DNA from: Novosphingobium sp. FKTRR1
Lineage (GTDB): Bacteria > Pseudomonadota > Alphaproteobacteria > Sphingomonadales > Sphingomonadaceae
Length of the DNA: 64,000 nucleotides
Direction: 5' to 3'
NCBI RefSeq assembly: GCF_020404405.1
Contig: NZ_JAIZDA010000010.1
Coordinates: forward strand, 62,001 to 126,000
The notes under the pieces were generated by a model. That model searched no databases. It worked only from the letters and a program-made list of their open reading frames with translations, and was not told the DNA's origin. The position numbers were made by a program, and so were the translations under genes. This document shows positions 1 through 64,000 of this stretch, one piece after another (within the stretch, counting starts at the first letter, position 1; the number at the start of each line of letters is the position of its first letter).

Positions 1-2
1 GT

Positions 3-602
3 TGGCGCGTGGCAACGCATGTTGCCCCCGCCGATGCGAGTGACCGCGTCCACGGATCGCCCACCGCCAATCTCAGCGTGATCATCTGGCTCGACCCCGA
101 ATGCCCGTACTGCAAGACGCTGGGTGCGATGCCGCAACGCGTGGTCGATGATCTGGGGACCGGGGTCAATCTGGTGGTGCGGTTGTTTCCCTTGCCGTTC
201 CACGGGCAGGCCGCCGTGCAAGGCTCGCTGGCGTCGCTGTGCGTCGGCGATCAGGCGGGACCGGATGGCTATTACCGCTTTCTGGATGGCTGGCTCGCAG
301 CAACCCAAGGCAACGGTCGGGGTCTGCCGGGCGCTTCGGGGCACGACGACCCGCTCGGCTTGCTCGCCGCCCAATCGGGTGCGCGGGACACGTCGGCGCT
401 GGTTTCCTGTATCGGCAATCAGGACACTGGCCGCAGGCTGGTGCAGCAGATGCAGGCGGCCGAAGTTGCCGGCGTTCAGGGCACCCCCGCCATCGCCATC
501 CGCGACAACCGCAATGGCCACACAATCATGGAGGACGGCGCGATTGCCGAGGCAGACTTGCGCCGCGCCATCGCCTTCCTGAGCAGCCAGGGCGCGGACT
601 GA
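3..602 (+). CDS. DsbA-family thiol oxidoreductase, 5' end outside window
   Basis: This is a thioredoxin-fold protein of the DsbA family, expected to handle disulfides in the periplasm. The redox motif CPYC lies in the segment DPECPYCK, about 34 residues after a possible GTG start at position 9, and the cis-proline loop appears near the C-terminus as QGTPAIAI. Bacterial DsbA-like proteins normally carry an N-terminal signal or membrane anchor. None is visible, and the frame stays open to the window edge, so the true start is probably upstream and the GTG is only the first internal candidate. It ends 20 bp before the 3' end of convergent uvrA. The fold is secure; whether it acts as oxidase, reductase or isomerase cannot be told. 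Confidence 0.8.
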   Translation, partial: WRVATHVAPADASDRVHGSPTANLSVIIWLDPECPYCKTLGAMPQRVVDDLGTGVNLVVRLFPLPFHGQAAVQGSLASLCVGDQAGPDGYYRFLDGWLAATQGNGRGLPGASGHDDPLGLLAAQSGARDTSALVSCIGNQDTGRRLVQQMQAAEVAGVQGTPAIAIRDNRNGHTIMEDGAIAEADLRRAIAFLSSQGAD

Positions 603-621
603 TCCCCGCGCCCTTCGCGCT

Positions 622-3606
<2,985 letters not shown>

Positions 3607-3755
3607 GGGACGGCGGTGTTCCAGATTTGTTCGATTCCCGCAAGCCCGTGTGCGGGACCTTTTGCGCAAGTGGGGAAGCCCGCCCCCACCCGCAAGGTGG
3701 AACTTGGGGCGAGCGGTCCGGCAGCGTGCCTTCCGCGCGACGATCCTTCAGCGGA

Positions 3756-4508
3756 TCATGCCTCCCCGACCGCCAACGCCCTTGCACCAGGTTCGCCCAG
3801 CCATTGCGCGTCGACGCCCCAGACCATGCGGATCAAGCCAGCAGTCAGCGCCTGTTCGGGCGGGCCCTGCGCCACAACGACGCCATGGTCGAGCACGATT
3901 ACCGCATCGGCGTGGTTCATAGCCTGCGCCAGATCGTGGAGCACGACCAACACGCCGCGCCCCTCGTCATGTGCCAGTGCGCGCAGCCGCAGCAGCAGCG
4001 CGCGGGCTTGCGCCATGTCGAGACTGGCGACCGGCTCATCGGCCAGTATCCAGTGCGGTTCGCCCGCCAGCACGCGCGCCAGCAAGGCGCGGGCGCGCTC
4101 ACCTCCCGACAATGTATGCACCGCGCGATCGGCAAGGTGGGTCAGGTCCAGCGCTTTCAGCGCTGCCGCGACGGCCTGTTCATCCACTGCCAGGCCTGCC
4201 CGATGCGGCAGGCGCCCCAGTCCGGCCAGCGTGCGGACCGACAGGTTCCACGCCACTTCGGCGCTTTGCGGCAGATAGCCGATGATCCGGGCACGGTCGC
4301 GCGCGCTCCATCGCGCCAGCAGCCTGCCATCGAGCCGCACGGCGTTGGTCCCCCTGCCCGGCAGCAGTCCGGCCATGGCGGTCAGCAGCGTGGACTTGCC
4401 CGCCCCGTTGCAACCAAGGATGGCGGTGACCCGGCCCGGCTCCGGGGCAAAGTCCACCTCGTGCAGCCGGTTGCGGACGAACAGGGCGCGCGCTTCCAGT
4501 TGCATCAT
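3756..4508 (-). CDS. btuD: ABC transporter ATP-binding protein, cobalamin uptake (BtuD-like)
   Basis: This is the cytoplasmic ATPase of a BtuCDF-type importer, 250 residues. Walker A GCNGAGKST is at about 32-40, the ABC signature LSGGERAR near 134 and Walker B ILADEP near 154, followed by the H-loop region VVLHDLAQA. The ATG at 4508 overlaps the TGA of btuC (ATGA), and a second ATG follows directly; either would serve, and a much longer in-frame extension is only btuC read out of frame. It is the last gene of btuB-btuF-btuC-btuD. The ATPase sequence alone could equally be a siderophore or haem importer subunit. The cobalamin assignment rests on the riboswitch and the btuB-like receptor at the head of the operon. 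Confidence 0.88.
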   Translation of the reverse strand: MMQLEARALFVRNRLHEVDFAPEPGRVTAILGCNGAGKSTLLTAMAGLLPGRGTNAVRLDGRLLARWSARDRARIIGYLPQSAEVAWNLSVRTLAGLGRLPHRAGLAVDEQAVAAALKALDLTHLADRAVHTLSGGERARALLARVLAGEPHWILADEPVASLDMAQARALLLRLRALAHDEGRGVLVVLHDLAQAMNHADAVIVLDHGVVVAQGPPEQALTAGLIRMVWGVDAQWLGEPGARALAVGEA

Positions 4509-5479
4509 GCGATCTCGCGCCGCAGCTGCACCAGCAACCGCAGAAAGAAGGGTGCGCCGATCAGGCTCAGCGCGATGCCCAGTCGCAATTCGCCGCCTTG
4601 CAGCGGCACCAGACGGCACAGCGCATCGGCCACCACGACCAGCAAAGCACCCGCCAGCGCGCTCGGCGCGATCAGCGCGGAAGGGCGCTGGTCGGTCCAT
4701 GGGCGCACCAGATGCGGCACCACCAGTCCGACAAAGCCGACGATGCCCGCCACCGCCACCCCGCCGCCGACCACCAGCCCGACGCCCGCGATCATCAGCG
4801 CCTGCAACCGCCCGTGGCGCACGCCAAGCGAGCGGGCCGCCGCCTCGCCCAGCGTCAGCGCATCGAGCGCAGGCCCGGCCAGCACGAGCAGCGCAAGCCC
4901 GGCCAGCGTCAGCGGTGTGGCGATGGCCACTTCGTGCCAGCCGCGATCGGCCAATGCGCCCATCAGCCAGGTCACAATCTCGCTCATCGCAAAGGGATTG
5001 GGCGACAGGCTGATGGCAAGGCTGGTCAGCGCGCCGGCCAGACTGGCGATCATCATCCCCGCCAGCGTGAACAGGGCCAGTCCGCCCTCACGCCCGGCGA
5101 TCAGCGCCAGCAAGGCCATGCCCAGCGCCGCGCCGCCCAGCGCGAAGGCAGGGAGAAGGAACTCTTGCGCGGCATAGCCGGTGAACAACGACAGGACCGC
5201 GCCAAGCGCCGCCATCGGTGCGACGCCGAACAGTCCGGGGTCGGCCAGCGGGTTGCGCAAATAGCCCTGCATCGCGGCACCCGCTCCGCCAAGCCCTGCG
5301 CCCAGCACCGCCGCCAGCAGTGTGCGCGGCAGGCGCAGTTCCATCAGGATCGGCACGGCATGGCGCACCGGCGAGCCCAGCGGGTCGATCCACACCTGCC
5401 CCGCCATCAGCGCCAGTGGCACGGCCAGCAACAGCAACAGCAACAGCAACAGGGCGAGATTGCCGTTCAATCGGCTCAT
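4505..5479 (-). CDS. btuC: FecCD-family permease, cobalamin uptake (BtuC-like)
   Basis: This is the inner-membrane permease of the BtuCDF importer, 324 residues, hydrophobic throughout with about nine or ten membrane spans as in the FecCD family. The family segment GAAMQGYLRNPLADPGLFG is present near residue 88. The start codon overlaps the btuF stop and the stop overlaps the btuD start, so translation of the three genes is probably coupled. The first membrane segment begins with a run of about nine leucines encoded partly by a hexanucleotide repeat (see repeat at 5426). Substrate is inferred from operon context. Confidence 0.9.
   Translation of the reverse strand: MSRLNGNLALLLLLLLLLAVPLALMAGQVWIDPLGSPVRHAVPILMELRLPRTLLAAVLGAGLGGAGAAMQGYLRNPLADPGLFGVAPMAALGAVLSLFTGYAAQEFLLPAFALGGAALGMALLALIAGREGGLALFTLAGMMIASLAGALTSLAISLSPNPFAMSEIVTWLMGALADRGWHEVAIATPLTLAGLALLVLAGPALDALTLGEAAARSLGVRHGRLQALMIAGVGLVVGGGVAVAGIVGFVGLVVPHLVRPWTDQRPSALIAPSALAGALLVVVADALCRLVPLQGGELRLGIALSLIGAPFFLRLLVQLRREIA
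5426..5452 (-). repeat. Short tandem repeat, four CAGCAA units plus CAG, in btuC
   Basis: On the + strand the hexamer CAGCAA is repeated four times and followed by CAG. On the coding strand it encodes alternating leucine codons in the first membrane segment of BtuC. Loss or gain of whole 6-bp units would keep the frame and only change the length of the leucine run. Confidence 0.85.
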
Positions 5480-6420
5480 TGCGACCCTGCGTCATAAGCG
5501 CGGCGCACTTGTGCAAGCTGCGCGGCGGCGCGGATGATCGTCGGGCCGCCGCAATAGAGCAGTCCAGGGGCAAAGCGGGCGCGGCGTGTTCCGGTCAGGT
5601 GGGCCAGCGCCGGATGCGCCAGCGCGCGGTCGGCCCCGGCCGTGATGACCAATTGCGGCGGATCGGCCAGCACGCGCTCCAGCGGCAGTTGCTGCCCCTG
5701 ACCAAGCCCGCGCGCGGCGGCAAAGTTGGCAAGCCCTGCATGACGCATAAGGTCAGCGATCAAGGTGGCATCGCCGGGCACGATCCCCCCCGGCTCCCAC
5801 ATCAGCGTGGCGACCGGCGGTGAGCCCGGCGTGGGCTTGGCTGCAGCAAGCGCCGCGTCGATCCGTGCCACCAGCGCCGCACCGCGTTCGGGATGCCCGG
5901 CCAGCGCCGCCAGCCGCAGTACTTGCGCGCGGGCATCGGGCACGTTGGCGGCCATACCGAAGGTTTCCAGTCGCAGCCCCAGCCGTCGATAGGCCGCAGC
6001 GGTTGCCGGATCGATGAAACTGCCATCGACGACCAGATCGGGCCGCAGCGCCAGCACTTCCTCGACCGTGCCACGGGTAAAGGCAAAGCGCCGCGCCACC
6101 GCCGGATCGAGCGATGAGGCGCGCGGATCGGCGCTGTAGTGCGACAGCGCCAGCACTTGCGACCGGTCGGCGACTTCGGCCAGAATCGCGTCGGTACAGG
6201 GGTTCAGCGAGACGATAGTGGGGCGCGAGTGGGCAACCTTGGCTTGCGGAACCTCGGCCTGAGACTGTGGGGCGCAACCGCTTTGCAACGGACAGATCGC
6301 CAGCAGGGAGAGGGCCAGCAGCCCCCTCCCCTTGCCCCGCCGATGCCGGGCGCGCGTGGCGTGTGGCGGGTTAATAGCGCACCCGCAGACCACCGAACGC
6401 GGCGCGGCCCCAAGTGCCAT
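5476..6420 (-). CDS. btuF: Periplasmic cobalamin-binding lipoprotein (BtuF-like)
   Basis: This is the substrate-binding component of the importer, with the cobalamin/Fe-chelate-binding fold. The N-terminus carries a basic region, a hydrophobic stretch and a lipobox ending LQSGC (Cys about 49 from the chosen start), so it is predicted to be lipid-anchored. The mature part begins with the family-typical PTIVSLNPCTDAIL. There is no ATG, GTG or TTG between the btuB stop at 6371 and the signal sequence; the nearest candidates lie inside the 3' end of btuB, namely the ATG at 6420 or the tandem GTG codons at 6393 and 6390. I give the ATG, which yields 314 residues and a 50-bp overlap. It ends in a 4-bp overlap with btuC. 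Function is well supported; the start is uncertain. Confidence 0.85.
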   Translation of the reverse strand: MALGAAPRSVVCGCAINPPHATRARHRRGKGRGLLALSLLAICPLQSGCAPQSQAEVPQAKVAHSRPTIVSLNPCTDAILAEVADRSQVLALSHYSADPRASSLDPAVARRFAFTRGTVEEVLALRPDLVVDGSFIDPATAAAYRRLGLRLETFGMAANVPDARAQVLRLAALAGHPERGAALVARIDAALAAAKPTPGSPPVATLMWEPGGIVPGDATLIADLMRHAGLANFAAARGLGQGQQLPLERVLADPPQLVITAGADRALAHPALAHLTGTRRARFAPGLLYCGGPTIIRAAAQLAQVRRAYDAGSQ

Positions 6421-8281
6421 AGCCCGCCGCCGTCGGACGGTTCTGATCGAGCAGGTTCTCGACCCGGCCATAGACTTCCACGCCCTTGGCCACCGGCAGG
6501 CTCGCCCGCAGCGCCAGCAGTACGCCGGGCTGCAGACGCACGGTGTTCGCGGCGTTGTCATAGCTGGCCGAGCGAACCGTGACATCAGCCCCGAGCGCAA
6601 GATCGCGCAGCGGCGTCGTCCAGTCGAGCGTGGTCGTCAGGCTGTGGTGGGGGCGGCGCGCCAGATCCTTGCCGAAGGTCGCCGCGCCGGGCGTGCGGTT
6701 GGTCGCCTCAAGATACGTGTAGACCACGGCCGCCTTGACAGTTTCGACCGGCTTCACCGTCAATTCCGCTTCAACGCCTTGCGCGCGAGCCTTGCCGACG
6801 TTGTCATAGAAGCCATAGCGGCCATCGTTGCACAGGGCATTGCTGACCGAGAAGCACGAGACATAGCCGATCTGGTTGCGCGTATCGCGGCGGAACAGCG
6901 TGGTGGTGGCGTGTACCAAACCGTTGCTGCTCGCCCACTCGATCCCCGCGTCATAGCTGCGCGAACGTTCGGGCACGAGCGCGCCGTTGCCGTAATCACT
7001 GAACAGTTGATACAGGGTCGGCGCCTTGAACCCCTCGCCATAGCTGGCGCGCAGGCGCAGGCCTTGCGCCACCGCGACCGAGCCGTTGGCCCCGAACGTC
7101 CAGTTGGTACCGAAGCGGCTGTGATCGTCCACGCGCGCGCCAGCGGCAAGCAAGGCGGTGCCGTTGTCCCAGGTCAGCAGCGCATGACCGCTGGTCAGTC
7201 GTGCGCGCTGGCGGGCGTCATACGTCGACTGAAAGCGCGTCCATTCGCTGTCGGCCCCGACATTGAGCGACAGATTTTGCGGCAACGGCACGTGCGCGGA
7301 CAAGTCGGCCCGTTCGCTATAGCCGCGATAGCCGTACTGCACGTCGCTGCCATAGGTCGGGTCGTAATAGTCGCGCGCTGTCTGGGCGTGGGCATAGCCT
7401 GCGTCGACCGTCAGGCCACCGTCGCGGTACTGCACCCCGGCGCGTCCCGAGAACTGGCGCGTGATCTGGTATTCGGGCGTATCGCCGAATGTGTAAGTCG
7501 GGGCAGGATAGCCATCGATATCGGTGTGCGTATCGGCATAGCGGCCGGTAGCAACCAGCGACAGCGTGTCGGTCAGCGCATAGCGTCCCTTGCCGCCGAC
7601 GCGCCATTGGCGGAACCCGTCGCCCTCGGTGCCGGAAGCGGCGGACGAAACGCCGTCGGTGCCCGCCAGCCCGGCGCTGAGCGTCAGCGCATAGCGTTCC
7701 TGCTTGATCCCCGCTGCTGCATCCCCTGCATAGCTGCCGTGCGATCCGGCTTCGGCGCTGGCGCGGACGCCGTTGAGGTCGGCGCTGCTGACAGCGATCA
7801 CGCCGCCGATCGCCGCGCTGCCCCAGACCACCGAGTTCGAGCCGCGCAGCACGTCGATCCGGTCGATCCCGCCCGGCGTCAGCGTGCCGAAGTCGAACCC
7901 GCCCGAAGGGCCGGACACGTCCTCCACCCGCAAGCCGTCGACCAGCACGAGCACCTGCTCGCTGTCCGACCCGCGCAGGCGCACGCCGGTGAACGCGCCG
8001 GGGCCGCCGTTGCGGCTGAGCGACAGGCCGGGAACGAGCGCGAGCGCGCGGGTGATGTCGAGGCCCTGCACGCGGTCGAGATCGGCGGCAGTCACCACCG
8101 TGACGGGCTGGCCGGCCTTGTCGACGCTCAGCGCGCTGCCGGTGGCAAGGACGGTGATTGCTTCTGGACGGATCGTGTCGGAAATCAGAACGCTGTCGGT
8201 CGTTTCAGCCAGCGCGGGACTGGCAAAGGCAGTCAGAACGGTGGCGGACAGGACTGTGGCGGCAAGCAAAATGGACTTCAT
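6371..8281 (-). CDS. btuB: TonB-dependent vitamin B12 outer-membrane receptor
   Basis: This is an outer-membrane beta-barrel receptor of 636 residues. A signal peptide ends around residue 25 (ALAETTD), a TonB-box-like segment EAITVLATG follows at about 37-45, the plug domain holds SVVWGSAAIGGVIAV, and the chain ends in an aromatic residue (RVRY), as expected for barrel insertion. Its size is near that of E. coli BtuB, much smaller than many sphingomonad TonB receptors. It is the first gene after a cobalamin riboswitch and is followed by overlapping btuF, btuC and btuD, which is why I name it btuB and not a generic receptor. Repression by adenosylcobalamin is expected. Confidence 0.92.
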   Translation of the reverse strand: MKSILLAATVLSATVLTAFASPALAETTDSVLISDTIRPEAITVLATGSALSVDKAGQPVTVVTAADLDRVQGLDITRALALVPGLSLSRNGGPGAFTGVRLRGSDSEQVLVLVDGLRVEDVSGPSGGFDFGTLTPGGIDRIDVLRGSNSVVWGSAAIGGVIAVSSADLNGVRASAEAGSHGSYAGDAAAGIKQERYALTLSAGLAGTDGVSSAASGTEGDGFRQWRVGGKGRYALTDTLSLVATGRYADTHTDIDGYPAPTYTFGDTPEYQITRQFSGRAGVQYRDGGLTVDAGYAHAQTARDYYDPTYGSDVQYGYRGYSERADLSAHVPLPQNLSLNVGADSEWTRFQSTYDARQRARLTSGHALLTWDNGTALLAAGARVDDHSRFGTNWTFGANGSVAVAQGLRLRASYGEGFKAPTLYQLFSDYGNGALVPERSRSYDAGIEWASSNGLVHATTTLFRRDTRNQIGYVSCFSVSNALCNDGRYGFYDNVGKARAQGVEAELTVKPVETVKAAVVYTYLEATNRTPGAATFGKDLARRPHHSLTTTLDWTTPLRDLALGADVTVRSASYDNAANTVRLQPGVLLALRASLPVAKGVEVYGRVENLLDQNRPTAAGYGTWGRAAFGGLRVRY

Positions 8282-8297
8282 GCGTCAAACTCCCGGC

Positions 8298-8320
8298 CCA
8301 TGGACGTTTGCCGTCCATGG
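8298..8320 (-). promoter_or_regulatory. Hairpin beside the btuB ribosome binding site, candidate expression platform
   Basis: A perfect 9-bp stem (8298-8306 with 8312-8320, 5-nt loop) lies between the riboswitch aptamer and btuB. The Shine-Dalgarno-like GGGAG (8291-8295 on the complementary strand) begins a few bases after the hairpin, and the ATG is ten bases further on. No U-run follows, so it does not look like an intrinsic terminator. It may set access to the ribosome binding site. That role is inference. Confidence 0.5.
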
Positions 8321-8394
8321 CGAGAGGGTGCGCGGGGCCTTAGCTGGCACGCACCATCACGCATACGCCCGGTACACCCCGCCCGGCCGCGGAA

Positions 8395-8585
8395 CGACCA
8401 CACACCGGCAGGTTTCCTGGCTCGCCCGGGTCATCGCTCCCTGCCCGCCTTCCCAGCTTGCGCCAGTGGCATATGGACAGGGCGCTATCGGGCACAGTTG
8501 CGGGGGCAGCTTCGGTCAAGGTCCGATTGGCGGACTTCTCCGAATTCCCTCTTAGCCCCCGTTAAGGGGCACCGGTGGCGTCGGG
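8395..8585 (-). ncRNA. Cobalamin riboswitch (AdoCbl class) upstream of btuB
   Basis: Read on the minus strand, the hallmark blocks occur in order: a GGTGCCC-type P3 segment near 8565-8578, GGGAA near 8546, the conserved GCTGCCCCCGCAACTGT core near 8492-8512, a CCACTGG block near 8463, GGGAAGGCGGGC near 8440-8452, and the B12 box GAGCCAGGAAACCTGCC at 8407-8423. This is the standard arrangement of the adenosylcobalamin-binding aptamer. It lies about 110 bp from the btuB start in the same orientation and should lower expression of btuB-F-C-D when cobalamin is plentiful. Exact ends are approximate. The rest of the 485-bp gap up to 8766 should hold the operon promoter and the opposing promoter of the hydrolase; I see no clear consensus for either. 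Confidence 0.95.
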
Positions 8586-8766
8586 AGGGTCGTTAGCGCC
8601 GCCTGCACCATCGGGCAAGCCCCTGCTTCCGCTCGCAATCGGCGCGGGGTACGGTTAACCGCCCAGCAACCCTGTGTGCCGTAGCGGGACGGGACGGAAT
8701 GGCTGGATGCACCCGATGCGGGCCTGCGCTAGCGCAATCATGAACAGGAGCGCGCGTAAGGATCCG

Positions 8767-10131
8767 ATGCCGCTGGAAATCGCCTATCGACCGGTCATCC
8801 TGCCGCCGCACCTCGTGCGTGATGCGGCAGGAATAACCGCGCCCGGCGAGATCACATCAAGCGACTCGCTGTCTCTTGCTCCGCAGCAGGATCAGCGGCA
8901 GCCCCTGCCCTTGGCCGATCCCTTTGCCCCGCGTGAATTCACCGCGCGCATCCGCACGCGCGACGTGGTGTCGGTACGCCGAATGCTCAACCGCGCCTCG
9001 ATCTGGCGGCAGCGTTTGGGCGGCGTGGCGGCCATCGGCGCGCTGGCGCTGGTGCTGGGTGTGATCGGCTGGGGCAATCCCGGCGGGATCGATGCCGCCG
9101 CCGCACACGAACGCATCGCGGGCTTGCAGCCATTTGAACAACCCGGCGACAGCTTTCCCGGATCGGCGTTCTATTATCTTTCGCCGCAAGACACCGGCCT
9201 GCTCAGCCCCGATGCGGCCGAAGCGGCGTGGAAGCGCAACCTCGCCACGATCCACGGTGACGATGCGCCCGCCCCGGTGCCCGATGCTTCGGGCGCGTTC
9301 GACAATCCCACCGCGCGCCCCCTGTTCCTGCGCGGCAGCGGACAGGACCAGTGGCGCGCGCTGCAATGCCTGACTGCCGCGATCTATTACGAAGCTGCCA
9401 GCGAACCTGACGGCGGCCAGCGAGCGGTGGCGCAAGTCGTGCTCAACCGTGTCAGCCATCCGGCGTTCCCCAAGACGGTGTGCGGCGTGGTCTATCAGGG
9501 GTCGGAGCGGCCCGGCTGCCAGTTCAGCTTTGCCTGCGACGGCGCGCTGGCCCGCGCGCCGGTTCGCCAGTTCTGGGACCGCGCGCGGCGCGTGGCGGAA
9601 CAGGCGCTGGCGGGCTTCGTCTATGCCCCGGTCGGCCTTGCCACGCATTACCACACCACCGCCGTGCATCCCTATTGGGCCGACAGCCTGCGCTTTGTCG
9701 GCACGATCGGCGCGCACCGCTTCTATAGCTGGACTGGACGCGCCGGACGCGCCGACAGCTTTGCCGTGGCCTACAGCGGTGGCGAGCCGCTGGCCGCACC
9801 GCATCCCCGCACCTGGACCCCGGCCATAGCCGATATTGCCGATCCGGTTGCGCTGGAGCAGGCGTTCGAGGCCGGGCGTATCGCGGCCCTGCGCCAGACG
9901 CAGGCCAGCGGCAGCCCAAGCAGTACCCTGATGTCCGGTGCCGCCTTCGGCCAGCAACCTTTACCCCATGCCGTCGGCCCGGCGTATGCGCCGCAATGGC
10001 AGCAACGGGGCGGCGATGCGGCCTTGCGCGCGCCGGCCTCGCCCGAGGCGGCCAAGAGCGGTTCGGGCGCCCCGCTCGCCAACCCGGCGTTCGAGAACGC
10101 GGGCAAATGGATCGCTCAGCCTGGCGGATGA
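8767..10131 (+). CDS. Membrane-anchored cell-wall hydrolase, SleB family
   Basis: The protein has 454 residues from the ATG at 8767, which is preceded by AAGGA with 4-nt spacing. A cytoplasmic N-terminal arm of about 80 residues is followed by one membrane span (about 84-102) and then a periplasmic region. The SleB/CwlJ catalytic domain (Hydrolase_2) runs from about 190 to 330 and starts CLTAAIYYEAASEP; the glutamate in the YYEA segment is the expected catalytic residue. The last 120 residues are rich in Pro, Ala, Gln and Gly. SleB-type enzymes cut peptidoglycan, and in Gram-negative alphaproteobacteria homologues are thought to work in wall remodelling, not spore germination. An alternative upstream ATG at 8740 would add nine residues. 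Confidence 0.88.
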   Translation: MPLEIAYRPVILPPHLVRDAAGITAPGEITSSDSLSLAPQQDQRQPLPLADPFAPREFTARIRTRDVVSVRRMLNRASIWRQRLGGVAAIGALALVLGVIGWGNPGGIDAAAAHERIAGLQPFEQPGDSFPGSAFYYLSPQDTGLLSPDAAEAAWKRNLATIHGDDAPAPVPDASGAFDNPTARPLFLRGSGQDQWRALQCLTAAIYYEAASEPDGGQRAVAQVVLNRVSHPAFPKTVCGVVYQGSERPGCQFSFACDGALARAPVRQFWDRARRVAEQALAGFVYAPVGLATHYHTTAVHPYWADSLRFVGTIGAHRFYSWTGRAGRADSFAVAYSGGEPLAAPHPRTWTPAIADIADPVALEQAFEAGRIAALRQTQASGSPSSTLMSGAAFGQQPLPHAVGPAYAPQWQQRGGDAALRAPASPEAAKSGSGAPLANPAFENAGKWIAQPGG

Positions 10132-10312
10132 ACCAGCGCAACATAGTGAATCAACGCGCTATTCCCCCCACATCGTTATCCGGCTCTTTACTGTAACGCC
10201 TCATAGGGTGTTCACGCAGACGGGCCTAATGCGGTTTCCGACGAGGTCGGCTGCGTCGGACCCTTGTGCCAGCACGCAGGTCCGGTGCCCGACCGCAAGG
10301 AAGGATCTGTCG

Positions 10313-10615
10313 ATGCTGCGTTTCGCCCCCCGCTATGGAATCGTGTCGCCCTGCCTCGTGCGGCCGACGCGCGGATGGCAATTGCGCGCGGTCAACGACA
10401 ACGCCAACCGCCGCGCCGCGCCCGCCCACTGGACCGGCGACGATGCCATGCTCGAAGCCGCCTTGCGCCTGTTCGGCAGCCACGGCCTGTCGGCCGCCGC
10501 CCATGCCGCGGCGAGCGCAGACAGTGCGCAGGCGGCCGGTGACTTCGAAAAAGCGCGCTGGTGGATCGGGGTCAGCCGCCTGCTGGATGGTCGCGCCCGG
10601 CGGGTGCAGCGCTGA
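10313..10615 (+). CDS. Small conserved-looking protein of unknown function
   Basis: A 100-residue soluble protein starting MLRFAPRYG, preceded by a strong AAGGAAGG at 10299-10306 with good spacing. It is positively charged at the N-terminus, has no signal peptide or membrane span, and its second half is helical and Ala-rich with the pattern AGDFEKARWWIGVSRLLDG. I do not recognise a named family. The good ribosome binding site and protein-like composition make it likely to be a real gene. It stands alone between the cell-wall hydrolase and mdh. Confidence 0.6.
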   Translation: MLRFAPRYGIVSPCLVRPTRGWQLRAVNDNANRRAAPAHWTGDDAMLEAALRLFGSHGLSAAAHAAASADSAQAAGDFEKARWWIGVSRLLDGRARRVQR

Positions 10616-11911
<1,296 letters not shown>

Positions 11912-12189
11912 TCGGGTCGGAACCGGTGACGGAGCGTTCTGCTTCGCTTCGCCGGTTCCCCCCTGCGAACGGATCGCTCCGCCGCCGCTTGCCCCGGTTC
12001 AGCTTGGGTCAACGTGGACGGGACCAACGGAGCGGCCCGTTTGCAAGAACCGCGTAAGTGCGCAGGCAGCAGCGGTTCCGCGTGGTTAAGAATTGGCGAG
12101 TATGTTCGCCACCTCGGGAAAGTACCCCTTGCGCCATCTTGCGCAAGGTTTCCGAAGCCCCACCCTCCCCGGGGGCAAAGGAGTGAATG

Positions 12190-15030
12190 ATGGGTCACGA
12201 CGTGCACGAGTTCGAGCTGGATCTGCTTCAGGAAGGTCCGCAAGCTGGTCCATCATGGGCTTCGCCACGTTGGCCGGTGACCGACGCCGCATCGGGCGAC
12301 GATCTCACCCGTGCGCTCGACCCGATGGCGTTGAAGCTGGAAATCGCCAAGGCGGCCAAGAAGGGCGGCGCGCCCGCGCTTGATGAAGCCGCGCTGGAAC
12401 AGGCCGCCGCCGATTCGATCCGGGCAATGCTGCTCATCCGCACATATCGCGTGCGCGGCCACCTTGCCGCCGACCTCGACCCGCTGGGGCTGGCGCGGCA
12501 GGATCTGCCCGCCGATCTTTCGCCCGAGTATCACGGCATCATCGGCGCCGCGCTCGACCGCAAGGTTTACCTTGGCGGCGTGCTTGGCCTGCAATGGTCG
12601 ACCCCGCGCGAAATCGTGGCGATCCTGCGCAAGAACTATTGCGGCAAGGTCGGCCTTGAATTCATGCACATCTCCGATGTCGAGGAACGCAAGTTCCTGC
12701 AGGACCGGATCGAAGGTGGCGACAAGTCGATCGACTTCACGCCCGAGGGCAAGAAGGCCATCCTTGCCGCCGTGATCCGCGGCGAACAGTACGAAAAGTT
12801 CCTTGGCCGCAAGTACGTCGGCACCAAGCGTTTCGGCCTTGATGGCGGCGAATCGATGATCCCCGCGCTCGAAGCCGTGATCAAGTACGGCGGCTCGAAG
12901 GGCGTGCGCGAGATCATCTACGGCATGGCCCACCGTGGCCGCCTGAACATCCTCGCCAACGTGATGGCCAAGCCCTATCGCGTGATCTTCCACGAGTTCT
13001 CGGGCGGCACCGCCAATCCCGAAGACGTGGGCGGTTCGGGCGACGTGAAGTATCACCTCGGCACCAGTACCGACCGCGAATTCGATGGCATCAAGGTGCA
13101 CATGAGCTTGCAGCCCAACCCCAGCCACCTGGAAACGGTGGACCCGGTCGTGCTGGGCAAGGCGCGCGCGCAGCAGGTGTTCCGCGACGATATCGGCAAG
13201 GGCAAGCACAAGCAGGTGCTGCCCGTACTGATCCACGGCGACGCCGCGTTTGCCGGGCAAGGCATCGTCTGGGAATGCTTCGGCTTTTCGGGGGTGAAGG
13301 GCTACAACACCGGCGGTTGCATCCACTTCATCATCAACAACCAGATCGGCTTCACCACCAGCCCGCAATTCTCGCGCGGGTCGCCCTATCCGTCCGACGT
13401 CGCCAAGGGTGTGCAGGCGCCGATCATCCACATCAACGGCGATGATCCCGAAGCGGTGACCTTTGCCTGCAAGCTGGCGGTCGATTACCGCCAGACCTTC
13501 GGCCGCGACGTGGTGGTCGACATGTGGTGCTATCGCCGCTTTGGCCACAACGAAGGCGACGAGCCCGGCTTCACCCAGCCGCTGATGTACGCCAAGATCC
13601 GTCAGCATCCGCCGATCTCCACGCTCTATGCCAGCCGCCTGACCGAACAGGGCGTGATCGACAAGAACTGGAAGGGCGAAAGCGAGGACCGGTTCGTCGC
13701 CACGCTCGAGGCAGAGTTCGAAGCGGCCAAGAGCTACAAGGCCAACGAGGCCGACTGGTTCGGTGGCCGCTGGTCGGGGCTGAACAAGCCCGCCGACCCG
13801 GTAACCGCCCGCCGCAACGTGCCCACCGGCATCGACCAGAAGCTGTTCGACAGCCTTGGCCGCGTGCTGACCACCGTTCCCGAAGGACTGACCATCCACA
13901 AGACGCTGGGCCGCGTCGTCGATGCCAAGCGCGAGATGTTCGCAACGTCCAAGGGCTTTGACTGGGCAACCGCCGAGGCGCTCGCCTATGGCAGTCTGGT
14001 CACCGAAGGCTTCAACGTGCGCCTGTCGGGGCAGGATTCGGGGCGTGGCACGTTCAGCCAGCGCCACGCCGTGTGGGTCGATCAAACCGACGAGCACAAG
14101 TACGTTCCGCTCGCCACGCTGCCGCACGGCCGCTTCGAGGTGCACGACAGCCCGCTGTCGGAATACGGCGTGCTCGGCTTCGAATATGGCTATGCCAGCG
14201 CCGATCCCAAGACGCTGGTGCTGTGGGAAGCGCAGTTCGGCGACTTTGCCAACGGCGCGCAGATCGTCATCGACCAGTACATTGCCGCGTCGGAAGCCAA
14301 ATGGCTGCGCGCCAACGGCCTCGTGATGCTGCTGCCGCACGGCTATGAAGGGCAGGGTCCGGAACACTCCTCGGCCCGGCTCGAGCGCTATTTGCAACTG
14401 TGCGCCGAAGACAACCTGCAGGTGTGCAACATCACCAGCCCGGCCAACTATTTCCACGTCCTGCGCCGGCAGATGCACCGTCCGTTCCGCAAGCCGCTGA
14501 TCATCATGACTCCCAAGAGCCTGCTGCGCCACGCGCTGGCCAAGTCGGTGGCTTCGGACTTCATCGGCGAAGGCCACTTCCAGCGCATCCTGTCTGACAC
14601 CAACGGCGCGGCCGATGCCGACACCCGCCGCGTGGTGTTGTGCAGCGGCAAGGTTGCCTATGACCTGATCGAGGCGCGCGATGCCGCTGGCCTGACCGAC
14701 ACCCAGATCATCCGCCTTGAACAGCTCTACCCCTTCCCGGGTGAGCCGCTGGCACTGCGTCTGGCGCGCATGCCGCAGCTTGAAGATGTGGTGTGGTGCC
14801 AGGAAGAGCCCAAGAACAACGGCGCCTGGTTCTTTGTCGAACCACTGATCGAGGAATCGCTCAAGGCCGCCAAGGCGAAGGTTCACCGTTCCCGTTATGC
14901 CGGTCGCTCCGCGTCGGCCTCTCCCGCCACCGGGCTTGCCAAGCGCCATGCTGCCGAACAGGCCGCGCTGGTCAGCAACGCCCTTGCCCTCTCTGTCCGT
15001 GGCGAGATCCGCCGCAAGAAGAAAGCCTGA
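12190..15030 (+). CDS. sucA: 2-oxoglutarate dehydrogenase E1 component
   Basis: This thiamine-diphosphate enzyme decarboxylates 2-oxoglutarate and passes the succinyl group to the lipoyl arm of SucB. It has 946 residues. Typical E1o segments are visible: GMAHRGRLNIL, KYHLGTSTDREF, HLETVDPVV, HGDAAFAGQG, NNQIGFTTSP and the ThDP-binding region FGHNEGDEPGFTQP. The pair ATGATG starts at 12187; AAGGAG is only 3 nt from the first ATG and 6 nt from the second, so I use 12190. An in-frame stop directly precedes the start. I do not see the N-terminal helix motif (FL..AN..YI..LY) that binds E2 in E. coli SucA; the chain begins with an acidic stretch and GPQAGPSW instead. Confidence 0.95.
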   Translation: MGHDVHEFELDLLQEGPQAGPSWASPRWPVTDAASGDDLTRALDPMALKLEIAKAAKKGGAPALDEAALEQAAADSIRAMLLIRTYRVRGHLAADLDPLGLARQDLPADLSPEYHGIIGAALDRKVYLGGVLGLQWSTPREIVAILRKNYCGKVGLEFMHISDVEERKFLQDRIEGGDKSIDFTPEGKKAILAAVIRGEQYEKFLGRKYVGTKRFGLDGGESMIPALEAVIKYGGSKGVREIIYGMAHRGRLNILANVMAKPYRVIFHEFSGGTANPEDVGGSGDVKYHLGTSTDREFDGIKVHMSLQPNPSHLETVDPVVLGKARAQQVFRDDIGKGKHKQVLPVLIHGDAAFAGQGIVWECFGFSGVKGYNTGGCIHFIINNQIGFTTSPQFSRGSPYPSDVAKGVQAPIIHINGDDPEAVTFACKLAVDYRQTFGRDVVVDMWCYRRFGHNEGDEPGFTQPLMYAKIRQHPPISTLYASRLTEQGVIDKNWKGESEDRFVATLEAEFEAAKSYKANEADWFGGRWSGLNKPADPVTARRNVPTGIDQKLFDSLGRVLTTVPEGLTIHKTLGRVVDAKREMFATSKGFDWATAEALAYGSLVTEGFNVRLSGQDSGRGTFSQRHAVWVDQTDEHKYVPLATLPHGRFEVHDSPLSEYGVLGFEYGYASADPKTLVLWEAQFGDFANGAQIVIDQYIAASEAKWLRANGLVMLLPHGYEGQGPEHSSARLERYLQLCAEDNLQVCNITSPANYFHVLRRQMHRPFRKPLIIMTPKSLLRHALAKSVASDFIGEGHFQRILSDTNGAADADTRRVVLCSGKVAYDLIEARDAAGLTDTQIIRLEQLYPFPGEPLALRLARMPQLEDVVWCQEEPKNNGAWFFVEPLIEESLKAAKAKVHRSRYAGRSASASPATGLAKRHAAEQAALVSNALALSVRGEIRRKKKA

Positions 15031-15081
15031 GCCACCGTTACCGGGCGCAGGCCCCCCATTCTTCCCAAGGAAACCGCTAAC

Positions 15082-16356
15082 ATGTCCATCGAAGTCAAGG
15101 TTCCGACGCTGGGTGAAAGCGTCAGCGAAGCGACCGTCGGCCAATGGCTGAAGAAGCCCGGCGATGCAGTTGCCGCCGATGAACCGATCGTCAGTCTCGA
15201 AACCGACAAAGTCGCGGTCGATGTACCTGCGCCTGCCGCCGGCATTCTGGGCCAGTTGATCGTCAAGGAAGGCGACACGGTTCTGGTCGGTGCGCTGATC
15301 GCATTGATCGAGAGCGCTGGCTCTGCCGCTGCGGCGGCTCCCGCCGCTACGCCTGCACCTGCTCCAGCCGCTCCCGCCGCTGCAGCGCCCGCCCCGGTGG
15401 CTTCGGCTCCCGCTCCTGCACCTGCCGCCGCTGCACCCGCCGCCATCGGTGACACCGATGCGATCGCGCTGTCGCCCGCGGTGCGCCGCGCGGTGCTGGA
15501 ATACGGGATCGATCCGGCAACGGTGAAGGGTACCGGCAAGGACGGTCGCCTGACCAAGGAAGACGTGCTCGCCGCCGCCACCGCCAAGCAGGGCGCTCCG
15601 GCTGCTCCAGCCGCTGTCGCCGCACCTGCCGCTGCTCCCGTAGCTGCAGTCGCCGGGCGGAACGAGGAGCGCGTCAAGATGACGCGTTTGCGCCAGACCA
15701 TCGCCAAGCGGCTCAAGAGCGCGCAGGAAACCGCCGCACTGCTGACCACGTTCAACGACGTGGACATGACGGCGGTGATGGAAGCGCGCGCCAAGTACAA
15801 GGACGTGTTCGAAAAGAAGCACGGCATCAAGCTTGGCCTGATGAGCTTCTTTGCCAAGGCTTCGGTGCTGGCGCTCAAGGACATTCCCTCGGTCAACGCG
15901 CAGATGCAGGGCGACGAGATCGTCTACTTCGATTACGTCGACATTTCGGTCGCGGTTTCGGCTCCCAACGGGCTGGTCGTGCCGGTGGTGCGCGATGTCG
16001 ACAAGCTGTCGTTCGCAGGCATTGAAAAGGCGATTGCCGAATACGGCAAGAAGGCGCGCGAAGGCACGCTGACGATGGCCGACATGGCCGGCGGCACTTT
16101 CACCATCTCCAACGGCGGCGTGTTCGGAGGGCTGATGTCCACCCCGATCATCAACCCCCCGCAGTCCGCCGTGCTCGGCCTGCACCGCATCGAGGACCGC
16201 CCGGTGGTCCGCAACGGCGAGATCGTGATCCGTCCGATGATGTATCTCGCGCTCAGCTACGACCATCGCATCATTGACGGACGCGAGGCGGTTACCGCAC
16301 TCAAGACCATCAAGGAAGCGATCGAGGATCCCACCCGGTTGCTGATCGATCTTTGA
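15082..16356 (+). CDS. sucB: Dihydrolipoyl succinyltransferase, E2 of 2-oxoglutarate dehydrogenase
   Basis: This enzyme transfers the succinyl group from E1 to CoA. Domain order in 424 residues: lipoyl domain 1-77 with the lipoylated lysine in ETDKVAV (K43); a long Ala/Pro linker to about 125; the E1/E3-binding peripheral domain at about 129-165 ([15 protein letters not shown]); a second Ala/Pro linker; and the catalytic domain from about 195, with the active-site motif [12 protein letters not shown] near 395. The start is 51 bp after sucA, so the two are surely co-transcribed. Succinyl rather than acetyl specificity follows from the pairing with sucA. Confidence 0.96.
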
Positions 16357-16374
16357 TCTGATGGTGTGCAGCAT

Positions 16375-16452
16375 CCTTCGACAAGCTCAGGATGAGCCGG
16401 GGTTGTTGGTGAATTGAATGCCAAGTCCGCTCACCCTGAGCCTGTCGAGGGG
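16375..16452. repeat. REP-like extragenic palindrome between sucB and lpd
   Basis: Two imperfect inverted arms of about 23 bases, 16375-16397 and 16429-16452, carry the core CTTCGACAAGCTCAGG and its complement CCTGAGCCTGTCGAGG, separated by 31 bases. Together they can fold into a long hairpin. I recall repeats with this core as widespread in sphingomonads and some other proteobacteria, usually in intergenic DNA. I see only this one copy here. It lies within the suc-lpd transcription unit and ends 23 bases before the lpd start. Confidence 0.8.
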
Positions 16453-16475
16453 TGCCAGCGCAACGGAGGCCGAAC

Positions 16476-17876
16476 ATGGCTGAATACGATTACGACGTTC
16501 TTGTCATCGGCGCCGGTCCTGGCGGCTATGTCGCGGCGATCCGGGCTGCGCAACTCGGCCTCAAGACCGCCTGCGCCGAAGGGCGCGAGACGCTCGGCGG
16601 CACCTGCCTCAACGTCGGCTGCATTCCCAGCAAGGCCTTGCTGCACGGCTCGGAACTGTACGACCACGCCGCCAACGGTACGATGGCGGGCTATGGCATC
16701 AAGACCGGCCCGGTAGAACTCGACCTTGAAGCCATGCTCGCGCAAAAGACGGACTCGGTGAAGAGCCTGACCGGCGGCATCGAGTTCCTGTTCAAGAAGA
16801 ACAAGGTTACCTGGTTGAAGGGGTATGCCGCGTTCGAGGACGCGCACACCGTCACCGTCGCGGGCCAGAAGGTCACCGCCAAGAACATCGTGATCGCCAC
16901 CGGCTCCAGCGTCACACCGCTGCCCGGCGTGACCGTGGACAACGATGCGGGCGTGATCGTCGACAGCACCGGCGCGCTGTCGCTGAAGAAGGTGCCCGAC
17001 CACCTCGTCGTCATCGGCGGCGGTGTGATCGGGTTGGAACTCGGTTCGGTCTGGCGTCGTCTGGGCGCCAAGGTCACCGTTGTCGAATTCCTCGACCAGT
17101 TGCTGCCCGGCATGGATGGCGACGTGCGCAAGGAAGCCGCCAAGATCTTCAAGAAGCAGGGCCTCGACCTGAAGCTCGGCACCAAGGTGACCGGCGTTGC
17201 GGTCGATGGCGGCAAGGCGACGCTCACCGTCGAACCATCCAAGGGTGGCGAGGCAGCCACCATCGAGGCCGATTGTGTGCTGGTGGCCATTGGCCGCCGT
17301 CCGCATACCGACGGTCTCGGCCTCGACAAGATCGGGCTTGCCGTGAATGCACGCGGCCAGATCGAAACCGACCACGACTTTGCCACCAAGGTCGATGGCG
17401 TGTGGGCGATCGGCGATGTGGTTCCGGGCCCGATGCTGGCGCACAAGGCCGAGGACGAAGGCATTGCCGTGGCTGAAAACATCGCTGGGCTTACCGGCAT
17501 CGTCAACCACGCGGTCATCCCCGGCGTCGTCTACACCGCACCCGAATTCGCCGGTGTCGGGCTGACCGAGGAAGCCGCCCGCGAACTGGGCGAAATCAAG
17601 GTGTCCAAGTTCCCGATGCTGGCCAACAGCCGCGCCAAGACCAACCATGAGCCCGACGGCTTCGTCAAGGTCATCGCCGATGCCAAGACCGACCGCGTGC
17701 TGGGCGTCTGGGCGATCGCCTCGGTGGCCGGCACGATGATCGCCGAAGCCGCGCTGGCCATGGAATTCGGCGCGACCAGCGAGGACATCGCCTATACCTG
17801 CCACGCGCACCCGACGCATTCCGAGGCGCTCAAGGAAGCCGCCATGGGCGTGCGCGGCAAGGCCATCCACATCTGA
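16476..17876 (+). CDS. lpd: Dihydrolipoyl dehydrogenase (E3)
   Basis: This flavoprotein reoxidises the dihydrolipoyl group of SucB and reduces NAD+. The 466 residues show the FAD-binding GAGPGGYVAA near 12-21, the redox disulfide GGTCLNVGC (Cys 44 and 49), the NAD-binding GGGVIGLELG near 180, and the C-terminal catalytic CHAHPTHSEA (His and Glu near 445-450). GGAGG precedes the ATG. Its position after sucAB points to the 2-oxoglutarate dehydrogenase complex, though it could serve other complexes as well. A terminator follows at 17911. Confidence 0.97.
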   Translation: MAEYDYDVLVIGAGPGGYVAAIRAAQLGLKTACAEGRETLGGTCLNVGCIPSKALLHGSELYDHAANGTMAGYGIKTGPVELDLEAMLAQKTDSVKSLTGGIEFLFKKNKVTWLKGYAAFEDAHTVTVAGQKVTAKNIVIATGSSVTPLPGVTVDNDAGVIVDSTGALSLKKVPDHLVVIGGGVIGLELGSVWRRLGAKVTVVEFLDQLLPGMDGDVRKEAAKIFKKQGLDLKLGTKVTGVAVDGGKATLTVEPSKGGEAATIEADCVLVAIGRRPHTDGLGLDKIGLAVNARGQIETDHDFATKVDGVWAIGDVVPGPMLAHKAEDEGIAVAENIAGLTGIVNHAVIPGVVYTAPEFAGVGLTEEAARELGEIKVSKFPMLANSRAKTNHEPDGFVKVIADAKTDRVLGVWAIASVAGTMIAEAALAMEFGATSEDIAYTCHAHPTHSEALKEAAMGVRGKAIHI

Positions 17877-17910
17877 CACCAACCGGGCTCGCCCCCCAAC
17901 CACCAGCCAC

Positions 17911-17944
17911 AGGGCCGTCCGGACCGCCGGGCGGCCCTTCTTGC
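17911..17944 (+). terminator. Rho-independent terminator after lpd
   Basis: A 12-bp stem (17911-17922 with 17927-17938, one G-U pair) closed by the tetraloop ACCG is followed by TTCTT. It lies 35 bp after the lpd stop and before the convergent gene ending at 17960. Confidence 0.8.
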
Positions 17945-17959
17945 GTTGGCAATCGCGTT

Positions 17960-18310
17960 TCAGAACGGCAACTTCACCCCGACCATGATGCGGTTTGACG
18001 GCGTTCCACCGACCATGCGCTGATCGGTGTGAATGTCGGCGACCACGCCATTGCCCAAAGCCATGCGCGCCATCGGCGGAGTTGGCTGGGCAAAAGTCTG
18101 CGGCAAGGGTTGCAGGCGATAGCGCTTCTGGTCGGTGGCACAGACCACGATCTCGCCCGCGCTGTCATCGCCGCAAGCCGGAGCGGGCGGAACGGTCGGT
18201 CGCACCCGCGCCAGATCGAACGTCCGCACGTCCGCGGGCAAGGCTGGTTGAACAATCGCGGGGGGATCGACTGCTGGCACGATCATTCCCCACTCATGTT
18301 GCAACGACAT
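17960..18310 (-). CDS. Small protein of unknown function
   Basis: A 116-residue protein rich in Pro, Val and Arg, with the central pattern CGDDSAGEIVVCATDQKRYRLQPLP and an end GVKLPF that resembles the terminal strand of secreted or outer-membrane proteins. I recall similar short sphingomonad proteins with an EIVVC...RYRL core but no known function. There is no clear signal peptide from the ATG at 18310; an ATG at 18286 is also possible. It is convergent with lpd. Confidence 0.6.
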   Translation of the reverse strand: MSLQHEWGMIVPAVDPPAIVQPALPADVRTFDLARVRPTVPPAPACGDDSAGEIVVCATDQKRYRLQPLPQTFAQPTPPMARMALGNGVVADIHTDQRMVGGTPSNRIMVGVKLPF

Positions 18311-18392
18311 TCGCCTTGTTTCGCAACACTATGGCCGCACCAAGGCACGCAGGGACGGCGCCGGGTCGTCCATCGCTGCGATTGACGGGGTT

Positions 18393-18782
18393 TCAATCGG
18401 GGCGGCGCGGGGTGATCGCATGAAACAGCCCGGCCGATACCGCGATGCCGACGAGCGTCGCCACAAGATCCTGCGTGTCGAACACCAGCCGGTTGTTCAA
18501 CATTTGCACGAATTCCCAGCCGCACAGCCCGGCTCCGCTGATCGCGGCGCAGACAAGGAAACGCAACCGCAGCGCGACAAAGTCGTCACCGCGTTGTCGG
18601 TCTGTCCAGACGCTCAACAGCACGAAGCTGATCGAGATGGCGGCGGCGAAGTTGGGAGCGACCCCGCGCAGATAGGTGCCGACGGGGCCAAAATGCCAGT
18701 GGTGGTCGCGCACCCAGTGGACCGACGACAGGAGCGCCAGTGCCGCTATCCCGACAAGTCCGTACCGTGTTGATAGGCGCAT
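18393..18782 (-). CDS. Integral membrane protein, VanZ-like
   Basis: A 129-residue protein with about four hydrophobic segments. The C-terminal part (GWEFVQMLNNRLVFDTQDLVA) resembles the VanZ-like pattern in which a Glu/Gln-containing helix is followed by a D-x-x-D-x-x-A loop. I choose the ATG at 18782 because GAGG precedes it with 8-nt spacing; a GTG three codons upstream is possible. Function is unknown. It is 67 bp downstream of the iorB stop and in the same orientation. Confidence 0.6.
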   Translation of the reverse strand: MRLSTRYGLVGIAALALLSSVHWVRDHHWHFGPVGTYLRGVAPNFAAAISISFVLLSVWTDRQRGDDFVALRLRFLVCAAISGAGLCGWEFVQMLNNRLVFDTQDLVATLVGIAVSAGLFHAITPRRPD

Positions 18783-18819
18783 CGCTGACACCTCGGCACT
18801 TTCGCCCGGCTCGGGCGGC

Positions 18820-18841
18820 GGGAGGGGAAGATCCCCCTCCC
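18820..18841 (-). terminator. GC-rich hairpin after iorB
   Basis: GGGAGGGG (18820-18827) can pair with CCCCTCCC (18834-18841), 9 bp downstream of the iorB stop. There is no U-run, so termination is uncertain. Confidence 0.35.
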
Positions 18842-18849
18842 CTTATCTC

Positions 18850-20967
18850 TCAAACGCTCTCCAGCGCCTTTTGCAGAGGCAGCGTACGCAGCCGCTTGCC
18901 GGTGGCGGCGAACACCGCGTTGGCCAGCGCCGGGAAGATCACCGCGCACGGTGGTTCACCCATGCCGCCTGGCTTTTCAGTGCTGGTGATCAGCGTGGTC
19001 TCGATGCGCGGCGCTTCGTTCATGCGCAGAACGCGGTAGTCGTGGAAGTTCGATTGTTCGGCCGCACCGCCGTTGAAGGTGACTTCGCCGAACAGCGCTG
19101 CCGAGCCGCCGAACAGCACGCCGCTGTCGATCTGCGCGCGGATGCCCGAGGGGTTGATCGCCTGCCCGCAATCGACCGCGACGGTGACCTTCTTCACGAC
19201 GATCTGCTTGTCCGCCCCCACCGAGACTTGCGCCACGGCCGCCATGTACGTGTCCCAGTTGTGGATCACCGCCACGCCAAGACCTGTGCCAGCCGGTTGC
19301 TTCGTGTTCCAGTCCGACAGCGCGCGGACGGTTTCGAGCGCGTGGCGCGCGCGCGGATCGGTGATCAGCGCCAGACGGTATTCGATGGCATCGCGGCCCA
19401 GTTCGTGCGCCAGTTCGTCGACCAGCGATTCCACCGCAAAAGCGGTACGCAATGGCCCCACGCCGCGCCACCAGCTGGTCGGCACCAGACTTTCGGCCTG
19501 CTGGAAGGTGACCTTGCGCGCGGGCACTTCATAGAGCGGCGCGGTCAGACCATCGACCACATCGTCATCGACACCCTTGAAGGCGGGCCCCATCAGCCGC
19601 GCCATGATCGACGAGCCCGCGATCTTGTGCTCCCACGCGACCGGCTTGCCTTCGGCATCGAGCGCGACGTTGAAGCGATCGGCATAGGCCGGGCGGTACC
19701 AGTCGTGCGCGATGTCCTCCTCGCGCGACCAGATAAGTTTGACCGGCCATGGCACCTTCGCAGCAAGTTGGACCGCGCGTTCGACCATGTCGGTTTCCAG
19801 TCGCCGCCCGAAGCCGCCGCCCATCAGGCGGTTGTGGACGGTAACCTTGTCGAGCGCGAAGCCGAGCGCCTTGGCTGCAGCATCGCGCGCGACCGAAGGA
19901 ACTTGCGTGCCGGTCCACACCGTACAGGCGCCATCCTTGACTTGCGCCACGCAATTGGCGGGTTCCATCGTCGCGTGGGCAAGGAAGGCCTGATGGTATT
20001 CGGCCGAGAACGTGCGCTTGGCCCCGGCCCGCGCCTTGGCCAGATCGCCGTTGTCGACGGCGGCGAAGCCGGGCTTTTCGAGCGCAGCGGCCACCGCGCC
20101 GGTGATCTGCGCGTGAGTGGTCGCCTTGTGCGCCGCGTCGGCGGTCCAGGTGGGCGCTGCGGCGGCGATCCCCTGTTTTGCGGCCCAGGTGTTGTCGGCC
20201 ACGACATAGAGCGCGTCGGACACCTTCACCACCGCGACCACGCCGGGCACGGCCTTGGCGGCCGCCTCATTTGCGGTGGCGAGCGTGCCGCCGAATACCG
20301 GCGACTGGACGATGGCGGCAAACTTCATTCCAGGCACGATCACGTCAATGCCGAATTCGGCCTTTCCGCGCGCCTTGGCCGCACCATCAAGTCGGCGATG
20401 CGGCTTGCCGATGACCTTGTAGTCGCTGGCCCCCAGCACCGGCGCCTCAGTCGGCAGTGGCGCTGCGGCGGCGGCAGTGACCAGCGCGGCATAGGGCAGC
20501 ACTTTGCCGCTGGCCTGATGCACCACCGCGCCGTTGAACGCGTGGCAATCGGCTGCCGAAACCTTCCACTGCGCGGCAGCCGCCTGCACCAGCGCCGCCC
20601 GCGCTTTGGCGCCGGCTTCGCGCAAGGGCTGCCACAGTTCGCGGATCGAAGTGGAACCGCCGGTTTCCTGACTGATCGGCGCAAAGCGCTCCTTGTCGCC
20701 ATCGGCCAATGTGACCACCACATCGGCGGGGGCCACGGCAAGCTCCTCGGCAGCGATCATCGTCACGGCGGTCAGGATGCCCTGCCCCATCTCGGTCTTG
20801 GGCAAGGCCAGCGTGACTTTGCCATCAAGGCCCACGCCGAGCCAGGTGTTGGCGGCCAGCGCCTTTGCCGCTGGCGTGGCAGCGTGCGTGGCAAGTACCG
20901 GCACGGCAAGCGCCCCGGCCGCGAGCGACGATCCAGCGATGAACTGGCGACGACTGGCGCGCATCAT
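18850..20967 (-). CDS. Molybdopterin-binding oxidoreductase large subunit, IorB type
   Basis: A periplasmic molybdenum hydroxylase of the xanthine dehydrogenase superfamily, 705 residues. It begins with a twin-arginine-like signal (SRRQFIAGSSLAAGALAVP), and the mature chain shows the Moco-binding pattern KTEMGQGILTAV near 58-70, MGGGFGRRLE near 390 and the C-terminal KPGGMGEP, where the family carries its active-site glutamate. It is a little shorter than typical IorB proteins. Its ATG overlaps the stop of the iron-sulfur subunit gene. Family members oxidise isoquinoline or aldehydes; the substrate here is unknown. No maturation gene such as xdhC lies nearby. Confidence 0.85.
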   Translation of the reverse strand: MMRASRRQFIAGSSLAAGALAVPVLATHAATPAAKALAANTWLGVGLDGKVTLALPKTEMGQGILTAVTMIAAEELAVAPADVVVTLADGDKERFAPISQETGGSTSIRELWQPLREAGAKARAALVQAAAAQWKVSAADCHAFNGAVVHQASGKVLPYAALVTAAAAAPLPTEAPVLGASDYKVIGKPHRRLDGAAKARGKAEFGIDVIVPGMKFAAIVQSPVFGGTLATANEAAAKAVPGVVAVVKVSDALYVVADNTWAAKQGIAAAAPTWTADAAHKATTHAQITGAVAAALEKPGFAAVDNGDLAKARAGAKRTFSAEYHQAFLAHATMEPANCVAQVKDGACTVWTGTQVPSVARDAAAKALGFALDKVTVHNRLMGGGFGRRLETDMVERAVQLAAKVPWPVKLIWSREEDIAHDWYRPAYADRFNVALDAEGKPVAWEHKIAGSSIMARLMGPAFKGVDDDVVDGLTAPLYEVPARKVTFQQAESLVPTSWWRGVGPLRTAFAVESLVDELAHELGRDAIEYRLALITDPRARHALETVRALSDWNTKQPAGTGLGVAVIHNWDTYMAAVAQVSVGADKQIVVKKVTVAVDCGQAINPSGIRAQIDSGVLFGGSAALFGEVTFNGGAAEQSNFHDYRVLRMNEAPRIETTLITSTEKPGGMGEPPCAVIFPALANAVFAATGKRLRTLPLQKALESV

Positions 20968-21437
20968 GCCTTCTCCCCGGCATGCAGGGCGGCTGCCCGG
21001 TGAATGGCGGTGCGGATGCGCGGATAGGTGCCGCAGCGACAGATGTTGCCCGCCATACCGGCATCGATCGCGGCATCATCAGGCTTGGGATTGTCCTTGA
21101 GCAGCGAGGCTGCAGCGACGATCTGGCCGGGCTGGCAGTATCCGCACTGAACGACATCGACTTCGTCCCATGCGGTGACCAGTGCCTTGCCCAAGGGCTG
21201 TTCGGTCAGCCCTTCGATCGTGGTGATCGCCTTGCCCTGCGCATCGCCCGCTGGCGTCTGGCACGAGAAAGCGCGGGTTCCGTCGATCAGCACGCTGCAC
21301 GCGCCGCACAGGCCCGCCGCGCACCCGAACTTGGTTCCGGTCATCTGCGCCACATCGCGCAACAGCCACAGCAGCGGCATTTCCGCCGGGACATCGAAGC
21401 TGGCAGGCTTGCCATTGATCGTCAGTGTCACGGCCAT
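20964..21437 (-). CDS. [2Fe-2S] subunit of molybdenum oxidoreductase, IorA type
   Basis: The 157-residue electron-transfer subunit partners the large subunit downstream. It carries two [2Fe-2S] clusters: the plant-type ferredoxin cysteines in GCAAGLCGAC with a fourth in FSCQ, and the second cluster in QCGYCQPGQ and NICRCGTYPRI. I chose the ATG at 21437 (MAVTLTING), the usual N-terminus of the family; a longer in-frame extension lacks support. The 4-bp overlap with the large-subunit gene indicates coupled translation. It has no signal and is presumably exported with the Tat-bearing partner. Confidence 0.9.
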   Translation of the reverse strand: MAVTLTINGKPASFDVPAEMPLLWLLRDVAQMTGTKFGCAAGLCGACSVLIDGTRAFSCQTPAGDAQGKAITTIEGLTEQPLGKALVTAWDEVDVVQCGYCQPGQIVAAASLLKDNPKPDDAAIDAGMAGNICRCGTYPRIRTAIHRAAALHAGEKA

Positions 21438-21539
21438 CGCCGGAATTCCCCCAATTATACGTTTGCCGCATGTTGTCGCGGCGCAAACCGTCAAGTCAAG
21501 CTAGCCTGCCCGGCAAGCGCCAACAAGGGCGCGGCGCCC

Positions 21540-22892
21540 TTAGAGCAAGCCCAGATACGTATCGTACTCGAAGCGGTCGATATGGCCAAGGAAAGCCGCG
21601 CGGTCCTGCCGCTTGCAGGCGACATAGATGTCGCGAAAACGCGCGCCGAAGATCGCCTCGGCAAAGATCGAACTGGCGAAGCGGTCGATCGCCACACCCC
21701 ATTCGACCGGCAGCGCAGCCCCGGCGCCGGGGTTGGTCGGATCTTGCGGCGGTGGCGGCGCCACTCCGGCCTCGATACCCTCCAGCATGGCGCCGAGCAT
21801 CGCGGCGGTCGCGATGTAGGCGTTTGCATCGGCTCCCGAAATGCGGTGTTCGATGCGGGTGGAACGAGCGTCGGAATTGATCACGCGCACCGCTGCCGAG
21901 CGGTCATCCACGCCCCAGCCCGCAGACACCGGCGCATGGGCATCAGGCCGGAAGCGCCGGAACGAATTGAAGTTGGGCGCAAAGGCCAGCATCGTTTCGG
22001 GCATCGCCCCAAGCAGGCCGGTTACGGCATGGAGCAGCAGATCGCTTGGCCCGCCCTCGGGCTTGCCCAACACGTTGCGCCCCTTGGTGTCGAGCACGCT
22101 GGCATGGATGTGCATGCCACTGCCCGAGGCATCGCCATAAGGCTTGGCCATGAACGTGGCCCCCAGTCCGTGGACCTTGGCCAGCGTGCGCACCACGCGG
22201 CGCATCAGCATGACGTCATCGGCGGCGGCCAGCGCGTCGGCGCGGTGCAGCAGGTTGAGTTCGAACTGGCCGGGTCCGGCCTCGCTGATTACCCCGTCGG
22301 CGGGAATGCCCAGCGCCGCTGCGGCATCGAATACCGCATCGAAGAACGGTGCATGTTCGGCCAGTGCCGAGGTGGACAGCGTGTCGTTGCGCCGCATGTT
22401 GCCATCGGGCGGCACCGGCACGCCATTTTCGAGCCGGTAGAGATAGAATTCCAGCTCCATCGCCACCACCGGGGTCAACCCTCTGGCAGAATAACGCGCC
22501 AGGACTCGTTCCAGCGCGCCGCGCGGGTCGGACACCACCGGGTTGCCATCAGGATCGCGCATCGTCAGCAAGGCCTGGCCCACGCCATCACCCAGCCACG
22601 GCATGGCGGCAAAACGGCCGGGCACGGCGTAGCACAAGGCGTCGGGATCGCCGGTGCCGAATGCCAGCCCCGCATCCGCCACGTCGCAACCCCACGCATC
22701 TTGCGCGAAGACCGAGATCGGGACCGGCAGACCCTTGGCATCGAGCGAGCCCGCCTTGTCGCGCGCCAGCCATTTGCCCTTTGCGGCGCCGGCAATGTCG
22801 AACACGAACGCTTCGACGCGGGTGATCGCGGTGTGCCTCCCCAGCCACGCGGACAGGGATTGCTGATGCGGCGCGAGAGCATGATTGGTCAT
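21540..22892 (-). CDS. Glutamine synthetase family protein (gamma-glutamyl ligase type)
   Basis: A 450-residue member of the glutamine synthetase family that resembles PuuA/GlnT-type gamma-glutamylamine synthetases more than housekeeping GlnA. Metal and ATP-site segments are visible: MELEFYLY, SEAGPGQFELNLLH, GSGMHIHAS, and the ammonia/glutamate-site region SAAVRVI followed by RIEHRISGADAN. I start at the ATG at 22892; the in-frame upstream extension reads through the regulatory region. It probably attaches glutamate to an amine, but the substrate is unknown. It is divergent from a TonB-dependent receptor, with a palindromic element between them. Confidence 0.82.
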   Translation of the reverse strand: MTNHALAPHQQSLSAWLGRHTAITRVEAFVFDIAGAAKGKWLARDKAGSLDAKGLPVPISVFAQDAWGCDVADAGLAFGTGDPDALCYAVPGRFAAMPWLGDGVGQALLTMRDPDGNPVVSDPRGALERVLARYSARGLTPVVAMELEFYLYRLENGVPVPPDGNMRRNDTLSTSALAEHAPFFDAVFDAAAALGIPADGVISEAGPGQFELNLLHRADALAAADDVMLMRRVVRTLAKVHGLGATFMAKPYGDASGSGMHIHASVLDTKGRNVLGKPEGGPSDLLLHAVTGLLGAMPETMLAFAPNFNSFRRFRPDAHAPVSAGWGVDDRSAAVRVINSDARSTRIEHRISGADANAYIATAAMLGAMLEGIEAGVAPPPPQDPTNPGAGAALPVEWGVAIDRFASSIFAEAIFGARFRDIYVACKRQDRAAFLGHIDRFEYDTYLGLL

Positions 22893-22992
22893 ATCTGTGA
22901 TCCCATAATGGATGGACCCGCCCGCTGTCCAGTCCGCGCCAAAACGGAGCTTGAATAAGGACGGCTCCTCAGGGATGGTCTTGGTCGGCATA

Positions 22993-23106
22993 GATCACAG
23001 ACGTTGCAACAATGCATCATCCCCGCGTCGTCACGAGGCGCAAAGCAGGAAGGCGTTTGACAATCCGGGAGGGAGAGGCAGTTTGTTGCATACATCGTCT
23101 GTGATC
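22993..23106. promoter_or_regulatory. Inverted-repeat operator candidate between the ligase and receptor genes
   Basis: GATCACAGACG at 22993-23003 and its exact reverse complement CGTCTGTGATC at 23096-23106 lie in the divergent intergenic region (22893-23158). Inside each arm, a second shared block TGCAACAA (about 23005-23012, and its complement TTGTTGCA at 23083-23090) follows at slightly different spacing. Each half-site lies between a gene start and the middle of the region: one 100 bp from the ligase ATG, the other 53 bp from the receptor ATG. This is what a shared regulator binding two sites would need. No regulator gene is adjacent. Confidence 0.6.
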
Positions 23107-23158
23107 GCCGATCAGACCGGCTGAGACCGCAGCGACAAGAACCAATGGGGTTGGCAGA

Positions 23159-25600
23159 ATGAAGCGTTCAAAAAAATCGACAGGCCGCAACTGGTTGCTT
23201 TCCGGCACGGCGTCTTGCCTTGCCATGCTGGCCCCGGTTGCCGCCATTGCGCAGGAGGCAGCCCCAGCCCCCGCGCCTGCCTCGGGCGATCAGGTTGCCG
23301 CCGGTGCGGATGCGCAGCAAGGCCTTGGCGAGATCGTGGTCACCGCCACCCGTCGTTCCGAAAGCATCCAGAAGGTGCCGATCAGCCTTCAGGCGTTGAC
23401 GCCCGAAAAACTGGAACAGCGGCAGGTCAACAGCTTCTCCGACTATGTCACGCTGCTGCCCAGCGTCAGCTACGCATCGCTCGGGCCGGGCCGCTCGGAC
23501 CTGTTCTTCCGCGGGATCGCCGTGGATGGCGGCCAGCTTTCGACCGCAGGCACCTATCTTGACGACATTCCGCTGACCACCGCCGGGCGCATGCCCGAAA
23601 TCCACGTCTATGACATGGCCCGAGTCGAGGCGCTGTCCGGCCCGCAGGGTACGCTGTTCGGCTCAAGCTCGCTGTCTGGCACGCTGCGACTGATCACCAA
23701 CAAGCCGGATTTCAGCAAGTTCTCTGCCGGCTATGACGTCGAGGCGAACAAGTATGGCAAGGGCGATGCCGGCCATATGGAGGAAGGCTTCGTCAACGTG
23801 CCACTGGCCGACAATCTGGCGGTGCGGCTGGTCGGCTTCTATCGCCACGATGGCGGTTACATCGACAACACGGCGGGTTCGCACACCTACCAGCTTGGCG
23901 ATGATGATCCATCAACGTCGATCACCATTACCAACAAGGACATGGTCAAGGACAACTACAATCCGGTGACCGAGTACGGCGGCCGCGCTGCGCTGGCCTG
24001 GCAACCGGCGCCCGATTGGACGGTCTCGCCGCAGTTCGTCTATCAGTACCTGAACGCGCAAGGCGGCTTCAATTACGACCCGCGCGTGGGCGATCTCAAG
24101 GTTCATGACTTCCATGAAACCTACAACAAGGACGAATGGTATCAGGCGGCGCTGACCGTGACCGGCAAGATCGCCGATTTCGATGTCGTGTCGTCGACCG
24201 GATACTTCAAGCGGCGGATCAAGAATGCCAACGACTACACTTATTACACGGTGTTCTATGACAGTCAGGGTCCGGGTTATGAAGCCTATCTCCAGTTCCG
24301 CAACAAGGCGGGCAACCTGATCGATCCGACCCAGCAATATTTCGGCAACAACACCAACCGCAAGTTCACGCAGGAACTGCGTATCTCCGTGCCGAAGTCG
24401 TGGCCCTTCAGCCTGACGGTGGGCGGCTTCTATCAATGGCAGAAAAACGAGTTCAACGAGGACTACTACATCCCCGGCCTGCACGATGCGACCAACGTGG
24501 ATGGCGGAACCTCGTACTTGCGGCGCGATGCGTTCTACCTCACCGAAGTTGACCGCATCTTCAAGGACTACGCGTTGTTTGCCGAAGGCACCTACGAAGT
24601 GGTGCCGCATGTGAAGGTGACCGGCGGCATCCGCCTGTTCCGGGCAAAGAACGAAAGCCACGGCTTCGAAGGGGTGCAAAGCACCGCTTTGGCGGCCGGC
24701 TGCACAACTCCGTTCACCGGACCGCGCGTGACCACGTGCGACAACGTCACCGTGGCCAATCCCTACAACGAATCGGGCGAAACGCACAAAGTCAGCGTCG
24801 CGTGGCAGGTGGCGTCGGACAAGATGGTCTATGCCACGTACTCGACCGGTTTCCGCCCCGGTGGCAGCAACACGATCGCGCCCGATCACCCCTACAAGGC
24901 GGACCGGCTGACCAACTTCGAGCTTGGCTTCAAGACCGCGTGGGGACCGAACTTCCGCTTCAACCTCGCCGCCTATTATGAAAAGTGGAAGGGCATCCAG
25001 TATTCGGTCGTGCCATCCGGCTTCCAGGGCAACGGCCTTACCCTCAACGCCGGCGACGGCCGGGTCTATGGCGTCGAAGCTGACTTCGACTGGCGGTTGG
25101 GTCCGCTCTCGATCTCGGGCTCGGGCGCGTACAACGACGCGGCGCTTTCCAGCGATTTCTGCAACCTGACCGGACCGGGAAGCACCGAGCAGTTCGCCGC
25201 ATGCACGGGCGAGCCGGACAAGATTGCGGCGGCCAACGGCACCCGCCTACCGCGCCAGCCCAAGTTCAAGGGCACGATGGTCGCGCGCTATGGCTTCAGC
25301 CTCGGCAGCCTCGACTCTTTCGTTCAGGCCGCCGCCAACCACCAGTCGAGCAGCACGTCGAACCTCGACACGTTCAAGAACAGCCTGCTGGGCGATACTC
25401 CGGGCTTTTCCAGCTTCGACTTCTCGGCCGGCGTGTCCAAGGCCAACTGGAATGCCGAGATCTTCCTGCAGAACGCCTTCGACAAGCGTGGGCAGCTCTC
25501 GAAGAACACCTTCTGCGCGATCGAGGTCTGTTCGGGATCGAGCCGCACCCTGCCGATCAAGCCGCAATTCTTCGGCATCCGCTTCGGCCAGAAGTTCTAA
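23159..25600 (+). CDS. TonB-dependent outer-membrane receptor
   Basis: An 813-residue receptor with a signal peptide ending near AIAQE (about residue 32), an Ala/Pro linker, a TonB-box-like segment GEIVVTATRRSES near 57-70, a plug domain with the RGIAVDGGQ and GPQGTLFGSSSLSGTLRLI motifs, and a long barrel ending FGIRFGQKF. It is of the FecA/CirA-like type abundant in sphingomonads. The ligand is unknown. The divergent gamma-glutamyl ligase suggests a nitrogenous compound, but that is guesswork. Confidence 0.92.
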   Translation: MKRSKKSTGRNWLLSGTASCLAMLAPVAAIAQEAAPAPAPASGDQVAAGADAQQGLGEIVVTATRRSESIQKVPISLQALTPEKLEQRQVNSFSDYVTLLPSVSYASLGPGRSDLFFRGIAVDGGQLSTAGTYLDDIPLTTAGRMPEIHVYDMARVEALSGPQGTLFGSSSLSGTLRLITNKPDFSKFSAGYDVEANKYGKGDAGHMEEGFVNVPLADNLAVRLVGFYRHDGGYIDNTAGSHTYQLGDDDPSTSITITNKDMVKDNYNPVTEYGGRAALAWQPAPDWTVSPQFVYQYLNAQGGFNYDPRVGDLKVHDFHETYNKDEWYQAALTVTGKIADFDVVSSTGYFKRRIKNANDYTYYTVFYDSQGPGYEAYLQFRNKAGNLIDPTQQYFGNNTNRKFTQELRISVPKSWPFSLTVGGFYQWQKNEFNEDYYIPGLHDATNVDGGTSYLRRDAFYLTEVDRIFKDYALFAEGTYEVVPHVKVTGGIRLFRAKNESHGFEGVQSTALAAGCTTPFTGPRVTTCDNVTVANPYNESGETHKVSVAWQVASDKMVYATYSTGFRPGGSNTIAPDHPYKADRLTNFELGFKTAWGPNFRFNLAAYYEKWKGIQYSVVPSGFQGNGLTLNAGDGRVYGVEADFDWRLGPLSISGSGAYNDAALSSDFCNLTGPGSTEQFAACTGEPDKIAAANGTRLPRQPKFKGTMVARYGFSLGSLDSFVQAAANHQSSSTSNLDTFKNSLLGDTPGFSSFDFSAGVSKANWNAEIFLQNAFDKRGQLSKNTFCAIEVCSGSSRTLPIKPQFFGIRFGQKF

Positions 25601-25617
25601 GTAGCGTTGAACCCACA

Positions 25618-25652
25618 GGGGGGCGCAAAACCGCCTTGACCATGCGCCCCCC
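25618..25652 (+). terminator. GC-rich hairpin after the TonB receptor gene
   Basis: GGGGGGCGC at 25618-25626 pairs perfectly with GCGCCCCCC at 25644-25652 across a 17-nt loop, 17 bp after the receptor stop. No U-run follows, so it is only a possible terminator. Confidence 0.4.
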
Positions 25653-25736
25653 CAAGTCTATGCGCGCCACCTGCCCTGCAACGGCTCGTCCGTTCTGCAG
25701 GGTCTGGCGCAGCGGCATGGCCGCAGCCTAAGGAAT

Positions 25737-25813
25737 GGCGGAGTAGCTCAGCCGGTTAGAGCAGCGGAATCATAATCCGCGTGTCGGGGGTTCGAGTCCC
25801 TCCTCCGCTACCA
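25737..25813 (+). tRNA. tRNA-Met (anticodon CAT)
   Basis: A complete cloverleaf with genome-encoded CCA. The acceptor GGCGGAG pairs with CTCCGCT (G1-U72 wobble), the D arm is GCTC...GAGC, the anticodon stem GCGGA/TCCGC encloses the loop ATCATAA (anticodon CAT), and the T arm carries GTTCGAG. CAT occurs in initiator Met, elongator Met and lysidine-modified Ile tRNAs. The sequence looks like the alphaproteobacterial elongator Met type, but tRNA-Ile2 cannot be fully excluded. The 236 bp after it, up to 26049, holds no gene I can support. Confidence 0.9.
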
Positions 25814-26049
25814 TCCCTGTCCGGAAAATGTCGGCGAGCGGTTCGGTCCGCGTCATCTCGCGTTTGCGGGATCAAGCGATTGGTTTCCCAATCCGCATTC
25901 GGCTGCGCGGGACAATAGGTTGAACCTGCAAGCGGCGCGGGGCTACCGAAAACTGCCTTTCGTGTTCCGCCCCAGACCTGCCCAAGCAGGTCGCGAACGC
26001 ACTGCCGCATTGTTGCGGCAAGGCTCGGACTGCGACCTGACGGCCGCCA

Positions 26050-26568
26050 TCAGCGCGAGGCGCTGGCCAGTCTCGGCTGGTGGCCGGGGGCGAACACTTG
26101 TCCACCGATGGTGTCGAGCGCCAGGCGATAGCTCTTGAGCACCAATCCGAACACTTGCGGATCGATCCCGCTGCCGGTGATCACGTCCCAAGTGACGCTG
26201 ACCGTCTTGTCATCCGCCACCGATACCGCGCCGAAGCGGTTATCGCGCACGAAAGCGGCGGCTTGTGCTGCGCCAAACGGGCGTTCGGGCATGAATCCGG
26301 TGGCAAATTGCAGCGACTGGCAGGATTCGTGGGTGATTTCGTTGCAATCGTAGAACACGACTTGCGTCGACCAGCCACCGATGCTGGCCTGAATCAACGG
26401 ATCGCCGCTTTCGTCATGGGTCAACGCCGCTTCATGTCCTGCTGCCTGCAAGGCGGCAACGATCCCCTCAGGGCGGCTTGCCGAAATCGAATCGGCGTAT
26501 GCGGTCGCGGGCAACATCAGCGCAAAGGGCGCAATTGTCCGGAAAAGGGCGGAAATCGCCAACTTCAT
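26050..26568 (-). CDS. Exported YbjN-domain protein
   Basis: The 172-residue protein starts with a signal peptide (MKLAISALFRTIAPFALM, cleavage near AYADS). The mature part matches the YbjN-type fold: a DPLIQASIGGWSTQVVFYDC segment, then a helix with LQFATGF, and a C-terminal VSVTWDVITG strand. Start choice: GAGAGG lies 9 nt before the ATG at 26568. E. coli YbjN is cytoplasmic; the exported form with two cysteines (YDCNEITHESC) is, as I recall, common in sphingomonads. Function is unknown. Confidence 0.75.
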   Translation of the reverse strand: MKLAISALFRTIAPFALMLPATAYADSISASRPEGIVAALQAAGHEAALTHDESGDPLIQASIGGWSTQVVFYDCNEITHESCQSLQFATGFMPERPFGAAQAAAFVRDNRFGAVSVADDKTVSVTWDVITGSGIDPQVFGLVLKSYRLALDTIGGQVFAPGHQPRLASASR

Positions 26569-26695
26569 CCCGAGCATCCTCTCAACAGTTTTATTTATTG
26601 AGTGGATGCTCTCACAAATGAGTTGGGGGTGCAAGGCCGTAGATTCCGGCCCTGCACCCCCACTTTGGATTCACTCTTGTTGTGCAGTGCAGCGA

Positions 26696-28534
26696 TTACC
26701 AGCCGCAGGAACGGCCCTTGTTCTGCGTTTCCAGCCACTTCTGCAATGGTGCGAAGTAACGGACCAGCGAAGCGCCGCTTATCTGGCGGCTACCGGTAAA
26801 CGCTTCGAGCGCATCGGGCCACGGCTTTGACGCGCCCATGCTGAGCATCGCATCAAGCTTCTGACCCACCGCCTTGTTGCCATAGAAGCTGCAACGGTGC
26901 AGCGGCCCGGTCCATCCGGCCTGCTTGCACGCCGCTTCGTAGAACTGGAACTTGAGCACGCCCGCCAGGAAATAGCGGGTGTAGGGCACCACCGCCGGCA
27001 CATGGAACTTGGCGCCGGGATCGAAGGCATCGGCACCACGCTCGACCGGCGGCACGATGCCCTGATACTGGCGACGCAGATCGTTCCACGCGGCCTCATA
27101 GCCCTCGGGCTTGACCTTGCCGCTGAACACGCCCCAGCGCCAGCGATCGACCAGCAGGCCAAACGGCAGGAACGCCACCTGGTTGAGCGCCTGACGCAGC
27201 AGCAGACCGGTGTCCTTGTCCGGTCCCGGCACCTTGGCGCGATCGAGCAGGCCGATCTGGACGAGGTATTCGGGCGTGATCGACAGCGCCATGGTATCGC
27301 CGATCGCTTCGTGGAAGCCATCGTTGGCGCCTTCCATGTACCAGCGCGAAGGCTGGTTGCTGTAGGCGCGCTGATAGTAGTTGTGGCCCAGTTCGTGGTG
27401 GATCGTCACGAAGTCGTCGGAATTGACCTTGGTGCACATCTTGATGCGCAAGTCCGACTTGTTGTCGATATCCCAAGCCGAGGCGTGGCACACCACTTCG
27501 CGATCGCGCGGCTTGGTGATCTGCGCGCGTTCCCAGAAGGTTGCGGGCAACGGCGCAAAGCCGAGCGAGGAATAGAAGCCCTCGCCTGCCTTGACCATCT
27601 TGACCGGGTCATAGCCCTTGGCGGTCAAAAGATCGCCGATGTCATAGCCAAGATCGCCCGCACCGGCCGGAGCCACCACGTCATAGATGTTGCCCCAGCT
27701 CTGCCCCCACATGTTGCCAAGCAAGTCACCACGGATCGGGCCGGACTTGCCCTGCACGGCATCGCCGTACTTCGCGTTCAGCTTTGCGCGGGTATAGCAG
27801 TGCAGTTGCAGGTACAGCGGCTTGACCTCGCCCCAGATCTTGTCGGTCAAGGTGGCGAAGGCATCCGGGTCCATGTCGTAGTTCGAACGCCACTGCGCCC
27901 CCACATCGGCAAAGCCCAGTTCGCGCGCGCCCTGATTGGCGATCTCGACCATGCGCACGTAGTCGGCCTTCATCGGCTTGCCGACGGCGTCGTGCCACGA
28001 AATCCACATCTCGCGCGTTTCATCGGGGTTGCGGCTGGTGCCCATCGCGGCCTCGATGTCGCTGCCGTTGATCGGCTGGCCCTTCAAAGTGCCCTTGCCC
28101 TTGCCGTAAAGGCCCTGAATGCGCGCCTGCAGCCGCGCGAATTCGGCGCCCAGGGCAGGATCGGCGGGCACCGGGCTGGTGATGCCGGTGCGGATCATCA
28201 CCAGCTTTCGCTGCACTTCGGGCGAAAGACCGGGAACCTTTGCATAACCGGCCGCTTGCGTCGCCAGTTCGACCTGCAGCGCGCTCATCGCCGCGTTGGT
28301 ATCGGCGGCCAGCGATTCGGTATCATCGGTTATGTAGGTTTCAGCGATCCATTCGTTGCGCCCGGCGATCACGGTCTGGTCGAAGTATGCCTTGTCAGCC
28401 TTGGCCAGCCAGGCATCGACCGTAGCGGGGGTGACAGGCGAAGAAGCTGGCCCTGTCGGGGCTGCATCGGCGGCAAAGGCGGGCTGGGCCAGCATGGCAA
28501 GGGCCAGCGCAAGCAGCGAAGCACGGGTGTTCAT
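26696..28534 (-). CDS. M2-family zinc metallopeptidase (ACE-like peptidyl-dipeptidase)
   Basis: A 612-residue exported peptidase. The signal peptide is MNTRASLLALALAMLAQPAF with cleavage near FAADA. The zinc motif HHELGHNYYQ (HExxH) lies about 375-385 residues in, and the third ligand is the glutamate in NDGFHEAIGD about 24 residues later, as in angiotensin-converting enzyme and bacterial M2 peptidases. It is expected to remove dipeptides from peptide C-termini in the periplasm. I use the ATG at 28534, which has GAGG upstream; one five codons earlier is possible. Neighbours give no substrate clue. Confidence 0.92.
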   Translation of the reverse strand: MNTRASLLALALAMLAQPAFAADAAPTGPASSPVTPATVDAWLAKADKAYFDQTVIAGRNEWIAETYITDDTESLAADTNAAMSALQVELATQAAGYAKVPGLSPEVQRKLVMIRTGITSPVPADPALGAEFARLQARIQGLYGKGKGTLKGQPINGSDIEAAMGTSRNPDETREMWISWHDAVGKPMKADYVRMVEIANQGARELGFADVGAQWRSNYDMDPDAFATLTDKIWGEVKPLYLQLHCYTRAKLNAKYGDAVQGKSGPIRGDLLGNMWGQSWGNIYDVVAPAGAGDLGYDIGDLLTAKGYDPVKMVKAGEGFYSSLGFAPLPATFWERAQITKPRDREVVCHASAWDIDNKSDLRIKMCTKVNSDDFVTIHHELGHNYYQRAYSNQPSRWYMEGANDGFHEAIGDTMALSITPEYLVQIGLLDRAKVPGPDKDTGLLLRQALNQVAFLPFGLLVDRWRWGVFSGKVKPEGYEAAWNDLRRQYQGIVPPVERGADAFDPGAKFHVPAVVPYTRYFLAGVLKFQFYEAACKQAGWTGPLHRCSFYGNKAVGQKLDAMLSMGASKPWPDALEAFTGSRQISGASLVRYFAPLQKWLETQNKGRSCGW

Positions 28535-28624
28535 CGGGGGCATCCTCATGGCTCATGGCGGCGGGACGGCGCGAAGTCGGCCGTTCGCGGATGAACGCTC
28601 TGGTGCCGCGCCCGATACCTCAGG

Positions 28625-29383
28625 TCAAGCCGGACTGGTCAAGAACGAAACCAGTTCAGCCCCCATGGCGGGTTCGGTGACGCTGCTCATGTGCGTGCCA
28701 GGGATCGTGGCCCGGCGCGCATCGGGCAGCGCAGCGGCCAGCCGGTCGGCAGAACCGTTGTCGTTGTCCTTGTCACCGCACAGCACCAGCGTCGGCATCG
28801 TCAGCGCGCCAAGGTCGGCCGGATCGGTGTCAGCCATTGTCCCCAGCAGCAACCGCGCGGCCTGATGGTCGATCTTCATCGTCTTGAGGAACTGCTGCGC
28901 CATGTAGGCGGGATCGCCAACGCGGATCGTGCCGAAGCGGTCGATCACGTCGATGAAGAAATCCTGCCGCCCGGACCAGCCTGCCAGCCCTTCCAGCCCC
29001 ATGCCCGCCAGCACCAGCCTGCGCGGACGCAAGCCTGCGACCACCCCGCGCGCAGACGTGCGCGAACCGAGCGAGAAGCCGACCAGATCGTAGTCATCAA
29101 GCGCAAGGCGATCGACCAGCGCTTCAAGGTCGCGGGCCAGGACGTCGGGCGGATAGGCGGCGGGATCGTGCGGCGCGGCGCTTTGCCCATGGACGCGCAG
29201 ATCGGGCATCAGGCAGGCGAACCCGGCATTAGCCAACTGCGCGGCGGTGCCATACTTGATCCAGTTGACCTCTGCCGAGGAAAACAGCCCGTGCAGCAGA
29301 ATTACAGGGCGTCCGGTGCCCAGCCGGTGCAGTGCCAACTGCGCGCCGCCGAAGCCTTCGTAGAATGTCGTCGATACCTGCAT
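28625..29383 (-). CDS. Alpha/beta hydrolase
   Basis: A 252-residue cytoplasmic alpha/beta-fold hydrolase. Visible features are the oxyanion-region HGLFSS, the nucleophile elbow GFSLGS (Ser in G-x-S-x-G near 103), the acid in LVLCGDKDNDNG, and the catalytic His in PGTHMSSV near 235. The ATG at 29383 overlaps the stop of the upstream TauE/SafE gene (ATGA), so the two are translated together. The frame continues open through the upstream gene, but that part is a shadow of the permease. Substrate is unknown. Confidence 0.85.
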   Translation of the reverse strand: MQVSTTFYEGFGGAQLALHRLGTGRPVILLHGLFSSAEVNWIKYGTAAQLANAGFACLMPDLRVHGQSAAPHDPAAYPPDVLARDLEALVDRLALDDYDLVGFSLGSRTSARGVVAGLRPRRLVLAGMGLEGLAGWSGRQDFFIDVIDRFGTIRVGDPAYMAQQFLKTMKIDHQAARLLLGTMADTDPADLGALTMPTLVLCGDKDNDNGSADRLAAALPDARRATIPGTHMSSVTEPAMGAELVSFLTSPA

Positions 29384-30162
29384 CAGCTCAGCAACTTGAT
29401 CCCGGAGATGAACAGCACCGCCGCCAGTGCCGGGCGCAGGATATGATCGGGTGAGCGTGTCGACAACAGGCTTCCGGCAACCACACCGGGAACCGATCCG
29501 AGCAGCAGGCTGCCCAGCAACAGCAGATCGACATCGCCGATCACCCAGTGCCCCATGCCCGCCACCAGCGTCAGCGGCACGGCGTGGGCAATGTCGCTGC
29601 CGACGATGCGCGATACCCGCAGTGCCGGATAGAGCATCAACAGCGCCGTAACACCGATGGCCCCTGCCCCGACCGACGACATCGTCACCGCCACGCCCAG
29701 CGCCGCGCCAAGCGCGATCGTCGGGATCAGCGACTTGCCATCGTCCAGCCGCTCCTGCCGCTTGGCCAGCAGCGCCAGTTGCTTCTGGAACAAGGTGGCG
29801 AACGCGGTGACAATCAACATGCCGCCCAGGACGAGCAGCATCGTGTGGCTGGCTTCCTTCGGCGGCTTGCCGAATTGCGAGATCGCCAGCAGCGTGATCA
29901 CCGCCGCTGGCACGCTGCCCGAAGCCAACCTGCGCACGATCTTCCAGTCGACAGTCGCCTTCCAGCCGTGGACCAGCGACCCTGCGATCTTGGTGGACGA
30001 GGCAAACAACAGGTCGGTGCCTACCGCCGTCGTCGGGTTGACGCCGAACAACAGCACGAGCAGTGGCGTCATCAGCGAGCCACCGCCAACGCCGGTCAGG
30101 CCGACCAGAAAGCCGACGAGCAGACCGGCAACCGCGTGCAGAATGTCGAAATGCTCGGGCAT
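29383..30162 (-). CDS. TauE/SafE-family membrane transporter
   Basis: A 259-residue integral membrane protein with about eight spans and the family's two-repeat pattern: GLLVGFLVGLTGVGGGSLMTPLL in the first half and a related GVAVTMSSVGAGAIGVTALL in the second. Members move sulfonates, sulfite or other organic anions across the inner membrane. Start chosen at the ATG at 30162 (MPEHFDILH). It is coupled to an alpha/beta hydrolase, and the pair may handle one organic compound, though nothing identifies it. Confidence 0.85.
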   Translation of the reverse strand: MPEHFDILHAVAGLLVGFLVGLTGVGGGSLMTPLLVLLFGVNPTTAVGTDLLFASSTKIAGSLVHGWKATVDWKIVRRLASGSVPAAVITLLAISQFGKPPKEASHTMLLVLGGMLIVTAFATLFQKQLALLAKRQERLDDGKSLIPTIALGAALGVAVTMSSVGAGAIGVTALLMLYPALRVSRIVGSDIAHAVPLTLVAGMGHWVIGDVDLLLLGSLLLGSVPGVVAGSLLSTRSPDHILRPALAAVLFISGIKLLS

Positions 30163-30378
30163 CGTTGTTCCTGTCTGGGCGCCCGCGACGTGCGGTACCG
30201 GTATTCCCACGGCATCGGCTTACTGGCCAGCGCCATGCCAAGGCAACCTCCCCACGCACAATCTCTATTTTTGAACTTGGGATTCTTTCTTTCAATGCGC
30301 GGGGCAGCCGCATCAGACACATTTTTTCCACTTGGCCGGAACCGGACACGGGCTGCGGCGTATCTGAGCGAGGACACA

Positions 30379-30396
30379 GGGGGCTGTTCCGCCCCC
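30379..30396 (+). promoter_or_regulatory. Small hairpin just upstream of the ribosome binding site at 30397
   Basis: GGGGGC (30379-30384) and GCCCCC (30391-30396) form a 6-bp stem directly before GGAGA and the ATG at 30408. It could affect translation or be the remains of an attenuator; no U-run follows. Confidence 0.35.
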
Positions 30397-30407
30397 GGAG
30401 ACACCAA

Positions 30408-31091
30408 ATGACGCACTCCAAGACCCTTGCCGCGCTGCTGGCCGCAGGTGCGATGACGCTGGCTCTTGCCAGCCCCGCGCAGGCCGCAGGCAAGGCAGAG
30501 CGCGCGCGTCAGGCGATCGCGGCGGCTCATGCCAAAATCGACACCGCCAACCAGCTTGGCACCGCCGAAGTCCAGCCGGGCGAGACCGCGCGGGCCAAGG
30601 CCAGCCTTGCCAAGGCCGAGGAAGACCTTGCCGCCGGTCGCAAGGAAGATGCGATTGCCGAGGCGATCGAGGCCAGCCGACTGGCCGATACCGCGATCGG
30701 CACGCTGCAAAAGCATGACGCCATCGCCAAGGTCCGCAGCGAAAACGCGGTCGATGCAGCGCATCAGGAAGCCACCGCAGCAACGGCACGGGCAAGCGTT
30801 GCCGAAGCTTCTGCCGCCTCATCCGCCGCAGACGCCGCAACAGCACGCGACGCCGCCACGGCCGCAGCCATCAGTGCTGCTGCCACACCCCCTGCGCCTG
30901 CAAAGATCGAGACGGTGGTCACCACGCAAAGCAACACCGCGCCGGTTGCCGCTGCCAGCGTGACCACCACGGCCGTCCACAAGACCAAGGCCAAGGTCAA
31001 GGTCACTCACCACAGGATCGTCCACCGCAAGTCGGCACACAAGCCGGCAGCAGCCGCCACCACCACGACAACAACGACGATCACCCCATGA
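30408..31091 (+). CDS. Exported Ala-rich protein, DUF4398-like
   Basis: The 227-residue protein has a signal peptide ending SPAQAAG (about residue 26). The next 100 residues form a charged, Ala-rich helical region (ARQAIAAAHAKIDTANQLG, then AKASLAKAEEDLAAGRKEDA) that resembles DUF4398 proteins, often associated with the envelope. A very Ala-rich coil follows, then a basic His/Lys tail (KVKVTHHRIVHRKSAHK), and it ends in a run of seven threonines. It may bind polyanions or the envelope through this tail. A strong terminator follows at 31202. The exact function is unknown. Confidence 0.7.
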   Translation: MTHSKTLAALLAAGAMTLALASPAQAAGKAERARQAIAAAHAKIDTANQLGTAEVQPGETARAKASLAKAEEDLAAGRKEDAIAEAIEASRLADTAIGTLQKHDAIAKVRSENAVDAAHQEATAATARASVAEASAASSAADAATARDAATAAAISAAATPPAPAKIETVVTTQSNTAPVAAASVTTTAVHKTKAKVKVTHHRIVHRKSAHKPAAAATTTTTTTITP

Positions 31092-31160
31092 ACAACTGAC
31101 CAGTTTGCCCGCGCGTCGGCCCCAGTCCCTCCCTTTGGTGGGGACGGCGCGCAGAACTCA

Positions 31161-31201
31161 CCGCGTTTCCTCCCCCGCCCCCACCCCCCAAGGAAACGCG
31201 G
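31161..31201. repeat. Perfect 11-bp inverted repeat with C-rich loop
   Basis: CCGCGTTTCCT at 31161-31171 and its exact complement at 31191-31201 flank 19 nearly all-C bases on the + strand (G-rich on the minus strand). It stands directly before the terminator hairpin at 31202. Confidence 0.7.
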
Positions 31202-31238
31202 CAGCCCCGGCATCATGTATGCCGGGGCTGACTTTTTT
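31202..31238 (+). terminator. Rho-independent terminator
   Basis: A perfect 12-bp stem (31202-31213 with 31219-31230, loop CATGT) is followed by AC and six T residues. It ends the transcript of the gene at 30408. On the other strand there is no T-run, so it should not end asd transcription. Confidence 0.92.
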
Positions 31239-31293
31239 GCCTTAAATGGGGCGGGATTTGCCGACAGGGAAAGCCCCGCCGGGAACCGTCGGA

Positions 31294-32319
31294 TCAGCCC
31301 TTCTTGAGATGGCGACGGCCGAGCAACTCGGCGATCTGCACGGCGTTGAGTGCCGCACCCTTGCGCAAGTTGTCGGACACGCACCACAGCGCCAGTCCGT
31401 TCTCGACGGTCGGGTCTTCGCGCACGCGCGACACATACGTGGCGAAATCGCCAACGCATTCGATCGGCGTGACGTATCCACCGTCCTCGCGCTTGTCGAC
31501 AAGCATCACGCCGGGCGCTTCACGCAGGACGTTCTGCGCTTCGATCGCACTGATCTCGTTCTCGAACTCGACATGCAGCGCTTCGGAATGGCCGACGAAC
31601 ACCGGCACGCGCACGCAAGTGGCCACGACCTTGATCTTGGGATCGAGGATCTTCTTGGTTTCGACCACCATCTTCCATTCTTCCTTGGTGAAGCCGTCAT
31701 CCAGGAAGGTGTCGATGTGCGGGATCACGTTGAACGCGATCTGCTTGGTGAACTTGCGCGGCGCCACCGGGTCGCCGACGAAGATCGCGCGGCTCTGCTC
31801 GAACAGTTCGTCCATGCCTTCCTTGCCCGCGCCCGACACGGACTGATAGGTCGACACGACGACGCGCGTGATCGTGGCCTTGTCGTGCAAGGGCTTGAGC
31901 GCGACGACCATCTGCGCGGTCGAGCAATTGGGGTTGGCGATGATGTTCTTGCGCTTGTAGCCATCGATCGCGTCGGGGTTCACTTCGGGCACGATCAGCG
32001 GCACGTCGGGGTCCATGCGGTACAGCGACGAGTTGTCGATCACCACGCAACCGGCCGCAGCAGCCTTGGGCGCATAGATCGCGGTCGGGCCAGAGCCTGC
32101 GGCGAACAGCGCGATATCCCAGCCGGTGAAGTCGAAATGCTCGATGTTCTTGACCTTGACCATGCGGCCGGTCTCACCGAACTCGATCTCGACACCTTGC
32201 GAGCGGGCCGAAGCGACCGCCGCCAGCTCGTCGATCGGGAATTCCCGCTCGGCCAGGATGTTGAGCATTTCGCGCCCGACATTGCCGGTCGCGCCGACCA
32301 CTACCACCCGGTAACCCAT
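31294..32319 (-). CDS. asd: Aspartate-semialdehyde dehydrogenase
   Basis: This NADPH-dependent enzyme converts aspartyl phosphate to aspartate semialdehyde, the branch point to lysine/diaminopimelate, threonine and methionine. The 341 residues show GATGNVGREML (nucleotide binding, 8-18), the active-site cysteine in NPNCSTAQMV near 130, and the conserved region HIDTFLDDGFTKEEWKM. Length and motifs are typical. It stands alone, 86 bp downstream of the MgtC-like gene in the same orientation. Confidence 0.96.
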   Translation of the reverse strand: MGYRVVVVGATGNVGREMLNILAEREFPIDELAAVASARSQGVEIEFGETGRMVKVKNIEHFDFTGWDIALFAAGSGPTAIYAPKAAAAGCVVIDNSSLYRMDPDVPLIVPEVNPDAIDGYKRKNIIANPNCSTAQMVVALKPLHDKATITRVVVSTYQSVSGAGKEGMDELFEQSRAIFVGDPVAPRKFTKQIAFNVIPHIDTFLDDGFTKEEWKMVVETKKILDPKIKVVATCVRVPVFVGHSEALHVEFENEISAIEAQNVLREAPGVMLVDKREDGGYVTPIECVGDFATYVSRVREDPTVENGLALWCVSDNLRKGAALNAVQIAELLGRRHLKKG

Positions 32320-32405
32320 TGCAACTACTCCTGTTCAATCGCTTGCAGGCCCAGCGGCCCGAAATTTGCGGTATTCAAATCGGATTTGTCGAACGCCTCA
32401 CCCCA

Positions 32406-33125
32406 TCAATCCCGCGCGGCTGAGCGCCAGGTGGCATAAAGCACGGTATCATTGGCACCCAACGCATCGACGAACTGGTCGAGTTCATCGCTGTCGACGT
32501 TGGTGACCATCAAATGCGCATCGATTTCGACCTTGCCGCCTGCTTGTTCGCGCGTGGTGATTTCCGCAACCGGCAATTTGGCCTCGGCAAGGCGTTCTTC
32601 AAGCATGTCGGCCAGCGCGCCTGCATGCCCCTGCCCGACGATGGTGACGGTATAGCTCGCCTCGAGCACCCGCCCGGCCACCGGAATGCGGTTGATCACG
32701 TCGACCAGCGGGCGCAGGATCGTGTTGGCCCCCAGCACGCAGGCGGTCAGCAGCGCAGCTTCGGCCAGCAGATCGCTGCCCGCGATCGCCCCCACCGCGG
32801 CCGAGCACCACAGCGTCGCAGCCGTGTTCAGCCCGCGCACGTTGGTGCCTTCCTTCATGATCACCCCCGCGCCGAGGAACCCTATCCCCGAGACGACATA
32901 GGCGATCACCCGGATCGATTCGACATCGCCACCAAGCCTGCGGCCAAGGTCGACGAACGCCGATGCGCCGATGGCCACCAGCGCATTGGTTCGCAACCCC
33001 GCCGTGCGCTGGCGGTATTGCCGTTCAGCACCGATCAGGGTGCCAAACGCGAACGCCGCCAGATAGGACACGACCGTATCGGCGAACGATGCCGCCTGAA
33101 AGGTTTCGAACAGGCGTAAGGTCAT
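32406..33125 (-). CDS. MgtC/SapB-family membrane protein
   Basis: A 239-residue protein with four or five membrane spans in its first 140 residues and the MgtC/SapB signature around FGTLIGAERQYRQRTAGLRTNALV and GIGFLGAGVIMKEG, followed by a soluble C-terminal domain of about 85 residues that resembles an ACT-like fold. Family members are linked to Mg2+ limitation and membrane-energy control, not established as transporters. The ATG overlaps the stop of the DPP-IV-like peptidase gene (ATGA). Confidence 0.85.
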   Translation of the reverse strand: MTLRLFETFQAASFADTVVSYLAAFAFGTLIGAERQYRQRTAGLRTNALVAIGASAFVDLGRRLGGDVESIRVIAYVVSGIGFLGAGVIMKEGTNVRGLNTAATLWCSAAVGAIAGSDLLAEAALLTACVLGANTILRPLVDVINRIPVAGRVLEASYTVTIVGQGHAGALADMLEERLAEAKLPVAEITTREQAGGKVEIDAHLMVTNVDSDELDQFVDALGANDTVLYATWRSAARD

Positions 33126-35470
33126 CCCCCGCCACCTTGGCCCGGAGCCCTGCCGCCACCCGGCACACCATGCGCATCCAGAAAGCGGAACACGGTTTCA
33201 TACAGATGTTTGCTGATCTTCGGCCCACCGATGGCATGGGTCTGGCCGGGATAGAGCATCATCTCGAAAGGCACCGCTTCTGCCTGCAACTTGGCGATGA
33301 GCGCGGTCGAGTTGTCGAACACCACGTTGTCATCGCTCATTCCATGGATCAGCAGCAGCGGATCGGCGATCTTGCCGGCATCAGCCAGCGCGCCCGACTT
33401 GGCATAGACCTCTGGCACCTGGCGCGGATCGCCCAGATAACGCTCGGTGTAAGTCGTGTCGTACAAGTCCCACTTCGTCACCGGCGCCACCGCGATCCCG
33501 GCGGCAACCGCCCCGGGCCGCGCCTCCAGCATCTTGAGCGTCATGTATCCGCCATAGGACCAGCCGAACGTCGCCACTCGCGCCGGATCGACGAACGGCA
33601 ATTTCTTGAGATAGTCGATCCCGGCCAGTTGGTCCGCCACCTCGACAGTGCCCATCGCGTGCCAGATCTGGCTTTCGAAGGCGGTGCCGCGATTGTCCGA
33701 ACCGCGATTGTCGATGGCAAACCAGATGTAGCCTTTGTCCACCACCGCCTGCGGCAGCGGCCCGTGCCAGGCGCGCTTGACCACCTGCATGTGCGGCCCG
33801 CCGTAATGATAGGTGAACACCGGATAGCGCTTGCCCGGCTCAAGCGGCGGCGTCAGCATCATCCAGTGCAGATCGCTGCCGTCCGCCGCCTTGATCGTGC
33901 CGTACTGCGCGCGGACGTGCCCGGCCATGTAGGGCGCATAGGGATGTTCGCCCTCGACGCGGTTTTCCTCAATCCACGCCACGCGCTTGCCCGCGACATC
34001 GGCCAGATAGCTTTGCGGCGGTTGCGTGTCGGAACTGCGCGTCACGATCATCGCCTGCGCCTTGGCATCCATCGTCGCCGCGTTGTCAAAGCCTGCGTCG
34101 GTCAGCCGCTCCACTTGCTCGGGATGCGCCAGATCAAGCGCATAGACCTGACCGGTCAGCGGATCGTCGCGGTTGGCGGCAAAGAACACGCGACCCGCCT
34201 TTTGGTCGACGCCGACCAGCGCGATCACTTCCCAAGCGCCACGGGTCAATTGCTGCCATTTGCCCTTGGCAAAGCGGTAAAGGTGGCCGTGCCGGTCGCG
34301 CTCGGACCACCACACCAGGCTGCCGTCCTTCAGGAAGCGATAGCTGTGCGACAGGTTGATCCAGTTGCGCGGCCCCGCCTTTTCGCTGAACAGCACATGC
34401 GATGCGCCCGTGGCCGGATCGACCGCCAGCATGTCGAGCTGCGTCTGCGCCCGGTTCAGCCGCTGGACGTAAAGCGTGGCCCCATCGGGCGCCCAGTCGA
34501 CACGGGCGAGGTAGATGTCCTTGTCAGGGCCCAGATCGACCTGCACTTTGCCGCTGCCATCGGCCTTGACCACCCACAGTGAGGCCTCGACATTGGCCGT
34601 GCCCGCAGCCGGATAGCGTTGCTGATACGTCGATGTGCCCGCCCCGCCGATCGACGTGCGGGTGACCACGCCGACTTGCGCTTCGTCAAAGCGTTCGACC
34701 GCCAGCCGCGTCTCGTCCGGGGCCCACCAGAAGCCGACCTGCCGGTCCATTTCCTCTTGCGCGGCGAACTCGGCCTCGCCCCAATGCACGGTCTCGCTCG
34801 CCTCGACCGGGGTGATCGGCTGCGCCGGTGCATCGAGCGGACCGACCCACAGCCGCCGGTCGCGGACATAGGCGATGCGCCCGCCCTTTGGCCCCAGCGC
34901 GGGATTGAGCACGCCGCCATCGGTACCCGGAACCGCGCTTGCGCCGGGAATGGCACTGGCCTTGCCATCAAGCCCGGCCAGGAACAGCTCGCCATCCAGC
35001 GGCACCAGCACCGACTTGCCGTCGGCCGCCCAATCGTACGACACGATGCCCTTCAGGTCGCCGATGCGCTGGCGTTCGCGCTGCATCTTCTCGGCCTCGG
35101 ACAGCGCCCGTCCGCTCGACAGCGCCTTGGAATCGACCAGCATGCGCCAGTTGCCCGCCTGCCGGTCAAAGCCCCACAGATCATAGCGCTCGCGCTCGTC
35201 CGCTCGGTTGCGCAACTGGGTCAACCAGGTGCCATCGGGCGAAAGCCGCACACCGCGCGGGCTGGACCCGTTGATCGCCGGGCTGGCGAAGACGCGCTCG
35301 AGCGACAAGGCAGTGGTCGCTTGGGGGGCATGGGGCTGAGGCACGGCCTGATCCTTCGCTGGGGCACCGGACGGCCCGGTGGTCTGCGGTTCAGCGCAAA
35401 GCCGCGAAGGCACGAGCGCGGGCATAGTCAGCAGCAGGGCCGCTGTCAGGAAGCGGTGGGGCGTTCGCAT
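33122..35470 (-). CDS. S9-family prolyl peptidase, DPP-IV-like
   Basis: A 782-residue exported serine peptidase. The signal peptide is MRTPHRFLTAALLLTMPALV with cleavage near LCAEP. A beta-propeller region covers about 50-530 and the C-terminal hydrolase has the triad: Ser in GWSYGGY near 638, Asp in HGMSDDNVVFDN near 712, and His in PGQTHAIGG near 745. The propeller contains a DPP-IV-type glutamate motif (WGEAEFAAQEEMDR) that recognises a free peptide N-terminus, so it should remove X-Pro dipeptides. It is co-translated with the MgtC-like gene. Confidence 0.92.
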   Translation of the reverse strand: MRTPHRFLTAALLLTMPALVPSRLCAEPQTTGPSGAPAKDQAVPQPHAPQATTALSLERVFASPAINGSSPRGVRLSPDGTWLTQLRNRADERERYDLWGFDRQAGNWRMLVDSKALSSGRALSEAEKMQRERQRIGDLKGIVSYDWAADGKSVLVPLDGELFLAGLDGKASAIPGASAVPGTDGGVLNPALGPKGGRIAYVRDRRLWVGPLDAPAQPITPVEASETVHWGEAEFAAQEEMDRQVGFWWAPDETRLAVERFDEAQVGVVTRTSIGGAGTSTYQQRYPAAGTANVEASLWVVKADGSGKVQVDLGPDKDIYLARVDWAPDGATLYVQRLNRAQTQLDMLAVDPATGASHVLFSEKAGPRNWINLSHSYRFLKDGSLVWWSERDRHGHLYRFAKGKWQQLTRGAWEVIALVGVDQKAGRVFFAANRDDPLTGQVYALDLAHPEQVERLTDAGFDNAATMDAKAQAMIVTRSSDTQPPQSYLADVAGKRVAWIEENRVEGEHPYAPYMAGHVRAQYGTIKAADGSDLHWMMLTPPLEPGKRYPVFTYHYGGPHMQVVKRAWHGPLPQAVVDKGYIWFAIDNRGSDNRGTAFESQIWHAMGTVEVADQLAGIDYLKKLPFVDPARVATFGWSYGGYMTLKMLEARPGAVAAGIAVAPVTKWDLYDTTYTERYLGDPRQVPEVYAKSGALADAGKIADPLLLIHGMSDDNVVFDNSTALIAKLQAEAVPFEMMLYPGQTHAIGGPKISKHLYETVFRFLDAHGVPGGGRAPGQGGGG

Positions 35471-35526
35471 GCGCGGGCTCCGTAGTGGCTGGGATCGGGA
35501 CAGCAGGGAGGAGGATGGCGGGCAGC

Positions 35527-35562
35527 AAAAAGGGCGCCCTGGCTGGCTGCCAGGACGCCCTT
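35527..35562 (-). terminator. Rho-independent terminator after rplS
   Basis: On the minus strand a 14-bp stem (35549-35562 with 35530-35543, one G-U pair, 5-nt loop) is followed by a short T run. It lies about 50 bp after the rplS stop and separates the ribosomal genes from the peptidase gene downstream. Confidence 0.92.
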
Positions 35563-35611
35563 CTGTACGGTTTGACCCGTCTTGTCGGCGGTGGGCTTGT
35601 GCCCGTCCTGA

Positions 35612-35992
35612 TCAACCAGCCTTATCGGTCTTGGTAATCTTGCGCTCGGCAATACGCGCCGATTTGCCGGTACGACCACGCAGGTAGTACAGCTTGGCAC
35701 GACGCACGACGCCGCGGCGAACCACGGTGATCGAATCGATGTTCGGCGAATACAGCGGGAACACGCGCTCCACGCCTTCACCGAACGACATCTTGCGCAC
35801 GGTGAAGTTGGAACCCAGACCACGGTTCGAACGCGCGATAACCACGCCTTCGTAGGCCTGAACGCGGGTGCGCTCGCCTTCGACCACGCGCACGCCAACG
35901 CGCACGGTGTCGCCCGCACGGAAGTCGGGGATTTCCTTCTTCGCCTTGTATTCGGCGATGGCTTCAGCTTCAAGCTGCTGAATCAGGTTCAT
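35612..35992 (-). CDS. rplS: 50S ribosomal protein L19
   Basis: A 126-residue L19, starting [15 protein letters not shown], with the conserved [20 protein letters not shown] and [15 protein letters not shown] segments and a basic C-terminus ([13 protein letters not shown]). I rejected a longer in-frame extension because it only reads the end of trmD. It starts 2 bp after the trmD stop, so expression depends on whatever drives trmD; a terminator follows. Confidence 0.98.
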
Positions 35993-35994
35993 TT

Positions 35995-36735
35995 TCAATC
36001 GTCCTGCACGTCTCGTTGCGCGCCAGAGGCAGACTGGACCCGAACGCCGGTGTGGCGCTCCCAAAGGTCCGGCCTGCGTGACCGGGTATCGACTTCCGAA
36101 CGGCGTTTCCGCCACTCCGCGATTTTTCCATGATCCCCCGATCGCAACACTTCAGGGATCAATCGCCCTTCCCACTCAGCGGGTCGGGTGTAGTGGGGAT
36201 ATTCCAGCAAGCCGTTCTCGAACGACTCTTCGGTCCCACTTGAAGCCGCGCCCATTACGCCGGGAAGCAGGCGAATGCAAGCATCCAGCAACATCAGCGC
36301 CGCACATTCCCCGCCCGACAGCACGATGTCGCCCACCGACACTTCCTCGACCTGCCGGCCCTCGAAGATGCGCTCGTCAAATCCTTCGAACCGCCCGCAT
36401 AGCACGATCACGCCGGGGCCAGCCGCCAGCTCGCGCACCCGCTGCTGCGTCAGCGGACGCCCGCGCGGAGTCATCGCGATGACGGGGCGATCTGCGAGGT
36501 TCTGGCGCGCAAAATCCACCGCCTTGGCCAGCACGTCGACGCGCAGCACCATCCCCGCGCCGCCGCCTGCGGGCGTGTCGTCCACGGTACGGTGCTTGTC
36601 GATCGCGAAGTCGCGGATCTGCACCGCATCCATCGACCACTTGCCCTGCTCCAGCGCACGGCCCGCCAAGCTGACGCCAAGGGGGCCGGGAAACATTTCA
36701 GGGTACAAGGTGAGGACGGTTGCAGTGAAGGTCAT
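35995..36735 (-). CDS. trmD: tRNA (guanine-37-N1)-methyltransferase
   Basis: This SPOUT-class enzyme methylates G37 of tRNAs to prevent frameshifting; it is normally essential. The 246 residues show [12 protein letters not shown] at the N-terminus, GGGAGMVLR (60s), the knot segment [12 protein letters not shown] near 113-124, [10 protein letters not shown] and the C-terminal [13 protein letters not shown] then [11 protein letters not shown]. The start codon overlaps the stop of the upstream membrane-protein gene by the ATGA arrangement. In many bacteria trmD follows rimM directly; here rimM lies 3.9 kb away. Confidence 0.97.
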
Positions 36736-37088
36736 TCTGAAGGTGCTGCCAAGCTGGATTTGATCGGGCGACGAGCCAGAGCTAAACCGGCTCGCGCTGT
36801 CAATGAACCAATCACGGCAAACAAACCAGCAAGCACGAGCCAGATGGTGCTGAGATCAGCGTTGAACGAGCAGGCGTCGATGCCGCATTGTTCCGTCTGC
36901 GTCAGCAGCGCTTCACTATAAATGTAAACGCAAAACATGCCGAGAAGGGCTGGCGCCGGAATACAGGACCAACCCACAATTTTGATAGATGACCAGGCAG
37001 GCTTCCCTAAGCCGAGGCCATAGCCTGCTGCGGCTGGCCATATGCACACGATCACAAAAATCATCATTGGAACGATCAGAGCACTCAT
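36732..37088 (-). CDS. Small membrane protein of unknown function, third gene after vapBC
   Basis: A 118-residue protein with about three hydrophobic segments (near 3-22, 35-57 and 83-105) and an extra loop with two cysteines ([12 protein letters not shown]). I do not recognise the family. Both ends are fused to neighbours by four-base overlaps: its ATG with the vapC stop and its stop with the trmD start. The DNA is poorer in GC than its surroundings: I counted 131 G+C in 240 bases at 36781-37020, against 45 in 60 in an adjacent trmD stretch. That suggests recent acquisition. The start at 37088 is chosen from the overlap; one four codons upstream is possible. Confidence 0.7.
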
Positions 37089-37465
37089 CCCACCGTCCAA
37101 TTCTCGACCTTCAACCCCTGCACATCGGCGAAATCGGCTTCATTGTTCGTCACCACCGTTGCGCCGATGCTGAGCGCATGGGCCGCAAGCAGACGGTCGA
37201 AGCGGGCGTGCTTGAAAGGCAGGCGGGCGTATTCTCGCGCGGCGGCCTCGTCAAAGGGCAGGATCGGCACGACCGATACGAAATCCTCGATGACGTCGCG
37301 ATCAGGCGGATGGCCGAGGTTCACTCCCATCACGATCTCGGCGAAGCATACTGCTGAAATACCCACCTCACCCGGATCGCACTCCGCCAGCCGCCCTCGC
37401 AGAGCGGGGTGGGTTCCAAGCATGGCGTAGATCGAACAATCGGTATCGAGCAGATATGCAATCAT
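37085..37465 (-). CDS. vapC: VapC-type PIN-domain toxin
   Basis: A 126-residue PIN-domain ribonuclease. Acidic active-site candidates fall where expected: D7 in LLDTDC, E43 in CFAEIV, D90 in RFDRLLAAHA and E109/D111 in TNNEADF. The C-terminal GLKVENW is typical of VapC (FitB type). The gene overlaps vapB by four bases, the usual antitoxin-first order. The target is probably tRNA or rRNA as in other VapCs, but is not known here. Confidence 0.9.
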   Translation of the reverse strand: MIAYLLDTDCSIYAMLGTHPALRGRLAECDPGEVGISAVCFAEIVMGVNLGHPPDRDVIEDFVSVVPILPFDEAAAREYARLPFKHARFDRLLAAHALSIGATVVTNNEADFADVQGLKVENWTVG

Positions 37466-37734
37466 TTGGTCGCATTCGCCGCGCGCGCGGCGATGGTGCT
37501 GGGTCGTTCATCGAAATCGCGCCGTCCGGGAACCTTCAGCCCCTTCGCCTTGCCCCAGAACTTACTGACGTCGAGCTTTGCCTTCGCCTGTGGCTTGGGG
37601 CGGATCAGCAAGTCGCCGCTGTCATCCCGAGCGACGATCCACTCCTGATCGGGCTCCACCCCGAGCGCCGCCGGGATGCGAATGGCGACCGAGTTGCCCG
37701 ACTTGAAGCTCTTGGCTATGTATTCCCGACCCAT
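37462..37734 (-). CDS. vapB: VapB-type antitoxin, AbrB/MazE-like
   Basis: The 90-residue antitoxin has an N-terminal swapped-hairpin (SpoVT/AbrB) DNA-binding domain, YIAKSFKSGNSVAIRIP, followed by a region that should wrap the toxin (KFWGKAKGLKVPGRRDFDERP). I use the ATG at 37734; a longer frame to 37767 would run through the operator-like sequence. It is the first gene of the vapBC-membrane protein-trmD-rplS string and is expected to repress its own promoter together with VapC. Confidence 0.88.
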   Translation of the reverse strand: MGREYIAKSFKSGNSVAIRIPAALGVEPDQEWIVARDDSGDLLIRPKPQAKAKLDVSKFWGKAKGLKVPGRRDFDERPSTIAARAANATK

Positions 37735-37744
37735 GACGGACTCC

Positions 37745-37765
37745 GTATATACATCGCGTATATAC
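37745..37765. promoter_or_regulatory. Candidate VapB operator, twin GTATATAC palindromes
   Basis: The self-palindromic octamer GTATATAC occurs twice, at 37745-37752 and 37758-37765, five bases apart, just upstream of the vapB start. Paired AT-rich palindromes overlapping the promoter are typical for autoregulated toxin-antitoxin operons. They may overlap the -10 region of the vapB promoter. Confidence 0.65.
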
Positions 37766-37781
37766 ACTACGCGCGTTCACT

Positions 37782-39317
37782 TCAATCCTTCCCCTCCACC
37801 GCAAAGCGCAGCGCCTGCACCGTCACCGGCCGCGTCGGTGCGAGCAGCAGTTCACCATGCACCGTGCCGCTGGAACAGACCCATGTGAACGCGCCCGTCA
37901 GCGCCCCGCCCGGCACGATCGGCGCGGCAGTGTCGCACGTGCCCGCCTTCGCCTTCGCCTCGGCCAGAGCCTTGCTCCAGTTGGCCTCGGTGCGGTCCAT
38001 GGCGAAGTTCATCGCAACCTTGCCCGCCAGCGGGGCCACGCCGCCTTGCGCCCACACGGTGCGGGTCAGCCCATAGAACGCGGCGAGATCGCTTGAGACG
38101 GGCACCGCAGGCCGCTTGACGAGCCCTTTGGCCAGCAACAGCGCCGCTGTGTCCCACGTCGCGGGGGACGGACCGGAATAAGTGCGGTTGGTCAGCGCGA
38201 ACAGGCCGACGCCGAACTCGGGCAGCAGCAGAACGTGGCTGCCATAGCCGGGAAAGCCGCCACCGTGGTTCATGGTGAGGCCGAACTCGCAATCCTGCAC
38301 CACGCGCCAGCCCATGCCATAGGCGAGCGCGCCGGGACACGCCGCTCCGCCGCTCGATCCGGGCCGGTGGTTGACCGACTGGAAGTTCAGCCCTTGCGCC
38401 ACTTGCCGCACGGTGGCGCGCCTGACCGGGCCGGTATCGGCTCCATCGCGCGGCGGCCATGCCGACAGCACGAAGCCGACCCATTTGGCATAATCGGTGG
38501 CGCTCACCTCAAGCCCGCCCATCGCGTTGAACGCGCCGTCCTTCATCGTCGGCTCCAGCGCCCAAGCATCGTTTTCCCAGCGGTAGCCGATGGCGCGCTT
38601 GTCTTGCGGGTGAGCGAACACGTCAAACCCGCTGGCAGTCATCCCCAGCGGGCCGAGCAGCGTCTTGCCGACGTAATCGGTATAGGGCGCGCCAGTAACG
38701 TTGGCGATCACCCGGCCAAGGATGGCAAAGCCAAGGTTCGAATATTCGTAACTCATTTCGGGCGCACGGGTGAACGGCACGCCGGCGGCAAGCAGTTTGG
38801 TGAAGTCCTCCTGCGGCAGCACCTGCTGGCGATCGCCCCACGGGTCGTCGGTCACGAACCCGCCCACGTGGTGGAGCAGATCGCCGACGGTGATCTTCGG
38901 GCTGTCGGTGGTGGGATACGTCCAGCCGCGCATTTCGGGCACGTACTTTTCCGCCGGATCGTCGAGCGCCAGCAGCCCCTTGTCGCGCAAGCTCAGGATC
39001 GACAGCGCGGTGAAGGCCTTGGTCATCGAGGCGATGCGGAACAGGCTGTCGGGTGTGACCGGGCGCCTGGTCGTCAAATCCTGTACGCCCAGCCCCTTGA
39101 CCAGCACCAGGTTCCCGCCGCTGACCAAGCCATAGACCATGCCCGGCACGTGGTTTTCGGCCATCCACTTGGTGAAGATCGCGTCGATCTCGGGCGTGGC
39201 AGCATGGAGCGCGGCGGGAGCGACGGCGACCGGCTCCACCGCAGCTTGCGCCTGCACCACAGTTGGCGCGACTATCGCGGCCAGAAGCAGCATTCCACCT
39301 GTCAACGCACGCATCAT
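37782..39317 (-). CDS. Serine hydrolase, beta-lactamase/class C-like
   Basis: A 511-residue exported member of the penicillin-recognising serine hydrolase family. A signal peptide ends near VVQAQ (about 24). The nucleophile motif SMTK (S97, K100), the YSN motif near 190 and HGG near 352 correspond to S-x-x-K, Y-x-N and the third box of class C enzymes and esterases. A C-terminal extension of about 120 residues (PVSSDLAAFYG onward) is of the kind seen in family members of unknown substrate. It could be an esterase or D-aminopeptidase; true beta-lactamase activity is not implied. The start is the first of two adjacent ATGs. Confidence 0.85.
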   Translation of the reverse strand: MMRALTGGMLLLAAIVAPTVVQAQAAVEPVAVAPAALHAATPEIDAIFTKWMAENHVPGMVYGLVSGGNLVLVKGLGVQDLTTRRPVTPDSLFRIASMTKAFTALSILSLRDKGLLALDDPAEKYVPEMRGWTYPTTDSPKITVGDLLHHVGGFVTDDPWGDRQQVLPQEDFTKLLAAGVPFTRAPEMSYEYSNLGFAILGRVIANVTGAPYTDYVGKTLLGPLGMTASGFDVFAHPQDKRAIGYRWENDAWALEPTMKDGAFNAMGGLEVSATDYAKWVGFVLSAWPPRDGADTGPVRRATVRQVAQGLNFQSVNHRPGSSGGAACPGALAYGMGWRVVQDCEFGLTMNHGGGFPGYGSHVLLLPEFGVGLFALTNRTYSGPSPATWDTAALLLAKGLVKRPAVPVSSDLAAFYGLTRTVWAQGGVAPLAGKVAMNFAMDRTEANWSKALAEAKAKAGTCDTAAPIVPGGALTGAFTWVCSSGTVHGELLLAPTRPVTVQALRFAVEGKD

Positions 39318-39393
39318 CCATCCTCCGCCCATTCGATTGTGATGTATTGTGGCGGACCGAAGCGCGCTTGCCCAGCAGCGCGCGGCATCCTTT

Positions 39394-40317
39394 TCACGCA
39401 GGCTCGATCCAGGCTTCGGGCGGAGCGGCGCCGCGCGCACGCTCGGTCGCGAGTTCGGCGAACAACCATTCGCGGAAACGTTCGATCTTGCGCACCGCGC
39501 TGCGCCCTTCGGGCCGGACCAACCACAGCGAACCGGACGAGAAGTGGCAGGTCGGGAACGGCTGGACCAGCCGTCCCGAAGCGATCTCGTCGCGCCAGAA
39601 CATCGGGGTCATCAGCGCGATGCCGAAACCGGCACCGGCCAGCCGCGCCTCTTCGACCTGACTGTCGAGCGCGATGCCCGATTGCGTTGCGGCCGGCGCG
39701 GCCACGCCCGACGCCTTGAACCAGCCCGCCCACCATTTGTCTTCGGGTGCAAGCCGCTGCACCCGCAACAGATCCTCGGGCCGCTCGATGGCATGGGCGC
39801 GCACGAACTCGGGCGAGCAGATCGGCGTGACATGATAGCGCATCAGGAATTCGCGGGTCACGCCGGGCCACGGCCCCACGCCAGAGCGGATCGCCACATC
39901 AATGCCATCCCGGTCGAAATCGGCCAGATTGCTGCTGGTGACCAGCCGCAGCGCCAGATCGGGCATGGCAAGCTGAAACCGGCCGATCCGCATGGCCAGC
40001 CAGGTGCCCCCGAACGAAGGGATCGTGCTGATCGCCAGCACGCCGCTGTCGTCGGCGCGCAACCCGGCAAAGGCCGTGGCCAGATCGTTCAGCGCTGCCG
40101 ACACCGCTGGCGCCAGGCGCCGTCCCGCATCGGACAGGCGCACGCGGCCACGTTCGCGCATGAACAGCGCCTGGCCGACGCGATCTTCCAATTGACGCAC
40201 CTGATAGCTGACGGCTGCCTGTGTCATGCCCAGCTCTTCGGCGGCGCGCGAAAAGTTTTCTAACCTTGCCGCAGCTTCGAACACGCGCACGGCTGAGAGA
40301 GGCGGCAGGGTGGGCAT
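39394..40317 (-). CDS. LysR-family transcriptional regulator, GcvA-like
   Basis: The 307-residue regulator starts MPTLPPLSAVRVFEAAAR, with a winged helix-turn-helix in residues 5-65 (NFSRAAEELGMTQAAVSYQVRQLE) and a substrate-binding domain after about 90. Similarity in the N-terminal region is to the GcvA/AmpR branch, which often control beta-lactamase-like genes. It is 76 bp upstream of the serine hydrolase and in the same orientation, and divergent from a small gene at 40418, which may be its target. Confidence 0.9.
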   Translation of the reverse strand: MPTLPPLSAVRVFEAAARLENFSRAAEELGMTQAAVSYQVRQLEDRVGQALFMRERGRVRLSDAGRRLAPAVSAALNDLATAFAGLRADDSGVLAISTIPSFGGTWLAMRIGRFQLAMPDLALRLVTSSNLADFDRDGIDVAIRSGVGPWPGVTREFLMRYHVTPICSPEFVRAHAIERPEDLLRVQRLAPEDKWWAGWFKASGVAAPAATQSGIALDSQVEEARLAGAGFGIALMTPMFWRDEIASGRLVQPFPTCHFSSGSLWLVRPEGRSAVRKIERFREWLFAELATERARGAAPPEAWIEPA

Positions 40318-40417
40318 GCCCGAATGATAAGGCAGCCTTATACCCTTGGCCAGTCGTTTTGTTGGCCGGAACGCGCGAATCACGGCATCATTGCGCCATC
40401 AATCCCGGAGACACACG

Positions 40418-40636
40418 ATGATGGATGAAGCCTGGACCCGCCACTGGGTCGCAGCGCGCGACGCTGCACGCGTCGCCCGCGCCGAACACCTTGCCGAGGC
40501 TGCCCGCAAGGGGACGCCCGCTCCATCGCTATGGGGTGATTTGCGCGCGTTGGTGCGCGATCTGATCAATCCGCCGACAAGCCGCCAGCCCAAGCCCGCG
40601 TGCGGCGAGCCGGAAAACTGTCAGTCTGCAGCGTAA
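40418..40636 (+). CDS. Small hypothetical protein
   Basis: A 72-residue protein, MMDEAWTRHWVAARDAA onward, with an amphipathic N-terminal helix and two cysteines near the C-terminus. CCGGAG lies 8 nt before the first ATG. Its last 16 bases overlap the end of convergent rimM. It is divergent from the LysR gene. No family recognised; it is moderately likely to be real. Confidence 0.5.
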   Translation: MMDEAWTRHWVAARDAARVARAEHLAEAARKGTPAPSLWGDLRALVRDLINPPTSRQPKPACGEPENCQSAA

Positions 40637-41112
40637 GCCGCTTCGACGATCAGTCGTTCATCATTCCAGTCGGGCACGGCTTCGGGGCGCATCGGCACCA
40701 TGAAGCGTTTGCCATCGGGCTTGCGGATCTCGATCACGTCGCCCGCTCCGAAGTTGTCGACCGCGATGCATTCGCCCAGCACCTCGGCCGTGGTGGAGAT
40801 CACTGGCAGGCCGATCAGGTCGGCGTGATAGTACTCGCCCTCGGCCAGGGCAGGCAAAGCAGAGCGCGGCACGGTCAAGGCCGTGCCGCGCAATTTTTCG
40901 GCCGCCGTGCGGTCGGGCACTTCGGCAAAGCGGGCGATCGCGCCGCCCTTGCCGTCATCGCGCAACGACTGCACGGTCAGGGTGCCGTCGTTGAACGCGC
41001 GATAACGCTTCAACGCCGACACCCCTTCGCCAAACAGCTTGAGCCGCACGTCGCCGCCCACGCCATGCGCGCCGGATATGGCCGCCAGCGTGACCGGACG
41101 ATCGTGCGCCAC
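40621..41112 (-). CDS. rimM: Ribosome maturation factor RimM
   Basis: RimM helps assemble the 30S head by binding S19. The protein has 163 residues from a GTG at 41112 and shows the typical LAAISGAHGVGGDVRLKLF opening, then the EYYHADLIGL segment and the PRC-barrel strand GAGDVIEIRKPDGK. The start is non-ATG. A TTG at 41118 is also in frame, but GAGG has 9-nt spacing to the GTG and only 3 nt to the TTG. It follows rpsP by about 11 bp. The next gene on its strand is the distant LysR gene, not trmD. Confidence 0.93.
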   Translation of the reverse strand: MAHDRPVTLAAISGAHGVGGDVRLKLFGEGVSALKRYRAFNDGTLTVQSLRDDGKGGAIARFAEVPDRTAAEKLRGTALTVPRSALPALAEGEYYHADLIGLPVISTTAEVLGECIAVDNFGAGDVIEIRKPDGKRFMVPMRPEAVPDWNDERLIVEAAYAAD

Positions 41113-41123
41113 CTTCAAAAGCC

Positions 41124-41525
41124 TCAGGCTTCGGCGGTGGCGGCAGCTTCGGCGGGTGCCGCTGCTTCGGCAGCAGCTTCAGCGGCCGCAGCAGCCTTGG
41201 CAGCCTTGTCCTCGGCGCGTTCCTTGGCCTTCTTGCCGGGCACGCCAGCGTTCGGGTTGTAGGTTACGGCGCGTTCCTTGATCCCGGCCTTGTCGAGCAG
41301 ACGGGCAACGCGGTCGGTCGGCTGTGCGCCGACGCCCAGCCAGTAGCGGACGCGGTCTTCGACCAGACGCACGCGATCGGTGGCGTCCTTGGCGAGCAGC
41401 GGGTTGTAGGTGCCAACCTGTTCCAGATACTTGCCGTCACGCGGAGCGCGGCTGTTGGACACGACGATCTTGTAATAAGGGCGCTTCTTGGAACCGCCGC
41501 GCGACAGACGCAGAGAAACAGACAT
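41124..41525 (-). CDS. rpsP: 30S ribosomal protein S16
   Basis: A 133-residue S16 with the usual opening [18 protein letters not shown] and the YNPLLAKDA and [16 protein letters not shown] segments. The last 40 residues form an Ala/Glu-rich tail ([20 protein letters not shown] and on), longer than in E. coli but usual in sphingomonads and other alphaproteobacteria. It lies between ffh and rimM. Confidence 0.97.
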
Positions 41526-41574
41526 CAAACGTACCTTTCTGTAAATATTTCAAAACCAAACCAATATTCAAAAA

Positions 41575-43077
41575 TCACTTGCGCTTGAGCAGGTCGCCCA
41601 GATTGGACGGCATGCCGCCGCCCAGACCCGGCAGCGAACCAAGCCCGCCGCCTGCGCCGCCGCCCAGACCGCCCATGCCACCGCCAAGACCACCGGGCCC
41701 CATCTGCTGGTCCAGACCCGGCATCGCGCCGCCAAGGCCGCCCTTGCCGAACAGACCGGCCAGCCCCTTGAGCCCGCCCATCTTGCGGATTTGCTTCATG
41801 GCCTTGGCCATTTCCTGATGCATCTTGATCAGCTTGTTGACGTCCTGCACTTGCGTGCCCGAACCCTTGGCAATGCGGATCTTGCGCTTGGCGTTGAGCA
41901 GTTCGGGGCGCGTGCGCTCCTGCGGGGTCATCGAGCCGATGATGGCATCCATATGCAACAGCACCCGGTCATCCATCCCCGACTGCGCCATGGCCTGCTT
42001 GGCCTTTTTCATTCCCGGCATCAGCCCGGCGAGAGCGCCAAGGCCGCCCATCCGCTGCATCTGCTGCAACTGGGTGCGCAAGTCGGTCATGTCGAACTGG
42101 CCCTTGGCCATCCGCGCGGCGAGCTTTTCAGCCTCGTCCGCCTGAACCGTCGCCGCCGCCTTTTCGACGATGGAAACGATGTCGCCCATGCCCAGGATGC
42201 GACCGGCCACGCGCTCGGGATGGAACGGCTCGATCGCGTCGAGCTTTTCGCCGGTCCCGGCAAACTTGATCGGCTTGCCGGTGACCGCGCGCATCGACAG
42301 CGCCGCACCGCCGCGCGCATCGCCGTCCATCCGGGTCAGCACCACGCCGGTCAGATCGACCTGCCCGGCAAAATTCTGCGCAACGTTGACCGCGTCCTGC
42401 CCGGTCAGCGAATCGACCACCAGCAGCGTTTCGCGCGGGGTCGAGATGGCGGCGACCGCCTTCATCTCGTCCATCAGCGCCTGATCGACGTGCAGGCGAC
42501 CTGCGGTATCGAGCATCAGCACGTCGACCGCCTGAAGCTTGGCCGCATTGAGCGCGCGCGTGGCGATCTCGACCGGGTGCTGCCCGACGATGATCGGCAG
42601 CGTGGCAACGCCGGCCTGCTCGCCAAGCACCTTCAACTGTTCCTGCGCCGCCGGACGATTGACGTCGAGCGAGGCCATCAGGACTTTCTTGCCCTGCTTT
42701 TCCTTCAGCAGCTTGGCGATCTTGGCGGTGCTGGTGGTCTTGCCCGAACCCTGCAGGCCGACCATCATGATCACCACCGGCGGGGTTGCCGCCAGATCAA
42801 GCTCGGCCGTGCCGCCGCCGAGCATTTCGATCAGCGCGTCGTTGACGATCTTGACGACCTGCTGCCCGGGTGTGACCGAGCGCAGCACCGACTGGCCGAC
42901 CGCCTGTTCGGTCACGCCATCGACAAAGCGACGGACCACTGGCAGCGCGACGTCGGCTTCCAGCAGGGCGATGCGCACTTCGCGCATGGCCGCGCGCACG
43001 TCGTCTTCCTGCAGCGCACCGCGACCGCGCAGACGGTCAAAGACCCCGCTCAGCCGGTCGGAAAGACTGTCGAACAC
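41575..43077 (-). CDS. ffh: Signal recognition particle protein Ffh (SRP54)
   Basis: This GTPase of the signal recognition particle binds 4.5S RNA and signal sequences and docks with FtsY. The protein has 500 residues starting at GTG 43077 (FDSLSDRLSGVF), with AGGAG 7 nt upstream. The N domain spans 1-100, then the G domain with Walker A GLQGSGKTT near 110, the DTAGRLH motif near 190 and TRMDGDARGG near 250, then the methionine-rich M domain from about 300 and a Gly/Met-rich tail. Positions further upstream in the frame are not Ffh-like. Confidence 0.97.
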   Translation of the reverse strand: MFDSLSDRLSGVFDRLRGRGALQEDDVRAAMREVRIALLEADVALPVVRRFVDGVTEQAVGQSVLRSVTPGQQVVKIVNDALIEMLGGGTAELDLAATPPVVIMMVGLQGSGKTTSTAKIAKLLKEKQGKKVLMASLDVNRPAAQEQLKVLGEQAGVATLPIIVGQHPVEIATRALNAAKLQAVDVLMLDTAGRLHVDQALMDEMKAVAAISTPRETLLVVDSLTGQDAVNVAQNFAGQVDLTGVVLTRMDGDARGGAALSMRAVTGKPIKFAGTGEKLDAIEPFHPERVAGRILGMGDIVSIVEKAAATVQADEAEKLAARMAKGQFDMTDLRTQLQQMQRMGGLGALAGLMPGMKKAKQAMAQSGMDDRVLLHMDAIIGSMTPQERTRPELLNAKRKIRIAKGSGTQVQDVNKLIKMHQEMAKAMKQIRKMGGLKGLAGLFGKGGLGGAMPGLDQQMGPGGLGGGMGGLGGGAGGGLGSLPGLGGGMPSNLGDLLKRK

Positions 43078-43332
43078 GCACGAACTCCTGCTACCTGCCA
43101 ACTTCTGCCGCCCCGAAAGGGACCAAAACGCCGAAAACGCCGGTGGGCGAAACCTCGCCGACCAGCGTTTGGCGTCCATGACAGATGCCGACTGCTACGA
43201 TGCCAGGCGGTGCACCCGATCAGGTGCCGAATCCGCATGACCCAGCGCGCTTAGACTCATCACCGCCAAAACGCAAGCTTGGCGGGCAACCCGCCGGCCA
43301 ACGGACGCGCATCGCGACGCATTGGTGCCAAA

Positions 43333-45192
43333 ATGGTGACGGTTTTGACTGATGACGCGCGATTTAACGAATCTTTCAGTGCAAGACCCTATGTCGAAAA
43401 TACAGAAGCAGCGAAAGTCGTGGCCAAACCAATGCCTGATGGCCGATCCAAACACCGCACCATTGCTCCGCAAGCGATGCATCCTGCACTCAGTGTAGTG
43501 GAACGGGCTGCCCCCGGTCCTGACGTGGTGGGCATCGGCATCGTGATTGCAACGCTTATACTGTTCGTCGGCACCGGGTCGACAGTACTTACCCGCATTG
43601 TCCGCGGCTATCTGTACGGTGAAGCCAATGGCGATCTGCTGTTGGGTAACGCATTGATCCTGAACATCGCCTTGCTGATCTTGGGGTGGCGGCGCTATGC
43701 CGACCTCTCGCACGAAGTCTTGACCCGGCGCATTGCCGAGGCGGAAGCCCGCAAGCTGGCGCATACCGACGCGCTGACCGGTTGCCTCAATCGCCGCAGC
43801 ATCGACGGGGCGATCGAGGCGCTGGCCCACCACGCCGCCATGACCGGCAAGGAACTGGTCGTGGCCGTCATTGATCTTGACCGCTTCAAGCGGTCGAACG
43901 ACGCGCACGGCCATCAGGTCGGCGATGCCCTGCTGGTGGAAACCGCGCGGCGGCTTGCCGGCTTGCTGCCTAAGGGTTCGTTGCTGGGCCGCATGGGTGG
44001 CGACGAATTCGTCACGGCCACGATCCTTGCCCCGGCAAGCGCGGCGGCGGGCGGCGCGGACACCAACGGGTCGGACCCGGATGAGCTGGGCAAAGCCATC
44101 GCCGAAGGCCTAGGGCAGCCGATCGACACGCACGGCATCAGGGTTCCGGTGTCCGCCTCGATCGGGTTGGCCCGCGCCATTCCCGAAAACGGCAAATCCG
44201 TTGCGCGGCTGGTGCAGGACTTGCTGCACCGCGCCGATCTGGCGATGTATCAGGCCAAGCGCAACGGCCGCGATCGCTTTTGCTGGTTCGATCCCACGAT
44301 GGAAAACGAACTGCAGTATCGCGCCAATCTTGAACAGGCGCTGCGCGACGGGATCGCGCTGGGCGAGTTCGTGCCGTTCTACGAACGACAGGTCGACATC
44401 GAGAGCGGCGACCTGATCGGTTTCGAGATGCTGGCGCGGTGGCAATCGCCGGTCCACGGACTGGTGATGCCCGACGTGTTCATTCCGATCGCCGAGGATC
44501 TGGGTCTGATCGCCGAACTTTCCGAACGGCTGATCCGTCAGGCGCTGGCCGATGCGCGGTCGTGGCCGGATCATCTGGTACTGGCAGTCAACATCTCGCC
44601 GCGCCAGTTGCGCGATCCGTGGTTTTCGCAAAGATTGCTCAAGCTGTTGCTCGAAGCGGGCTTTCCGCCGTCGCGGCTGGATGTCGAGATCACCGAAAGC
44701 TGCCTGCACGAAAACATCGGGGTCGTCCGCACGCTGATCACCTCGCTGCGCAATCAGGGCGTCAAGATCTCGCTCGACGATTTCGGCACCGGCTATTCCA
44801 GCATCGCACAATTGCGCAGCCTGCCGTTCGACCGCATCAAGATCGACCGTAGCTTCGTGACAAGCATGGGCGACAACCGCGACAGCGACACGATCGTTTC
44901 GGCCATCGCCTCGCTGGGACAGGGGCTGGGCCTGCCGATCACTGCCGAGGGCGTGGAAACCGAACCGGTGCGGGCAATGCTGTGTCGCATGGGCCTGTTG
45001 CGCGGTCAGGGCTACCTTTACGGCACCCCGGTATGCGCTGCCGATGTGGGACGCGATCTTGTCGCCATGGGGTTTTCGCCGCCAGTTGCCGCACCGCTGC
45101 ACGCCGCTTCAAGCAATGGCGTCATCGCCGACGAAAGCGCCAGCAACGATCACGCTGAAGGAAGCATCAGGACACGCGCCGCGCTCGGTTGA
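43333..45192 (+). CDS. Membrane-bound GGDEF-EAL cyclic-di-GMP protein
   Basis: A 619-residue protein. Two membrane spans are near residues 65-85 and 103-122; a GGDEF domain follows at about 140-300 with GGDEF intact near 222, then an EAL domain from about 330 with the signature EML instead of EAL near 363. The other EAL catalytic positions are visible (NISPRQL, EITES, DDFGTGYSS, KIDRSFV, AEGVET). The GGDEF domain lacks the RxxD inhibitory site. It could make or degrade cyclic di-GMP or both; activity cannot be told from sequence. The start is uncertain: in-frame ATGs at 43432 and 43477 lack clear ribosome binding sites as well. Confidence 0.85.
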   Translation: MVTVLTDDARFNESFSARPYVENTEAAKVVAKPMPDGRSKHRTIAPQAMHPALSVVERAAPGPDVVGIGIVIATLILFVGTGSTVLTRIVRGYLYGEANGDLLLGNALILNIALLILGWRRYADLSHEVLTRRIAEAEARKLAHTDALTGCLNRRSIDGAIEALAHHAAMTGKELVVAVIDLDRFKRSNDAHGHQVGDALLVETARRLAGLLPKGSLLGRMGGDEFVTATILAPASAAAGGADTNGSDPDELGKAIAEGLGQPIDTHGIRVPVSASIGLARAIPENGKSVARLVQDLLHRADLAMYQAKRNGRDRFCWFDPTMENELQYRANLEQALRDGIALGEFVPFYERQVDIESGDLIGFEMLARWQSPVHGLVMPDVFIPIAEDLGLIAELSERLIRQALADARSWPDHLVLAVNISPRQLRDPWFSQRLLKLLLEAGFPPSRLDVEITESCLHENIGVVRTLITSLRNQGVKISLDDFGTGYSSIAQLRSLPFDRIKIDRSFVTSMGDNRDSDTIVSAIASLGQGLGLPITAEGVETEPVRAMLCRMGLLRGQGYLYGTPVCAADVGRDLVAMGFSPPVAAPLHAASSNGVIADESASNDHAEGSIRTRAALG

Positions 45193-45275
45193 GCCACCGC
45201 TGGAACCTGTTTTCGCGACGGCGCCGCAGTGCACAGGCGGTTGCGGTTCGTCCTCAGGCCGCCTAGATCGCGGCG

Positions 45276-46097
45276 ATGCCTATTCCCTTCCGCAAGATGC
45301 ATGGCCTTGGCAACGATTTCGTGGTCATCGATGCCCGCGCCACGCCGCTATCCATGACCACGCGCCGCGCAGCAGCGCTGGCCGACCGGTACACCGGCAT
45401 CGGTTGCGACCAGTTGATCGTGCTTGAACCGTCCGATCAGGCCGACGTGCGCATGCGCATCTTCAACACCGATGGCAGCGAAGTGGAAGCTTGCGGCAAT
45501 GCCAGCCGCGCGGTCGGCCTGCTGCTGGCCGATGAGCGTGGTGGCAGCACGCGCATCGAAACGCTGGGCGGGTTGATCCACGCGCTGGCCACTGCTGAAG
45601 GGGTGACCGTCGACATGGGCGTGCCCCGGTTCGACTGGAAGGACATCCCCCTCGCCTATGCCATGGATACGCTGCACCTGCCGGTCGGCTGGGAAGACCT
45701 GAACGGCCCGGTTGCCGTCAACGTCGGCAACCCGCATGTGATCTTCTTCGTACCCGATGCCGATGCAATCGATCTTGCCCGGCTGGGGCCGCTGATCGAA
45801 AACGATCCGTTGTTCCCGGCGCGCATCAACGTCAACGTCGCCAGCCTGATCGGCCCCGACCACTTGCGCCTGCACGTATGGGAGCGCGGCGTCGGACTGA
45901 CCCGCGCGTGCGGCACCGGCGCGTGCGCGACCGCGATCGGCGCGATGCGGCGCAAACTGGTGGGCCGCACAGTGCGCGTCGATCTGCCCGGCGGGCCGTT
46001 GAGCATCGCCTGGACCGCCGACGACCGCATTCTGATGACCGGCCCGGCGCAAACCAGCTTTGTCGGCAGCTTTGTGGATGCGGACTACCCGGCGTGA
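45276..46097 (+). CDS. dapF: Diaminopimelate epimerase
   Basis: This cofactor-free racemase converts LL- to meso-diaminopimelate for lysine and peptidoglycan. The 273 residues carry both active-site cysteines: C73 in EACGNASR and C212 in RACGTGACA, with the FRKMHGLGNDF opening. It is the first of four tightly linked genes: its stop overlaps the GTG of mtaB (GTGA). Confidence 0.97.
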   Translation: MPIPFRKMHGLGNDFVVIDARATPLSMTTRRAAALADRYTGIGCDQLIVLEPSDQADVRMRIFNTDGSEVEACGNASRAVGLLLADERGGSTRIETLGGLIHALATAEGVTVDMGVPRFDWKDIPLAYAMDTLHLPVGWEDLNGPVAVNVGNPHVIFFVPDADAIDLARLGPLIENDPLFPARINVNVASLIGPDHLRLHVWERGVGLTRACGTGACATAIGAMRRKLVGRTVRVDLPGGPLSIAWTADDRILMTGPAQTSFVGSFVDADYPA

Positions 46098-47302
46098 GCG
46101 ATGCAGCCGCCTCCGATCGCGTGGTGACGCTGGGCTGTCGGCTGAATCTGGCCGAGAGCGAGGCGATCCGTGCCATGGTCGCCGGGGCAGAGCAGCAGAC
46201 CGTCGTCGTCAATTCCTGCGCAGTGACCGCCGAAGCGGTGCGCCAGTCGCGGCGCGCGGTGCGGCGGCTGCGGCGCGACCACCCGGCTGCCCGGCTGGTG
46301 GTCACCGGATGCGCGGCAACGATCGACCCCACCGCCTTTGCCGCAATGGCCGAGGTCGATGCCGTGGTCACAAATCCAGCCAAGCTGACCCCGGCAAGCT
46401 GGCAGACCGATGGACCGGGCCGGGTACTTCCGACTTCCGCCACTGCCTCTGGGCGCCACACCCGCGCGTTCGTGCCGGTGCAGACCGGGTGCGATCATGC
46501 CTGCACCTTCTGCATCATCCCGCAGGGACGCGGCGCCAGTGTGTCGACCCCGATTGCGGACGTGCTGCGCACCGTGGAGCGCCATCTGGCGCTGGGCGTG
46601 GGCGAAGTGGTGCTGACCGGCGTCGACGTGACCGGCTGGGGCGCCGACTTGCCCGATGCGCCGCGCCTTGGCGCACTGGTCGCCGCGATCCTGCGCGAAT
46701 TTCCGGGCCTTGACCGCCTGCGCCTGTCGTCGCTCGACGGGGTTGAGATCGACGAGGCGCTGTTCGAACTCGTCACCGCAGAGCCGCGCGTGATGCCCCA
46801 CATCCACCTGTCGCTGCAGTCGGGTGACGATATGGTGCTCAAGCGGATGAGGCGCCGCCATTCGCGCGCGCAGGCGGTGGCGCTGGTCGAGCGGTTGAAG
46901 GCCAGACGACCGGAGATCGCCATCGGCGCAGACCTGATTGCGGGCTTTCCCACCGAAAGCGCCCAGATGCACGCCAACAATGTGGCGCTGGTGCGCGATT
47001 GCATGATCGTCCACGGCCACGTCTTTCCCTATTCCCCGCGCCCCGGCACCCCGGCCGCGCGGATGCCGCAAGTCGATCCGCCGCTTGTGCGCCAACGCGC
47101 CGCCGACGTACGCGCCGCCGTGGCCGATGAACGCGCGGGCTGGCTGCAATCGTTGCTGGGCAAACCGCGCAAGGTGCTTGCCGAACGCGACGGCACCGGC
47201 CATGCGCCGGACTTTGCCCCTTACCGCCTGCCGCCCGGTGCCGCGCCGGGCGCTGTGCTGACGATCACCCCCACCCGGATCAGCGAAGGATTGCTGGCAT
47301 GA
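46094..47302 (+). CDS. mtaB: tRNA t6A37 methylthiotransferase, MtaB-like
   Basis: This radical-SAM enzyme of 402 residues converts t6A37 to ms2t6A in ANN-decoding tRNAs. The N-terminal MiaB-like domain holds cysteines in TLGCRLN, NSCAVTAEA and TGCAAT; the radical SAM motif is CDHACTFC near 137-144; a TRAM-like C-terminus follows (KVLAERDGTGHAPDF). The start is GTG at 46094, overlapping the dapF stop. MiaB or RimO are less likely because of the LGCRLN pattern and alphaproteobacterial context. Confidence 0.9.
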   Translation: MSDAAASDRVVTLGCRLNLAESEAIRAMVAGAEQQTVVVNSCAVTAEAVRQSRRAVRRLRRDHPAARLVVTGCAATIDPTAFAAMAEVDAVVTNPAKLTPASWQTDGPGRVLPTSATASGRHTRAFVPVQTGCDHACTFCIIPQGRGASVSTPIADVLRTVERHLALGVGEVVLTGVDVTGWGADLPDAPRLGALVAAILREFPGLDRLRLSSLDGVEIDEALFELVTAEPRVMPHIHLSLQSGDDMVLKRMRRRHSRAQAVALVERLKARRPEIAIGADLIAGFPTESAQMHANNVALVRDCMIVHGHVFPYSPRPGTPAARMPQVDPPLVRQRAADVRAAVADERAGWLQSLLGKPRKVLAERDGTGHAPDFAPYRLPPGAAPGAVLTITPTRISEGLLA

Positions 47303-48225
47303 GTACCGAAAGCTGGTCCGAGCGCCTTCTCGGCGGCTTGCGCAAGACATCGGAGCGACTGGCCGGCAACCTCGCCGGGCTTGGTGGCACCACGCGCCTG
47401 ACCGACGAACAGCTTGACGAGATCGAGGATGCGCTGATCCTGTCAGACCTCGGTCCGCGCGCGGCCGCCCGCATCTGCGAGCGGTTGCGCAGCGCCCGGT
47501 TCGACGAGGGACTGGACGACTTGCGCCTGCGCGAAGCGGTGGCCGACGAGATCGCCGCGATCCTGCGGCCGGTGGCCAAGCCGCTCGATATCGTCGCCTT
47601 CCCGCGCCCGCAGGTCATTCTGGTGATCGGGGTCAACGGTTCGGGCAAGACCACGACCATCGCCAAGCTGGCACACCTGTTTCAGGAACAGGACTATTCG
47701 GTGATGCTGGCGGCGGGTGATACCTTTCGCGCAGCCGCCATCGGCCAGTTGCAGGTCTGGGCCGACCGGCTGGGCATCGATGTCGTCACCGGACCCGAAG
47801 GCGGCGATCCCGCCTCGATCGTGTTCGACGCGGTCAAGCGCGCCACCGACACCGGCATCGACGTGCTGATCGTCGACACGGCAGGGCGCCTGCACAACAA
47901 ACGCGAACTGATGGACGAACTGGCCAAGGTGCGCCGCGTGCTGGGTCGGCTGAACCCAGAAGCGCCGCACGACGTGGTGCTGGTGCTCGATGCCACCAAT
48001 GGCCAGAACGCGCTGCAACAGATCGAGATTTTCCGCGAGGTAGCGGGTGTTTCGGGCCTGATCATGACCAAGCTCGACGGCACCGCGCGCGGCGGCGTGC
48101 TGGTGGCGGCGGCCGAGCAGTACGGCCTGCCGATCCATGCCATCGGCGTGGGTGAAAAGATCGACGACTTGCGCCCCTTCGACCCCGATCTGGTGGCCAA
48201 AGTCATTGCCGGAGTGTTCCAGTGA
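47299..48225 (+). CDS. ftsY: Signal recognition particle receptor FtsY
   Basis: This GTPase is the membrane-associated receptor of SRP and pairs with Ffh, encoded 4 kb away in this window. It has 308 residues, with almost no acidic A domain, so it is close to a minimal NG-domain form; Walker A GVNGSGKTT is near 111-119, DTAGRLHNK near 195 and TKLDGTARGG near 255. The ATG overlaps the mtaB stop, and its stop overlaps the yciB start. Confidence 0.97.
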   Translation: MSTESWSERLLGGLRKTSERLAGNLAGLGGTTRLTDEQLDEIEDALILSDLGPRAAARICERLRSARFDEGLDDLRLREAVADEIAAILRPVAKPLDIVAFPRPQVILVIGVNGSGKTTTIAKLAHLFQEQDYSVMLAAGDTFRAAAIGQLQVWADRLGIDVVTGPEGGDPASIVFDAVKRATDTGIDVLIVDTAGRLHNKRELMDELAKVRRVLGRLNPEAPHDVVLVLDATNGQNALQQIEIFREVAGVSGLIMTKLDGTARGGVLVAAAEQYGLPIHAIGVGEKIDDLRPFDPDLVAKVIAGVFQ

Positions 48226-48911
48226 GCGAAGCCCAAGCACCTGCACCCGCCCCCGCTCCCGCCCCCGCTCCCGGCAGCCCCAAGCCCGGCGCATCGTGGA
48301 TCAACCTTGCGGTCGATTACGGTCCGCTGCTGGTGTTCTTCGTCGCCTATCGCCTGTTCAGCCCAAAGGATGCGGGCGACGCAGGACTTGGCGCGGTGGT
48401 GGCGGTGACCAAGGGGACGGTCGCCTTCATGGCCGCCACGGTGCTGGCGCTGATCGTATCCAAGTGGCGGCTGGGCAAGATCTCGCCGATGCTGTGGCTG
48501 TCGTCCGCGCTGATCCTCGGCTTTGGCGCGTTGACCGTGTTTCTGGGCGATCCGTTCTGGATTCAGGTGAAGCCGACCGCAATCTACCTGGTGTTCGCCG
48601 CCGTGCTGTTCGGCGGGTTGTGGCGCGGCAAGGCAGTGCTGCGCACGCTGCTGCAAAGCGCGTTCGACGGCCTGTCCGACGAAGGCTGGATGAAACTGTC
48701 GCGGAACTGGGCGTTCTTCTTCCTGTTCCTCGCCGTGCTGAACGAAGTGCTGCGCCACACGCTCAGCTTTGACGGCTGGTTGCAGGCCAAGTTGTGGGGC
48801 GTCACCAGCCTGTCGTTCCTGTTCACATTCGCACAGATACCGATGCTGTTGCGCCATGGGCTGGGCGATGAAGCCAAGGCCGAAGTGGAAAGCGAAACGC
48901 CGCAGGGTTGA
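48222..48911 (+). CDS. yciB: Septation/intracellular-growth protein YciB (IspZ)
   Basis: A 229-residue inner-membrane protein with about five to six spans and the YciB/IspZ motifs DYGPLLVFFVAYR, KPTAIYLVFAAVL and SRNWAFFFLFLAVLNE. The N-terminus has an unusual run of Ala-Pro dipeptides (about residues 6-17) before the first span. The start is GTG at 48222 overlapping the ftsY stop. It is thought to act in cell envelope and septation. It is convergent with kup. Confidence 0.9.
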   Translation: MSEAQAPAPAPAPAPAPGSPKPGASWINLAVDYGPLLVFFVAYRLFSPKDAGDAGLGAVVAVTKGTVAFMAATVLALIVSKWRLGKISPMLWLSSALILGFGALTVFLGDPFWIQVKPTAIYLVFAAVLFGGLWRGKAVLRTLLQSAFDGLSDEGWMKLSRNWAFFFLFLAVLNEVLRHTLSFDGWLQAKLWGVTSLSFLFTFAQIPMLLRHGLGDEAKAEVESETPQG

Positions 48912-48952
48912 TTGCCGCGTTCCCAAAAGCCCGATGGCAGCACCGGCCAAGC

Positions 48953-50896
48953 TCAGATCTTCATCTGGCTGCCCAGTTCGACCACGCGGTTGGTCGGCAG
49001 TTTGAAGAACACCATGGCGCTGGTCGCGTTGCGCAGCATCCATGAGAACAGTTTTTCGCGCCAGATTGCCATGCCCGGCGTGTCCGATGGCAGCAGCGTC
49101 TGGCGCGACAGGAAGAAGCTGGTGCGCATCATGTCGAACGGTGCGCCGCACATCGCCACATCGCGCAGGGCAAGCGGCACGTCGGTATCCTCAAGGAAGC
49201 CGAAGCGCAGCGTCAGGCGGTAGAAGCCATTGCCGAAATCCTTGACCAGCGCACGCTTGGCCGGATCGACTGCGGGCATGTCCTCGATCTGCACGGTCAT
49301 GATGACCACGCGTTCGTGCAACACCTTGTTGTGCTTGATGTTGTGCAGCAGCGCCGAGGGAACGCCGGTCATGCTCGAAGCCATGAACACCGCCGTGCCG
49401 GGCACCCGCGTGGCGCTGGAATGCGCGGACTTGGTGAACACCTCCAGCGGCAGCGCGGCCGAAGCCATGTGCGCGCGCATCAACTGGCGGCCCCGGCTCC
49501 ACGTGGTCAGCAGCGTGAAGATGGCCAGCCCCATCAGCAACGGCACCCAGCCGCCTTCGGGGATTTTGGTCAGGTTTGCGCCGAGGTAGCCCGCGTCGAT
49601 GAAGAAGAACAGGCCGAGCAGCGGCACCGCCACAATCGGCTTCCACTGCCACAGCCGCAGCAGCACGACCGCCAGCAACACGTTGTCGATCAGCATCGCG
49701 CCGGTCACCGCGATGCCATAAGTCGCGGTCAGGTTGGACGAGCTCTTGAACACCAGCACCAGCAGAATGACCGCGACCATCAGCGTCGAATTGATCATCG
49801 GGATGAAGATTTGCCCCGCTGCCGCGCTGGTGTGGCGGATCGCCATGCGCGGCACCAGACCAAGCTGGATTGCCTGCTGCGTCACCGAGAACGTGCCCGA
49901 GATGACCGCCTGGCTGGCGATGATCGCGGCCAGGCTGGCGATCACCAGCAACGGCCACTGGAACCATTGCGGGGCCAGATAGAAGAACGGGCTGGCCTTG
50001 GCTGCAGGCGTACTTAGCAGCAGCGCCGCCTGCCCCAGATAGTTGAGCACCAGCGCCGGCAAGACCAGAAAAGCCCAGCCCAGCCGGATCGGCTTGCGCC
50101 CGAAATGGCCCATGTCGGCATAGAGCGCCTCAGCCCCGGTCACCGCCAGCACGGCCGCGCCCATCGCCACGAACCCGCGCCACGGATCGGCGGTGAACAT
50201 CGCCACGGCATGCAGCGGATTGAGCGCGCCGATCACTTGCGGTTGGTTGGCGATGCCGGCCAGCCCCAGTCCGGCGATGGTCAGGAAATAGACCAGCATG
50301 ATCGGGCCGAAGAACGCCGCCACGCGCTCGGTCCCGCGCGCCTGAAACAGGAACAGCCCGATCAGGATCAGCACCACCAGCGGCACGACCGCCACATGCA
50401 GTTCGGGCTGATAGACCGCGATACCCTCGATCGCGCCGAGCACCGAAATCGCCGGAGTGATCATGGCATCGCCATAGAACAGCGCCGTGGCGAACACGCC
50501 TAGCAGTACCACGCCCTTGCCCCAGCGACGCCCCGCGCCTTGCTGGTTGATCAGCGCCAGCAGCGCCAGACTGCCGCCTTCGCCCTTGTTGTCGGCACGC
50601 ATCATCACGGTCAGGTACTTGAGCGTCACGATGATCATCATCGACCAGAACATCAGGCTGACGATGCCGAAGATGTGCAGCCGGTCGAGCGGCAGCGGAT
50701 GATGCCCGGCAAACGTGTCGCGCATGGCGTAAAGCGGGCTGGTGCCGATATCGCCGAACACCACGCCCAGCGCACCGATCGCCAGCTTGGGCAGGCCACT
50801 GGAACGCTCGGCCACGCCCGCGCTCGTCGGCATGCCCCCGGCGCCACGAAGCGCGGCACTTTGCGGTGCAGATTCCGGAAGGGAACTGTCAGACAT
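48953..50896 (-). CDS. kup: Kup-family potassium uptake protein
   Basis: A 647-residue proton-coupled K+ symporter with 12 predicted spans in about residues 35-450 and a soluble C-terminal region. Family segments are visible: [14 protein letters not shown] near 44-57, [12 protein letters not shown] near 105, and GALGAIEGI-like features further on. It starts with an Ala/Ser-rich N-terminus of 30 residues. Monocistronic, divergent from nothing nearby; convergent with yciB. Confidence 0.95.
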
Positions 50897-51095
50897 GGGA
50901 AACTTTCAAGCCACGTGCCCCCCGGGCCGGTGTCGCGGACGCCTTTGCCGCGATGCCGGCATTATCAGGCCGGCGCGCGCCCTTAGCACCGCCCGAAAGA
51001 CGCTGCAACGCCCTCGCTTGGTGGCCCTTCCGGGATGAAACGGCATGGCATGGCAAGTGTTCCGCAATCGACGCCATGGCGCCGTTTGCAGGCAT

Positions 51096-51839
51096 TCACT
51101 GGCCGGTCGCAGATGGCGAAGGCGCTTGCGATGGCGTCGGAGCCGCTTGCGATGGCGTCGGAGCCGCTTGCGATGGCGTCGGAGCCGCTTGCTGCGGAGC
51201 CGACTCGGACTGCCCGGCAGCAGCAGCCAGCAACTGGTCGATCCGCGCCAGCCGGGCCTGCAGATCTTCACGATAGGGCGCGTCGGCCGGCGCACGACGC
51301 AGCAGGTCGGCCCAGGTGGCGCGGGCTTCGGGCAAGCGGCCGGATTGCGCCAAAGCCAACCCCATGAAAAACGGCGGCCCCGGATGATCGGGCGCGATCT
51401 TGGCCGCCTTGGCAAACGCGAATTGCGCAGCCGGGGTGATCAGCCCGTCCGAATGGCCGACCAGCGTGTTGCCCAGCGCCACCCACAAGTCCGCGTCCTT
51501 GGGCTCTTGCGCCACGGCCTTGCCCAGAATGTCGGATGCGGCGCGATACTGGCCCTCGCGGGTCAGCGCATCGGCAAGGATCAGCCAGCTACGCCCCTTG
51601 CCGAATTTGTCGCCCATCGCCTGCCGCTGGGTCAACAGCGTGGCATCGGCCGCCTTCTGGCTTTCGGCCGCCGGTTTGGGCGCTCCGGCAAGACCGGGAT
51701 GGCCCTGCAACGCATAGCCCGCCACGCCGAACAGCAGCGCGGCCCCGGTGATCTCCCAGCCGACGCGCGGCAAGCGCAAGCCGAAGGCCAGCACACCGAA
51801 CACAACGAGCACGATGCCCAGAATCAGCAGCCAGGTCAT
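51096..51839 (-). CDS. ccmI: Cytochrome c maturation TPR protein (CcmI-like)
   Basis: A 247-residue protein with two N-terminal membrane spans (1-20 and about 28-46) and then TPR-type helices (WLILADALTREGQYRAASDILGKA, LWVALGNTLVG, PFFMGLALAQSGRLPEARATW). It is expected to hold apocytochrome c for CcmF/H. The tail is a Gln/Pro/Ala region encoded by 21-bp repeats. The ATG overlaps the ccmH stop. It is last of the ccmC-D-E-F-G-H-I operon. Confidence 0.88.
   Translation of the reverse strand: MTWLLILGIVLVVFGVLAFGLRLPRVGWEITGAALLFGVAGYALQGHPGLAGAPKPAAESQKAADATLLTQRQAMGDKFGKGRSWLILADALTREGQYRAASDILGKAVAQEPKDADLWVALGNTLVGHSDGLITPAAQFAFAKAAKIAPDHPGPPFFMGLALAQSGRLPEARATWADLLRRAPADAPYREDLQARLARIDQLLAAAAGQSESAPQQAAPTPSQAAPTPSQAAPTPSQAPSPSATGQ
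51124..51192 (-). repeat. 21-bp tandem repeat, 3.3 copies, in the ccmI 3' end
   Basis: Three identical 21-bp units (51124-51144, 51145-51165, 51166-51186) and a partial fourth encode AAPTPSQ three times. The units are identical, so the expansion is recent. Copy changes would keep the reading frame. Confidence 0.9.
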
Positions 51840-52291
51840 GCGCGATCTCCCTTGCGGAACCGACCGCGCAGCAACAGCGCCGCCAACGCTAGAAACACCA
51901 CCGGGGCGCCGAACAGCGGCCAGGTGATCGGCTTCACTTGCGGAGTATAGCTGACATAGTCGCCATAGCGTTCGATCAGCCAGCCGCGAATCGCCTCGGG
52001 ATCCTCACCCGCCGCAATCCGCATGCGCACCTGATGACGCATGTCACCGGCCATCGGTGCGTCCGAATCGGCAATCGACTGGCTCTGACACTTAAGACAG
52101 CGCAGCGTTTCCATCAGCGCCTGCGCCTTGGCCTCTTGCTGCGGATCGGCCAGTTGCTTGTAGGCATAGGGCGCGGGCGGCAGCGAATCCTGCGCCTGAG
52201 CGGACTGGGCAAACGGCAGCGCCACGGCAAACAGCAGCGCCGCAACGATCTGGACAACGATCTGGGGAACTATCTGGATAGGGCGCCTCAC
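51836..52291 (-). CDS. ccmH: Cytochrome c maturation protein CcmH
   Basis: A 151-residue thiol-disulfide protein that reduces apocytochrome c cysteines for haem ligation. A signal/anchor is near 8-33, the redox motif LRCLKCQSQSIADSDA (CxxC) is at about 63-66, the C-terminal anchor is near 122-142, and the helical bundle lies between. The start is GTG at 52291, overlapping the ccmG stop. Confidence 0.95.
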   Translation of the reverse strand: MRRPIQIVPQIVVQIVAALLFAVALPFAQSAQAQDSLPPAPYAYKQLADPQQEAKAQALMETLRCLKCQSQSIADSDAPMAGDMRHQVRMRIAAGEDPEAIRGWLIERYGDYVSYTPQVKPITWPLFGAPVVFLALAALLLRGRFRKGDRA

Positions 52292-52863
52292 GATGCAGCC
52301 TCCGCCAGTTTTTGCAGGATCAACGGCACATCTTGCGGCTGGATCGCGCCGATGTGCTGATACCGGATCACGCCCTTGGCATCGACCACGAACGTTTCGG
52401 GCACACCCGACGACCCGATCGCCAGTTGCACCTGACTTACATCATCCTTGCCAATGCGGACAAACGGATTGCCGTTGGTGGCAAGGAACCGCGCCAGATC
52501 ATCCTTGCGGTCGCGAATGGCGACACCGTCGATCTCGACGCCAAGCTGGGCCAGTTGCGCCAGTTGCGGCGATTCGACCGCGCACGGCACACACCAGCTG
52601 GCAAAGACGTTGAGCAGGCGCGGCTTCTTGCCAGCCTTGAACTCGGCAGTCGACAGGCCCGGACGATCGGCGCTGGCGGGCGGCAAGTCAAACGCTGGCA
52701 ACGGCTTGTCGATGAACGCGCTCACCACTTCGCGATCGGCAGGACGGACCAGTCCATAGACCACGAGCGCGAGGAACCCGCCGAACAGGATCAGTGGCAG
52801 CCACAGCGCAAGGCCGGGCTTGCGGGGCTTGGGAGCCGGGGGAGGCGTGACGGTCTGGTTCAT
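52288..52863 (-). CDS. ccmG: Thiol:disulfide interchange protein CcmG (DsbE)
   Basis: A 191-residue membrane-anchored thioredoxin-like reductant for the Ccm system. A Pro/Lys-rich N-terminus and one span (about 18-38) precede a thioredoxin fold with the active site WCVPC near 90-94 and the GVPETF cis-proline loop near 151. I take the ATG at 52863, which has AAGGA with 7-nt spacing; an in-frame ATG at 52884 has a poorly placed site. The stop overlaps the ccmH start. Confidence 0.93.
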   Translation of the reverse strand: MNQTVTPPPAPKPRKPGLALWLPLILFGGFLALVVYGLVRPADREVVSAFIDKPLPAFDLPPASADRPGLSTAEFKAGKKPRLLNVFASWCVPCAVESPQLAQLAQLGVEIDGVAIRDRKDDLARFLATNGNPFVRIGKDDVSQVQLAIGSSGVPETFVVDAKGVIRYQHIGAIQPQDVPLILQKLAEAAS

Positions 52864-52886
52864 AAGCCCATCCTTCTCGGCCATCC

Positions 52887-54836
52887 TCAGCGACCCTGCC
52901 TGTGGCGGCGGTAGGCGATCTTGTCGGTGGCGATCAGGCGGCGCACATCAGCAGCCACCCGCCCCAGCAGCGCCAGCAAGCCACCCAGCGCGATCAGCGC
53001 GCCGCCGTACCAGATCATCGGCACGAAAGGCTTCCACCAGAAGCGCATCTGCCAGCGGCCGTCCTCGCCCTCTTCGCCCAGCACCGCGTAAAGCTGGCCG
53101 TTCCAGCGCGTTTTCAGCGCGGATTCGGTGCGGTTGCCCGGTGGGCTGGCGAATGTGCGCGCCTGCGGGTGCAGGATCATGGGCGCTGCCCCGCCATAGC
53201 GCGCCTCGACCGTGGCTTCGAGCGCGGTCCAGTTGGGTCCGGCAACCGGCGCCATGCCGGTCAGCGTCACCGTGTATGGCCCCACCTGCTGGCTGTCGCC
53301 GGGGTTCATCGCGGCCAGCCGCTCGGTCGAAAAGGCGCTCTCGCTGGCCATGCCGAACAGCGCCACCGCCACGCCGAAGTGGGCGATGACCATGCCCCAG
53401 ATCGGCAGCGGCGTGCGGGCCAGATTACGCCCGCGCAACGGCAGCCAACTCGCCACGCCAAGCCCCGCCGCAATGCCGATGCCGAGCGCGGGCAGAATGC
53501 CGATGCCCTTGGCAAAGGCTTCCACACCCGCAAACACAAGCACCGCCAGAAGCGCGCAGACCGCGACTGGCGCGCTGACCCGCCCGGCCTTGTCCTGCCG
53601 CCAGCGCAGCAACGGCCCGACCATCAGCACCGCCAGCATCGGCAGCACGAAGATCGCCGAAACCGGGTTGAAATAGGGCGGCCCGACCGAAACCTTTACC
53701 CCGAACGCTTCGGTCAGCAGCGGGTAAAGCGTGCCCAGCAGCACGATCCCCAGCACGCCGCACAGCATCACGTTGTTGAACACCAGCGCGGCTTCGCGGC
53801 TGACGAAGCTGAACCGCGCGCCTTCGGTCACCGTGCTGGCGCGCAGGCCGAACAGCAGCAGCGCGCCGCCGATGTAAATCGCCAGCAGCGCAAGGATGAA
53901 GCCGCCGCGCGTCGGGTCCACCGCAAAGGCATGGACCGAAGTCAGGATGCCCGAGCGGACCAGAAAGGTGCCGACCATCGACATCGAGAACGCCACCACG
54001 CCCAGCATCACCGTCCACGCGCGCAAGGCATTGCGGCTGGCCAGCACCGATACCGAATGCAGCAGCGCCGTCGCCGCCAGCCAAGGCATCAGCGAGGCAT
54101 TCTCCACCGGATCCCAGAACCACCAGCCGCCCCAGCCGAGCGTGTAGTACGCCCAGTACGATCCGGCCGTGATGCCCAGAGTCAGGAACACCCAGGCGCC
54201 CAGCACCCACGGACGCATCGCGCGGGCAAAGGCCGGGCCGACATCGCGGGTGACCAGCGCGCCGATGGCAAAGCTGAACGCGATCGAAAGCCCGACATAA
54301 CCGACGTAAAGCGTCGGCGGATGGAACGCGAGGCCGATGTCCTGCAACAGCGGATTGAGCCCGTTGCCATCGGCGGGAGGCTCGGCCAGCCGGGCGAACG
54401 GGTTCGAAGCCAGCAGCAGGAACGCATAGAAACCAAGACTGACAAAGGCTTGGCCTGCCAGCGTGGCGATCAGCGTATCCTCGCGCAGCCGCTTTTCGAT
54501 CAGCGCCACAAATCCCCCGGCCACGCTCATGATCGTGACCCACAGCAGCATCGAGCCTTCGTGATTGCCCCATGTTCCCGCCAGCTTGAAGATGAACGGC
54601 TTGGCCGAATGGCTGTTTTCAGCCACCAGCTTGACCGACAGGTCGGTGGTCAGGAACAAGTCGATCAGCGCCATGAACGAGACCAGCACCAGCACGCCCT
54701 GCATCACTGCCACCGGACGGATGATCCCGGCAAGTTGCGCACCTTGCGGCCGCAGCGCCAGCACGCCCGCGATCAATTGCAACGCGGCCAGCGCCGCAGC
54801 CATCCACAGCAGGGCAAGGCCCAGTTCAGCAATCAT
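52887..54836 (-). CDS. ccmF: Haem lyase CcmF
   Basis: A 649-residue membrane protein with about 14 spans that attaches haem to apocytochrome c. The WWD domain is WGGWWFWDPVENASLMPW near 233-250, with supporting segments TWGNHEGS near 88 and HPPTLYVGYVG near 173. It is followed directly by ccmG. Confidence 0.97.
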   Translation of the reverse strand: MIAELGLALLWMAAALAALQLIAGVLALRPQGAQLAGIIRPVAVMQGVLVLVSFMALIDLFLTTDLSVKLVAENSHSAKPFIFKLAGTWGNHEGSMLLWVTIMSVAGGFVALIEKRLREDTLIATLAGQAFVSLGFYAFLLLASNPFARLAEPPADGNGLNPLLQDIGLAFHPPTLYVGYVGLSIAFSFAIGALVTRDVGPAFARAMRPWVLGAWVFLTLGITAGSYWAYYTLGWGGWWFWDPVENASLMPWLAATALLHSVSVLASRNALRAWTVMLGVVAFSMSMVGTFLVRSGILTSVHAFAVDPTRGGFILALLAIYIGGALLLFGLRASTVTEGARFSFVSREAALVFNNVMLCGVLGIVLLGTLYPLLTEAFGVKVSVGPPYFNPVSAIFVLPMLAVLMVGPLLRWRQDKAGRVSAPVAVCALLAVLVFAGVEAFAKGIGILPALGIGIAAGLGVASWLPLRGRNLARTPLPIWGMVIAHFGVAVALFGMASESAFSTERLAAMNPGDSQQVGPYTVTLTGMAPVAGPNWTALEATVEARYGGAAPMILHPQARTFASPPGNRTESALKTRWNGQLYAVLGEEGEDGRWQMRFWWKPFVPMIWYGGALIALGGLLALLGRVAADVRRLIATDKIAYRRHRQGR

Positions 54837-54848
54837 GGGGTCTCGCGA

Positions 54849-55331
54849 TCATTTGGTTTGCGCCACAACTTGCCGGGCTTGCGCCGTGGTCATGTTCTTC
54901 ATTTCGCGCGGAACGTACTTTTCATCGTGCTTGGCCAGCAGGTTGTCGGCAACGAAGGTGGTGCCCTCCATCCGCCCTTCGGCCACCACGCCCGATCCTT
55001 CTACGAACAGGTCGGGGGTGATGCCGGTAAAGCGCACCGGCACCCGCGCCTTGCCATCGCCGACGATGAAACGGATCGTCACGCCATCGGGCTGCGTCTT
55101 GATCGAGCCCTTTTCGACCATCCCGCCAAGCCGCACCGCGCGCCCGGCCTCGGGCGGGCTGGCGACAAGATCGGCGGGCAGATAGAAATACGAGGCCTGT
55201 TTGCTCAAAGCATAGGCAGCCAGCAGCCCCGCGCCGATCAGCGCGACCAGCGCGAACACCAGCAGCACCAGTCGCTGGTGCTTGGCCTTGATCCCGCCCG
55301 AACGGCCGGGGCTTGCATTGGTGGCGCTCAT
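54849..55331 (-). CDS. ccmE: Haem chaperone CcmE
   Basis: A 160-residue haem chaperone: one N-terminal span (about 20-42), a beta-barrel OB-fold, and the haem-attaching histidine in the LLAKHDEKYVP motif near residue 135. The ATG overlaps the ccmD stop. Confidence 0.97.
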   Translation of the reverse strand: MSATNASPGRSGGIKAKHQRLVLLVFALVALIGAGLLAAYALSKQASYFYLPADLVASPPEAGRAVRLGGMVEKGSIKTQPDGVTIRFIVGDGKARVPVRFTGITPDLFVEGSGVVAEGRMEGTTFVADNLLAKHDEKYVPREMKNMTTAQARQVVAQTK

Positions 55332-55471
55332 TTGCGTTTCTTGACCTCGTCACGCCGGCGTTCGGCGCGCTGCATCGCCCACAGACTCAACCCCACCAGC
55401 ACGACCATGCCCAGCGCACCGATGGTCAGCGCGGCATAGACGTAGTGCCATTGATCGAGCCGTTCGTGCAT
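55328..55471 (-). CDS. ccmD: Small haem exporter subunit CcmD
   Basis: A 47-residue protein that starts MHERLDQWHYVYAALTIG, has one membrane span (about 11-33) and a basic C-terminal tail (AERRRDEVKKRK). Position between ccmC and ccmE, size and topology identify it as CcmD. Its stop overlaps the ccmE start (ATGA), and the ccmC stop is 12 bp upstream. Confidence 0.92.
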   Translation of the reverse strand: MHERLDQWHYVYAALTIGALGMVVLVGLSLWAMQRAERRRDEVKKRK

Positions 55472-55483
55472 CGTGTTCGCCCG

Positions 55484-56212
55484 TTACCCCAACGCCTTGC
55501 GGCGCAGGCGGGCCTCGGTCTGGATATCGGCCAGCAGCATCCGCATCCGCGCGATCACCACGCCGCCGAACACCAGCGAAAAACCCAGCGCCGCGATCAG
55601 CAGCGGCCACAGGAAGGTGCCGTCGATCGCCGACTTGCCCATGGTGATCGAGGGCGGCTGGTGCAGGCTGTTCCACCACACCACCGAACGGTTGATGATC
55701 GGAATGTTGATCGCGCCGACCAGGCCGAAGATCGCGGTCACGCGCCCCGCGCCGCTGCCCGCTGCGGCATCCTTTTGCGCCGCATCGGCCAGTGCGATAT
55801 AGCCGAAATAAAGGAACAGCAGGATCAGGAAACTGGTCAACCGCCCGTCCCACACCCACCAAGTGCCCCATGTCGGCCGCGCCCAGATCGACCCGGTGGC
55901 AAGGCAGATGGCGGTGAACACCGCGCCCGGCACGGCGGCTGCGCGCGCGGCGATCCCGGCCAGCGGATGACGCCAGACAAGTTCGACCACGCTTGAGATC
56001 GCGATGGTCGACCAGCCTGCCATGCCCAGCCAGGCCGACGGCACGTGGATGAACAGGATACGCACCGTATCGCCCATCAGGCGATCGGGCGGGACCATGA
56101 ACAGGCCCCACGCCACAGCGCCGAACGACAACAGCAATCCGGGCACCAGCAGCGTCGGCAACAGCCAGCGCGCCATGCGCAAGAACCGGGCAGGATTGGC
56201 AAAACCGTGCAT
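55484..56212 (-). CDS. ccmC: Haem exporter membrane protein CcmC
   Basis: A 242-residue protein with about six spans that loads haem onto CcmE. The tryptophan-rich motif is WARPTWGTWWVWDGRLTS near 117-134. I start at the ATG at 56212 (MHGFANPARFLRM); the longer in-frame extension has no Ccm-like content. First gene of this Ccm operon; ccmA and ccmB are not in the window. Confidence 0.95.
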   Translation of the reverse strand: MHGFANPARFLRMARWLLPTLLVPGLLLSFGAVAWGLFMVPPDRLMGDTVRILFIHVPSAWLGMAGWSTIAISSVVELVWRHPLAGIAARAAAVPGAVFTAICLATGSIWARPTWGTWWVWDGRLTSFLILLFLYFGYIALADAAQKDAAAGSGAGRVTAIFGLVGAINIPIINRSVVWWNSLHQPPSITMGKSAIDGTFLWPLLIAALGFSLVFGGVVIARMRMLLADIQTEARLRRKALG

Positions 56213-56374
56213 GACCGCCGAAAGACGTCGAATCCTCTGGCCGACGGAAAGGGGTGCCGCCGGGCGCAGCGCCGCTCTGCCACCCCCGCGCCCGCGCGGC
56301 AAGGGCCTAGACGGGGCAAAACCGGGGCAAAGGCAGTGTGCTTTGGTCTGAAATGCGCCTTCCCGCGCGTCGGA

Positions 56375-57466
56375 TCAGGCCCGGCCGATCAACCGCGCGG
56401 CCATCCGGTCGGCCACGAGGCCCGGCGTTTCGCCGCTGCCCACGCTTTCCTGCCAGATGGCGCGCAACCGATCGGGAATGGCCGCAATCAACCGCTCCAC
56501 TTGCGCCGGATCGGGCGCGATGCCACGTTGCCGCGCGTCATATTCCACGCCGATCGCCATCATCCCGCCCGCGTTGATCACATAATCGGGCGCAAGCAAC
56601 ACCCCGCGCGCCTGCAGCGCCTGCGCCTCGGCCGGGCTGGCCAACTGGTTGTTGGCTCCACCCGCCACGATCGGGGCCTGCATGGCGGCGACGGCCTGCG
56701 CATCGATCACGCCGCCCAAGGCGCAAGGGCACAGCACATCGCAAGGCAGCGCCATGATGTCGGTGGCAGGCACTTCATCGGCCCCGATGCTGGCGGCCAA
56801 CGCCTGCGCCTTGGCCCGATCGCGCCCCGCCAGCGTTACCCGCGCGCCCCGTTCCACCAGCAACCGCGCGGTGGCCATGCCGACCGCCCCGACGCCCTGA
56901 ACCGCCACATGCAGCCCCGCCAGCGAGGTGCGGCCCATTTTCCACTCCACCGCCGCCGCAATTCCCGCGACAAGGCCCTTGGCCGTCCATGGTCCGGGTT
57001 GACCGATAGCGCCGGGCAAGCCTGACAGAAAGCGGGTGCGCCCGGCCATCGCGACCATGTCGTCGAGCGTCATGCCAGCATCCTGCGCGGTCACATAGCG
57101 CCCGCCAAGCGCTTCCACCGCATCGGCAAAGGCTTCTACCATCGCCCCGGTCTTAACCGGTGCAGTCTTGGCCGATACAGTCTTGGCCGACCCAAAGGTG
57201 GCTGGATGGTCGGGCAGCAGCATAACCGCCTTGCCCCCGCCCAGCGGCAGCCCGGCCATGGCGTTCTTGAAACTCATCGCGCGCGACAGCCGCAGCGCAT
57301 CGGCCACGCCCGCTGCCGTGTCGACATATGTTCCGGCGCGCACGCCGCCCGCAGCGGGCCCGCAATGAGTCGAATGAATCGCAATGATTGCCGACAAGCC
57401 GCTGGCTCGGTCATGCACGAACTGGATGAGTTCGTGCGCATCGAAGTCAGGCAGCAAACTGTCCAT
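56375..57466 (-). CDS. Glu/Leu/Phe/Val dehydrogenase family protein
   Basis: A 363-residue NAD(P)-dependent amino-acid dehydrogenase. Catalytic lysines are in MSFKNAMAGLPLGGGKA (K67 and K79), with the Rossmann region VAVQGVGAVGMATARLL near 190-206. It resembles leucine or valine dehydrogenase more than glutamate dehydrogenase by length. A short repeated stretch (KTVSAKTAPVKT, about 97-108) is inserted before the catalytic half, encoded by 15-bp repeats. The ATG is 27 bp after tRNA-His in the same orientation. Confidence 0.88.
   Translation of the reverse strand: MDSLLPDFDAHELIQFVHDRASGLSAIIAIHSTHCGPAAGGVRAGTYVDTAAGVADALRLSRAMSFKNAMAGLPLGGGKAVMLLPDHPATFGSAKTVSAKTAPVKTGAMVEAFADAVEALGGRYVTAQDAGMTLDDMVAMAGRTRFLSGLPGAIGQPGPWTAKGLVAGIAAAVEWKMGRTSLAGLHVAVQGVGAVGMATARLLVERGARVTLAGRDRAKAQALAASIGADEVPATDIMALPCDVLCPCALGGVIDAQAVAAMQAPIVAGGANNQLASPAEAQALQARGVLLAPDYVINAGGMMAIGVEYDARQRGIAPDPAQVERLIAAIPDRLRAIWQESVGSGETPGLVADRMAARLIGRA
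57148..57190 (-). repeat. 15-bp tandem repeat in the amino-acid dehydrogenase gene
   Basis: CAGTCTTGGCCGA occurs at 57163-57175 and 57178-57190 (period 15 bp); a degenerate third unit precedes them. It encodes the repeated Lys-Thr-containing insert, in frame. Confidence 0.7.
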
Positions 57467-57492
57467 GCATTTCCCGCCAATCCGGGGAAAAA

Positions 57493-57570
57493 TGGGGCGA
57501 TCGAGGGGGTTCGAACCCCCGACCTCCGGTACCACAAACCGGCGCTCTAACCAACTGAGCTACGATCGCC
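57493..57570 (-). tRNA. tRNA-His (anticodon GTG)
   Basis: Read on the minus strand it starts GGCGATCG and ends with encoded CCA. The acceptor stem pairs GCGATCG with CGATCGC; an extra 5' G (position -1) faces C73, the identity element of tRNA-His. The anticodon loop TTGTGGT gives GTG. The T arm is GGGGG/CCCCT with the loop TTCGAAC. Confidence 0.97.
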
Positions 57571-57697
57571 ACACACCCTGCAATCAGGGTCAGCAACGGC
57601 CACGGAAAGACCTTGGCGTTGCGAGACGCGCGCTTTTGCAGAAAGGCGACAAAATGAAAAGCGAAAATTGCATCAATCGCCATCCGGACCGCGCCGC

Positions 57698-58729
57698 TCA
57701 GCGACTTTCCTCGTCTCCCCAGCGACGCATCACCACGTGCGGACGCTCTGAACCGGCATCGATCAGACTCTCCACATCGAGCCGCAACGAACCAGCCGCG
57801 ACGTTCTGCCTCAATGCGTACCACCGACTGCGCACCCGCAACTGTCCAGGCGGAACAGTCAGACCCTCAGCCACCGGTCCGGTGGCCAGCTTGGGACCGG
57901 ACGCGGCCGACAGCCCCGCCCCGAATGCGCGCAGCACCGGTTCGCTGTTTTCCCAGCCATCGGGCGGCCGCGCGGCCAGCAGCGCCTGTGCCCGCGCCAA
58001 TGGCATGGCGGCAGGCGCAAGCATGGTCAGCAACGGTGCCTGATCGGGGCGCAAGGTGTTGACATTGATTGGCGAAAGTTCCGTTTCCGGCAGCGCGCAC
58101 AGCCATGGCCGCAACCGCTGGTAGAGTTGCGGCGTCATCCCCTTTACCGCGCGCAGCTCGCTAAGATCGGCGATCATCCGCCCGGCGGTGCGATAGGCGA
58201 CCGACTGGCGCAGATACCAGCCATCTTCCGCGCCATTGGGTGCGGGCGAATCGTCGCTATCGATCCAGTCTGCCATGGCATCGCTTAGCGGAAACGATTC
58301 GCCGGGCGGAATCGCCAGCGATGCCATCAACGCGCGCAATTGCCGCAGCGCCAAAAGCCGGGTCGAATACCCTTCGCTTGGTCCGGGTTCGACCAGCGAA
58401 TTGACGTTGAAGCAATTTCCCGCGTCGTCCAGCCTTGCGGTGATCCGCGCCCGCCCCAGCGCGGTCATCGTATCGCGGCCAAGTACCCCGGAACGCTCAA
58501 CGGTCCGCGCCGCATCGGCTGTCACCAACGCGCGCACATGCACCAGCCCGAGTTGTTCGCCGCCCGCCATTGCCAGTCGCGCCTCACCCATCGCTTGCGC
58601 ATTCACCGCGAGCCGGGTGGCCAGGTTGAGCCGATCGAGCATGATCGAGGCGATCACCGCCATGACCGCGACCAGCAGCAACACCGCGAGCAGCGCTGCG
58701 CCGGTGTCACGTTCGAAACGCCCGTTCAC
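57698..58729 (-). CDS. gspK: Type II secretion minor pseudopilin GspK
   Basis: A 343-residue protein that tips the type II secretion pseudopilus. The N-terminal GAALLAVLLLVAVMAVIA helix is preceded by DT-G, the prepilin-peptidase site; the large GspK domain follows, with GRARITARLDDAGNCFNVN and SDAMADWIDSDDSPAPNGAEDGWY, typical calcium/helical segments. The start is GTG 58729 overlapping the gspJ stop. Confidence 0.9.
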   Translation of the reverse strand: MNGRFERDTGAALLAVLLLVAVMAVIASIMLDRLNLATRLAVNAQAMGEARLAMAGGEQLGLVHVRALVTADAARTVERSGVLGRDTMTALGRARITARLDDAGNCFNVNSLVEPGPSEGYSTRLLALRQLRALMASLAIPPGESFPLSDAMADWIDSDDSPAPNGAEDGWYLRQSVAYRTAGRMIADLSELRAVKGMTPQLYQRLRPWLCALPETELSPINVNTLRPDQAPLLTMLAPAAMPLARAQALLAARPPDGWENSEPVLRAFGAGLSAASGPKLATGPVAEGLTVPPGQLRVRSRWYALRQNVAAGSLRLDVESLIDAGSERPHVVMRRWGDEESR

Positions 58730-59319
58730 GGAACGCCGGGCCCGACAGGAGTGACGACGCGCAACGGCACTTGCCCCGCCTTGAACGGAAGCAGGATCTC
58801 GACCGCAACCGGCAAATCGGTCGGCCCGGTTGGTTGCCAGGTGGCACGCCATCGCCCGTCGCCCATGCGCCAGCGTATCGTCGGCGCTGCGCGCAGCGCC
58901 AGCAACGCCGCGCCCTGATCCTGTGCAGCGCCATCCAGATAAGGATAACCTGTCCGCACCAGCGACCGGCCATCCCAGCGGTATTCGACCTTTTGCAGCG
59001 AAGCGCGCGGGGCGGCATCGGGGTTGTCCCAGCCCCCGCGCGTCAAACGCAGCAGCACCGCCCCGGTCGACTCCAGCGCGGGATGGACAATGCCACTCTG
59101 ATCGCGCGATGGGCGCGCCGCCGCCTGCGCCAGATCGGCTGTCCAGATCGCCAGAAAGCGACGGCGTTCGGCAATGGCAGCGGTGCGTTGGCGGCTGACC
59201 TGTTCGGCATCGACGCTAAAGCGCAGCAACAGCAGGCCACTGCTTGCCAGCATGGCGAAAATGCTGAGCGCCACAAGCATTTCGACCAGCGTGAAGCCGT
59301 TGACCGGTCGGCTGATCAT
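58726..59319 (-). CDS. gspJ: Type II secretion minor pseudopilin GspJ
   Basis: A 197-residue pseudopilin: leader MISRPVNG, cleavage before FTLVEMLVALSIFAM, then the minor-pseudopilin domain with YRWDGRSLVRTGYP. The ATG overlaps the gspI stop; the gene overlaps gspK by the GTGA arrangement. Confidence 0.92.
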   Translation of the reverse strand: MISRPVNGFTLVEMLVALSIFAMLASSGLLLLRFSVDAEQVSRQRTAAIAERRRFLAIWTADLAQAAARPSRDQSGIVHPALESTGAVLLRLTRGGWDNPDAAPRASLQKVEYRWDGRSLVRTGYPYLDGAAQDQGAALLALRAAPTIRWRMGDGRWRATWQPTGPTDLPVAVEILLPFKAGQVPLRVVTPVGPGVP

Positions 59320-59717
59320 GGCGCATCGCCACGGCGGATGAACTCAAGCGTCGTTGCAGGCGCCCCCCTGCCAGGAGCCGCATCCTGCACCACAAACCGC
59401 ACTTTCAGCAAAGCGCCATCGTCCAGCCGCGCGACGGATCGTTGCCACGCAAAACGGTGACCGGCGTTGGTTACGGCGCCGTCGGCAACCCCGACCGGCG
59501 GCGGAAGGGGATCGGACTGCGCCTCTGCGACAAGGTTATGGGCCACCACCTCGCGCAAGAAGCGCTGGTCAAGATCGGCCGTCTGTCCGAGCGAGAGACC
59601 TTCCAGCCGCTCCAGCGCCAATGCGGCAATGGCAAACACGGCAAGCGCCACCATCAGTTCAAGCAGCGTAAAGCCGCTGTCCACGCCTTTGCAGCCGGGG
59701 GTGCGGTCAACGCGCAT
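59316..59717 (-). CDS. gspI: Type II secretion minor pseudopilin GspI
   Basis: A 133-residue pseudopilin with leader ending DSG and the cleaved segment FTLLELMVALAVFAIAALALERLEG, then a small beta domain. Start chosen at ATG 59717, which gives a 15-residue leader and an 11-bp overlap with gspH; other ATGs further upstream would give leaders that are too long. Confidence 0.9.
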   Translation of the reverse strand: MRVDRTPGCKGVDSGFTLLELMVALAVFAIAALALERLEGLSLGQTADLDQRFLREVVAHNLVAEAQSDPLPPPVGVADGAVTNAGHRFAWQRSVARLDDGALLKVRFVVQDAAPGRGAPATTLEFIRRGDAP

Positions 59718-60198
59718 CGGCCATGACCCTTCCATCGCGGGTAACGCGCACCGTCGCCTGCGCATGGCCGTGCACCAACCGCATGGTCGCATCGGTATCG
59801 GCAAGCCCAAGCACGTCGAACACAACGCGCGACGGCGTTGCGGCGTGACGTGCGTCCGGCCCTGCTGTTGCGGCCTGCAAGGTGGTGCCGGACCGCCACC
59901 GTGTCAGCCCCCGTCGATCGCTGGCTAGCGGCGCCCAGCTTGCTTGCGTGCGTTGCTCAAGCGCGTAACCAGCGGGACCGACCACCAGTGCCACCGGCCG
60001 TGCGGATGTAACGGCGAGATCGCGCGCGGCGCTGGCCCGCGCCACCAATCGGTCGACCTCCTGCCGCAGCGACGCGTCGTCGCCCGGCAGTGCGATGGCC
60101 GCAACGCCCGCCAGCAAGGCCATGATGAACAGCACCGCCAGCATCTCGACCAGCGAGAAGCCCGAATGACGCAAACGCGAGGGATGCAAGGCGATCAC
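59707..60198 (-). CDS. gspH: Type II secretion minor pseudopilin GspH
   Basis: A 163-residue pseudopilin with leader MIALHPSRLRHSG and cleaved helix FSLVEMLAVLFIMALLAGVA. The GspH domain with GSAEQ-like beta strands follows. The start is GTG at 60198. First of gspH-I-J-K. No gspC-D-E-F-G or gspL-M-O gene is in the window; upstream lies the rpmE terminator region. Confidence 0.9.
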   Translation of the reverse strand: MIALHPSRLRHSGFSLVEMLAVLFIMALLAGVAAIALPGDDASLRQEVDRLVARASAARDLAVTSARPVALVVGPAGYALEQRTQASWAPLASDRRGLTRWRSGTTLQAATAGPDARHAATPSRVVFDVLGLADTDATMRLVHGHAQATVRVTRDGRVMADAR

Positions 60199-60287
60199 GC
60201 CCGAATGTTAGGCGATCCGCAAAGGCTGTGAACCGACGGAAGCGTCCGAAACCGCGCAATTCGGGCGGCAATCCGGATGCCCCAACG

Positions 60288-60312
60288 AAAAGGGGCGGCA
60301 CATGGCCGCCCC
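60288..60312 (-). terminator. Rho-independent terminator after rpmE
   Basis: On the minus strand GGGGCGGC (60305-60312) pairs with GCCGCCCC (60292-60299) across a 5-nt loop and is followed by four T residues. It lies 45 bp after the rpmE stop and about 90 bp before gspH. Confidence 0.9.
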
Positions 60313-60356
60313 CGATCCGTCTCGAACGAGAAGGATGCGTACTGACTGTTCGCCAG

Positions 60357-60581
60357 TTACTTCTTGAGCGAAAGCCCACCGAAGCGCTTGTTGAACTGGG
60401 CAACGCGGCCGCCCTGATCCAACTGGCGGGTACCGCCGGTCCACGCCGGGTGCGAGGTGGGATCGATTTCGAGCGTCATCGTGTCGCCTTCCTTGCCCCA
60501 GGTGGAGCGGGTCTCGAACACGGTGCCGTCGGTCATCTGCACCTTGATGAAGTGGTAGTCGGGGTGGATCTTGGGCTTCAT
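60357..60581 (-). CDS. rpmE: 50S ribosomal protein L31
   Basis: A 74-residue L31, starting [19 protein letters not shown], with the [25 protein letters not shown] core. It lacks zinc-binding cysteines, so it is the C-minus type and needs no zinc. An in-frame extension upstream to 60737 is not L31-like. Confidence 0.95.
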
Positions 60582-60737
60582 GGCTTCTGGCTCCTGAGTG
60601 CCGCCGGTTCCGACCGGAAGCAGGGAATCTGGAAAGGCGCGCGCATAAGCGAATGTGGCGGCGTTGTCGAGATGAGTCTTTGCCGCATGCGCCCTTGGCG
60701 TCCGCCAAGGGCTTGGGGGAGCGGGCCGGTGCCGCAA

Positions 60738-60760
60738 GGAAGGGCCCCTTGAGCCCTTCC
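60738..60760 (-). terminator. Hairpin after fabZ
   Basis: GGAAGGGC (60738-60745) pairs with GCCCTTCC (60753-60760) right after the fabZ stop. No U-run follows; a further perfect 10-bp palindrome lies at 60691-60712. Weak terminator candidates. Confidence 0.4.
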
Positions 60761-60770
60761 CCTCACGATC

Positions 60771-61244
60771 TCAACTATCGGCAATCATCGCGGTGAAGCT
60801 GCATTCGGTGGCGATCTTGTCGCCCAGCATGGCCTTTGCGGCGAACTTGCACACGCGCGACCGCTTTTGCGTGAAGCTGACGTGCAGGTCGAGCAGGCAG
60901 CCGGGCAAGACCGGGGTGCGGAACTTCGCTTCCTCGATCGCCATGAAATAGACCAGCTTGCCCGACCCGGCGAGGCCGAGCGATTCGACGGCGAGCACGC
61001 CCGCCGCCTGCGCCAGCGCCTCGATCTGCAAGACACCCGGCATGATCGGGCGACCGGGGAAGTGACCCTGAAAGAACTGTTCGTTCATCGACACGGCCTT
61101 GATCGCGTGGATGCGCTCGTTCAGCACGAGTTCTGCCACCCGATCGACCAGCAACAAGGGATAGCGATGCGGCAGCGCCGCCATCACCTTGACGATATCG
61201 TAGTCGAGCGGGGCCGCAGCCCCGCCAGTCGTTTCTTCAGCCAT
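60771..61244 (-). CDS. fabZ: 3-hydroxyacyl-ACP dehydratase FabZ
   Basis: This 157-residue hot-dog-fold enzyme dehydrates 3-hydroxyacyl-ACP in fatty-acid synthesis. [12 protein letters not shown] has H26; catalytic His and Glu are in [20 protein letters not shown] (H61 and E75). It is 26 bp downstream of the skp/ompH stop. lpxD, which often lies between skp and fabZ, and lpxA are absent here. Confidence 0.97.
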
Positions 61245-61270
61245 GCCCCAAGCCCCGGTGCCCGTTACGC

Positions 61271-61999
61271 TTACCGGCCTTCGACCGGCTTCTTGCCGGG
61301 CTTGGCCGCAGCAGCGGCGGGCGCGGCAGGCGCTGCGCCACCCTGAGCGGCAGCGGCGGCAGCCTGCTTGGCCTGTGCTTCGCGCTGGGCGCGCGGCAGC
61401 CAGCCAGCGGGCGGCACGATGGCGGCGCTGGGGATGATCGCGTTGAGTTCGGTCAGCACGTCCTGATTCAGGTTATAGACCTGATCGGCCTTGAGCACGC
61501 TCTGCGCGTCGATCACGACAGTGACTTTGCGCTTGGCCATGGCTTGACCCATCGCCTGATCGAGCTTGTCCTGAATCTGTTCGAGCACGAACTGCTGGGC
61601 AACGTTGATCGGTTCGACCAGACCCTGAATCTCGCGCTCACCGGCCTGCTCGATCTCCTGGATCTGGGCATACTGCTGCTGCAGCGCGGTGCGGTTGGCG
61701 TTGGGGGCCTTCGAATCAGCATCCAGCTTTTCGTACAGCGGCTTCAACTGCGCGGTGATCTGCGCCTTGCGGGTGTTGGCCTGATCGATTTGCGCCTTGT
61801 ACGCGCCGGGGATCTGCCCGATCGCGGTCTTGAACGCGTTCGAGTTCTGCACGATCGCGGGCTGGTTGGCGATGGCGATGCCCGAAGCGACGATGCCGCC
61901 GGGAGTCGTCTGACCAGCGGCGGTCTGGGCCTGCGCCTGCGGAGCGACAGACAGGATGAGGCCAGCGGCAAGCGCGGCCGAAGTGCTTGCAAGTTTCAT
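61271..61999 (-). CDS. skp: OmpH/Skp-family periplasmic chaperone
   Basis: A 242-residue exported protein. The signal peptide ends near APQAQA (24). The Skp-like body has alternating coiled-coil helices ([40 protein letters not shown]) and a strand ([14 protein letters not shown]). Compared with E. coli Skp it has an Ala/Pro/Lys-rich extension of about 60 residues at the C-terminus. The ATG overlaps the bamA stop, in keeping with a role in outer-membrane protein delivery. Confidence 0.88.
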
Positions 62000-64000
62000 C
62001 AGAACTGGGTTCCCACGTTGAAAGTAAACGATTTTGGTTTGTCGCCTTCAACCTTTGACAGGTTCTTGGCAAAGTCGATGCGGAACGGCCCGAACGGCGA
62101 GTTCCAGTTGACGCCGATGCCGACCGAGATACGCGGCTTGGGACTATCGCCCAGGAACACCTCGTCGAACTTCTGGATCACCGTGTTCGGCTTGCCGTTC
62201 GATGCGGTGGGCGAGGTCGTGGTGCTGCCGGTCACGGCGTCCTGATACAACAGGGTGGTGCCCGAAGTCGTCGGGTGGGCGATGCCGAACACGGCACCCG
62301 CATCCATGAAGATCGACGGCCGCAAGCCCAGTTCGCGCGCGCCCGAACCCAGCGGAATTTCCAGTTCGGCATGGCCAAGGTAGTAATACCGGCCGCCGAT
62401 GGCGTCATCGGCCCACTGGTTGCGATCGGTCGTCTGCGTGCCGCCGGTGCCAGTGGTCGTGTCGAAGCCGGTGTAATACTTGCGCAGCACGCGCGGGCCG
62501 ACGGCGCGGATGTCGAAGCCGCGGATCTGCGGTTCGCCAAGGAAGAAGCGGTCGGTCAGGCGCACGTCATCGATGCTGGGGTCGGTCGACCGGCTCGACA
62601 GCGCCTTGATCGCGCCGCCTTCACCGCGCAGCGAGAACACGAAGCCCTTGCCAACCGGGAAGTACCGCGCCGCGTTGGCGGTGATGCGGGCATAGCGCAC
62701 CGACCCGCCAAGACCGGCGACATCGGCGCCCAGCACGAACGACACACCCTTGGTCGGGCGCATGCGGTTGTCGAGCGTGTCATAGACCAGCGAGGTGCCG
62801 ATCATCGAGCTGACCCGCTTGCCGATGGCATCGCACAGGTAGCGCCCGGCCAGATAGATCGAGCACTGGCCGTTGAGGTAGTAGGTCGCCTGATCGAGCG
62901 TCACGTTGTCGAGGTTGAGCGTGTAGCGCCCGATCAACGAGACGTATTCGCTGAGCGGCACACCCGCGCGCACCTGAAAACCGGTGGTCGACTGCTTGTA
63001 AGTCGTGTTGCGGTTCGAGTTGTAGTAGTTGAAGCTGTTGTAATCGCGGCGATAGACATCCACGCCCAGCGACACGTTCTTGTCAAACACGTAAGGCTCG
63101 GTGAAGCTGACCTGCACCGACTTGCTGTAGCGCGACACGTCGCCCGACAGGCCGATGGTCTGGCCGCGTCCACGGAAGTTGTTCTGCTGGATCGAGGCCT
63201 GGAAGATGAAGCTTTCAAGGCTGGAGAAGCCCGCCGAAAGCTGCAACTGGCCGGTCGGCTTTTCCTCGACGTTGGCTTCGAGCAGGATGCGGTCGTTGGC
63301 CGCGCCCGGCTTCTGCTCGATCTCGAACTTTTCCTGGAAGTAACCCAGCGACTTGATGCGGTTGGACGAGCGCTTGATCTGGAACGAGTTGAACGCGTCG
63401 CCCTCGGCCAGACGGAATTCGCGGCGCACGACCTTGTCCTGCGTCAGCGTGTTGCCGTTCACGTCGACCCGCTCGACATAGACGCGCGGCGCCTCAGCCA
63501 TGCGGAAGGTGACCGACATCGTCAGGTCATCCTTGTTGCGGTTGAAGTCGGGCCGCACGTCGGCAAAGGCATAGCCGAAGCTGCCGACCGTTTCGGTCAG
63601 TGAATCAACCGTGTCCTCGACCAGCTTGGCGTTGTACCAGTCGTTCTTGTGCAGCGGCAGGCGCGCGGCCAGCTTCTCGCCGTCGAAGTCGCGCAACTGG
63701 CTTTCGACCTTCACGTCGCCGAACTTGTAGCGCTTGCCCTCTTCCACCACGTAGGTGATGATGAAGTCGCGCTTGTCCGGCGTCAGTTCGGCCACCGCCG
63801 ACACCACGCGGAAATCGGCATAGCCCTTGGTCAGATAGAACTGGCGCAGCTTCTGCTGGTCGAACGCCAGCCGGTCAGGATCGTAGCTGGTGCCCGACGA
63901 GAACACGCGGAAAATGCGCGACTGCTTGGTCACCATCTCGCTGCGCAACTGGCCGTCCTTGAACGTCTCGTTGCCGATGATGTTGATCTGGCGGACCTTG
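61999..64000 (-). CDS. bamA: Outer-membrane assembly factor BamA, 5' end outside window
   Basis: The C-terminal 666 residues of BamA, the central insertase of outer-membrane proteins. The window opens in a POTRA domain (QINIIGNETFKDGQLRSEM), continues through at least two more POTRA repeats (for example FADVRPDFNRNKDDLTMSV) and ends with the 16-strand barrel. The barrel holds the conserved IRGFDIRAVGPR (VRGF motif) near 62500 and ends FTFNVGTQF. The reading frame is open to 64000, so the gene starts outside. The stop overlaps the skp start. Confidence 0.97.
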   Translation of the reverse strand, partial: KVRQINIIGNETFKDGQLRSEMVTKQSRIFRVFSSGTSYDPDRLAFDQQKLRQFYLTKGYADFRVVSAVAELTPDKRDFIITYVVEEGKRYKFGDVKVESQLRDFDGEKLAARLPLHKNDWYNAKLVEDTVDSLTETVGSFGYAFADVRPDFNRNKDDLTMSVTFRMAEAPRVYVERVDVNGNTLTQDKVVRREFRLAEGDAFNSFQIKRSSNRIKSLGYFQEKFEIEQKPGAANDRILLEANVEEKPTGQLQLSAGFSSLESFIFQASIQQNNFRGRGQTIGLSGDVSRYSKSVQVSFTEPYVFDKNVSLGVDVYRRDYNSFNYYNSNRNTTYKQSTTGFQVRAGVPLSEYVSLIGRYTLNLDNVTLDQATYYLNGQCSIYLAGRYLCDAIGKRVSSMIGTSLVYDTLDNRMRPTKGVSFVLGADVAGLGGSVRYARITANAARYFPVGKGFVFSLRGEGGAIKALSSRSTDPSIDDVRLTDRFFLGEPQIRGFDIRAVGPRVLRKYYTGFDTTTGTGGTQTTDRNQWADDAIGGRYYYLGHAELEIPLGSGARELGLRPSIFMDAGAVFGIAHPTTSGTTLLYQDAVTGSTTTSPTASNGKPNTVIQKFDEVFLGDSPKPRISVGIGVNWNSPFGPFRIDFAKNLSKVEGDKPKSFTFNVGTQF

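Follow-up and report, generated by a model that had tools for sequence, protein, structure and literature searches.

The window analysed here (the whole stretch of 64,000 nucleotides from Novosphingobium sp. FKTRR1) contains two divergent genes, one for a glutamine-synthetase-like ligase (GS1) and the other for a TonB-dependent receptor. An original prediction had pointed to an exact 11-bp inverted repeat between them, each arm accompanied by a shared inner block, and had proposed a pair of binding sites for one regulator controlling the import and glutamylation of one compound. The genes, putative promoter elements and predicted operators are the following, with the candidate regulator on another contig of the same genome (G000) given last:

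18850-20967, minus strand: molybdopterin-binding subunit of a xanthine-dehydrogenase-type oxidoreductase (MoCoBD_1 128 bits, MoCoBD_2 100 bits)
20964-21494, minus strand: [2Fe-2S] subunit of that same oxidoreductase, 3' of the ligase (Fer2_2 92 bits)
21540-22892, minus strand: glutamine-synthetase-like ligase GS1 (Gln-synt_C 276 bits)
22896-22905, minus strand: predicted operator O1 of the ligase, TGGGATCACA, a 9/10 match to the palindrome TGTGATCACA
22902-22907, minus strand: putative ligase -10, TATGGG, overlapping O1 (spacer 18 bp)
22926-22931, minus strand: putative ligase -35, TGGACA, kept in most of 13 ortholog promoters (by eye)
22990-22999, minus strand: predicted operator O2, receptor-distal, TGTGATCTAT, antisense to the receptor (left arm of the repeat, 22993-23003)
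23005-23012, plus strand: inner block TGCAACAA, left copy, in 0/6 relatives and probably incidental
23057-23062, plus strand: putative receptor -35, TTGACA, invariant in 7/7 aligned promoters
23080-23085, plus strand: putative receptor -10, AGTTTG (weak), assigned by position only, 17 bp after TTGACA
23083-23090, minus strand: inner block, right copy, overlapping the putative receptor -10, in 0/6 relatives
23100-23109, plus strand: predicted operator O3, receptor-proximal, TGTGATCGCC, downstream of the putative -10 (right arm of the repeat, 23096-23106)
23159-25600, plus strand: TonB-dependent receptor (TonB barrel 97 bits, Plug 53 bits)
G000:C5:37179-37877: P0004, candidate regulator of the GntR family, FCD subfamily, divergent from the gene of a PuuC-like aldehyde dehydrogenase

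Elsewhere in the window, genes for a 2-oxoglutarate dehydrogenase E1, an E2 acyltransferase and a pyridine nucleotide-disulphide oxidoreductase stand in series at 12187-17876 (plus strand), a tRNA-Met (cat) at 25737-25813 (plus strand) separates the receptor gene from those that follow, and a peptidase of family M2, the angiotensin-converting-enzyme family, is encoded at 26696-28549 (minus strand, 687 bits).

The inverted repeat itself was confirmed as first described. GATCACAGACG at 22993-23003 returns as its exact reverse complement at 23096-23106, leaving a gap of 92 bp, and the inner blocks TGCAACAA (23005-23012) and TTGTTGCA (23083-23090) lie 1 bp and 5 bp off the arms. A repeat finder additionally returned TCTGTGATC at 22894-22902, a third core copy that the original prediction had overlooked. 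An 11-bp inverted repeat is by itself ordinary in 64 kb and not special: the window holds 10 of them with loops of at most 120 bp, as compared with 1 to 13 in each of 10 dinucleotide-shuffled versions. For the 266-bp intergenic region, an 11-bp inverted repeat appeared in 34 of 5000 shuffles, and three copies of any 9-mer in 9 of 5000. The heptamer TGTGATC is present in 443 copies genome-wide, from which 0.024 would be expected per 266 bp between start codons, as against the 3 seen; with so common a sequence, most genomic copies must be non-functional. The case for function is thus built on conservation in relatives and not on the repeat.

The 4.98-Mb assembly holds no copies of the 11-mer beyond the two arms. 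In relatives it was absent from the ligase orthologs (21 loci, some contigs being counted twice) and was found in just one of six receptor promoters, that of G008. Since the 11-mer is so rare there, the analysis was moved to a shorter sequence, the degenerate palindrome TGTGATCACA, whose core is conserved both at the ligase orthologs and at the receptor promoters. The refuting condition given with the original prediction, a lack of the motif before orthologous gene pairs, applies in part only, to the exact 11-mer and not to the core palindrome. TGTGATCACA is the conserved element, with three copies in the intergenic region rather than the two originally proposed. The inner block TGCAACAA, once regarded as part of the sites, was dropped as a second binding element, neither orientation occurring in any of 6 relatives.

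The longest open reading frame would place the start of GS1 at 22991. This start is probably wrong and was rejected in favour of the ATG at 22892, because the ATGs of the orthologs directly abut the palindrome, with TGGACA at a near-fixed distance in most of them. At least 9 of the 10 bases of TGTGATCACA stand just before the ATG in 11 of 13 ligase ortholog loci, and in the other two (L041 and L043) the palindrome at the start codon is lost. These 13 upstream regions (59 to 76% identity) come from Novosphingobium and other Sphingomonadales, and the set omits L036, where the contig ends at the gene, and L010. In most of the 13, TGGACA was found by eye about 17 bp before TATGTG. In the window, O1 overlaps the putative ligase -10 and its end lies 3 bp before the ATG; this promoter geometry suggests a transcript that would be leaderless or carry a very short leader.

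On the receptor side, seven promoters were aligned: those of the window, G008, G013, G044, G147, G117 and G039. TTGACA and TCTGTGATC are unchanged in all seven, and the O3-type operator is centred 47-49 bp from the first T of TTGACA in every one, while the base sequence of the putative -10 varies among the relatives. O2 and O3 fit well to only one half of the palindrome. A proximal site in the sense direction is paired with an antisense distal one in 6/7 promoters; in the exception, G039, the second core runs in the sense direction and lies within the neighbouring gene. G008 has GTCTGTGATCTATGC as its distal site, identical to the window's left arm, 11-mer included. The spacing to the second site in the seven promoters is 110, 122, 220, 211, 215, 233 and 235 bp, and no helical phasing of the pair was found across this range of 110-235 bp. 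Since the same pair occurs in relatives whose receptor lies away from GS1, the two arms of the repeat form the receptor's own pair. The proposal of one site facing each divergent gene was therefore abandoned: the receptor promoter accounts for both arms, and the ligase has its own O1 at 22896-22905. In a wider count of receptor homologs, the core was found within 350 bp upstream in 7/7 loci from genomes with an ortholog of the candidate GntR regulator versus 1/23 others, these being the 30 loci listed among 58 genomes with a match, with the start of one (L118) extrapolated over 246 residues.

The adjacency of receptor and ligase was rejected as a conserved gene pair. No receptor match (E 1e-10) was found at 16 relative ligase loci, searched together with 1.5 to 5 kb of flanking DNA as far as the contigs reach. 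The receptor adjoins SBP-GS2-DAO genes in G008, G013, G044, G147, G117 and G039. In G008 and G013, about 7 and 10 kb separate GS1 from the receptor start, and the receptor is encoded on the opposite strand, downstream of a series encoding an FAD oxidase (DAO), a second ligase (GS2) and a PotD-like binding protein; the interval between receptor and GS1 contains these genes and Pot-like ABC genes, and in G013 also PuuD- and PuuC-like genes. In the window genome the pathway genes are scattered, with DAO, GS2 and PotD-like on contig C28, Pot-like ABC, GntR and PuuC-like on C5, and PuuD-like on C14. The simplest reading, in which we infer the order of events, is that a rearrangement joined the receptor and GS1, the sites moving with their genes.

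A search of the genome with TGTGATCACA returned 40 places, 3 of them exact and 37 with one mismatch. One exact copy (C28:21125) precedes the DAO-GS2-PotD-like operon in a layout that resembles that of GS1, namely TTGACC, 17 bp, TATATG, palindrome and ATG, and another (C14:381794) lies before a gene pair for an FAD oxidoreductase and the PuuD-like protein, in this order. One-mismatch palindromes precede the PuuC-like (C5:38172) and PotH-like (C5:30491) genes. Judged from the predicted gene functions, the palindrome precedes further genes of a gamma-glutamyl-amine pathway. The enzyme names are best matches and do not settle the substrate, since GS1, GS2, DAO and the PuuC-, PuuD-, PotD- and PotH-like proteins all (7/7) score under the NCBIfam equivalog cut-offs. 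Against the gamma-glutamylputrescine synthetase model NF045547 (cut-off 650 bits), GS1 reached 172.9 bits and GS2 187.2 bits, GS1 being described here as a glutamine-synthetase-like ligase. The PuuC-like protein gave 565.8 bits with NF007352 (cut-off 850), still the best of 43 matches, and best matches below the cut-off were also obtained for the PuuD-like protein with NF008471 (140 bits, cut-off 266) and the PotD-like protein with NF007048 (191.9 bits, cut-off 582). A control with the reversed pattern (1 place versus 40 for TGTGATCACA, 15 copies versus 443 for TGTGATC) was set aside because the reversed pattern contains CTAG, a tetranucleotide of low frequency in many bacterial genomes.

The remaining exact copy of the palindrome, at G000:C14:322393-322402 (L154, L180), lies 20 bp before the start of an alanine dehydrogenase gene, with an AsnC-type regulator gene in divergent orientation. 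It may be either a member of the regulon or a chance hit.

The best candidate for the regulator is P0004, a protein with a GntR domain (59.1 bits, cut-off 27) and an FCD domain (79.9 bits, cut-off 24.3), which place it in the FCD subfamily of the GntR family. The solved structure closest to it by sequence is that of McbR (YncC) of E. coli (PDB 4p9f, E 6e-22, residues 24-214). Based on an alignment on the motif SRTPVR, we take the base-reading Arg45 of the Agrobacterium repressor Atu1419 to correspond to Gln61 of P0004. In a sample of 149 genomes of the genus, P0004 orthologs (at least 65% identity) are present in 10/10 genomes with a GS1 ortholog (71% identity or more) versus 1/139 others, a co-occurrence that is confounded by shared ancestry and weaker than its Fisher value would imply, as the ten ligase genomes may amount to one subclade. 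The eleventh genome with a P0004 ortholog, G039, carries both the receptor and GS2. In G099 and G057 the P0004 ortholog directly adjoins GS1. Within 350 bp ahead of the match, 7/11 P0004 ortholog loci have the core and the other 4 lack it, so autoregulation is not general. By this comparative evidence, P0004 is most likely the single reader of the sites. Paired sites for one regulator had been the original proposal, and that part stands as predicted sites with one most likely regulator. The further claim, that this regulator spans ligase and receptor, hence glutamylation and probably import, agrees with the conservation of the palindrome at both genes.

In two genomes, G057 and G099 (L205, L206), a second GntR paralog with 38-39% identity has several perfect TGTGATCACA sites. 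As both genomes also contain the P0004 ortholog, the two proteins may cross-talk there.

Paralogous ligases provide a separate comparison. Ten genomes of the genus encode a different ligase (37-40% identity to GS1) whose divergent neighbour is a GntR gene (38-40% to P0004), and a perfect TGTGATCACA lies between the two in 10/10, most of these sites being near-identical in context and hence not ten independent events. Ten other glutamine synthetase relatives from the same list had no TGTGATCACA at 9/10 bases or better (0/10). In 86 more distant upstream regions, TGTGATCACA ranked first among 30 palindrome permutations (17 loci with at least 9/10 bases, 11 exact), and the second, GTGATATCAC (12 loci, 1 exact), led to the variant TGTGATA. 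Over the distant loci as a whole, a 9/10 match to TGTGATCACA was not tied to the presence of a GntR gene (4/36 with, 3/30 without).

Among the distant, mostly Rhodobacterales GntR-ligase pairs (L045-L112), TATCACA was the commonest 7-mer, found in 27 of 30 upstream regions; these 30 are the ones, out of 36 loci with a GntR match, in which the GntR gene lies directly upstream by position.

The operator variants were compared with residue 62 of the recognition helix, P0004 orthologs being omitted from the counts. With Met at this position, TGTGATC prevails in 12 loci and TGTGATA in 0, and with Thr, TGTGATA prevails in 21 and TGTGATC in 3; the remainder comprises 5 ties with Thr, 3 Thr and 1 Met loci with neither variant, and 2 Gln loci with TGTGATC. 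In these alignments, residue 62 covaries with the operator, a covariation confounded by shared ancestry, as Met/Thr largely tracks lineage. We take residue 62 of P0004, by alignment, to be position 39 of the helix-turn-helix of the FadR subfamily. In that subfamily, according to excerpts of PMC4494728, position 39 correlates with the central operator bases, with a trend of Thr to A/T that was not significant; in HutC, Met leans to A/T, also not significantly.

Considering these data together, the sites are quite probably operators of one regulon, serving to take up amines (most likely polyamines) and to degrade them by a gamma-glutamylation-type route; the operators would be read by P0004 and the genes repressed until a ligand releases the protein. 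The sites, where they lie, how they are conserved, their co-occurrence with the GntR gene and the covariation of recognition helix and operator are observations of this analysis; we infer that P0004 is the protein that binds, that it represses and does not activate, what its ligand and the cargo of the receptor would be, and that sites might co-operate or loop. P0004, presumably as a dimer, would bind the degenerate palindrome TGTGATCACA. At the ligase promoter, the bound protein would lie over the -10/+1 region and block initiation, and at the receptor promoter it would occupy the proximal site just downstream of the putative -10, with the site of opposite orientation about 110 bp upstream. 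A repressor covering -10/+1 of GS1 and the stretch after the receptor -10 would be the simplest reading of these positions. An amine or a glutamylated amine would then free the bound protein from its operators; PuuR and PauR suggest, by analogy, a pathway amine as the probable inducer (excerpts of PMC7901475).

At the receptor, the distal site may contribute co-operation or looping, by analogy with Atu1419 of Agrobacterium fabrum, a VanR-type GntR/FCD repressor that is a tetramer and for which a loop was seen by electron microscopy (excerpts of PMC7797058). That a GntR tetramer joins the two receptor sites by a DNA loop in the same way is possible, and we regard it as doubtful. The geometry resembles that of Atu1419, with 10-bp palindromes, one at the -10 and the second 190 or 109 bp away (excerpts of PMC7797058), and a second core is present upstream in 7/7 receptor promoters, irregular in G039; however, the spacings are not multiples of one helical turn, and the distal site could act alone.

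It is improbable that the operators of this regulon are read by a different protein, either an XRE-cupin regulator of the PuuR/PauR type or the LysR or AsnC regulators encoded near other sites. XRE-cupin proteins do control the gamma-glutamylation pathway in Pseudomonas and E. coli (excerpts of PMC7901475), and G000 encodes at least one XRE-cupin candidate (C22, L172, found with the Cupin_2 model). Moreover, the AsnC gene by the alanine dehydrogenase and a LysR gene by a C26 peptidase flank two palindrome sites. However, homologs of these three proteins (E 1e-10) numbered 0 in 23 cluster stretches of relatives versus 12 GntR hits, a GntR count that is partly by construction, as several of the stretches were chosen for their GntR hit. 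The paralogous GntR-ligase pairs sharing the palindrome in 10/10 genomes and the covariation of the recognition-helix residue with the operator also speak against another regulator.

TGTGA and TCACA are CRP half-sites, and control by a global regulator of the CRP/FNR type (TGTGA-N6-TCACA) was considered for this reason. It is highly unlikely, since the half-sites abut here instead of being separated by a 6-bp spacer and a global regulator would be expected to have more than the three exact palindromes that the genome holds. A chance repeat with no function is the least credible explanation, because however ordinary an 11-bp inverted repeat may be in a 64-kb window, this one is conserved in position and sequence among relatives.

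Under the preferred reading, in which P0004 controls an amine regulon, the repeats lead to a testable set of one predicted regulator with some seven target promoters predicted across four contigs, and to the concrete prediction that the TonB receptor serves amine uptake. The variants Met/TGTGATC and Thr/TGTGATA would also offer a natural series for studies of GntR specificity. A broader proposal is put forward tentatively and with limited confidence: that the XRE-cupin PuuR/PauR has been replaced, in the alphaproteobacterial group studied here, by a GntR/FCD protein as master repressor of gamma-glutamyl-polyamine breakdown; that a dedicated TonB receptor has been included in the regulon, in which case a polyamine or a larger amine conjugate would be taken up across the outer membrane by energised transport; and that within this protein family one recognition-helix residue (Met/Thr) has switched the operator between TGTGATC and TGTGATA.

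In open-licence PubMed Central, no description was found of a GntR regulon for polyamines or gamma-glutamyl compounds or with such an operator. A search for the string TGTGATCACA there gave nothing on the subject among the papers listed, the sphingomonad occurrence being a cloning primer. GntR/FCD regulons are a well-known kind; what appears to be new is this particular member, together with its operator and the presence of a TonB receptor in the regulon.

Among known systems, as described in excerpts of PMC7797058, Atu1419 shares with the present case a GntR/FCD regulator (here a candidate), 10-bp palindromic operators overlapping a promoter and a degradation pathway; it differs in its palindrome, ATGTATACAT rather than TGTGATCACA, and in its pathway, which is that of hydroxycinnamates. 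The PauR and PuuR regulons, according to excerpts of PMC7901475, are similar in that one repressor governs scattered gamma-glutamylation genes (ligase, FAD oxidase, aldehyde dehydrogenase and uptake), whereas PauR and PuuR are XRE-cupin proteins and here the candidate is GntR/FCD and the predicted regulon includes an outer-membrane TonB receptor. With regard to the operator, T-GT-GATC-AC-A fits the GntR family consensus NyGTNxACNy, O2 and O3 doing so imperfectly (excerpts of PMC4494728). In contrast to sites of the FadR subfamily, in which GT and AC are 2-3 bp apart, those of TGTGATCACA are 4 bp apart, a spacing which in the same excerpts (PMC4494728) is that of most HutC sites and not of FadR.
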